Below are positions 1 to 33,528 of a stretch of DNA of 33,528 nt, one piece after another. A model generated the notes under the pieces. The model did no database searches and was not told where the DNA came from. It saw nothing but the letters and a program-made list of their open reading frames with translations. The translations under genes were made by a program, and so were the position numbers. The DNA lies in assembly GCF_024462775.1 (NCBI RefSeq), contig NZ_JANGCE010000037.1, forward strand, positions 1-33,528, written 5' to 3'. The DNA is from Butyricicoccus faecihominis (GTDB lineage: Bacteria; Bacillota; Clostridia; Oscillospirales; Butyricicoccaceae). How positions within the stretch are numbered: position 1 is the first letter of the stretch; the number at the start of each line of letters is the position of its first letter.

Positions 1-133
1 AGGATCTCGCGCGAACGCGCGGAATTTACCGAAATCGCGCGTTCGCGCGAGATTCGCTCTCATTCGATCGCCGCTCGGCGGCGAAATGAGGATAGAGGAC
101 TACGGTCTCGTCACTCTGTTCCTTAGAATGACA
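1..133. repeat. GC-rich palindromic repeat, left window edge
   Basis: Positions 4-21 and 36-53 are perfect 18-bp inverted arms built from CGCGCGAACGCGCG-type sequence around a 14-nt loop. Read on the minus strand, the segment begins TGTCATTCT near 133 and runs toward the palindrome. This matches the layout of the repeat at the right end of the window (33456-33528), in opposite orientation. No coding potential is seen. The copy may continue beyond the window. Confidence 0.7.
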
Positions 134-180
134 ATCGGATAAAGCTTATCTTAATGACATTGCTCAATCGATACGGATTT

Positions 181-927
181 TTATAACGTACTGAGTCCGG
201 GGAACACCCGCGCCAGCAGAAAGAACAAGATCGGTAGGAACATGGCGGGCAGCAGGTTGCCGACCTTGACCTTTTTATCAAACATCAGGTTGAATCCGAT
301 GGCGAAGATCAAGACCGAGCCGATGCACGACATTTGCCCGATCAGCTCGTCCGACAGCCAAGGGCGGATAAACCGCGCCAGCACCGTCATGCCGCCCTGA
401 TAGACGCCGAGCGTCAGCACGGACAGATACACGCCCTTGCCGAGCGAGGCCGCGAACACAATGGCGGCCACGCCGTCCAAAACGGCCTTGGCGGCCAAAA
501 TGGAGGGGTTGCCGTTCAGCCCATCCTCCAGCGCGCCGACGATCGCCATCGCGCCCACGCAAAACAAAAGGGAGGACGCGACAAAGCCTTCGACAAATTT
601 GCCGTCCTGTCCGCCGCCCGCGAACCGGGCCTGACACCATACGCCAAAGTCGTTCAGCCGCCGCTCGATATCGAGCGCCTCGCCGATCAGCGCGCCCAGC
701 ATCATACAAAGAACCAGCAGCATGGTGTGCTGCGTGGCAAGCTTACCGTTCTGTATCGTCACCAAGCCGGAGACCGCGCCGCCGATGCCGATAAAAAAGG
801 TGCACAGACCGAGCGACTGCGAGATCGTGCGCTCAAACCGTTTTGGCAGGCCGTTTTTGAGCAGCAGGCCGACCGTCGTGCCCGCCAGCACGGTGCCCAC
901 GTTGATGATTGTTCCAAGTCCGATCAT
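181..927 (-). CDS. DUF554 family membrane protein
   Basis: The 248-residue product is almost entirely hydrophobic, with about six or seven membrane segments. It opens with the glycine-rich MIGLGTIINVGTVLAGTTVG typical of DUF554 (YqgA/YdfK) proteins. The molecular function of the family is not settled; it is an inner-membrane protein, possibly a transporter. The ATG at 927 follows an AGAGGGG-type ribosome site. A promoter with TATAAT sits just upstream, inside the gap after the HAAS-domain gene, so it is probably transcribed on its own. Length agrees with the family (about 230-250 residues). Confidence 0.85.
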   Translation of the reverse strand: MIGLGTIINVGTVLAGTTVGLLLKNGLPKRFERTISQSLGLCTFFIGIGGAVSGLVTIQNGKLATQHTMLLVLCMMLGALIGEALDIERRLNDFGVWCQARFAGGGQDGKFVEGFVASSLLFCVGAMAIVGALEDGLNGNPSILAAKAVLDGVAAIVFAASLGKGVYLSVLTLGVYQGGMTVLARFIRPWLSDELIGQMSCIGSVLIFAIGFNLMFDKKVKVGNLLPAMFLPILFFLLARVFPGLSTL

Positions 928-961
928 AAGTAAAACCCCTCTAATGTGCGCTAACCTAAGT

Positions 962-989
962 ATTATAGCACATGAGAAGGGTTTTGCAA
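962..989 (-). promoter_or_regulatory. Sigma-A promoter for the DUF554 gene
   Basis: On the minus strand there is a -35 TTGCAA (984-989), a 16-nt spacer and a perfect -10 TATAAT (962-967), placed about 35 nt before the DUF554 start codon. Confidence 0.7.
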
Positions 990-990
990 A

Positions 991-1734
991 TCATTTTGTA
1001 TGCTGAAAATATTCAACCGTGGCGACCACGCCGGTCAGCACGCCGCAAACCGGGAAGATGAGCCAGCCCGGGTCCCACAGATCGCCGAGAACGCCCATGC
1101 ATAGGTAGATCATGGCGGCGATCGGGAACGTAACGCCCGCGAACAGCGCGGTCAGGCGGTATTTGACGCGGCCTCCGTGCGTCGTGTTGTCATTGATCGC
1201 GTTGATGAGCTGCACAGTGTCCTGTACATCGTCGCTGTCGCCCAGACCAAAGAACCTTTTGTAGTAGTTATCCCGCTGGCATGCCAGAATGATAAGCGCG
1301 ACGCCCACCCCGATGCAGACGAACATGATGAACTGTCCAAGAAGAAAAATATTTGAAATGCCGTCAAAAAAGTTGCGCGCAATGGGGGAAAGGATAAACA
1401 GTGCGACCGCGACCGCGATCAGTAAATGCTTGCGGTCCAGATAGGCGCGGTACTCTTCGCGCAGCGCGGGGTCTATTTCAGGCTGCCGGGATGCGCCGGG
1501 TCCCGCCGGGGCGGGCGCTTCGTTTTCTATGCCGAGCTCCGCGCGCAGCTCCTCCGCCGAACCGATGGAGGCGACGACCAGCCCCACCGCTTCGTGTTCA
1601 CCCTTGCCCTCGGCGCGCAGGGCGTTGTATTTCTCCTCTAAATTGGCCAGCATATCGATCTTTAGCTTTAAAATATCCGCTGTTTGCGGCAGCGGGGCGA
1701 ACAAGGCCTCCACATAATTACGAATCGTTTCCAT
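991..1734 (-). CDS. HAAS (DUF1700-like) domain membrane protein, PadR partner
   Basis: Residues 1-70 form a charged helical domain (YVEALFAPLP, then ADILKLKIDMLANLEEKYNA) of the HAAS/permease-prefix type, which is usually encoded next to PadR regulators. A proline/alanine linker follows. Four hydrophobic segments come after, near residues 104-124, 130-155, 195-215 and 222-240. The ATG at 1734 follows AAGGAGG. The gene overlaps the end of the padR gene by 17 bp, so the two are translationally coupled. By analogy with PadR-HAAS pairs it probably reports on or responds to envelope stress. Its exact function is unknown. Confidence 0.75.
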   Translation of the reverse strand: METIRNYVEALFAPLPQTADILKLKIDMLANLEEKYNALRAEGKGEHEAVGLVVASIGSAEELRAELGIENEAPAPAGPGASRQPEIDPALREEYRAYLDRKHLLIAVAVALFILSPIARNFFDGISNIFLLGQFIMFVCIGVGVALIILACQRDNYYKRFFGLGDSDDVQDTVQLINAINDNTTHGGRVKYRLTALFAGVTFPIAAMIYLCMGVLGDLWDPGWLIFPVCGVLTGVVATVEYFQHTK

Positions 1735-2062
1735 TCGTATCCTCCTTTATAAATGCGTCTACGACGCGCTTCAAAACCTGCCATTCGGCGCATTTTGCCG
1801 TGTAGGCCCTGCGTCCCTCGTCCGTGATGGTGTAATAGGTGCGCGGACGGCCTTGCGTTTCCGTGCCCTGATACGAAGCGACAAAGCCCTGTTTTTCCAG
1901 CCGCCCGAACGCGGAGTACAGCGTGGTTTCCTTGATCGGGTACTCGCCGCCCGACCGCCTGTCGATCTCGCGCGAAATGGCGTAGCCGTAGCTGTCGCCC
2001 TGCATCAGCAGGCAAAGGATGAGCGTATCGTTATAGCCGCGCATCACGTCGCTGCCCAGCAT
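1718..2062 (-). CDS. PadR family transcriptional repressor
   Basis: The 114-residue protein is a PadR-type winged helix: N-terminal helix LILCLLMQGDSYGYAISREI, recognition region YPIKETTLYSAFGRLEKQGF, and wing GRPRTYYTITDEGRRAY. It belongs to the short PadR subfamily, which lacks a long C-terminal dimer domain. The ATG at 2062 lies behind GAGGAGG. A sigma-A promoter overlapped by an inverted repeat is just upstream, suggesting autorepression. It forms an operon with the overlapping HAAS membrane protein, its likely regulatory target and partner. Confidence 0.9.
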   Translation of the reverse strand: MLGSDVMRGYNDTLILCLLMQGDSYGYAISREIDRRSGGEYPIKETTLYSAFGRLEKQGFVASYQGTETQGRPRTYYTITDEGRRAYTAKCAEWQVLKRVVDAFIKEDTNGNDS

Positions 2063-2095
2063 AGTTTCGCCTCCTCTACTTCATCTGATGGGGTA

Positions 2096-2129
2096 ATTAT
2101 AACAGGACTACTACGACAGGTCAAGTAGT
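2096..2129 (-). promoter_or_regulatory. padR promoter with overlapping inverted-repeat operator
   Basis: Minus strand: -35 TTGACC (2119-2124), 17-nt spacer, -10 TATAAT (2096-2101). The -35 and spacer lie inside an imperfect inverted repeat (2107-2129) with outer arms ACTACT/AGTAGT. That position would let a dimeric repressor block RNA polymerase. PadR autoregulation is an inference from this placement. Confidence 0.65.
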
Positions 2130-2134
2130 TTTGC

Positions 2135-2174
2135 AAAAAAATCCCCGCCGGTACAGAAATACCGGCGGGGATTT
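2135..2174 (-). terminator. Intrinsic terminator after the zinc-ribbon gene
   Basis: Perfect 15-bp stem (2139-2153 with 2160-2174), 6-nt loop, followed on the minus strand by seven T. It ends the tmcAL/zinc-ribbon transcript before the padR promoter. Confidence 0.9.
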
Positions 2175-2182
2175 GGGCGGGC

Positions 2183-2404
2183 CTATGCATTGTCCAGATC
2201 GATGATCAGCTTTTTGCAGTAGGAGCAGTAGAACGCGCGGGCTTCGGACCGCTGCGTGGGCACATGGGTGCCGACCGACAGCCCGCCCGCGGCCCAAAGG
2301 CCAAACAGAAGCTCCTTGTCCTTTGGGAGCCACTTGAGCGCCTTTCGATCGCCGAGCAGTTTACCATCCAGCAGTTCCTTGCCGCAGTAGGGGCAGTTTG
2401 CCAT
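2183..2404 (-). CDS. Small zinc-ribbon protein
   Basis: The 73-residue protein carries two CxxC pairs, CPYCG at the N terminus and CSYC near the C terminus, spaced as in a treble-clef or zinc-ribbon fold (DUF6487-like). The start is placed at the ATG at 2404 because GGAGG lies 8 nt before it. A longer frame from 2437 would overlap the upstream gene and has no better ribosome site. It begins 22 bp after tmcAL and shares its terminator, so they are probably co-transcribed. No specific function can be assigned. Confidence 0.8.
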   Translation of the reverse strand: MANCPYCGKELLDGKLLGDRKALKWLPKDKELLFGLWAAGGLSVGTHVPTQRSEARAFYCSYCKKLIIDLDNA

Positions 2405-2426
2405 GGTCAGCACCTCCAATATTGAT

Positions 2427-3602
2427 TTATGGGACATAGCGGGGCGTTCCCCGGAAATGCGAGCCGCCGGCGCGGGCGGCGGGATCGGGCAGGGCCAGTG
2501 CGAAAAGATCGTCCGCGAACGCGTCCCGCCGCAGGGCGGGCTGCAAAGCCTCCGGGAGCCGCTTTTCTGAAACGGGCTTTACGATGACCGGCAGCGCTTT
2601 TGGCGCGCGGCGGAGCAGCGCGCGGCCCCTAGGGCCGAGGGCGAGCACGCGCAGATAAGCGGGGGCGACGGGCGCGTTTGCCGGTATGGAAAGCGCGGCC
2701 CGCAGGTATGCGCGGCGCACGCGGGCGGCGGGAAAACGCCGCGTCTGCGCGAGAGCGACAGCTTCTTCATAGTCCCGCGCGCGGTAGACCGCCTTTTGCA
2801 GGCGTTGGTCGAAGCCGTCCGCCGAGCCGGTGAGCAGCAGACCGTGATAAAGCCGGTCCCGCAGCAGGGCGAGCAGCGCGCCTTCGGGCGCCGCCGCGGG
2901 GGCAAGTCCCTTTGCCGCGCTGTCCGCCAGCAGGCGGTAAGCGTCTGGCGGCATATAGGGCGCGCACGCGGCGAGCTTGTCCGCGTAGGCAAGGCCGCGC
3001 AGGTAGGAAGCGGAGGCGAAGCCCTCCGCCGGGGCCGCGGCCCCGTGGCCCGCGCCGCGGCGGGCAATGGCGAGCGGCCGCATCGGCGTGTCCGCGAGCG
3101 CGCGGCAGTATTCCACCGCGAGCGTATTGTTTGGCGCGGAGAGCAATACCGCGGCGGCGGGATCGATCCGCTCCAACGCCTTTTGCCGCGCCGCGGCATA
3201 GGAAAGGCCGCGCGGCAGCGTGGGGGCGGGTTGCGCGTCCACCGTATCGAGCAGGCGGGCGGTGTGGCAAAGCAGGTCCGTATCCGCGGTCTCGCTGCCG
3301 AACGATAGGGTGTCGCACCCGAGCGCGGCCAGCATGGCCACGGCGCCGCGCGCAAATCCTTCGGCGGAGCAAAGCGCGGCCGCGAGCGGCAGTTCGACGA
3401 CCAGATCGGCCCCGCCCCGCGCGGCCATTTCGGCGCGGGTGTATTTATCCAGCAGGGCGAACGAACCGCGCTGCACGAAATTGCCGCTCATCACGGCGAT
3501 GATCGCCGTTTCCGCGCCGCAAATACGCCTTGTTTCGGCCAAATGATGCGCGTGGCCAAGGTGAAAGGGATTATATTCGGCAATCACGCCGCAGATACGC
3601 AT
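2427..3602 (-). CDS. tmcAL: tRNA(Met) cytidine acetate ligase
   Basis: This enzyme (formerly YlbM) activates acetate with ATP and acetylates the wobble cytidine of elongator tRNA-Met to ac4C34. The 391-residue product starts [17 protein letters not shown], with the nucleotidyltransferase HxGH motif at H14-H17, followed by the family signature SGNFVQRG and [20 protein letters not shown]. The ATG at 3602 follows GAGGAG; a longer reading frame from 3623 adds residues not seen in the family. It lies divergent from ackA, whose product controls the acetate pool. Codon use is extremely GC-rich. Confidence 0.92.
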
Positions 3603-3632
3603 GGGCCGCTCCTCAAAAAACAAAATTTTGGG

Positions 3633-3661
3633 TTGTGCAATCGGTTCAAATCGTGTAAAAT
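3633..3661 (+). promoter_or_regulatory. Probable ackA promoter
   Basis: -35 TTGTGC (3633-3638), 17-nt spacer, -10 TAAAAT (3656-3661), about 75 nt before the ackA start codon. Confidence 0.5.
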
Positions 3662-3737
3662 AGGTTATACGAACATTATATCTGCTTTTGCGGCTTTGTG
3701 CAAGCCGCTAAAATACGGGCATGAGGGAGTTTTGAAA

Positions 3738-4943
3738 ATGAAAGTACTGGTCATCAACGCCGGCAGCTCTTCGCTGAAATATCAGCTTATGGAGACGACG
3801 ACCAACGATGTCATGGCCAAGGGCCTTTGCGAGCGCATCGGCATCGACGGCGTGCTGGTTCATACGGGCAATAAATCGGATGAGAAATTCACCATCCACA
3901 CGCCGATGGCCACGCATTCGGAAGCGATCAAGGCGGTTATCGACATCCTGCTCGATCCCGAAAAGGGCGTTATCTCTTCGATGGACGAGATCGACGCGGT
4001 GGGCCACCGTGTGGTACATGGCGGCGAATTCTTCTCGGACAGCGTGATCATCACCGATAAGGTGCTCAAGGCGATCGAGGACTGCGTACCGCTCGCACCC
4101 CTCCACAATCCGCCCAACCTGATCGGCATTCAGGCCTGCCGCGAGGTCATGGGCCCGGATGTGCCGATGGTCGCGGTATTCGACACCGCGTTCCACCAGA
4201 CCATGCCGCAGGCGCACTACATGTACGCGATCCCGTACGAGTATTACAACAAGTACAAGATCCGCCGCTACGGCTTCCACGGCACCAGCCATAAGTATGT
4301 TTCCCAGCAGGCGGCCGAAATGCTCGGCCAGCCGATCGAAAACCTCAAGCTCATCACCTGCCACCTTGGCAACGGCTCCTCCATCTGCGCGATCAACGGC
4401 GGCAAGAGCTATGATACCTCGATGGGCTTTACCCCGCTGGACGGCCTGCCGATGGGCACCCGCGCGGGCAATATCGACCCCGCCATCATCGAATTTTTGG
4501 CCGAACACGAAGAGCTCTCCGCGGCGGAAGTCATCAATATCCTGAACAAGAAGTCCGGCATGCTGGGCATTTCGGGCGTATCGTCCGATTTCCGCGATCT
4601 GGACGCCGCGATCAACGACGGCAACGCCCGCGCGGCGCTGGCCAAGGATATGTTCAACCTGTCGGTCAAGAAGATCATCGGCTCCTACGTCGCTGAAATG
4701 GGCGGCGTGGACGCGATCATCTTTACCGCCGGCGTCGGCGAAAACGACCGTTCCGTCCGCTGGGACGTGTGCGAGCACATGGAGTACCTCGGCATCAAGA
4801 TCGACCCGGAAAAGAACAAGTTCCGCGGCCGCCAGATGGATATCTCGATCGACTGGGCGCGCGTGCGCGTGCTGGTCATCCCCACCAACGAGGAACTGAT
4901 GATCGCCAAGGATACCGAGCGCCTTGTAAACGAGGCCGAATAA
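3738..4943 (+). CDS. ackA: Acetate kinase
   Basis: Acetate kinase interconverts acetyl phosphate plus ADP with acetate plus ATP, the last step of fermentative acetate production. The 401-residue cytoplasmic protein has all family signatures in order: [14 protein letters not shown] at the N terminus, [47 protein letters not shown] and FTAGVGEND. The ATG at 3738 is chosen because GAGGGAG lies 8 nt upstream and it gives the family N terminus; the open frame extends upstream without homology. No pta gene is adjacent. A G+C hairpin terminator follows. Confidence 0.97.
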
Positions 4944-4960
4944 GCAAAACCGAAAAATGG

Positions 4961-4991
4961 GGGCGGGGCGCTTGGCTCCGCCCTGCTTTTT
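4961..4991 (+). terminator. ackA terminator
   Basis: GGGCGGGGC (4961-4969) pairs with GCTCCGCCC (4975-4983) through one G-T wobble and a 5-nt loop. A T-rich tail TGCTTTTTG follows. Confidence 0.7.
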
Positions 4992-5009
4992 GCGCGAAGG
5001 GAGAAACGT

Positions 5010-5906
5010 ATGGAAGAAACGGCGCTGCGGCGCGAGCGGAAGATCTGCTCGGCGCTGGGGCTGATGCTGCTGGCCGTTCTGCTCTGCTCGGTCGTTTGGT
5101 CGTTTTTGATGAGCGGCCTATATTATATGACGAACGGCGCGATCCCTTACGTGCTGTATCTGGCGCTCACGTTGGTGGGGCATTATGCTTTGTCGCTGCC
5201 GCTGGCGTTCCGCATGGTGCGGAGGGTGCCGCGCGTCGAACCCGCGCGGCGGCCGGCCGAGCCGCTCGCGCTCGTCCGATGGATTGTGATCGGCCTGTCG
5301 CTCACATGGGTCGGGGCGCTCGTCGGCGTGGTGGTAAACCAGCTGATCTATCTGGCCACCGGGCGCGTCTCGTCGAATGATCTGGACCAGATCATCGATA
5401 TGATGCCGGTCGGCTTAGTGGTGTTGTGCGTCAGCGTCATTGCGCCGGTGTGCGAGGAGATCGTTTTCCGCTACCTGCTGGCCGGGCGCTTGGCGCGGTA
5501 TGGGCAGGCCTCGGCCGCGTTTATCTCGGCCCTGTTGTTCGCCGCGTTCCACGGCAATTTTTCGCAGTTTTTTCTGGCGTTTGCCGCCGGGCTGCTGCTT
5601 GCCTATGCATATTTCCGCACCGGCCGGCTGCTCGTGCCCGTCCTCATCCACATGGCGGTGAACTTTTCAAACAGCGGCGTGGCGCTGCTGCTGCCGCCGA
5701 GCGACACGGCGTATGCCCTTTACGGCTTTGTCTCGCTTGTGATCACGGTGGCGGGGATCGCGCTGCTGATTTGCGGGCGGCGGGATATCCGGTGGGACAG
5801 CGGCTGGCGCAAGCCGACGCTTCGCGCCGTGTTCCTGAATCCGGGCATGGTGCTGATTTTCGCGGCGTGCTTTGCCGAATTTGCCATGACCGCATTTCTT
5901 TATTAG
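5010..5906 (+). CDS. CPBP family intramembrane metalloprotease
   Basis: The 298-residue polytopic membrane protein has the CPBP/ABI (Rce1-like) catalytic motifs: CEEIVFR with the glutamate pair at E149-E150 and R154, then FHGN, then HMAVN. About eight hydrophobic segments are seen. Relatives cleave prenylated or other membrane peptides, but the substrate here is unknown. The ATG at 5010 is preceded by GAAGGGAG. It is the first gene of a tight group (14 nt to the PHP phosphatase, then ispE), though no functional link among the three is obvious. Confidence 0.88.
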   Translation: MEETALRRERKICSALGLMLLAVLLCSVVWSFLMSGLYYMTNGAIPYVLYLALTLVGHYALSLPLAFRMVRRVPRVEPARRPAEPLALVRWIVIGLSLTWVGALVGVVVNQLIYLATGRVSSNDLDQIIDMMPVGLVVLCVSVIAPVCEEIVFRYLLAGRLARYGQASAAFISALLFAAFHGNFSQFFLAFAAGLLLAYAYFRTGRLLVPVLIHMAVNFSNSGVALLLPPSDTAYALYGFVSLVITVAGIALLICGRRDIRWDSGWRKPTLRAVFLNPGMVLIFAACFAEFAMTAFLY

Positions 5907-5920
5907 GAGGAGACCTATTC

Positions 5921-6712
5921 ATGCTACTCGACCTGCACATGCACACCGGCTATTCGGAGGATGCCGAGCCGCATACCGTGGAACAGAAGGTGCGCGCCTG
6001 TATCGATCGGGGCTTGGAGATCATCGCGATCACCGATCATCTTGATTTTTGGCACCATTTGCCGCCGCAGGCCACCGATATAGAGGGCTGCATCCGCGAT
6101 ATGCGCGCGGCCAAAGCGGTGTTCGCGGAGGATATCGAGCTGCTGGTCGGCGTGGAGATCGGCCAGCCCTATGCCGATCCGCGCGCGGACGCGTTTTTAA
6201 AGACGCACGCGTTCGATACCGTGATCGGCTCGGTGCACGGCATGCCGAATGATGTGGATATCTATTTCCACGATTTTGAGCGCCTCGACTGCGACCGGTT
6301 TTTAAAGGATTATTTTGCGGAGCTGATGAAGCTGACGGAATACGGCGGGTTCGATGTGCTGGCGCATATCGATTATCCGCTGCGCGTGATGCGGCATGGG
6401 GATTATGTGCCCTCGTTCGATCAATATATGGATCGCGTGGAGCAGGTGCTGCGCGCGTGCATCGCGCGCGGCTACGCGCTGGAGCTGAACGCGGCGGGGC
6501 TGGCGGGCTGGCAGAAGAAAGTAGGCCCGCCGGAAAATATACTATATGAATATAAACGCCTTGGCGGCGAGCGCATATCGGTCGGCAGCGACAGCCATTC
6601 GCTGGAAACCGTGGGCCGCGGCATTGAGGAATGTCTGGCGCTGGCAAAGCGCGCGGGCTTCCGGTCGGTTACCGTATTCCGGGATCGCAGGGCGGAACAG
6701 GTGGAGATATAA
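5921..6712 (+). CDS. PHP-domain histidinol-phosphatase-like hydrolase
   Basis: The 263-residue protein has the PHP metal-binding pattern: DLHMHTGYSED (H6, H8), AITDHLDF, GVEIG, GSVHGMPND, LAHIDYPLR and GSDSHSLETVGRGI. These match the HisK/HisJ-type histidinol-phosphatase family, which removes phosphate from histidinol phosphate. No other his gene is nearby, so another phosphoester substrate is possible. The ATG at 5921 follows AGGAGG; the open frame begins far upstream but only the part from here shows the family. It is co-transcribed with the CPBP gene. Confidence 0.85.
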   Translation: MLLDLHMHTGYSEDAEPHTVEQKVRACIDRGLEIIAITDHLDFWHHLPPQATDIEGCIRDMRAAKAVFAEDIELLVGVEIGQPYADPRADAFLKTHAFDTVIGSVHGMPNDVDIYFHDFERLDCDRFLKDYFAELMKLTEYGGFDVLAHIDYPLRVMRHGDYVPSFDQYMDRVEQVLRACIARGYALELNAAGLAGWQKKVGPPENILYEYKRLGGERISVGSDSHSLETVGRGIEECLALAKRAGFRSVTVFRDRRAEQVEI

Positions 6713-6736
6713 GTGATTTTGGGGAGAAAACAACAG

Positions 6737-7612
6737 GTGGAACGGCGAGAAACAACGATTTTAGCGCATGCGAAGATCAATTTAACACTTGACGTCACCG
6801 GACGGCGGGAGGACGGCTATCATCTGGTGAAAATGGTGATGCAGTCCGTCGCGCTGCATGACGAGGTGCGCGTCGCCACTGTTTCGGGCGAGCGAAAGGG
6901 ACGCGGCATTGTTTTAACGTGCAGCCTGCCTTATCTGCCGGTGGATGAGCGCAATTTGGCCTACCGCGCGGCGGAGCGCTTTTATGTGGAGACCGGCCTG
7001 CTGCTCGAAACGGTGGAAATTCATATCGAAAAGCGCATTCCGGTCGCGGCCGGGCTCGCGGGCGGCTCTACCGACGCTGCGGCAGTGCTGCGCGCGCTGA
7101 ACGATCTGACCGGCGCCGGTCTTTCGCTGGACGAGCTGTGCCGCATCGGCCTAACGCTGGGCGCGGATATACCCTATTGCCTGCGCGGCGGCACCATGCT
7201 GGCCGAGGGGATCGGCGAAACGCTTACGCCCCTTGCGCCCATGCCGCCCTGCTGGGTGGTGCTGTGCAAGCCGCCTTTCGCGGTATCGACCAAGGAAGTG
7301 TACGAGGAGATGGACGCGGTGGAGCCTGAAACGCGTCCCGACACGGACGGCATGATCAAGGCGCTGGAAGCGGGCGATCTAGCGGGCGTTTGTAGTAGGC
7401 TGTGCAACGTGATGGAGCTTGTCACCGGGCAAAAGCGGCGGCAGATTGGCGAAATCCGCGCGTTTCTCACGGAAAACGGGGCCGCCGGTACCGCGATGAG
7501 CGGCTCCGGCCCCACGGTTTTCGGCCTGTTTACCGATGAAGGACGCGCCCGCACGGCGGCCAAAATGCTGCGCCACCGCTTTGCGGACACGTTTTTTACA
7601 AAAACAGAATAA
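6737..7612 (+). CDS. ispE: 4-diphosphocytidyl-2-C-methyl-D-erythritol kinase
   Basis: IspE phosphorylates CDP-methylerythritol in the MEP isoprenoid pathway. The protein shows the GHMP kinase features: AKINLTLDVTGRREDGYHL near the N terminus, the phosphate loop IPVAAGLAGGSTDAA around residues 98-112, and GTAMSGSGPTVFGLF near the C terminus. I start it at GTG 6737 (291 residues) because GGGGAG lies about 10 nt upstream. An in-frame GTG at 6713, directly after the preceding stop, would add eight residues and cannot be excluded. It closes the CPBP-PHP-ispE group. Confidence 0.93.
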   Translation: MERRETTILAHAKINLTLDVTGRREDGYHLVKMVMQSVALHDEVRVATVSGERKGRGIVLTCSLPYLPVDERNLAYRAAERFYVETGLLLETVEIHIEKRIPVAAGLAGGSTDAAAVLRALNDLTGAGLSLDELCRIGLTLGADIPYCLRGGTMLAEGIGETLTPLAPMPPCWVVLCKPPFAVSTKEVYEEMDAVEPETRPDTDGMIKALEAGDLAGVCSRLCNVMELVTGQKRRQIGEIRAFLTENGAAGTAMSGSGPTVFGLFTDEGRARTAAKMLRHRFADTFFTKTE

Positions 7613-7614
7613 GT

Positions 7615-7665
7615 AAAAGCCCTTCGGGACATACTGAAGCATTCAGATTGTTCCGGAGGGCTTTT
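7615..7665 (+). terminator. ispE terminator hairpin that contains the next gene's ribosome site
   Basis: Arms 7615-7630 and 7650-7665 pair at 14 of 16 positions, with an inner CTGAA/TTCAG helix in the loop. The 3' arm ends CTTTT. It also holds CCGGAGGG, the only good ribosome site for the ATG at 7669. The hairpin may therefore end the ispE message and also mask translation of the small downstream gene. Confidence 0.7.
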
Positions 7666-7668
7666 GAC

Positions 7669-7887
7669 ATGAAAAAAATGGACAGACACAGCCTGTGCGC
7701 CGTGATGATGGCGCTGACGATGCTTTTTACCGGCGCGTTTTCTCCCTTGCAGCCGAAAGGTGCGTGGTGGTGCACGGCTTTTTCCGTGCTGCCGGAACAG
7801 GCGGCGGAAACGCAGCGTGTAGATGACGGAGAAGTGGTCTTCAAATGGAAACTCGGCGAGTGGCTGGGACAACTGCTGAAGGCTTGA
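7669..7887 (+). CDS. Small secreted hypothetical protein
   Basis: I do not recognise this 72-residue protein. It starts MKKMDRHSL, has a hydrophobic stretch (CAVMMALTMLFTGAFS) resembling a signal peptide, then a short tail with VDDGEVVFKWKLGEWLGQLLKA that could form an amphipathic helix. GGAGGG precedes the ATG at 7669 and lies in the 3' arm of the preceding hairpin. An upstream in-frame ATG at 7648 has no such site. The gene ends before the strong promoter of the DUF4330 gene. It could be an exported peptide; a spurious frame is possible. Confidence 0.5.
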   Translation: MKKMDRHSLCAVMMALTMLFTGAFSPLQPKGAWWCTAFSVLPEQAAETQRVDDGEVVFKWKLGEWLGQLLKA

Positions 7888-7904
7888 GTCAGCGGTCTTT
7901 CCTG

Positions 7905-7933
7905 TTGAAACAGGCGCTTTGCTGTGCTATAAT
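7905..7933 (+). promoter_or_regulatory. Promoter of the DUF4330/ligase operon
   Basis: -35 TTGAAA (7905-7910), 17-nt spacer, perfect -10 TATAAT (7928-7933), about 40 nt before the DUF4330 start. Confidence 0.75.
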
Positions 7934-7974
7934 GGCAAAGAAGCAAGAAATGCCATTACGACGGAGGATAACAT

Positions 7975-8481
7975 ATGAAAGTGATTAACGAAAAAGGCAA
8001 GCTGTTCGGCGTAATCAATATCGTCGACCTGCTCGTGCTGCTGGCGGCGATCGCGGTCGTGCTCGGCGTGGGGTACAAGCTCTTTGGCCCGCAGATTGAA
8101 GCGGCAACGCAAAAGCAAGTAGAAATGACCGCTGTGATCCGTGTGCGCGGCGCCACGCCTTTTTTGGTGGCCGAGGTAGAGCGGAACAGTCAGGTCGGCA
8201 AGCAGCTTGTCAGCGGCAACGACTATGTGAACGCCACCATCGAGGATATGTACATTGACGACTATGTGCAGCAGGTGACCACGGCGGACGGCCGCATCGT
8301 CGACGCGCTGGACGGCACCAAGCGCGATCTGGTCTTTACCATTAAGACCACGGTGGCGCAGGGCACGGCCTCGCCCAAGATCGGCACGCAGGAAGTCCGC
8401 GCGGGCCGTACCTTTATCCTGAAAACGAACGATTTTGAGACCACCGGCAATATCGATTCGGTCGATATCGCCAAGGAATAA
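7975..8481 (+). CDS. DUF4330 family membrane-anchored protein
   Basis: The 168-residue protein begins with KGKLFGVINIVDLLVLLAAI, one transmembrane anchor with the KG.LFG.INI.DL start typical of DUF4330. A soluble, probably extracellular beta-rich domain follows. The family has no established function. The ATG at 7975 lies behind CGGAGG and a strong promoter. It is followed after 4 nt by an O-antigen-ligase-like gene, so a role in cell-surface polymer export or assembly is an inference from context only. Confidence 0.8.
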   Translation: MKVINEKGKLFGVINIVDLLVLLAAIAVVLGVGYKLFGPQIEAATQKQVEMTAVIRVRGATPFLVAEVERNSQVGKQLVSGNDYVNATIEDMYIDDYVQQVTTADGRIVDALDGTKRDLVFTIKTTVAQGTASPKIGTQEVRAGRTFILKTNDFETTGNIDSVDIAKE

Positions 8482-8485
8482 GCGT

Positions 8486-10087
8486 ATGAAGGGTATCCTG
8501 CAAAACAGTATCGTCGGGCGGGCGTTGGTCCGCCTGCGCGCTTGGTACCATATGGGTGCGATCGCGGGCTTTTTCGGCAAGGTACGGGATGCTTATGTGG
8601 ATTCCCGCTTTCGCCGCCTGTGGGAGCATTTTTGCGCCGCCGCGCTGCCAAGCGCGGCGGGAAGCTGCTATGTGCGCTTTTTGGCCGCGCTGCGCCGCCT
8701 TATCGAGCGGGTGGGCGATTGGACGCGGCAAAGCGTGGTGTACCGCGCCTGTATCGCGGTCTGGAAGCCGGTCTCAAACTTTCTTGGCGGCGGGGTAATC
8801 GGCCGCCTGTGCCGCTTTTTCGGCATCCGCGGCATGCTGCTGACAGCGCTCGCGCTGTATCTGCCGCTGGATTATTTCATCCGCGCGGCGGCGAGCAAGG
8901 GCTATCTGCCCGCGTTTACCGCTTCCATCTGGGATGAATGCCTGATGCTCGCGGCGGTCGCTTACATCCTGTGGCACACCGCCATGCGGCGCGCGCCGGT
9001 GCAAGGCAGGGCCACGCCGCTGGACGGTTATCTGTTTTTGTTTATTGGCGTTGCGTTTTTCCTAATGTGCGCGGTCTCGCCCATTCCGAAGATCGCGCTG
9101 GACGGCTGGCGCGCGGTGGTGCAGTACCTGTTTTGGTTCCTGCTCGTCATCCGCCTGCTGGAGGACGACCGGGATTTCGGCATTTTCTACGGCGCGCTGC
9201 TCACCATGGCGATCGTTGTGGCGCTGCACGGCGTTTATCAGTTCATCGTCGCCACGCCCATACCGGCCGCCTGGGTATCCCAGACCGAGCAGGGCGTGCG
9301 CACGCGCGTGTTTTCCATCACGGGCAGCCCCAATATCATGGGCAGCCTGTTGGTGCTTTTCGCGCCCATGGCGGCGGGCCTTGCGTATTACTGCAAGAAA
9401 ATGTGGGTCAAGGTGCTGGCGCTGGGCGCGGCGGGTATCATGTGCATGTCCATCCTGTTCACCTTTTCCAAGGGCGCATGGGGCGGTTTGGCGGTCGCGG
9501 TCGTCGTATTCGCGATTTTTTTGGATCGCCGCCTGATCGCCTTGATGGGCGCGGCGGGCGCGGGCGCGTTGATCGCGATTCCCTCGATCGCGAACCGTAT
9601 CACCTACCTGTTTACCGCGGACTATGTGGAGGCCAGCCAGCGCGCAGGCCGCATGATCCGCTGGGAGACCGGCATTAACCTGCTGCATGAAGCAAACCGC
9701 TGGCTGGGCTTTGGTCTGGGCCGTTTTGGCGGCGCGGTGGCCATGCAGAACAAGGTCATAGAAGAGACCGAAACCTTTGAATACTTCTATATGGATAACT
9801 ACTATCTGAAAACGATGGTGGAAATGGGGTATTTGGGGCTTATTTTCTTTATCATCCTGTTGATCGGTCTGATCATATGGTGCCTGCGTTCGATCGGCCG
9901 GACGAAGTTTACCGCGACCGACCGCACGCGCGTGCTCGCGGTATCCATGTTCGCGGGGATGATGGGCGTATTGACGCACTGCTATTTTGAAAATATCTTT
10001 GAAGTACCGTACATGATGGCCTACTTCTGGAGCATGGCCGCCGCGGTGCTGTATCTCGGCTATTTTAGAAAAAGGCGCAGTTCCTAG
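8486..10087 (+). CDS. O-antigen ligase-like (Wzy_C) membrane protein
   Basis: The 533-residue protein has a basic N-terminal region of about 110 residues and then some ten to twelve membrane segments. The Wzy_C landmarks are visible: GSPNIMGSLLVLFAPMAAG, then RAGRMIRWETGINLL...GFGLGRFGG in the large loop, then YLKTMVEMGYLGLIFF. Family members join glycan chains to lipid or protein acceptors outside the membrane. Gram-positive members act on surface polysaccharides, but the acceptor here is unknown. The start at 8486 follows AAGGA and lies 4 nt after DUF4330; the frame extends upstream inside that gene. Confidence 0.85.
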   Translation: MKGILQNSIVGRALVRLRAWYHMGAIAGFFGKVRDAYVDSRFRRLWEHFCAAALPSAAGSCYVRFLAALRRLIERVGDWTRQSVVYRACIAVWKPVSNFLGGGVIGRLCRFFGIRGMLLTALALYLPLDYFIRAAASKGYLPAFTASIWDECLMLAAVAYILWHTAMRRAPVQGRATPLDGYLFLFIGVAFFLMCAVSPIPKIALDGWRAVVQYLFWFLLVIRLLEDDRDFGIFYGALLTMAIVVALHGVYQFIVATPIPAAWVSQTEQGVRTRVFSITGSPNIMGSLLVLFAPMAAGLAYYCKKMWVKVLALGAAGIMCMSILFTFSKGAWGGLAVAVVVFAIFLDRRLIALMGAAGAGALIAIPSIANRITYLFTADYVEASQRAGRMIRWETGINLLHEANRWLGFGLGRFGGAVAMQNKVIEETETFEYFYMDNYYLKTMVEMGYLGLIFFIILLIGLIIWCLRSIGRTKFTATDRTRVLAVSMFAGMMGVLTHCYFENIFEVPYMMAYFWSMAAAVLYLGYFRKRRSS

Positions 10088-10116
10088 CGACGGCAATCGC
10101 ACCAAGAACCTGTTTT

Positions 10117-11244
10117 TTAACGATGAAGCATTTGACGATACAGGACCGCCGCCCTTGCAAGTTCGTCCCCTCTGGCGGTAAAAAACGACTGAAAAGCTTG
10201 GCAGAAATAGTTCTGGCCGATCTCGCCGTTTGCTAGTACAAACCGTTCGCGCCTGCATCCATTGCGGCAGAGCGCAAAATAAGGGCAATCCCGACAGGCC
10301 GGAGGTACACGGAGAGAGCGTTCGATAAATTTGGCCGCCACAGGCGATTGCAGCATTTCCGCGAAGGATTGCTGACCAATGACGCCGAGTCGCCACTCGT
10401 CCAGCACATAGAAGTCGCAAGGATATACTCCGCCGTCGCCTTCTATGACAAATTGCACGGCGCACCGGCCTGTCATACTGCAAGCTTCCGGGCAATGGCC
10501 AAGTAGTATGGAGATCCAGTTGTCAAAATATCGAATGCTGATATAGCTTCCGCTTTTTAGTTCCGCATACCACAAATCAAATAGGCGGATCAGGAACTTT
10601 CCATACTGCTCGGTGGAAAGAAAGTAGTCGCTTTCTCCTCGGGTTGCTCCTAAGGGTTCCAAACAGGGTATGAACTGCAGCCAGCGAAATCCGTTTTTAC
10701 GATAAAAGGAATAGATCTGCTGGATAAAACGAGCGTTTCTTCCGGTGACGACACAGAGCACATTATACGCAACGTTATGCTTATTGAAAAGCCGCACGGT
10801 TCGCATGACCTGATGAAAGGTTGCCTTTTCATGGGTGTCAATGCGGTTATCATTATGTAACGCAGCGGGACCGTCCAGCGATAGGCCAATCAAAAAATTG
10901 TTTTCGTGAAAGAAGACGGCCCATTCTTCTGTCAATGCGTAGCCATTCGTCTGCACATTGTTTTGAATGCGGAGGTTCTTGTGATTGTGCTTTTGCTGTA
11001 ACGCGATTACATCGCGATAAAAGGAAAGTCCTGCAAGCGTCGGTTCGCCCCCCTGAAAGGAAAAGCTGCAAAAATGATCGGCGTATGCCAAGGCGGAAAC
11101 AATAATGGTTTCCATGGTATCCAAAGAAAGCGGCCCTGCGAAGGCCTTGTCTCGTTTGGCGGCAACATCCCGGTAAAAGCAATAGCGGCAAGCCATATTG
11201 CAAGCCGAAGACGCGGGCTTGATCAATACATGGATCGGTGGCAT
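10117..11244 (-). CDS. Anaerobic sulfatase maturase (radical SAM/SPASM)
   Basis: This anSME-type enzyme oxidises the active-site Cys or Ser of sulfatases to formylglycine without oxygen. The radical SAM cluster motif CxxxCxxC is at C15, C19 and C22 (CNMACRYC), followed by FSFQGGEPT. The C-terminal SPASM cysteines appear in CSMTGRC, YPCDFYVLDEWRLG and CRDCPYFALCRNGCRRERF, which would bind two auxiliary clusters. The 375-residue length is normal. The ATG at 11244 follows AAGGAG. Its obvious substrate is the Cys-type sulfatase encoded two genes upstream. A repeat element lies between it and the NhaC gene. Confidence 0.93.
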   Translation of the reverse strand: MPPIHVLIKPASSACNMACRYCFYRDVAAKRDKAFAGPLSLDTMETIIVSALAYADHFCSFSFQGGEPTLAGLSFYRDVIALQQKHNHKNLRIQNNVQTNGYALTEEWAVFFHENNFLIGLSLDGPAALHNDNRIDTHEKATFHQVMRTVRLFNKHNVAYNVLCVVTGRNARFIQQIYSFYRKNGFRWLQFIPCLEPLGATRGESDYFLSTEQYGKFLIRLFDLWYAELKSGSYISIRYFDNWISILLGHCPEACSMTGRCAVQFVIEGDGGVYPCDFYVLDEWRLGVIGQQSFAEMLQSPVAAKFIERSLRVPPACRDCPYFALCRNGCRRERFVLANGEIGQNYFCQAFQSFFTARGDELARAAVLYRQMLHR

Positions 11245-11276
11245 TTTTAACTCCTTAAACTCTATACGGAACGGAA

Positions 11277-11306
11277 GTAGACCTGAACGATGTCGTTCAG
11301 GTCTAC
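11277..11306. repeat. Left copy of stem-loop flanking element copy 1
   Basis: A 30-bp hairpin, GTAGACCTGAACGA paired with TCGTTCAGGTCTAC around a 2-nt TG loop. The identical 30 bp occur at 11523-11552, in the same orientation, on the other side of the 216-bp element. Confidence 0.9.
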
Positions 11307-11522
11307 TCAGACTATCAAAAAACTATTTTTGACAGTCTGTCGATCGAAACAAAGCCCCATTTCGATCGAGAATTCCGGCTTCTGCGCGTGCCTTACAGGC
11401 ACACTTAAAGCCGGTTTGTATAAAAACCGAGATACATGCTCCCGGTTTTTATGGATTTTGCCGCAAACGGCAAAATCCTATTTTATGCGCGCTGCGGCGC
11501 GAAAGGTTCTTTGACAAGCTGA
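11307..11522 (+). mobile_element. 216-bp structured miniature element, copy 1
   Basis: This non-coding segment is closely similar along its length to 26146-26361. Its ends are TCAG and CTGA, with short imperfect terminal inverted repeats of the form TCAGnnTGTCAAA. Inside are successive inverted repeats: an end hairpin, TCGATCGAAA/TTTCGATCGA, CCGGCTT/AAGCCGG enclosing GTGCC/GGCAC, ATAAAAACCG/CGGTTTTTAT, GGATTTTGCCG/CGGCAAAATCC and CGCGC/GCGCG. A frame through both copies encodes similar peptides, but it reflects shared DNA and has no good ribosome site. No transposase is present, so it would need help in trans. It separates the NhaC and maturase genes. Confidence 0.8.
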
Positions 11523-11561
11523 GTAGACCTGAACGATGTCGTTCAGGTCTACTTTTTTTTT
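11523..11561 (+). terminator. Right copy of stem-loop, with T tract
   Basis: Same 30-bp hairpin as 11277-11306, followed on the plus strand by nine T, which gives a canonical plus-strand intrinsic terminator. The T tract overlaps the stop codon of the minus-strand NhaC gene. For NhaC transcripts the hairpin is preceded by A9 but not followed by T, so termination in that direction is doubtful. Confidence 0.7.
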
Positions 11562-12969
11562 ACATGATAAATCCGAAGACTGCGTATAAAAGGAACGCTG
11601 CGCCAAATAGAATCAGGTTATACTGTAGCGACGTCTTGTTCATTTGATACATATCTACGCCAACCAAAGCCGAGGTGACGAAGGTTTCGTCAGAAATAGG
11701 AGAGGTTTGCGTCCCGAAGAACGCAGCGCCCCAAGCGGCCGCGATCACGAGCGGCATGCTTGCGCCGTTTGCCAAGGCCCACGGAATCGCGATTGGCATC
11801 ATGCAGGAAACCGTCCCGAGCGACGTGCCCGTGGCATATCCGATGACGCCGCCGATCAAAAACACCAGCGCGGGCAGAATGGCGGGGGTAATAAGGCTGG
11901 CAAAGGTATTGGCAAGATACAGCCCCGTACCGATCGATTGCACCACCGCGCCGAACGTCACCGCCATGACTAAGATGATCTCAATTTCCATAGAGGAACT
12001 CATACCCTTGAGAAACGCCTTCCATGCTTCGTCCATGGTCATATTTTTAGAAAACACATTCATGCAGATGGTGATGATGCTGGTCACAACGGTACTGAAA
12101 AGAATGCCGCCCAGCGCGTCGCCCGCTATAATATTACCGCCGCCGCTATACGCCATATAAGCGAAGGTAAGCGCCAGCAACGCAATGGTAGGAACGAACA
12201 CAAAGGAAGCGCCGGCTTTTCGTGCGACCACATGCAAATCTTCGTCTTCGCCTTGATATCCGTCTGCATGGAGCAAACCGGTCTCTTTTGCCCGTAGCTC
12301 CGCTTTTTTCATGGCGAAAAAGTCCTTGTCAAAAGCGATCATCAGCAAAATCGCCACAACGGCAATGATGCAGTAAAAATTGAGCGGAATGACCGCAAAA
12401 AGCATGGCGTTGCTGTCAGCAATCCCGTTAGCAGCCAGCAGCCCCAGCAGCACGCCGCCCCATTGCCCAATGGGAATTAGCCCATTGACGGGAGAGGCTG
12501 TGGCACGGATGATATAGGCTTGTTTTACTCTGGATACCCTAAAGTTATCATTCAGCTTTCTGGTGGTCAATGTGGTCAGCACAATGCTCATCATACAGTT
12601 CATGTAAAGGATCACGCCGATCACCCAAGTCAAAAACATAGAACCTTTACGAGATTTTACAATTTGCCGTTTCAGCGTAATGTATTCGATAAAGCCGTTG
12701 GAACCGCCGGACTGCTCGATTAGTTCAGAAATGCCAAATGACAGAGCCATTACCATTAGTATAATGGCGGCATAGCGTCCCGCGAACGAAGAGATGACCC
12801 CTGTCATCGTATTGGTGACGGTTGCGATCGGATGAAACCCCGACATGATAAAAAAGCCTGCGACAGAACCCGCCAATAGTGCAAACACCGCATTTTTTAA
12901 GATCAATGCCAACGCGATAGCCAAAACTGGAGGTACTAGCGATAATATGCCGTAGTCTAAGACTTCCAC
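11560..12969 (-). CDS. NhaC family Na+/H+ antiporter-like transporter
   Basis: The 469-residue protein has eleven to twelve membrane segments and NhaC-family landmarks such as IGQWGGVLLGL, GYATGTSLGTVSCMMPIAIP and TQTSPISDETFVTS. The family includes Na+/H+ and malate-lactate or other substrate-coupled antiporters. Between a choline-sulfatase-like gene and its maturase, the likely role is uptake of a sulfate ester or export of a product, energised by Na+ or H+. This is inferred from position, not from residues. The start is GTG 12969 behind GGGAGGAG with a 6-nt spacer. Confidence 0.85.
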   Translation of the reverse strand: MEVLDYGILSLVPPVLAIALALILKNAVFALLAGSVAGFFIMSGFHPIATVTNTMTGVISSFAGRYAAIILMVMALSFGISELIEQSGGSNGFIEYITLKRQIVKSRKGSMFLTWVIGVILYMNCMMSIVLTTLTTRKLNDNFRVSRVKQAYIIRATASPVNGLIPIGQWGGVLLGLLAANGIADSNAMLFAVIPLNFYCIIAVVAILLMIAFDKDFFAMKKAELRAKETGLLHADGYQGEDEDLHVVARKAGASFVFVPTIALLALTFAYMAYSGGGNIIAGDALGGILFSTVVTSIITICMNVFSKNMTMDEAWKAFLKGMSSSMEIEIILVMAVTFGAVVQSIGTGLYLANTFASLITPAILPALVFLIGGVIGYATGTSLGTVSCMMPIAIPWALANGASMPLVIAAAWGAAFFGTQTSPISDETFVTSALVGVDMYQMNKTSLQYNLILFGAAFLLYAVFGFIM

Positions 12970-13043
12970 AGAAATCTCCTCCCATCAATTTTCAAATTGC
13001 CGTTTGAATTGCCGGAACCGCTGGCGCATGGCTTCTCTATCTT

Positions 13044-14612
13044 TTAGCCGTCTCTCTTGTTCACAAAGCTATTGCGCTCCACATCCGGGAACACATCCCC
13101 AAAGCGAACGAATTGTTTATCCGCGGAAGGGCCTGTATTGCCGATCTCCCAGGGCTGCCAGCGGCCGCGCTGCAATGCATCAACGACCAGACGATTGCGC
13201 TTTTGCGCCTGTATGCAGACCGCATGAATGTTTTCCAGATCCCACTTTTCAGCGGCTAAAGCCTTTAACTCTTCCAAAACATCGGCATAAGCGGGGTCTT
13301 CAATCATATTTTGGCGTTCCAACGGGTCCTTGTCCAGATCATACAAAGCATCCCCGTATTCCTTGAAATGGTTCCATACATACTTATAAGGACCCTTTTT
13401 GACCATTAGGCGCGTGCAAAGCGTTCGGTTCTCATTCTGCTCGCAGTATACGGTATCGGTCCAAGAGGCATCCTCTCCATGGAGCAAGGGGAGCAGGCTG
13501 TGACCGTCCAAATGATCGTAAAACTGCTCTAGCGTATCTCCGCCGGACAATTCGACCATGGTGGGCAGCAGATCGACCAGAGAGGTATTCTCATAACGGC
13601 GCTGCGGCGTCAAGCGCGAGGGATTGTGGATCAGCAGCGGAACATGAATGGCGTTTTCAAAAAAGCAGTTCTTGTACCACATGCCTCTTTCACCCAACAT
13701 ATCGCCGTGGTCCGCAGTTAAAATGATGATCGTGTTTTCATCTTGTCCGGTTTCTTTCAGGATTTTGCGGAGTTCGCCAATCTTTTCGTCAATATCGCTG
13801 ATCATGGCGTAATACGCGCGGCGGGCGCGTTTGATCTGTGCATCCGTCAATTCATAAATATCCTGCCGCATACGTTTATGCACGGCCTGGCGGCGGATGT
13901 CCTGCTCTTCATAAGGGATCATGGGGACCTTGGGCAGATCAATCTCATCATCGCTGTACATATCCCAGAACCGCTGCTTTGCAATATAGGGGTCGTGTGG
14001 CTGTGTAAAAGAAACGGTTAACAGAAACGGCTGTTCGGCATGGTCATAGCGCGCAAATTCATACAGTTTACGTTTGGCCTGAAAAAATACTTCTTCGTCA
14101 TAATCCATTTGCAGGCAGTAATCGGCAACACCGGAATCAATGACATTTCGGATATCCGTATAGCCGATTTCTTTTTCCGTTTCATAGCGGTATAGCTTGC
14201 CGCCGACATCCCAGTTGCAGGTCCATGAAAAGTCGGCGGGATAGGATTCTGTCGTCACTCTGTCCTCGAAACCATGGAGCTGGTCTGGCCCGATGAAGTG
14301 CATTTTTCCGCTCAAACAGGTATAGTAGCCATTGGAGCGCAGGTGGTGCGCGAATGTGGGAATACTGGCATGGAATTCGGAGCCATTGTCCCAGTTATCG
14401 ATCTTAGAGGGAAGCTGCCCGGACATCATGCTGGCGCGGGAAGGGGAACAAATGGGGTATGTGCAGTAGTTGTTGTCAAAAACAACGCCCTCATCCGCAA
14501 GCTGTTGAATATTGGGGCTTTTCACCACCGTATTGCCGTAGCAACTTAGCGCGCTGGCGGACAGCTGATCGCACATGAGAAACAGGAAATTGGGTTTCTT
14601 GGTTGTGCTCAT
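13044..14612 (-). CDS. Choline-sulfatase-like type I sulfatase
   Basis: The 522-residue alkaline-phosphatase-fold hydrolase has the formylglycine site C55-S-P-S-R59 (Cys type), metal-binding D15, and SGKMHFIGPDQLHGFE (K103, H105). TVSFTQPHDPY, LTADHGDMLGERGMWYKNCFFE and a C-terminal tail QKRNRLVVDALQRGRW follow. The SGKMH.xGPDQLHGFE block, YPADFSW and that tail match bacterial BetC choline sulfatases, which split choline-O-sulfate into choline and sulfate. No signal peptide is seen, so it acts in the cytoplasm and needs uptake of the ester. The ATG at 14612 follows AAGGAGG. The maturase gene downstream would activate C55. The specificity is a strong but untested inference. Confidence 0.88.
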   Translation of the reverse strand: MSTTKKPNFLFLMCDQLSASALSCYGNTVVKSPNIQQLADEGVVFDNNYCTYPICSPSRASMMSGQLPSKIDNWDNGSEFHASIPTFAHHLRSNGYYTCLSGKMHFIGPDQLHGFEDRVTTESYPADFSWTCNWDVGGKLYRYETEKEIGYTDIRNVIDSGVADYCLQMDYDEEVFFQAKRKLYEFARYDHAEQPFLLTVSFTQPHDPYIAKQRFWDMYSDDEIDLPKVPMIPYEEQDIRRQAVHKRMRQDIYELTDAQIKRARRAYYAMISDIDEKIGELRKILKETGQDENTIIILTADHGDMLGERGMWYKNCFFENAIHVPLLIHNPSRLTPQRRYENTSLVDLLPTMVELSGGDTLEQFYDHLDGHSLLPLLHGEDASWTDTVYCEQNENRTLCTRLMVKKGPYKYVWNHFKEYGDALYDLDKDPLERQNMIEDPAYADVLEELKALAAEKWDLENIHAVCIQAQKRNRLVVDALQRGRWQPWEIGNTGPSADKQFVRFGDVFPDVERNSFVNKRDG

Positions 14613-14697
14613 TTTAAATTCCTCCTTATATGATGAAAACGCAAATGCTTGCCGGGATCACAGAAATACCAGTTGTCGCTGTGAAATAAAAATTCCA

Positions 14698-14997
14698 CTA
14701 TAGGGCGCTGCCGTTGGGCTTTATGCAGATATGCTTGGTACGGTCGTGCATTCTTTTTAACATTCTTAGGTCCAGCACTAAAAAATAGACCGCGGAGACC
14801 GCTAAAATAAGAGGTACCATGATCTTTTTCCAACCGCTTAGTACATTGGAGAAGGTAAGGGCCGCGACTAAAAAGCTAATGATGGTGCGAAGATAAGCCA
14901 AATGCGTTCTTTCATAAGCGAGTAAGGTACGATCCAAAGCCAACCAGTCTCGTTGGATCATTTTGCGGTTATCATAGTCATAATTGATGTATTTCAT
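14698..14997 (-). CDS. DUF202 (YidH-like) small membrane protein
   Basis: The 99-residue protein carries the DUF202 signature RDWLALDRTLLAYERTHLAY followed by LRT, then two or three hydrophobic segments. The function of the family is unknown. It is the first gene of the minus-strand sulfatase group, 85 bp before the sulfatase and divergent from the LysR gene. The ATG at 14997 follows AAGGGAA. Association of DUF202 with a sulfatase locus is unusual; it may help the transporter or be a bystander. Confidence 0.85.
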   Translation of the reverse strand: MKYINYDYDNRKMIQRDWLALDRTLLAYERTHLAYLRTIISFLVAALTFSNVLSGWKKIMVPLILAVSAVYFLVLDLRMLKRMHDRTKHICIKPNGSAL

Positions 14998-15383
14998 CTT
15001 TACCGTTCCCTTAATAAATTCTTCATGAAGGTATGCCTTTGGCGCTGCTGGGCAGACATTGCGCTTTGTACAAATATAGTAATTTTATATCTGGTGTTTG
15101 TTGTATTAATCATAGCCTTTCTACGCGAAATATGGAAATACATATATTAAATATTGTATATAGCGATTTTGTTATAAGCGCTGCGTCTTTAAGCTTAAAA
15201 GTTATAATTGGAAAAATTTCTAAATCTGAAGCGGATATTTTTTAAATTTGTGCCGTTGCCTGTTGCCAAGGTTGAAAAACATGCTATAATTTAAATAAAT
15301 CCCGATCTAACCGCAATAAAAATGAGTATGCTGCACACAAACGATGGATAGCCGTTCCGACTATTGGGGGAAGGAATATTGCT
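14998..15383. promoter_or_regulatory. Divergent control region between DUF202 and LysR genes
   Basis: This 386-bp AT-rich gap has no convincing gene. Two AT-rich imperfect inverted repeats, at 15074-15090 (ATATA/TATAT) and 15138-15159 (ATACATATAT facing ATATTGTAT), are candidate LysR operators. On the minus strand TTAATA, 16 nt, TAAAAT could be the promoter of the sulfatase group. LysR regulators usually bind such divergent gaps, controlling both their own gene and the facing operon. Confidence 0.45.
15263..15290 (+). promoter_or_regulatory. LysR gene promoter
   Basis: -35 TTGCCA (15263-15268), 16-nt spacer, perfect -10 TATAAT (15285-15290), leaving about 85 nt of leader before the ATG at 15384. 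Confidence 0.6.
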
Positions 15384-16292
15384 ATGACCCTTAGACATCT
15401 TCGGATCTTTGTCGCGATTTGTGAAACAGGAAGCGCTACCGCCGCGGGAGAAATGCTGTATTTGGCGCAACCATCCATCAGTCTCGCCCTTTCAGAATTG
15501 GAATCGCACTACGGCGTTAAGCTCTTTGATCGCATCGGCCGACGATTACAGATCACGCAGGCGGGCCAGTTTTTCCTTCCTAGAGCGATCCAGATCGTCA
15601 ATCTTTTTGATACCATAACGCAAGAAATGAGTAGCTTGGACTTTAAGGGGACTTTGCGTGTTGGCGCCAGCGTGACCATTGGAACCTACCTTCTGCCTGC
15701 CGCCTTAGTCGCTTTCCGCGAACAATTTCCTGATATGGAGGTTATAGTAAGCATCGCGCACTCCGGGAAAATAGAGCAGGATGTTTTGGAGAACAACATC
15801 GATCTTGGACTGGTGGAGACCAATATTCAAAACGAGAGCCTGTGCCAACAGCCGTTTGCAAGGGATCATATCCTGTGGATCTGTGCGACTGACCATCCGT
15901 TCGCTAATAGTAAAAATGTATCTTTTGAAAAAGTCGTCACACAGCCGATCCTGCTATGGGAGGCTAAAAGCCGCAGACGTTCTCTGCTTGAATCGATCTT
16001 CCGGGAAAAGGGCTATATCCTAAATCCAACTTGGCAAAGTATCAGCGCACAGGCGATTTTAAGCGCCGTCATATCCGGAATGGGTATTTCGTTCCTGTCC
16101 CGCACGTTAGTTTCGGGGGCGTTGGACCGCGGGGAAATCTCATCGTTTCGTGTTGATAACATGGACTTCTATCGGAATTTTTCAGTAATTCGCAATAAAA
16201 ACAAGACTGTTTCCCATTCCATGAACGTGTTGATCGACCTTTGCCGTGCACAAGCCGAAAGCAAATGCCTCGCTGTGAGTTTTGATTTTTAA
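15384..16292 (+). CDS. LysR family regulator of the sulfatase group
   Basis: The 302-residue protein has the LysR helix-turn-helix at the N terminus (LRHLRIFVAICETGSATAAGEML, LAQPSISLALSELESHYGVKLFDR). A periplasmic-binding-like effector domain from about residue 90 follows (GTLRVGASVTIGTYLLP). The ATG at 15384 follows GGAAGGA. Its position, divergent from DUF202-sulfatase-NhaC-maturase, indicates that it controls that group, with the sulfate ester or choline as possible co-inducer. LysR-type control of choline sulfatase genes is known in other bacteria. The effector here is not determined by the sequence. Confidence 0.9.
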   Translation: MTLRHLRIFVAICETGSATAAGEMLYLAQPSISLALSELESHYGVKLFDRIGRRLQITQAGQFFLPRAIQIVNLFDTITQEMSSLDFKGTLRVGASVTIGTYLLPAALVAFREQFPDMEVIVSIAHSGKIEQDVLENNIDLGLVETNIQNESLCQQPFARDHILWICATDHPFANSKNVSFEKVVTQPILLWEAKSRRRSLLESIFREKGYILNPTWQSISAQAILSAVISGMGISFLSRTLVSGALDRGEISSFRVDNMDFYRNFSVIRNKNKTVSHSMNVLIDLCRAQAESKCLAVSFDF

Positions 16293-16314
16293 ATAAGGAA
16301 AACCGCTTAAAAAT

Positions 16315-16354
16315 AAAAGGGCCCGTTGCAACCAGCGTTGCAACGGGCCCTTTT
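16315..16354. terminator. Bidirectional terminator between LysR and RHH genes
   Basis: Perfect 17-bp stem AAAAGGGCCCGTTGCAA (16315-16331) with its complement at 16338-16354, and a 6-nt loop. The A and T ends let it terminate convergent transcripts from both sides. Confidence 0.92.
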
Positions 16355-16372
16355 ATAAATGAAAACCAGATG

Positions 16373-16579
16373 TTAAGGCTGATTTTCACTTTGCGATGAA
16401 TCAGTAGGAGCCTTCATGTTGGTGAGTGCATACTCAATACATTGTCCAATAAAGGCGTTTCGGCTTAAATTCCAGTCTTTTGCGGCTTGCTCTACTGTTT
16501 TTAATATTTCGACATCAAGGCTGATAGATATTTGCTCTTTGCGATATTGCTTAGGAATAAAGTTCGACAATTTAAACAT
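16373..16579 (-). CDS. Ribbon-helix-helix DNA-binding protein
   Basis: The 68-residue protein has a ribbon-helix-helix core: strand EQISISLDVEI, helix LKTVEQAAKDWN, turn, helix SRNAFIGQCIEYALTNM. Such Arc/CopG-type dimers repress small operons, plasmid genes and toxin-antitoxin pairs. The ATG at 16579 has GAGGAG directly against it; an in-frame TTG at 16570 has the same site at a 9-nt distance and may be the true start. It faces away from the unknown 215-residue gene across a gap holding repeated TGATTA/TAATCA half-sites, likely its operators. The DNA is AT-rich compared with the flanks. Confidence 0.75.
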   Translation of the reverse strand: MFKLSNFIPKQYRKEQISISLDVEILKTVEQAAKDWNLSRNAFIGQCIEYALTNMKAPTDSSQSENQP

Positions 16580-16620
16580 CTCCTCTTGTAAAAGAGTAAG
16601 GGATATTATATGCTATTTAT

Positions 16621-16651
16621 ATGATTATTTATTAATCAAAAATATAATCAT
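16621..16651. promoter_or_regulatory. Probable RHH operator and -10 of the unknown gene
   Basis: ATGATTAT (16621-16628) and ATAATCAT (16644-16651) are perfect inverted arms 15 nt apart, with another TAATCA half-site at 16633-16638. The right arm overlaps TATAAT (16643-16648), a suitable -10 for the gene at 16669, so a bound repressor would block it. On the minus strand another TATAAT near 16606 would serve the RHH gene. Confidence 0.5.
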
Positions 16652-16668
16652 AGATAGGGCGGATTGAG

Positions 16669-17316
16669 ATGTCAAACCAACAAAATGAAAACCAAATTTA
16701 TTTATTTCCCACCTTAACACAAGACATTGATGACGAGTATATTTATCGTCCGTTAGTTGCAGTAGAGCAATATGCGGCTAAGCATTTTGACCAACATCAA
16801 AGACTAATGGAACAAGAACAAGCAAGCTTTTGGAAGATGATGGAGGGTCTAGGTAGGGCTTGGATCCAACTTGAGGACGCCCTATTAGAGTATACAGACT
16901 TTCTAAACAGCATACGGCGATATTTTTTGTATCATGGCACCCAAATTGCGCTACATGAATTTATGGGTACGCGTAGACGCTGTTGTGAATATTTTGAAGT
17001 GATCAATGCTGGTATGGCCGTTTTTTTTCGGTCTGACTATATGATAGAGCAACGAGAAGCAGCGTGGAACGGCATAAAAACCATTGCAAAACAAATTAAT
17101 AAAGAAGATATTGAACGGAAAAATCGCCTGCAACGAGCGAAAAAGAACTTAATGAGCTGCTATTTGTGTGTTATAGCTGGTTATGAGCAAACAATCATAG
17201 ATATGCTGGGCTTTATTGATACATTTAAACTGGACGAAACATATTTAAAGCAACTTCACAAGACCTTTTGTATTCCGTATGAATCAGACGCATTAAATTG
17301 GATTGCAATGCAGTAA
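16669..17316 (+). CDS. Unknown protein divergent from the RHH gene
   Basis: I do not recognise this 215-residue protein. It is soluble, mostly helical and rich in aromatic residues and Gln/Glu (for example EQEQASFWKMMEGLGRAWIQLEDALLEY). It has no signal peptide, and the cysteines (RRCCEYF, MSCYLC) do not form a clear metal site. Codon use is AT-rich, unlike the pst genes beside it. It is divergent from the RHH gene and shares its operator region. The pair could be a plasmid or phage remnant, a toxin-antitoxin-like unit, or a single-gene cargo; nothing in the sequence decides. Confidence 0.6.
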   Translation: MSNQQNENQIYLFPTLTQDIDDEYIYRPLVAVEQYAAKHFDQHQRLMEQEQASFWKMMEGLGRAWIQLEDALLEYTDFLNSIRRYFLYHGTQIALHEFMGTRRRCCEYFEVINAGMAVFFRSDYMIEQREAAWNGIKTIAKQINKEDIERKNRLQRAKKNLMSCYLCVIAGYEQTIIDMLGFIDTFKLDETYLKQLHKTFCIPYESDALNWIAMQ

Positions 17317-17383
17317 TGTTAAAGCTTTTTTATTGGAATATAGTGTTTTAAAGTTTTATAGGCAATGCCTGTTTTCAAGAAAT

Positions 17384-17456
17384 TTTACATTGTAAAATGA
17401 CTTTACACACATTTTACAAACCGCGGCTTTTTGATTTTACATTGTTTTTGTATGAT
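17384..17456 (+). promoter_or_regulatory. PHO-box-like repeats and pst promoter
   Basis: TTTACA occurs at 17384, 17402, 17413 and 17436. The 17402/17413 pair shows exactly the TTTACA-N5-TTTACA 11-bp spacing known for PhoP boxes of Firmicutes. TATGAT (17451-17456) is a possible -10 without a good -35, as expected for an activated promoter. The operon's own PhoP-type regulator is the likely binder. Confidence 0.7.
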
Positions 17457-17506
17457 GAATTTGTAATGAAAAACAAGTACACGATCAAAAAGGAGAAATA
17501 TTGACC

Positions 17507-18418
17507 ATGAAAAAATCCATTTCCCTACTGCTGGCCGTTTTGATGCTGACCGGCGCGCTCGCGGGCTGCGGCAGCGATGCAAGCACAGAGACCCAGCAGC
17601 CGGGCGCGGGTGCCGCCGGCAATGAGGACGGCGGTGTATCCGGCGCGATCACTGTGATTTCCCGCGAGGACGGCTCCGGCACGCGAGGCGCGTTTATCGA
17701 GCTGACCGGCGTGGAGGAAAAGAACGAAGCCGGCGAAAAGGAAGACAACACCACCGCCGACGCGGAAATCGCGAGCAAGACCGACGCGGTGCTCACCAGC
17801 GTTGCGTCCAATGAAAAGGCCATCGGCTATGTTTCGCTCGGCTCGCTGAACGACACGGTCAAGGCCGTTCAAGTAGACGGCGTGGAAGCCACCACGGATA
17901 ATGTAAAGTCCGGTTCCTATAAGCTGGCCCGTCCGTTCAATGTCGCCGTGAAGGGCGAGGCGACCGGCGTTGCCAAGGATTTTATGAATTTCATCATGTC
18001 CAAGGAAGGCCAAGCGGTCATCGCGGAGAACAAGTACATCGCGGTGGACGACGCGGCGGAAGCTTTTACGACGGACGGCTCCTCCGGCCAGATCACGGTT
18101 GGCGGCTCCTCCTCGGTCGCTCCGGTGATGGAAAAGCTGATCGAAGCCTATCAGGCGCTGAACACGGGCGCGAAGATCGAGCTGCAGTCCTCTGATTCGA
18201 CCTCCGGCATGACCGGCACGATCGACGGCACCTTTGCCATCGGCATGGCGTCGCGCGAACTGAAGGACGAGGAAAAGACCGAGCTGACCGGCACCGCCAT
18301 CGCGCTGGACGGCATCGCGGTCGTCGTTAACCCGATGAACGCGGTGAGCGAGCTGTCGATGGACCAGATCAAGAGCATCTATGTCGGCAACGTCACCGAG
18401 TGGGGCGACGTTCAGTAA
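17507..18418 (+). CDS. pstS: Phosphate-binding lipoprotein PstS, circularly permuted
   Basis: A lipoprotein signal with lipobox LAGC (C21) is followed by a linker and two halves in reversed order. Residues 47-187 match what is normally the C-terminal half (VISREDGSGTRGAF with R53, S57, G58, T59; then GYVSLGSLND and RPF). Residues 195-303 match the normal N-terminal half (ITVGGSSSVAPVMEKLIEAY, IGMASRELKDEE, ALDGIAVVVNP, ending VTEWGDVQ). It captures phosphate outside the cell for PstCAB. The start is ATG 17507, 11 nt after AGGAG; an in-frame TTG at 17501 has better spacing. Length of 303 residues is normal, so no part is missing. Confidence 0.9.
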   Translation: MKKSISLLLAVLMLTGALAGCGSDASTETQQPGAGAAGNEDGGVSGAITVISREDGSGTRGAFIELTGVEEKNEAGEKEDNTTADAEIASKTDAVLTSVASNEKAIGYVSLGSLNDTVKAVQVDGVEATTDNVKSGSYKLARPFNVAVKGEATGVAKDFMNFIMSKEGQAVIAENKYIAVDDAAEAFTTDGSSGQITVGGSSSVAPVMEKLIEAYQALNTGAKIELQSSDSTSGMTGTIDGTFAIGMASRELKDEEKTELTGTAIALDGIAVVVNPMNAVSELSMDQIKSIYVGNVTEWGDVQ

Positions 18419-18444
18419 CGCAAAAACGGTATATCGCAGGGAGA

Positions 18445-18465
18445 GGGCGAAAACGGATTTCGCCC
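18445..18465 (+). terminator. Weak hairpin between pstS and pstC
   Basis: GGGCGAAA (18445-18452) pairs with TTTCGCCC (18458-18465), with extra outer pairing. Only a pyrimidine-rich tail follows. It could lower read-through, or protect the pstS message, so that more binding protein than permease is made. Confidence 0.5.
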
Positions 18466-18490
18466 TTTCCTCTGTATACGGGGTGAAAAT

Positions 18491-19363
18491 ATGAAAGAGT
18501 TCCGCGAAAAAGCAATGCACGGCGTGTTTTTTGCCTGCGCGTTCGCATCCATCTTCGCTGTCGCGCTGATCTGTGTGTTTCTGTTTGCAAACGGCCTGCC
18601 CGCGATGCGGGAGATCGGCGTGTTCGATTTTCTGTCGGGCGCCAAGTGGAAGCCGGGCAACGATATTTACGGCATATTGCCCATGATTCTCGGCAGTATC
18701 TACATCACCGCCGGGGCGATTATCGTGGGCGTGCCGATCGGCCTGCTCACCGCCATTTTCATGGCGTTCTATTGCCCAAAACGCCTGTACGGCGTGCTCA
18801 AGCCCTGTACCGAGCTGCTGGCCGGTATCCCTTCCATTGTGTACGGCTTCTTCGGTATGGTCGTGCTGGTGCCGCTGATCAGCAAGGTGGCGGCGCTGCC
18901 GGTCTTTGGCCGGGATGTTTCGGGCTCCTCCATACTGGCCGCGTCCATTCTGCTGGGCATCATGATCTTGCCCACCATCATCGGCGTGTCGGAATCCGCG
19001 CTGCGCGCCGTGCCCCAAAGCTATTACGAGGGCGCGGTCGCCATGGGCGCGACGCATGAGCGCGCGGTATTCTCCGTCATGCTGCCGGCGGCCCGCTCGG
19101 GCGTGCTGGCGGGCGTGGTGCTCGGCATCGGCCGCGCGATCGGCGAGACGATGGCCGTTATCATGGTCGCGGGCAATCAGCCGCGCGTCACGGGCGATAT
19201 TTTCAAGGGTATCCGCACAATGACCGCCAATATCGTCATTGAAATGGGCTATGCCTCCGGCCTGCACCGCGAGGCGCTGATCGCGACCGGCGTTGTGCTG
19301 TTCGTGTTCATCCTGCTCATCAACCTGACCTTCTCGGTGCTAAAAAGGAGGAAGGATGCATGA
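18491..19363 (+). CDS. pstC: Phosphate ABC transporter permease PstC
   Basis: The 290-residue inner-membrane subunit has six predicted membrane segments. The ABC permease region includes [15 protein letters not shown] and the EAA-type loop (ESALRAVPQSYYEGAVAMGATHERAVFSVMLPAA) that contacts PstB. It pairs with PstA to form the phosphate channel. The ATG at 18491 lies behind GGGGTG. It follows pstS after 72 bp and overlaps pstA by 4 bp (ATGA). Confidence 0.95.
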   Translation: MKEFREKAMHGVFFACAFASIFAVALICVFLFANGLPAMREIGVFDFLSGAKWKPGNDIYGILPMILGSIYITAGAIIVGVPIGLLTAIFMAFYCPKRLYGVLKPCTELLAGIPSIVYGFFGMVVLVPLISKVAALPVFGRDVSGSSILAASILLGIMILPTIIGVSESALRAVPQSYYEGAVAMGATHERAVFSVMLPAARSGVLAGVVLGIGRAIGETMAVIMVAGNQPRVTGDIFKGIRTMTANIVIEMGYASGLHREALIATGVVLFVFILLINLTFSVLKRRKDA

Positions 19364-20241
19364 CAAGCGAGATCGCAATGAAGAAGAAAGCGGCCCATAC
19401 GGCCACGGTAAAACAAAAAAAGCTGTACGGCCGCGGCAAAGCAAGGGTACAGAAAGGGCTGGTATACGGCGCGGCCGCCATCACCTTTACCGTTTTGCTG
19501 TTCCTGATCGGCTACATCTTAATCAACGGCATACCGAATCTGAAGCCCTCGCTGTTTTCGCTTACGTATACCTCGGATAATGTATCCATGGTGCCCGCGA
19601 TGATCACGACCGTGCAAATGACGCTGCTTTCGCTGCTCATCGCCGTGCCGCTCGGCCTGTTTACCGCCATTTATTTGAATGAATACGCGTCGCGCGGCAA
19701 CCGGCTGGTGCATATTATCCGCATTACCACGGAAACGCTGTCCGGCATTCCGTCCATTGTGTACGGCCTATTCGGCATGCTGTTTTTCGTCACCTACCTG
19801 CGTTGGAACTATTCGCTGCTCGCGGGCGCGATGACGCTGGCAATCATGATCCTGCCGCTGATCATGCGCACCGCGGAGGAAGCGCTCATGAGCGTGCCGG
19901 ATACCTTCCGCGAGGGCTCGTTCGGCCTTGGCGCGGGGCGGCTGCGCACGGTGTTCCGCATCGTGCTGCCCAGCGCCATGCCCGGCATCCTGTCCGGCGT
20001 CATACTCGGTATTGGCCGTATTGTCGGCGAAACGGCGGCGCTGATCTTCACCGCGGGCACCATGGCGCAAATTCCGGGCCTGATGCAGTCGGGCCGCACG
20101 CTCGCCATCCATATGTACGTGCTCTCGGGCGAGGGCCTGCATATGAACGAGGCATACGCGACCGCGGTCGTGCTGCTGCTCGTCGTGCTGTTGATGAACG
20201 CGCTTTCCGCGCTCGTCGCCCGCAAGCTCACCAAAAAGTAA
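19360..20241 (+). CDS. pstA: Phosphate ABC transporter permease PstA
   Basis: The 293-residue permease has a basic N terminus and then six membrane segments. [18 protein letters not shown] and the coupling loop ([34 protein letters not shown]) identify it as the second Pst permease. The ATG at 19360 overlaps the pstC stop, showing translational coupling. pstB follows after 11 bp. Confidence 0.95.
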
Positions 20242-20252
20242 CGGAGGCAACT

Positions 20253-21008
20253 ATGAATCAGGAGAAGATACAGATCAGGGATATGAACCTCTTTTACGGG
20301 GCGTTTCAGGCTCTGCGCGATATCGGCCTTGCCATCAAGGAAAAGGAGATCACGGCCTTTATCGGCCCTTCGGGCTGCGGCAAATCAACGCTGCTGCGCT
20401 CGCTCAACCGTATGAACGATCTGGTGGAGGGCTGCCGCATCACGGGCGACATTTTGCTGGACGGCGAGGATATTTATAAAAGCGGCGATGTGAACCTGCT
20501 GCGCAAACGCGTTGGCATGGTGTTCCAAAAGCCCAATCCGTTTCCCATGTCGATCTACGACAACATCGCCTACGGGCCGCGCACGCACGGTGTGAAAAGC
20601 CGCGTGCGGCTGGATGAGATCGTCGAGACCTCGCTCCGGCGCGCCGCGATCTGGGATGAGACCAAGGACAACCTGAAAAAGTCCGCTCTATCCATGTCGG
20701 GCGGCCAGCAGCAGCGCATTTGCATTGCCCGCGCGCTCGCCGCCGAGCCCGAGGTGCTGCTCATGGATGAGCCGACCTCAGCACTCGATCCGATCTCGAC
20801 CTCGAAGATCGAAGACCTTGTGCTGGAGCTGAAAAAAGATTATACTATCGTTATGGTGACGCACAACATGCAGCAGGCCACCCGCGTTTCGGATACGACG
20901 GCGTTTTTCCTGCTCGGCGAGATCGTCGAAACAGGCGATACGGAAACGTTGTTTTCGGTGCCGAGGGACAAACGCACTGAGGATTACATCACGGGGAGGT
21001 TCGGCTGA
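20253..21008 (+). CDS. pstB: Phosphate ABC transporter ATPase PstB
   Basis: The 251-residue ATPase shows Walker [11 protein letters not shown]-loop [16 protein letters not shown] (a PstB hallmark), signature [10 protein letters not shown], Walker [14 protein letters not shown] and switch histidine in VMVTHNM. It powers phosphate import through PstCA. The ATG at 20253 follows CGGAGG; the open frame extends upstream inside pstA, but only this start gives the family N terminus. The stop codon abuts the phoU start. Confidence 0.97.
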
Positions 21009-21644
21009 ATGAGAAACCGATTCGATATACAGCTCGCGGAGCTGAACAACGAACTGATCGTCATGGGCGCGAAGTGTGAAAACGCGATCGCCAGCGCGGT
21101 GCGCGCGCTCGTGACCGGCCAGCCCGCGCTCGCGGCGGACGCGGTCGCGGCCGAGCGCGAGATAGACCAGATGGAGCGCACGATTGAAAGCCTATGCCTA
21201 AAGCTGCTGCTGCAGCAGCAGCCGGTCGCCTCCGACCTGCGGCTGATCTCGGCGGCGCTCAAGATGATAACGGATATTGAGCGTATCGGCGATCAGGCGG
21301 CGGATATCGCGGAGATCGTGCCCTATTTGACAAATACCAAGCGGCAAAGCGTTCATATCGAGCCCATGGCCCGCGCGACGATACAGATGGTGACCGACAG
21401 CCTGGACGCGTTCGTTCGCCGCGATCTGGCGCTCGCGCGCCGCGTGATCGAGCAGGACGACGTGGTGGACGATTTGTTCGATAAATGCAAGACCGACCTG
21501 ATCCGCGAGATCAGCGAGGACCCCGCGGACGGCGAGCGGGTGCTCGATGTGCTGATGGTGGCCAAATATTTGGAACGTATCGGCGACCACGCCACTAACA
21601 TCGCCGAGTGGGTAGAATTCTCCATCACCGGGGAACATAAGTAA
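21009..21644 (+). CDS. phoU: Phosphate signalling protein PhoU
   Basis: The 211-residue all-helical protein has two PhoU repeats. The metal-binding pattern E/DxxxD is visible in DLRLISAALKMITDIERIGDQAADIAE and in MVAKYLERIGDHATNIAEW. PhoU links Pst transport activity to the PhoR kinase, keeping it off when phosphate is plentiful. The ATG at 21009 follows the pstB stop without a gap. Confidence 0.95.
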   Translation: MRNRFDIQLAELNNELIVMGAKCENAIASAVRALVTGQPALAADAVAAEREIDQMERTIESLCLKLLLQQQPVASDLRLISAALKMITDIERIGDQAADIAEIVPYLTNTKRQSVHIEPMARATIQMVTDSLDAFVRRDLALARRVIEQDDVVDDLFDKCKTDLIREISEDPADGERVLDVLMVAKYLERIGDHATNIAEWVEFSITGEHK

Positions 21645-21693
21645 GACCGGGAAACGTGCCGCTGCGGCAAACGGATAAGGAGTGGAATTCGCA

Positions 21694-22374
21694 TTGATTT
21701 ACTGCGTCGAGGATGACGAGGGCATCCGCGAGCTTGTTGTATACACCCTGCAAAATTCGGGACTGCCCGCCCGTGGCTTTGCCGACGGCGACGCGCTTTC
21801 ATCGGCGCTGCGCGAGGGAAAGCCGGACCTGATCCTGCTCGATATCATGCTGCCGGGCGAGGACGGCGTATCCATCCTGCGCGCGCTGCGCCGCCGGCCG
21901 GATACGGAAAAGCTGCCCGTAATCCTGCTCACGGCCAAGGGCAGCGAGTATGACAAGGTGATCGGGTTGGACAGCGGGGCGGATGATTATATCGCCAAGC
22001 CCTTTGGCATGATGGAGCTGCTCGCGCGCGTGCGCGCGGTGCTGCGCCGCATCCAGCCCGAGGGCGAAGCCGTGGCGGACGCGCTCCGCGCCGGGCCTGT
22101 TTCGGTGGACCCGCGCGCGCATGAAACCTTTGTAAACGGGCAAAAGGTTCGCCTGACGCTCAAGGAATACGAGCTGCTCTGTCTGTTGATGCGCAGCCGG
22201 GGCGCGGTGCTCACGCGCGACGTGCTGCTCGAAACCATTTGGGGCTATTGCACGGAAAGCGAGACCCGCACGGTCGATGTGCATATCCGCACGCTGCGGC
22301 AGAAGCTGGGCGACGCGGGCGAGATGATCGAGACCGTGCGCGGCGTGGGGTATCGCCTGCGGGGTGAGGCATGA
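21694..22374 (+). CDS. PhoB/PhoP-type response regulator
   Basis: The 226-residue OmpR-family regulator has a receiver domain (acidic pair D7-D8, phosphoacceptor D50 in LLDIMLPG, LLTAKG, DDYIAKPFG) and a C-terminal winged helix (RLTLKEYELLCLLM, TRDVLLETIWGY, RTVDVHIRTLRQKLGD). I prefer TTG 21694 as start because a GGAG-containing site lies about 8 nt upstream and the protein then begins MIYCVEDDEG like its relatives. A GTG at 21682 has its ribosome site directly against it. It is encoded with PhoU and a PhoR-like kinase, so it should bind the PHO-box repeats before pstS. Confidence 0.9.
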   Translation: MIYCVEDDEGIRELVVYTLQNSGLPARGFADGDALSSALREGKPDLILLDIMLPGEDGVSILRALRRRPDTEKLPVILLTAKGSEYDKVIGLDSGADDYIAKPFGMMELLARVRAVLRRIQPEGEAVADALRAGPVSVDPRAHETFVNGQKVRLTLKEYELLCLLMRSRGAVLTRDVLLETIWGYCTESETRTVDVHIRTLRQKLGDAGEMIETVRGVGYRLRGEA

Positions 22375-24038
22375 GAAAACGCGTATTCGGCAGTATTTTC
22401 ATAACCGCGTTCCTCGCGGTCGCGCTCACCGTGTCCATGATGCTGATCGCGTTTTATACTGGCTTGTCCGAGGACGTGCGCGCTCGCCTGCGGGATGAGT
22501 GCGCCGCGATCGAGCAGCTTGCCGGACAGGAAGGCGGCGCCGAGCAGACGTTTATCGGCATTGGGCAAAGCTACGCCGACCGGCTTACCGTGATCTCGGC
22601 CACGGGCGAGGTGCTGTACGATAACCGTACGGACGCGAGCCAGATGGAAAACCATCTTTCCCGTCCGGAAATACAACAGGCACTGAAAACCGGCGAGGGC
22701 GAAGGCGACCGCCTTTCCGAAACGCTGTCCACGCGCACGTATTACGCGGCGCGCCTGCTGCCGGATGGCAGCGTGCTCCGCCTTTCCGCAACGGCGGAAA
22801 GCTCCTTTGGCGCGCTGTCCGCGGTGTCGCCGCTGATCGTTTTGGTTTTTTTGCTCACGCTGCTGGCGGCGGCGCTGCTCGCCAGCTGGCTGACCGGCGT
22901 ATTTTTAGCGCCGATCGAAACGCTTGATCTGAGCGATCCGACCAAAAACAAGGCGTATGACGAGCTTTCGCCGCTATTGCAGCGGCTCGCGCGTCAGAAC
23001 CGGCGTATCGAAACGCAGATGAACGAATTAAAGCGGCGGCAAGCCGAATTTGACGATATCACCGCGCGTATGGATGAAGGGCTGATCCTATTCTCCGCGG
23101 AAGGCGAAGTGGTGTTCCAAAACCGCGCGGCGCGCGCGCTGTTCCCGGCAGAAGCGGCGCACGGCGGTTATCCCGCGCTTTGCCGCGACCCCGCTTACCT
23201 GCACGCGGTGGCCGAAGCGCTGGGCGGCGGCAGCGATCATGGCCGGATGGAGCGAAACGGCCGCATTTACGAATTGGCTTCTAATTCCACCCCGGATGAG
23301 GGCGACGGCCACGCGGCGGTGCTGTTTTTGGTCGATGTGACCGAGCGCGAGCAGGCCGAGCAGCAACGGCGCGAATTTTCGGCTAATGTTTCGCACGAAT
23401 TAAAAACGCCGTTGACCAGCATCATGGGCTACGCGGAGCTGGTGGAGACCGGCATGGCCAGACCCGGGGATGTGAGCCGTTTCGCGGGCAAGATACACAC
23501 CGAAGCCGCGCGTTTGCTTGGGCTGATCGAGGATATCCTGCGTCTGTCCCGTCTGGATGAGGGCGGCATGCAAAGCCAGTTTGAACCGGTCGAGCTGCGC
23601 GGCCTTTGCGAAAGCGTGCGGGGCCGTCTTATGGAAAAGGCGGAAAAAAACGGCGTATCCATCACCGTTGCGGGTGAAGCGGTCACGGTGTCCGGCGTAC
23701 GGCAGACGTTGGAACAGATGGCGTTCAACCTGTGCGACAATGCGATTGCCTACAATAAGCCGGGCGGCAGCGTCACCATGACGACGGGCGATGAAAACGG
23801 CGCGCCGTATCTCTGTGTTAGCGATACGGGGATCGGCATCGCGCCCGCCGATCAGGCGCGCGTGTTTGAGCGGTTTTACCGCGTGGACAAAAGCCGCTCC
23901 AAGCAGACCGGCGGCACAGGGCTGGGCCTGTCGATTGTCAAGCACGGCGCGGGCCTGCACGGCGCGGCGGTAACGCTGAAAAGCGAGGAAGGGAAGGGTA
24001 CGGAAATCCGAATCGTGTTCCCGATCCAGCGAAACTAA
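22371..24038 (+). CDS. PhoR-like sensor histidine kinase
   Basis: The 555-residue membrane kinase has one N-terminal membrane segment (about 8-30), an extracellular domain, and a second segment (about 147-175). A HAMP/coiled-coil stretch, a PAS-like domain (ARMDEGLILFSAEGEVVFQNRAAR), an H-box FSANVSHELKTPLTSI with H342, N-box LCDNAIAYN and G boxes VSDTGIGIA and GGTGLGLSI follow. The ATG overlaps the regulator stop by 4 bp. It completes the phosphate-starvation two-component system; in the known PhoR mechanism the Pst/PhoU complex, not phosphate itself, is sensed. Confidence 0.92.
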   Translation: MRKRVFGSIFITAFLAVALTVSMMLIAFYTGLSEDVRARLRDECAAIEQLAGQEGGAEQTFIGIGQSYADRLTVISATGEVLYDNRTDASQMENHLSRPEIQQALKTGEGEGDRLSETLSTRTYYAARLLPDGSVLRLSATAESSFGALSAVSPLIVLVFLLTLLAAALLASWLTGVFLAPIETLDLSDPTKNKAYDELSPLLQRLARQNRRIETQMNELKRRQAEFDDITARMDEGLILFSAEGEVVFQNRAARALFPAEAAHGGYPALCRDPAYLHAVAEALGGGSDHGRMERNGRIYELASNSTPDEGDGHAAVLFLVDVTEREQAEQQRREFSANVSHELKTPLTSIMGYAELVETGMARPGDVSRFAGKIHTEAARLLGLIEDILRLSRLDEGGMQSQFEPVELRGLCESVRGRLMEKAEKNGVSITVAGEAVTVSGVRQTLEQMAFNLCDNAIAYNKPGGSVTMTTGDENGAPYLCVSDTGIGIAPADQARVFERFYRVDKSRSKQTGGTGLGLSIVKHGAGLHGAAVTLKSEEGKGTEIRIVFPIQRN

Positions 24039-24051
24039 AAAAAAGACAGGG

Positions 24052-24084
24052 GAGAGGCACGCGAGCAGCGTACCTCTCTTTTTT
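24052..24084 (+). terminator. Terminator of the pst-pho operon
   Basis: GAGAGG (24052-24057) pairs with CCTCTC (24073-24078), extended by an inner CGC/GCG helix and a 5-nt loop. It is followed by a T tract. Confidence 0.85.
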
Positions 24085-24138
24085 CGCTCTGCACAGTTTG
24101 GCGGAGAAAAGAGAAGAAAAAACTGTCGTTTTAAATGG

Positions 24139-24191
24139 TTGCGGAAACAACTAGTTGATGGTAAAATAAATATATAGTTGCACGCGCAACT
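24139..24191 (+). promoter_or_regulatory. marR-MATE promoter with two palindromic operators
   Basis: -35 TTGCGG (24139-24144), 17-nt spacer, -10 TAAAAT (24162-24167). The perfect palindrome CAACTAGTTG (24148-24157) fills the spacer. AGTTGCACGCGCAACT (24176-24191) lies over the probable transcription start. Both share GTTG/CAAC cores, as expected for MarR dimer sites. Confidence 0.6.
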
Positions 24192-24219
24192 TCGTGGATT
24201 ATAAGAGGAGAATAACACG

Positions 24220-24672
24220 ATGTCTGTTCCGCTGTTTTATAAATACGCGTCCATCCTGCACCGGTGTGGCAACCGGTTTTACGATCAGGCGCTCGCATCC
24301 TTCGGCATCGGCTGCGGACAGCAGTTTTTTCTATCGCGCATCGCCGAGCACGAGGGCATCACCATGTACGATCTGGCGGCGCTCGGTCGTTTCGATAAAG
24401 GCACGGTGACCCGCGCCGTGCAAAAGCTGGAGGAATTGGGCTACCTGCGCAGCGAGGTCGACACGCGCGACCGGCGCATGCGTCACCTTTACACAACAAG
24501 CGCCGCAGGGCCGGCGCTGCTTGCCATTACGGAGAGCAGGCGCGAGTGGGTCGGCCGGATATCGGAAGGGCTGACGCCGGAAGAAATCAGGCAGGCGGAA
24601 AGCCTGTTCGCGCGTCTTGTGCAAAACGCCTGCCAATGCAATATTGAAGAAGGAGAGAGAGAAAATCCATGA
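24220..24672 (+). CDS. MarR family repressor
   Basis: The 150-residue winged-helix protein shows the MarR pattern: helix MYDLAALGRFDKGTVTRAVQKLEELGYL and the DxRxRR wing (EVDTRDRRMRHLYTT). MarR proteins release DNA on binding phenolic or other small ligands. The ATG at 24220 follows GAGGAG. The gene overlaps the MATE transporter by 4 bp, and palindromes in its promoter indicate autorepression of the pair. The ligand is probably a substrate of the pump. Confidence 0.9.
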   Translation: MSVPLFYKYASILHRCGNRFYDQALASFGIGCGQQFFLSRIAEHEGITMYDLAALGRFDKGTVTRAVQKLEELGYLRSEVDTRDRRMRHLYTTSAAGPALLAITESRREWVGRISEGLTPEEIRQAESLFARLVQNACQCNIEEGERENP

Positions 24673-26111
24673 AAACCACCGCATCTCAAACGCTGCAAAC
24701 CGGCAACCCTCTGGGCTACAAGCCGATCGGCGGCTTGCTGCTTTCCTTTGCGCTTCCATCCACCATCTCGTGTCTGGTCAACTCGGTCTATAATATTGTG
24801 GATCAGATCTTCATCGGGCAGGGCGTCGGCTATCTCGGCAACGCCGCTACAACGGTCTCTTTTCCGATCGCGACCATTTTAATGGCCTTTGCGACCATGA
24901 TCGGCTCGGGCGGCAGCGCCTACGCGGCCATCAAGCTGGGGCAGGGCGAGGAGGAGGAGGCGCAGCGTACGCTTTCCGGCGTGCTTGGTCTGTCGGTACT
25001 GATCGGCATTGCCTGCGCCGTGCTCGGTCTAGTATTTTTGGAGCCGATCCTTCGTATGTTCGGCGCAACGGATGCCGTTATGCCCTACGCGAAGGATTAT
25101 ACCTCGATCATGCTGCTGGGCGCGCCGTTCAGCGTGATCGGCGTAGGCCTATCCAATATGGCGCGAACGGACGGCAGCCCGCGCCTTTCCATGTATGGCA
25201 TTTTGATCGGCGCGGTGCTCAATTCGATCCTTGACCCGCTGTACATTTTTGTGCTGCACTGGGGCGTCAAGGGCGCGGCGGTCGCGACCATCACCTCGCA
25301 AATCCTGTCTGCCCTGATCATGCTGACCTATTTTTCCCGCGCGGGCAAGCGGCCCGATCATATGCGCTTTACGCGCCGCTATCTCCGGCGGCCGACGGGC
25401 CGCGTGCTCGGTAAGATACTGACGCTGGGCGTGTCCTCCGGTATTACCTCGGGCGTGGCCTGCATTATGCAGGTGGTCATGAACAACTCGCTCGTGCATT
25501 ACGGCGATCAAAGCGCGGTTGGCGGCGAGGTCGCCCTCAGCGCGATGGGCATTGTCATGAAGTTTACAATGATCCTTGGCTCCGTGGCGATTGGCATCGG
25601 CGTGGGCTCGCAGCCGATCTTGGGCTTTAATCTGGGCGCGGGCCACTTTCACCGTATCCGCAAGACCTATCTGACCGCCGCGATCTCGGCCACAGTATCC
25701 ATCTCGCTGTGCTGGGTGCTCTGCCAGCTGTTTCCGTATGGAATCGTCGGCATATTCGGCGGCGGCAACCCGCAGTTTACCGAATTTGCGGTCAAGTGCC
25801 TGCGCGTTTACCTGTTCGGCATTTTCTGCGCGGGCTTCCAGATCGTATCGACCAACTATTTTCAGGCGACCGGACAGCCGCTCAAGGCTTCGATCCTGTC
25901 CATGCTGCGGCAGTTGCTGCTATTGATCCCGTTGATCGTGATCCTGCCCATGTTCTTTGGGCTGGATGGTATTTTGTTCGCAGGCCCCACCGCCGATATT
26001 CTGTCGGCTGTAATCGTCGCGCTGTTCATCGTACCGGAAATGAAAAAGCTGCAAGCCAAGGTACGCGCGGAGGATACCGCCGCCGACACGCTGAAAGTGC
26101 AAACCGTATAA
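24669..26111 (+). CDS. MATE family efflux transporter
   Basis: The 480-residue protein has twelve predicted membrane segments in two repeats. MATE features include LLLSFALPSTISCLVNSVYNIVDQIFIGQGVGYLGNAA at the start and a matching stretch after about residue 240. The family exports cationic drugs and other toxic compounds with Na+ or H+. The ATG at 24669 overlaps the marR stop (ATGA), so it is a translationally coupled, MarR-controlled pump. A terminator-like hairpin begins 4 nt after its stop. Confidence 0.92.
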   Translation: MKTTASQTLQTGNPLGYKPIGGLLLSFALPSTISCLVNSVYNIVDQIFIGQGVGYLGNAATTVSFPIATILMAFATMIGSGGSAYAAIKLGQGEEEEAQRTLSGVLGLSVLIGIACAVLGLVFLEPILRMFGATDAVMPYAKDYTSIMLLGAPFSVIGVGLSNMARTDGSPRLSMYGILIGAVLNSILDPLYIFVLHWGVKGAAVATITSQILSALIMLTYFSRAGKRPDHMRFTRRYLRRPTGRVLGKILTLGVSSGITSGVACIMQVVMNNSLVHYGDQSAVGGEVALSAMGIVMKFTMILGSVAIGIGVGSQPILGFNLGAGHFHRIRKTYLTAAISATVSISLCWVLCQLFPYGIVGIFGGGNPQFTEFAVKCLRVYLFGIFCAGFQIVSTNYFQATGQPLKASILSMLRQLLLLIPLIVILPMFFGLDGILFAGPTADILSAVIVALFIVPEMKKLQAKVRAEDTAADTLKVQTV

Positions 26112-26114
26112 AAA

Positions 26115-26145
26115 ACATCCCCACATGTTCGACATGTGGGGATGT
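26115..26145. terminator. Left stem-loop flanking element copy 2
   Basis: ACATCCCCACATGT pairs with ACATGTGGGGATGT around a TCG loop. The A tract before it makes it a canonical intrinsic terminator for minus-strand transcripts coming from the polyamine operon. For the MATE transcript it is not followed by a T run, because the element begins at once. Confidence 0.85.
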
Positions 26146-26361
26146 CAGGCTGTCAAAAAATAATTTTTGACAGCCTGTCGATCGAAACAAAGCCCCATTT
26201 CGATCGAGAATTCCGGCTTCTGCGCGCGCCTTACAGGCACACTTGAAGTCGGTTTGTATAAAAAACCACGCACATGTCGCGGCTTTTTATGGATTTTGCC
26301 GCGAGCGGCAAAATCCTATTTAATGCGCGCTGCGGCGCGAAGGGTTCTCTGACACGCTGAA
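26146..26361 (+). mobile_element. 216-bp structured miniature element, copy 2
   Basis: Closely similar to 11307-11522 over the full length, in the same orientation, with the same order of internal hairpins. The first hairpin here is perfect (CAGGCTGTCAAAAA/TTTTTGACAGCCTG). The right end is CGCTGA, and the terminal inverted repeats again have the form TCAGnnTGTC. It lies between convergent genes, MATE and carboxynorspermidine decarboxylase, inside what was probably a single bidirectional terminator. No protein is convincingly encoded and no transposase gene is present. Confidence 0.8.
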
Positions 26362-26397
26362 ACATCCCCACATGTCGAACATGTGGGGATGTTTTTA
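26362..26397. terminator. Right stem-loop flanking element copy 2
   Basis: Same 14-bp stem as 26115-26145, but the loop is CGA, so this copy is the exact reverse complement of the left one. It is followed by TTTTT on the plus strand and acts as terminator for transcription from the MATE side. Confidence 0.85.
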
Positions 26398-26403
26398 TAC
26401 GGT

Positions 26404-27534
26404 TTAGGAAAGTCTGGACTTAAAGTCCTCATAATCGAAGGTCTTTACGATCTCGTCCGTGCCGTCGGCGCGGCGAAGGGCGATACTGGGCAGGGGCACG
26501 CCGTTAAAGGTATTGGTCTTTACCATGGTGTACAGAGCCATGTCCTCAAACACGACCTGATCGCCCGGGCGCAGCATATTGTCAAAGGAGTATTCGCCCA
26601 CCACGTCGCCCGCGAGGCAGGAACGGCCGGTGAGCAGGTAGTTAAACGCCTTTTCGTGCGGCTTGGCCGCGTGCCAGACGGGCGGCCGGTAGGGCATTTC
26701 AATCACATCCGGCATGTGGCAGGCGGCCGAGGTGTCCAAGATCGCGATGTGCGCATGGTTTTCGACGATCTCCAACACCGTGGAGACCAGATAGCCCGCG
26801 TTCAGTACAACGGCTTCGCCGGGTTCCAGATACACCTCAACGTCATATTTTTTGCGCAGGTACTTGACGCATTCGACCAGCACCTCAATATCGTAATCGT
26901 CTCGCGTGATGTGGTGGCCGCCGCCGAGATTGAGCCACTTCATATCCTTGGCAAATTTGCCGAAGCGGGAATCGAACGCGGCGACCGTGCGGACAAGGTC
27001 GTCCGAATTCTGCTCGCACAGGGTGTGGAAGTGCAGGCCGTCCAGCCCGTCGAGCAGCTCGGGTTTAAAGTGGTCGGCTGTGACGCCGAGGCGGGAAAAC
27101 GGGCCGCAGGGATCGTACAGCGCGTGCTCCGAAGGCTGGGTCGAGCATTCCGGGTTGACGCGCAGGCCGCAGCTTTTGCCTGCGGCGCGCGCGCGATTGC
27201 CGTAGATCTTCCATTGGTTCATGGAGTTAAAAATGAAATGGTCAGCATAGGGCAGCAGATCGTCGAACTCGCCGGGGGCAAAGGCGGGGGAATACACATG
27301 CGTTTCTCCGCCGAAGTGCGTATGCCCCAGCCGGGCTTCGTATAGGCCGCTGGCGGTGGTGCCGCTCAGGTATTCGGCGATCAGCGGGTATAACGTATAC
27401 ATGGAAAACGCCTTTTGCGCGAGCAGTATTTTTGCGCCAGAGCGCTCGGCCACGTCCCGCAGTACGGCCAGATTCTGGACGATCTTGTTTTCATCGATCA
27501 GAAAACAGGGGGTGGGAAGCTCGGTAAACTTCAT
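26404..27534 (-). CDS. nspC: Carboxynorspermidine/carboxyspermidine decarboxylase
   Basis: This PLP enzyme of the alanine racemase fold (fold III) decarboxylates carboxyspermidine or carboxynorspermidine to the triamine. The 376-residue protein has the PLP lysine K41 in LLAQKAFS, a glycine loop LGGGHHIT, EPGEAVVL, and the C-terminal active-site Cys/Asp block TGRSCLAGDV. The ATG at 27534 is behind AGGTG. It is the last gene of the polyamine operon, 146 bp after the dehydrogenase that makes its substrate; the gap is filled by an AT-rich repeat. Substrate chain length cannot be told from sequence. Confidence 0.92.
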   Translation of the reverse strand: MKFTELPTPCFLIDENKIVQNLAVLRDVAERSGAKILLAQKAFSMYTLYPLIAEYLSGTTASGLYEARLGHTHFGGETHVYSPAFAPGEFDDLLPYADHFIFNSMNQWKIYGNRARAAGKSCGLRVNPECSTQPSEHALYDPCGPFSRLGVTADHFKPELLDGLDGLHFHTLCEQNSDDLVRTVAAFDSRFGKFAKDMKWLNLGGGHHITRDDYDIEVLVECVKYLRKKYDVEVYLEPGEAVVLNAGYLVSTVLEIVENHAHIAILDTSAACHMPDVIEMPYRPPVWHAAKPHEKAFNYLLTGRSCLAGDVVGEYSFDNMLRPGDQVVFEDMALYTMVKTNTFNGVPLPSIALRRADGTDEIVKTFDYEDFKSRLS

Positions 27535-27549
27535 AATAACACCTATATT

Positions 27550-27673
27550 AATGATTAATTAGTAATTAGAAATTAGGAATTTTTTGAGTTAGGAGTTAGA
27601 AAGCAAGTGTTGACCTTTGGAAATAGCGCATCAATTACTAATTACTAACTACTAATTACTAATTCCTGAATTC
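27550..27673. repeat. AT-rich inverted repeat before nspC
   Basis: TAATTAG-type units on the left (27550-27585) face CTAATTA-type units on the right (27633-27673), making an imperfect hairpin. The same family fills the speD-speA gap at 31219-31347. No gene is seen. Confidence 0.7.
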
Positions 27674-27680
27674 TTTTGGT

Positions 27681-28883
27681 TTATTCGACCAGCGTGGGAG
27701 CATGGCTCTCCTGCCATGGCAGGCCCCATTTGTTCAGCGCGTCCATGAACGGATCGGGATCGAACTCTTCGATGTTGTGCACGCCGGGCTTGTTCCACGC
27801 GCCGGTCAGGATCATCGAGGCGCCGATCATCGCGGGCACGCCGGTGGTGTAGGAAATGGCCTGCGAGCCGACCTCGCGGTAGCATTCCTGATGATCGCAG
27901 ATGTTATAGAGATAGTAGGTCTTGCTCTTGCCGTCCTTCTTGCCCTCGAAAATGCAGCCGATGTTGGTTTTGCCCACCGTGCGCGGGCCGAGCGAGGCGG
28001 GATCGGGCAGCACAGCCTTGAGGAATTGCAGGGGCACGATCTGCTTGCCCTCAAACTCGATCGGCACGATCGAGGTCATGCCCACGTTTTCCAGACACTT
28101 CAAATGCGTCAGGTAGCTCTGGCCAAAGGTCATAAAGAAGCGGATGCGCTCGATGCCGGGGATGTTGAGCGCCAGCGATTCGATTTCCTCGTGGTGCAGC
28201 AGGTACATGTCCTTCCGGCCCACGCCGTCAAAGTCATACTCGCGCTTGATCTCCATGGGCTCGGTCTCGACCCAGTGGCCGTTTTCCCAATAAGAGCCCT
28301 TGGCCGATACCTCGCGGATGTTAATCTCGGGGTTGAAGTTGGTGGCGAACGGATAACCGTGGTCGCCGCCGTTGCAGTCCAGAATGTCGATGCGGTTGAT
28401 CTCGTCGAATTCATGCTTCAGCGCATAGGCGGAAAAAACGCCGGTCACGCCGGGATCGAAGCCGGAGCCGAGCAGCGCCGTAATACCGGCCTGCTCAAAC
28501 TTTTCGCGGTAGGCCCACTGCCAAGAATATTCAAACTTGGCGGTATCCTCGGGTTCGTAGTTGGCGGTGTCCATGTAGTGCGTTTTGGTCTTGAGGCAGG
28601 CGTCCATGATCGTCAAATCCTGATAGGGCAGGGCCAGATTCATGACGATATCGGGCCGGAACTCCTCGATCAGGGCGACCAGCTCGTCCACACTGTCCGC
28701 GTCTACCTTGGCGGTGCGGATCTTGGTGGTGGTCGTGCCGTCCAGCTTGTCGCGCAACGCATCGCACTTGGACTTGGTGCGCGAAGCGATCATAATCTCT
28801 TCAAAAACAGCGCTGTTCTGGCAGCACTTGTGAATGGCGACCGAGGCGACGCCGCCGCAGCCGATGATCAATGCTTTTCCCAT
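27681..28883 (-). CDS. Carboxynorspermidine/carboxyspermidine dehydrogenase
   Basis: This NADPH-dependent enzyme of the saccharopine dehydrogenase family condenses a diamine with aspartate semialdehyde. The 400-residue protein has an N-terminal Rossmann motif (IIGCGGVAS, residues 6-14) and the family blocks YMDTANYEPED, GFDPGVTGVF and DCNGGDHGYPFATNFNPEINIREV. The last block is characteristic of this polyamine branch (Lys1-like CANSDH). The ATG at 28883 directly follows the speE stop, with GGAGG inside the speE end. Together with nspC it forms the aspartate-semialdehyde route to triamines. Confidence 0.92.
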   Translation of the reverse strand: MGKALIIGCGGVASVAIHKCCQNSAVFEEIMIASRTKSKCDALRDKLDGTTTTKIRTAKVDADSVDELVALIEEFRPDIVMNLALPYQDLTIMDACLKTKTHYMDTANYEPEDTAKFEYSWQWAYREKFEQAGITALLGSGFDPGVTGVFSAYALKHEFDEINRIDILDCNGGDHGYPFATNFNPEINIREVSAKGSYWENGHWVETEPMEIKREYDFDGVGRKDMYLLHHEEIESLALNIPGIERIRFFMTFGQSYLTHLKCLENVGMTSIVPIEFEGKQIVPLQFLKAVLPDPASLGPRTVGKTNIGCIFEGKKDGKSKTYYLYNICDHQECYREVGSQAISYTTGVPAMIGASMILTGAWNKPGVHNIEEFDPDPFMDALNKWGLPWQESHAPTLVE

Positions 28884-29744
28884 TTAGGTTTCCTCCACTT
28901 TTTCCAGCAGTTTTTGTACATAATTCGGTAAATAAAACGCGCCTTTATGCAGGTTCGTATTATAATAGCGGGTTTCCAGTCCCAGACTGTTCCACCATCC
29001 GGCGTTCAGGTCGCGTACCGGATGAACGCCGCGCGAGGAGAAGCCGAACAGCCAGTGGCCCGACGGATAGGTAGGGATATGCGCCTGATAGACGCGGGAC
29101 AGCTCGAACGAGTGCACGATGTTCTTGTGCGCGCGCTGGCAGGCCTGCGCGTCGCCCTTGTAAAAGGGGCTTTCGTGCTGGTTGACGAGCACGCCGTCCG
29201 CTTTCAGCGCTTTGTAGCAGTTGCCGTAAAACTCCATCGTAAACAATCCCTCGCCGGGGCCGAAGGGATCGGTGGAGTCGATGATAATCAGATCGTACGC
29301 ATCCTCCACATGGCGGATGTATTTTAACCCGTCCTGATACAGCAGATGCACGCGCGGGTCGGTAAGCTTGCAAGCGACCGAGGGCAGGTATTCCTGACAC
29401 ACGGCGACGACGCGCTCGTCGATTTCGACCAGATCGATCTGGTCGATGTGATTGTAACGCGTAAGCTCGCGCACGCAGCCGCCGTCCCCGCCGCCGATAA
29501 CAAGCACGCGGCGCACGCGTTCACCAAGTACGGCGAGCGGTACGTGCACCATCATTTCGTGGTAGATGAATTCGTCGCGCTCGGTCAGCATCATATAGCC
29601 GTCCAGCGTTAGGAAGCGGCCGAATTCCTCGCACTCGAACACGTCGATGCGCTGAAAGTCGCTTTGCTCGGTATAAAGCTGGCGATCCACCGCGATCTGC
29701 AAGCCGACGGTCGGCGTGTGCATTTCGGTAAAGGTCAGATGCAT
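28884..29744 (-). CDS. speE: Spermidine synthase (polyamine aminopropyltransferase)
   Basis: SpeE transfers the aminopropyl group of decarboxylated SAM to putrescine or a related amine. The 286-residue protein has the decarboxylated-SAM site VLVIGGGDGGCVREL (about 80-94), acidic VEIDERVV, and the catalytic region IIDSTDPFGPGEGLFTMEFY. The ATG at 29744 follows GGAGG and gives the family N terminus; the frame extends upstream only as a shadow of speA. It overlaps speA by 10 bp. Together with speD it gives the SAM-dependent route in the same operon. Confidence 0.94.
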   Translation of the reverse strand: MHLTFTEMHTPTVGLQIAVDRQLYTEQSDFQRIDVFECEEFGRFLTLDGYMMLTERDEFIYHEMMVHVPLAVLGERVRRVLVIGGGDGGCVRELTRYNHIDQIDLVEIDERVVAVCQEYLPSVACKLTDPRVHLLYQDGLKYIRHVEDAYDLIIIDSTDPFGPGEGLFTMEFYGNCYKALKADGVLVNQHESPFYKGDAQACQRAHKNIVHSFELSRVYQAHIPTYPSGHWLFGFSSRGVHPVRDLNAGWWNSLGLETRYYNTNLHKGAFYLPNYVQKLLEKVEET

Positions 29745-31195
29745 GGTGAATTTCCTCCTTTGATGACTTGCAGCTCGTTCACATCGGGGTCCTCGGTGCC
29801 GGTCAGCAAGCAGTGCTTTTCCTTGGCGTAGCGGATATAATCGAGGATCGCGCCGGTGATGCGCTCGCCGGGGGCGAGAATGGGGATGCCGGGCGGATAG
29901 CACATGACGAATTCCGCGCAGATCTGGCCTACCGTTTCGCCGAGCGAGAGCGACTGCTTTTCCGCGTAGAACGCCTCCTGCGGGGCGGCGGCCACCTCGG
30001 GGTTGATGTATTCCTGCCGCATTAGCGTGGCCTTGGTGCGTTTGTAGCGGCGGCGGATATCGCTGAGCGCCGCGACCAGACGCTCCAGATCGCGCTCGCG
30101 GTCGCCCACCGAAACATAGGCGAGCAGATTGCCAAGGTCGCCGAACTCGGTCTGGATATCATAAAAATCGCGCAGGATATCGTATACTTCAATGCCGGCC
30201 AGACCAAGGTCGAGCGTGTTCACCGCCAGCTTGGTCACGTCGAAATCAAAGACCGTGTCGCCGTTGCATAGCTCGCGGCCATAGGCGTAATAGTCGCCTA
30301 TTTGGTTGATCTCGTTCCGGGCGTACTCGGTCAGATTCGTCACCTTGCGGAAAATATGATCGCCGTGCAGGGCGAGCGTGCGCCGGGAAATATCCAGACT
30401 GACCATCAGCAGGTAGGAGCCGCTGGTCGTCTGCGTCAGGTTGATGAATTGGCGCACATGGTCGGGGTTCATGTTCTGCCCGCAGAGCAGGAAGCTGGAC
30501 TGCGTCAAGCTGCCGCCCGATTTGTGCATGGAAACGGCGGCAAGGTCGGCCCCGGCGGCCATGGCGGATACCGGCATGTTTTCTCCAAAATAAAAGTGGG
30601 TGCCGTGCGCTTCGTCCGCCAGCACCTTCATGCCCGCGGCGTGCGCCAGTTTGGCGATCTGCCGGATATCCGAGCAAACGCCGTAATACGTTGGGTTGTT
30701 GACCAAAACGGCCTTGGCGTTCGGGTGCTTTTCGATCGCGGCCTTCACGTCCGCGACCGACATGCCAAGCGAAATGCCAAGACGGTCGTTCATCTGCGGA
30801 TTAATATAGACCGGCACGGCGCCGGTCAGCACGAGCGCGTTGATGACCGAGCGGTGCACATTGCGCGGCAGGATGATCTCATCCCCCCGGCTGACGGCGG
30901 CCAGCACCATCGACTGCACCGAGGAGGTCGTGCCGCCCACCATCAAAAAGGCGTGCCGCGCGCCGAAGGCCTCGGCCGCGAGCTCCTCCGCCTCGCGGAT
31001 CACGCTCGACGGGTGGCAGAGGTTGTCCAGCGGTTTCATGGAGTTCACGTCCACGGTCATGCACTGCTCGCCCAGAAAGCGGGTCAGGTCGGGGTTGCCG
31101 CGTCCGCGCTTGTGCCCGGGTACATCAAACGGCACGATGCGCATAGACTTAAATTGTTCGAGCGCCTCCAAAATGGGCGCGCGGGACTGATCCAA
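29735..31195 (-). CDS. speA: Arginine (or ornithine/lysine) decarboxylase, fold I
   Basis: The 486-residue PLP enzyme resembles B. subtilis SpeA: FDVPGHKRGRG near residue 23, DEAHGTH (D194, H197) and the PLP lysine K225 in SMHKSGGSLTQSS. This family splits into arginine, ornithine and lysine decarboxylases that sequence alone separates poorly. If it makes agmatine, the agmatinase or AguA/B needed for putrescine is not in this window. Start is TTG 31195 with AGGTGG nine nt upstream. It is the second gene of the operon, overlapping speE. Confidence 0.88.
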   Translation of the reverse strand: MDQSRAPILEALEQFKSMRIVPFDVPGHKRGRGNPDLTRFLGEQCMTVDVNSMKPLDNLCHPSSVIREAEELAAEAFGARHAFLMVGGTTSSVQSMVLAAVSRGDEIILPRNVHRSVINALVLTGAVPVYINPQMNDRLGISLGMSVADVKAAIEKHPNAKAVLVNNPTYYGVCSDIRQIAKLAHAAGMKVLADEAHGTHFYFGENMPVSAMAAGADLAAVSMHKSGGSLTQSSFLLCGQNMNPDHVRQFINLTQTTSGSYLLMVSLDISRRTLALHGDHIFRKVTNLTEYARNEINQIGDYYAYGRELCNGDTVFDFDVTKLAVNTLDLGLAGIEVYDILRDFYDIQTEFGDLGNLLAYVSVGDRERDLERLVAALSDIRRRYKRTKATLMRQEYINPEVAAAPQEAFYAEKQSLSLGETVGQICAEFVMCYPPGIPILAPGERITGAILDYIRYAKEKHCLLTGTEDPDVNELQVIKGGNSPCI

Positions 31196-31218
31196 TACAG
31201 AGAACCACCTTTCTTTTT

Positions 31219-31347
31219 AATGAGTAATTAGGAATGAGTAATTAGGAATTATCGAGTCGGCCGCATGCGACGCTTTGCGCGGTGGGCGCTCGTTTAATTT
31301 GGGCGTATCCCCATTAATTACTAACTACTAATTTCTAATTCCTAATT
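31219..31347. repeat. AT-rich inverted repeat between speD and speA
   Basis: TGAGTAATTAGGAA units repeated on the left (31219-31250) face ATTACTAACTACTAATT and CTAATTCCTAATTA on the right (31312-31347), around a GC-richer middle. It is related to 27550-27673. No gene is seen. Confidence 0.7.
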
Positions 31348-31350
31348 ATT

Positions 31351-32127
31351 TTAATAGATGTTCTTCCCGCTGAAGATTTCGATCATTTCACGGCGCAGGT
31401 CGGAATTGATCTTCAGGCGGGTCTTGGGCGGCAATTCATAAATATCGGTGTTGAACAAATAGTTTTGCAGGTCGACTTCTTTCAGCAGCATCTTGGTGTG
31501 GAACAGGTTGGCCTGATATACGTTGACATCGATCGCGTCATACCGTTCAAGCGTGGAAGGATCGATAAAATCTTGGATCGAGGTGATGTGGTGATCCATA
31601 AACAGCTTTTTGCCCTCGATATCGCGGGTAAAGCCGCGCACACGGTAGTCCATCGTGATAATATCGGAATCGAACGAACCGATCAGGTAGTCGAGGGTGG
31701 AAAGCGGGGTGATCTCGCCGCAGGTCGCCACGTCGATATCGACGCGGAAGGTCGCAAGGCAAGTGTCCGGGTGGTATTCCGGATAGGTGTGCACGGTCAC
31801 GTGGCTTTTGTCCAAATGGGCCACGATCGTGTCCGGTTCAAGCGCCGCGGCGCTTGACGGAACCATGTGCTCCTCCGCGATCAAAAAAGTGACCGAAGCG
31901 CCCTGCGGGTCGTAATCCTGCTTGGATATGTGCAGCACGTGCGCGCCGATCATCTCGGTCACGCGGGACATGATGCCCGTCAGGCGTTCGGAGTTATACT
32001 GTTCATCGATATAAGCGATGTAATCGCGCTGCTCGCGTTCGGTTTTCGCGTAGCAAACGTCGTAAATATTAAAGGACAGCGCCTTGGTCAGGTTGTTGAA
32101 CCCGTAAAGTTTCAGCTTGTTCTGCAT
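31351..32127 (-). CDS. speD: S-adenosylmethionine decarboxylase proenzyme
   Basis: SpeD makes decarboxylated SAM, the aminopropyl donor for SpeE. The 258-residue protein is of the long E. coli type. The self-cleavage site that becomes the pyruvoyl group is S108 in [13 protein letters not shown]. It keeps [14 protein letters not shown] and the C-terminal NTDIYELP seen in this class. The ATG at 32127 follows AAAAGGAG; a longer frame from 32211 would run through the leader terminator. It is the first gene of the operon, behind a structured leader that probably controls it. Confidence 0.94.
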
Positions 32128-32535
32128 CGCCCGGCTCCTTTTCTGTTTCAAAAAATAAAAAATCCCCAAGTGCGGATGTGCGCATAGCAAACATCTGCTC
32201 TTGAGGTCCAAGCAATTTCTACACTGCCGCTTTCCGGCCGGGGCCGGGCAAACGGGTTTCGGTGGCAGAGGAAGAGTCTATATAGCAAGAATCTACTTTT
32301 ACTACTCTTATTGATGGTTTCACAAGCGTGATGTGCGTCGCGCACACGGCCTTTTAGACAGCCAACTTATAAAATTCAATAAGGCAACAAAGTTGCCATG
32401 TTCGGCATTTGACCCGGCTGTCCGTATGGCCTTGGCTCCCCTTGTGAATCCGGCGGGTGCAGGGGGCGGTCAAAGAATTCTGCTGGCAAAGGCTTTGCCT
32501 CTATCCAATCCGATCGAAACATATGTTTCAATGTA
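32128..32535 (-). ncRNA. Structured leader RNA of speD, class not recognised
   Basis: From the promoter at 32542-32570 to the speD start there are about 408 nt without a gene. On the minus strand three nested helices form a rod: AGGCAA/TTGCCT (32495-32500 with 32382-32387), TTGCCA/TGGCAA (32484-32489 with 32393-32398) and TTTGACC/GGTCAAA (32468-32474 with 32408-32414). They are separated by symmetrical 5/5 and 9/9 internal loops. Downstream are a GTGTGCG/CGCACAT hairpin (32341-32347 with 32331-32337), a CTGCC/GGCAG-closed arm, and an intrinsic terminator. It is either a riboswitch-like attenuator or an independent small RNA. It does not match the riboswitch, 6S, SRP, RNase P or tmRNA signatures I know. 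Confidence 0.55.
32145..32206 (-). terminator. Intrinsic terminator inside the speD leader
   Basis: On the minus strand CCTCAAG pairs with CTTGGGG, with an inner GCAGATGT/ACATCCGC helix (32164-32206). Two T runs (32145-32163) follow. It stands 18 nt before the speD start codon, with no promoter between, so speD needs read-through. Confidence 0.8.
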
Positions 32536-32541
32536 GCATTT

Positions 32542-32570
32542 ATTATACAGCACAGGTTACAAAATTGCAA
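32542..32570 (-). promoter_or_regulatory. Strong promoter of the speD leader
   Basis: Minus strand: -35 TTGCAA (32565-32570), 17-nt spacer, perfect -10 TATAAT (32542-32547). Transcription should begin near 32535. Confidence 0.8.
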
Positions 32571-32620
32571 GGATTTCTCGCAGAAATTACACGGAAACAA
32601 AAAGTTTACAAGCAAGGGGT

Positions 32621-32649
32621 TTCAAAAACCTGTACTTTGGGTGTACAAT
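32621..32649 (+). promoter_or_regulatory. Probable promoter of the amidase gene
   Basis: -35 TTCAAA (32621-32626), 17-nt spacer, -10 TACAAT (32644-32649), about 37 nt before the GTG start. Confidence 0.5.
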
Positions 32650-32686
32650 GGGTAGCATATAGAAACAATGGGGAGCGTAGGTACTG

Positions 32687-33385
32687 GTGAGAGTAGTGGG
32701 GTTTTACAGCAAGGGGCGCGGCGGCAAGCGGAAACGGAACCTGCGCCCGCTGCTGCTTCTTTTGATCGTGATAGGCGCTTTTGCGGCGGGCATGCTGGTG
32801 CATCGCATTTTTGACAGGCCGATTCAGGAGGATGCAAATATCTCCTATATCGGCGACCTGCCGGTGCACGAGGATTTTTTGGCAGAGGGCAGCAAGACGC
32901 GGCCCGGCCAGAAGCGGGAGATCAAATATCTGGTTATTCATGAGACCGATAACTTTTCCGCAGGCGCAAACGCTTCGGCGCACAACGCTTTTTTACATAA
33001 TATTTCAAACGATGAAGAGCTGCGCTCGTGGCATTACACGGTGGACGACAAAGAGGTATACCACCACCTGCCGGATGATGAAAACGCCTTTCACGCGGGC
33101 GACGGCATGGAAAAGAACAGCGGCAACATGAACGGCATCGGCATTGAAATGTGCGTCAACGAGGATGGCGATTACGAAAAAACGCTGAAAAACACCGAAA
33201 AGCTTTGCGCGCGCCTGCTGCTGGAATACGATTTAAAGCCCAAAGCGCTGCGCAAACACGAGGACTTTTCCGGCAAGGTGTGCCCGGCCAAGCTGATCGG
33301 AGCAAACCGCTGGGACGAGTTCTGCGACGCGGTGGAGGACCAGTGGAAGCAGATGAAAAAGGAAGAGGCGGAAAAGCAAAAGTAA
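32687..33385 (+). CDS. Membrane-anchored N-acetylmuramoyl-L-alanine amidase
   Basis: The 232-residue protein has a basic N terminus, one membrane anchor (PLLLLLIVIGAFAAGMLVHRI, about 21-41) and an Amidase_2 (T7 lysozyme/PGRP-like) domain outside the cell. The zinc ligands appear as H in YLVIHETDN, H in WHYTVDD or nearby HH, and C in HEDFSGKVCPAKL, in the family order. It cleaves the bond between muramic acid and the stem peptide. The start is GTG 32687 with weak ribosome sites (AGGT 6 nt, GGGGAG 11 nt upstream). The C terminus ends in a short charged Lys/Glu tail. It is monocistronic and divergent from the speD leader. Confidence 0.88.
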   Translation: MRVVGFYSKGRGGKRKRNLRPLLLLLIVIGAFAAGMLVHRIFDRPIQEDANISYIGDLPVHEDFLAEGSKTRPGQKREIKYLVIHETDNFSAGANASAHNAFLHNISNDEELRSWHYTVDDKEVYHHLPDDENAFHAGDGMEKNSGNMNGIGIEMCVNEDGDYEKTLKNTEKLCARLLLEYDLKPKALRKHEDFSGKVCPAKLIGANRWDEFCDAVEDQWKQMKKEEAEKQK

Positions 33386-33455
33386 CGCTGCGCATGAGAA
33401 AAGCAAGCTTTTAAGGGGCTGTAAAAAACTGTTGCAAAATAGAAGAGTGCCCAAA

Positions 33456-33528
33456 TGTCATTCTGAACGAATTGAAGAATCTCGCGCGAACGCGCGTTCC
33501 CAGCGTAAATTTCGCGCGTTCGCGCGAG
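33456..33528. repeat. GC-rich palindromic repeat, right window edge
   Basis: TGTCATTCTGAACG (33456-33469) leads into CTCGCGCGAACGCGCG (33481-33496), whose exact complement lies at 33513-33528, the last base of the window. It is the same family as 1-133, in opposite orientation, and probably continues beyond the end. Confidence 0.7.

Follow-up and report, generated by a model that had tools for sequence, protein, structure and literature searches.

A gene-less element with IS1182-type ends is flanked by two copies of its target hairpin in Butyricicoccus faecihominis

In Butyricicoccus faecihominis, insertion of a 214-bp element turns one hairpin into two, which then flank the element. The resulting repeat tracks the length of the hairpin and its dyad, and neither the sequence nor the orientation of the hairpin matters. 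We consider it probable that the element is a MITE of an IS1182 clade that inserts into hairpin-forming palindromes, often terminators, and that it transposes by pathway b of a published structure-dependent model, which duplicates the whole stem-loop. That IS1182 elements target hairpins and palindromes is known; what seems to be new is the observed duplication of a whole hairpin, in a use of targets that has been poorly documented.

The element and its copies in two strains

The window, the whole 33,528-nucleotide stretch of DNA analysed here, holds two copies of the MITE, both on the plus strand. Comparison of copies sets the edges of the element at CAG...CTG and its length at 214 bp. Copy 1 (11308..11521) has a left terminal inverted repeat at 11308..11323 (plus strand) and a right one at 11506..11521 (minus strand). 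It lies between two copies of a 32-bp target hairpin, one at 11276..11307 and the other at 11522..11553, the latter followed by a T tract. Copy 2 (26146..26359) lies between copies of a 33-bp hairpin at 26113..26145 and 26360..26392; the right copy is again followed by a T tract, and the loop of the left copy is inverted relative to the right. No strand is assigned to the hairpins. The two hairpins are unrelated in sequence, as the sequence-only reading had said, and the repeat and hairpin pairs stand where that reading placed them. Its 216-bp element (11307-11522) shrinks by one base per side, and its TCAG/CTGA ends become CAG/CTG, the outer T and A being target; once these two bases are moved into the repeated hairpin, the hairpin abuts both ends of the MITE. 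As also expected, the MITE is small and without a transposase, with no open reading frame of 100 aa or more inside it.

Copy 1 has minus-strand genes on both sides (Na+/H+ antiporter family; radical SAM/SPASM), copy 2 lies between convergent genes (MatE family; decarboxylase), and the sister strain has both copies. Across the entire window, no family of group II introns scored as high as its Rfam gathering threshold, which argues against a group IIC intron. Elsewhere in the window, positions 32402-32472 (minus strand) match the Streptococcus sRNA family SpF59 (RF02440) at 65.5 bits, over a gathering score of 37.2, here outside Streptococcus.

The MITE is present in at least 40 copies in the host genome (G000; 3.69 Mb, 56 contigs) and in at least 40 in a second strain of the species (G040; 4.0 Mb, one contig). 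A 285-bp query gave at least 53 matches, pieces included, in the former and at least 48 in the latter, lower bounds because both genome searches scored 40 of more than 100 first-look candidates. The G000 set comprised 38 fetched loci with flanks plus the two window copies, 40 in all, with more copies at contig edges; the G040 set comprised 41 loci (30 from one search, 11 from another). At all 81 loci we aligned the 90 bases left of the element with the 90 bases right of it. Before counting, we left out one locus at a contig edge (L046) and one whose flanks are those of another (L017, those of L016), leaving 79. L016 (C27:31929, plus) and L017 (C27:7159, minus) share identical flanks in opposite orientation on one G000 contig, which suggests a large inverted duplication or an assembly fault.

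A hairpin repeat private to the locus abuts the element in 64 of the 79 copies (30/38 in G000, 34/41 in G040), counting repeats that score at least 35 and lie within 3 bases of both ends; in 52 it is gap-free at both ends. The repeats are 23–44 bp long, with a median of 32. Their midpoint coincides with the hairpin dyad in 48 of the 64 and lies within 1.5 bp of it in 62. At most two further base pairs form outside the repeat in 51 of the 64, which places the joints at or near the stem base, whatever the length of the stem. Such repeats are beyond chance: matched left and right flanks score at least 35 at 66 of 79 loci, whereas 3 of 6142 mismatched pairs do so once known orthologous pairs are excluded (12 of 6154 before most of these were excluded). 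Of 19 related MITE loci from the host genus outside this species, several of which are partial matches, 4 also have a hairpin pair (L058, L059, L061, L062).

Many targets look like terminators, in line with the sequence-only reading. With a crude rule for calling tracts (5 of 8 bases), we found a T tract on the right only at 16 of the 64 targets, an A tract on the left only at 14, and both at 10, so that 40 have a T or A tract and 24 have no clear one. The MITE enters either way, without orientation bias relative to the tract (16 vs 14). Copy 1 lies between two minus-strand genes, yet its T tract suits plus-strand transcripts. Because of this mismatch and the 24 tractless targets, "hairpin" is a safer word than "terminator", and the target is best called a hairpin that is often terminator-like.

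The MITE also contains hairpins of its own. In a set made up of window positions 11308-11521 and 62 further copies, two-sided changes occur at 26 of 52 predicted pairs, and 32 of 3273 cells are broken; shifted controls gave 3–9 two-sided pairs, with about 60% or more broken. This covariation may stem from selection for a structure, in RNA or in DNA, or from copying between arms, of the loop-inverting type. Longer variants of about 257–310 bp share the same ends (L036, L037, L042, L043, L044; in G040, L125, L126, L129, L133, L134, L138), L036 being longer than the others by our script's reading. These too have hairpin repeats wherever the pair is intact.

Filled sites and their counterparts in the sister strain

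A G040 copy with a matching flank exists for 11 of the 40 G000 copies. A further 28 copies from G000 and 30 from G040 were sought in the opposite strain by means of 75 bases of their left flank, which located 26 and 23 sites, respectively (49 of 58). We called a site empty when it held a single hairpin and no element and the length difference equalled the repeat within 4 bases, comparing both orientations. By this rule, 32 of the 49 located sites hold a single hairpin without the element. Duplication of a complete stem-loop as the target, proposed from the sequence and seen in the 64 copies, is real. The hairpins differ between loci and the empty sites hold only one, so the flank belongs to the locus, as first read; the empty sites rule out that the hairpins are part of the element. 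Stem-loop replacement of the IS1272 type is likewise ruled out, since all 32 filled and empty pairs keep the stem-loop and duplicate it.

The remaining 17 located sites are varied. One hairpin is shortened or lost in the filled strain at L023, L031 and L123; the sister site has an element in the opposite orientation at L010, L021 and L138, or element remnants at L106, L111 and L118. At L133 the sister contig ends inside the element at the same place, so this site is shared, and at L139 the sister site runs into a contig end. At L038 other DNA interrupts and the sister site starts with one hairpin; at L033 the sister site has a different hairpin. Four sister sites differ in other ways or fit no class (L037, L041, L140, L142). 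Copies without duplicated hairpins, which the sequence-only reading would have held against itself, do exist (15 of 79), several of them shortened or interrupted when compared with the sister strain (L023, L031, L123, L038). Its other counter-case, both hairpins without the element, has no intact example among the 49 located sister-strain sites; at L118/L191, two hairpins have only the right end of the element between them.

Hairpins and copies have also changed after insertion. The loop is better read as inverted in 4 of 89 hairpin pairs: the pair around window copy 2 (26113-26145 vs 26360-26392), L039, L134 and L138. In the sister strain, the loops of window copy 2 and L039 are direct (L135, L128), so these inversions are later than the insertions. 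The loops of the empty sites L190 and L181 are also inverted relative to the filled strain. The one element of L149, in G040, stands between the left flank and hairpin of L021 on one side and the right hairpin of L028 on the other. L021 (C3:36690) and L028 (C3:26647) lie about 10 kb apart in G000, and one simple crossover is insufficient because the orientation of the element in L149 is reversed.

Kinship with IS1182 elements and spread of the trait

By its ends, which are those of IS1182-family elements, the 214-bp element is classed as a MITE of this known family. It has no transposase gene, at least 40 copies per genome, and target duplications. At the start of contig C9, the host has its one match to PF13751, a 123-aa fragment that is cut by the contig edge and scores 91.2 bits, below the IS1182 cut-off. 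After the fragment come GGTTCTTTGACAGTCTG, an end of the IS1182 type, and a hairpin. No intact transposase was found with this fragment across 25 genomes, including both strains, or with a full-length relative across both strains (the host assembly breaks at repeats; G040 is one contig). Scanning genome contigs with the fragment, we took the best 80 of 203 loci, many of which are ISs of ~1.5 kb with ends like CAGnnTGTCAAAAAAC...GTTCTTTGACAnnCTG. Three full-length transposases score 388.8 (L201), 393.9 (L213) and 379.7 bits (L194) against the IS1182 model NF033551 (cut-off 270 bits). The right end of the MITE is identical to that of the IS in L213 (AP018533) at 16 of 16 bases, and its last 18 bases match the inverted left end of the same IS at 17. 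A transposase with similar ends, the object of the search that the sequence-only reading recommended, thus exists in autonomous IS1182-type elements. The unusual mobile class with an unfamiliar transposase that it envisaged falls away: IS1182-type ends and the NF033551 scores rule out a new class.

Autonomous relatives duplicate hairpins too. In 53 of the 80 top-ranking loci (out of 203), our script picked a pair of ends, and 25 of the 53 have a whole-hairpin duplication of 18–64 bp (median 32), exactly centred in 21 and no more than 1.5 bp off in all 25. The remaining 28 divide into loci with a wrongly picked pair, loci with unlike hairpins at their two ends and loci in which no repeat was found; 27 loci gave no pair of ends, many at contig edges. 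The complete genome AP018533, of Clostridiales bacterium CCNA10, has nine loci, with matching hairpins in L209, L213 and L214, unlike hairpins at the two ends in L199, L215 and L217, and no intact left end where expected in L206, L207 and L218. The duplicated length, put at about 30 bp from the sequence alone, is fixed neither here nor in the MITE copies, and the range of repeat lengths rules out a fixed ~30-bp stagger.

In a wider sample of 149 genomes of Bacillota, the host phylum, the IS1182 model matched in 91 and exceeded its cut-off in 23. Five of 30 returned loci have whole-hairpin repeats (L275, L276, L277, L278, L289), with CAG or GAG ends. A set of 60 loci, which includes some places taken again with longer flanks, was read by eye. 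Where the ends are CAG or GAG, matching hairpins stand on both sides in 8 of the 9 copies in G077, in 3 of 3 in G178 and in 3 of 3 of the first type in G061; the ninth G077 copy (L308) has two different hairpins. Other subgroups have short repeats of up to about 6 bp (the second G061 type, G128 and others) or no repeats (G134, G043, G186).

A transposase tree of 50 of 63 loci (the other 13, which had no phmmer hit or scored at most 40 bits, were dropped) groups the 34 hairpin-duplicating rows in a single clade (99/97), whose only other members are two unclassified rows. The 34 rows alone are rejected as a clade (p-AU 0.0005), because the clade takes in L279 and L281, whose ends are unclassified; the left end of L281 has a hairpin, with no match at the right end tried by the script. 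On this tree, hairpin duplication looks like a trait of one clade. Two IS1182-type elements have CCACTGAAAA ends: L288 has a 7-bp repeat, by eye on the loop of a short hairpin, and the flanks of L284 are partly complementary. They could represent pathway c, a loop-duplicating mode, for which two cases are too few.

A proposed route to hairpin duplication and its place among known systems

How could one hairpin become two? A full-length IS1182-type DDE transposase, supplied in trans, would pair both ends of the MITE. The palindrome would be present as two hairpins, most simply as an extruded cruciform, and the ends would be joined to opposite strands at the 5' feet of the two hairpins, as in pathway b of Wan et al. 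2017. Joints at the two 5' feet meet only if the palindrome is extruded. Each flank would keep a single-stranded hairpin, and gap filling would yield a complete hairpin per side, the product we observe. With the stagger equal to the hairpin, the duplication would take its length from the hairpin and have its centre at the dyad. Both the cruciform and mobilisation in trans are what we infer, and the transposase apparently recognises DNA shape and not sequence.

A bolder version, on which our judgement is evenly divided, is that this clade of DDE transposases picks its target by shape alone, acting on the four-way junction of a cruciform and joining the ends to opposing strands at the hairpin feet, much as a resolvase would. 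If true, the target duplication would be whatever hairpin was present. IS1182 subgroups would then differ only in the point of attack: duplication from the 5' foot, replacement from the 3' foot (proposed for IS1272), and loop duplication from the loop edge (hinted at by L288). The predicted transposase structure (mean pLDDT 82.5) gave loose fold matches to the piggyBac, Tn5 and ISCth4 transposases, and no solved structure related to the transposase by sequence was found.

Other routes account less well for these observations. The hairpin might be met as a single strand, in the lagging-strand template or in the strand displaced at a terminator, with the other strand cut later at the matching place. 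Terminator-like targets are common, as this would lead one to expect, and the sequence data fit a single strand and a cruciform alike; joining both strands at symmetric places and the lack of orientation bias relative to the tract speak against it, and we regard it as improbable. We give still less credence to a transposase dimer with a long stagger acting on palindromic double-stranded DNA without extrusion: many repeats do lie near 32 bp, the median in both MITE copies and autonomous loci, but the span of 18–64 bp, the dyad-centred position and the ends near the stem base are unlike a fixed stagger. It is hardly credible that the hairpin pair travels with the element or was produced when terminators recombined, in view of the locus-specific hairpins and the single hairpin at 32 sister-strain sites; the unlike hairpins of L199, L215, L217 and L308, which favour this view, also fit an exchange between copies after insertion, since the right hairpin of L207 recurs, with one base changed, as the left hairpin of L199.

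The pathway b that we favour has been drawn before. The structure-dependent transposition model of Wan et al. 2017 predicts from it a stem-loop duplicated at both ends (PMC5678879), which is the product found here; the accessible text of that paper draws it as a possibility beside the pathway favoured for IS1272, without an observed case. IS1272 and TnSha1 likewise belong to the IS1182 family and enter hairpins, often terminators, without sequence preference (PMC4923244, PMC5678879). At their hairpin targets, Furi et al. 2016 described blunt deletions and no duplication (PMC4923244): the stem-loop is removed or partly deleted, whereas the MITE keeps and duplicates all of it. Palindrome targeting by the IS1182 family is attributed to Siguier et al. 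2015, as cited in PMC4923244 and PMC5678879. A study of an IS1182-like element published in 2025 states that transposases of this kind work both with and without duplicating the target, and that they may recognise a structure in the DNA (PMC12056078). A large survey counts IS1182 among ten families over-represented between convergent genes (PMC9208149), which fits terminators as targets. MITEPye1 of Paracoccus yeei is also small and gene-less with IS1182-type ends; unlike the present MITE, it is 159 bp long, with 4-bp direct repeats and 1–3 copies per chromosome (PMC11578231). A MITE review (PMC10969869) does not mention IS1182, and the accessible parts of PMC4438569 and PMC6450365 hold nothing further on duplication.

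Our literature search, which covered few subscription papers, turned up no account in which the duplication of a whole hairpin had been observed. ISfinder reportedly gives repeats of 0–60 bp for IS1182, so specialists may know of single cases. In CRISPR spacer acquisition and with casposons, a partly palindromic stretch is duplicated when integration takes place at its two ends. Those systems use one fixed repeat, whereas here sequence and length vary per site and the related enzyme is a DDE transposase; a duplicated sequence that differs by locus and measures 23–44 bp does not fit CRISPR adaptation or casposons.

The MITE thus provides many natural cases of an outcome drawn as hypothetical for IS1182, in which integration duplicates an entire stem-loop, whatever its sequence. 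With filled and empty sites available from two strains, the mechanism can be tested directly, and a DDE transposase guided by structure would be a useful tool to mark hairpins or cruciforms in living cells. For the host, insertion should carry little cost, since a hairpin remains on both sides. Landing beyond gene ends and leaving a hairpin on each side may explain how at least 40 copies per genome are carried with little harm, and the private hairpins serve as bar codes for later recombination between copies.
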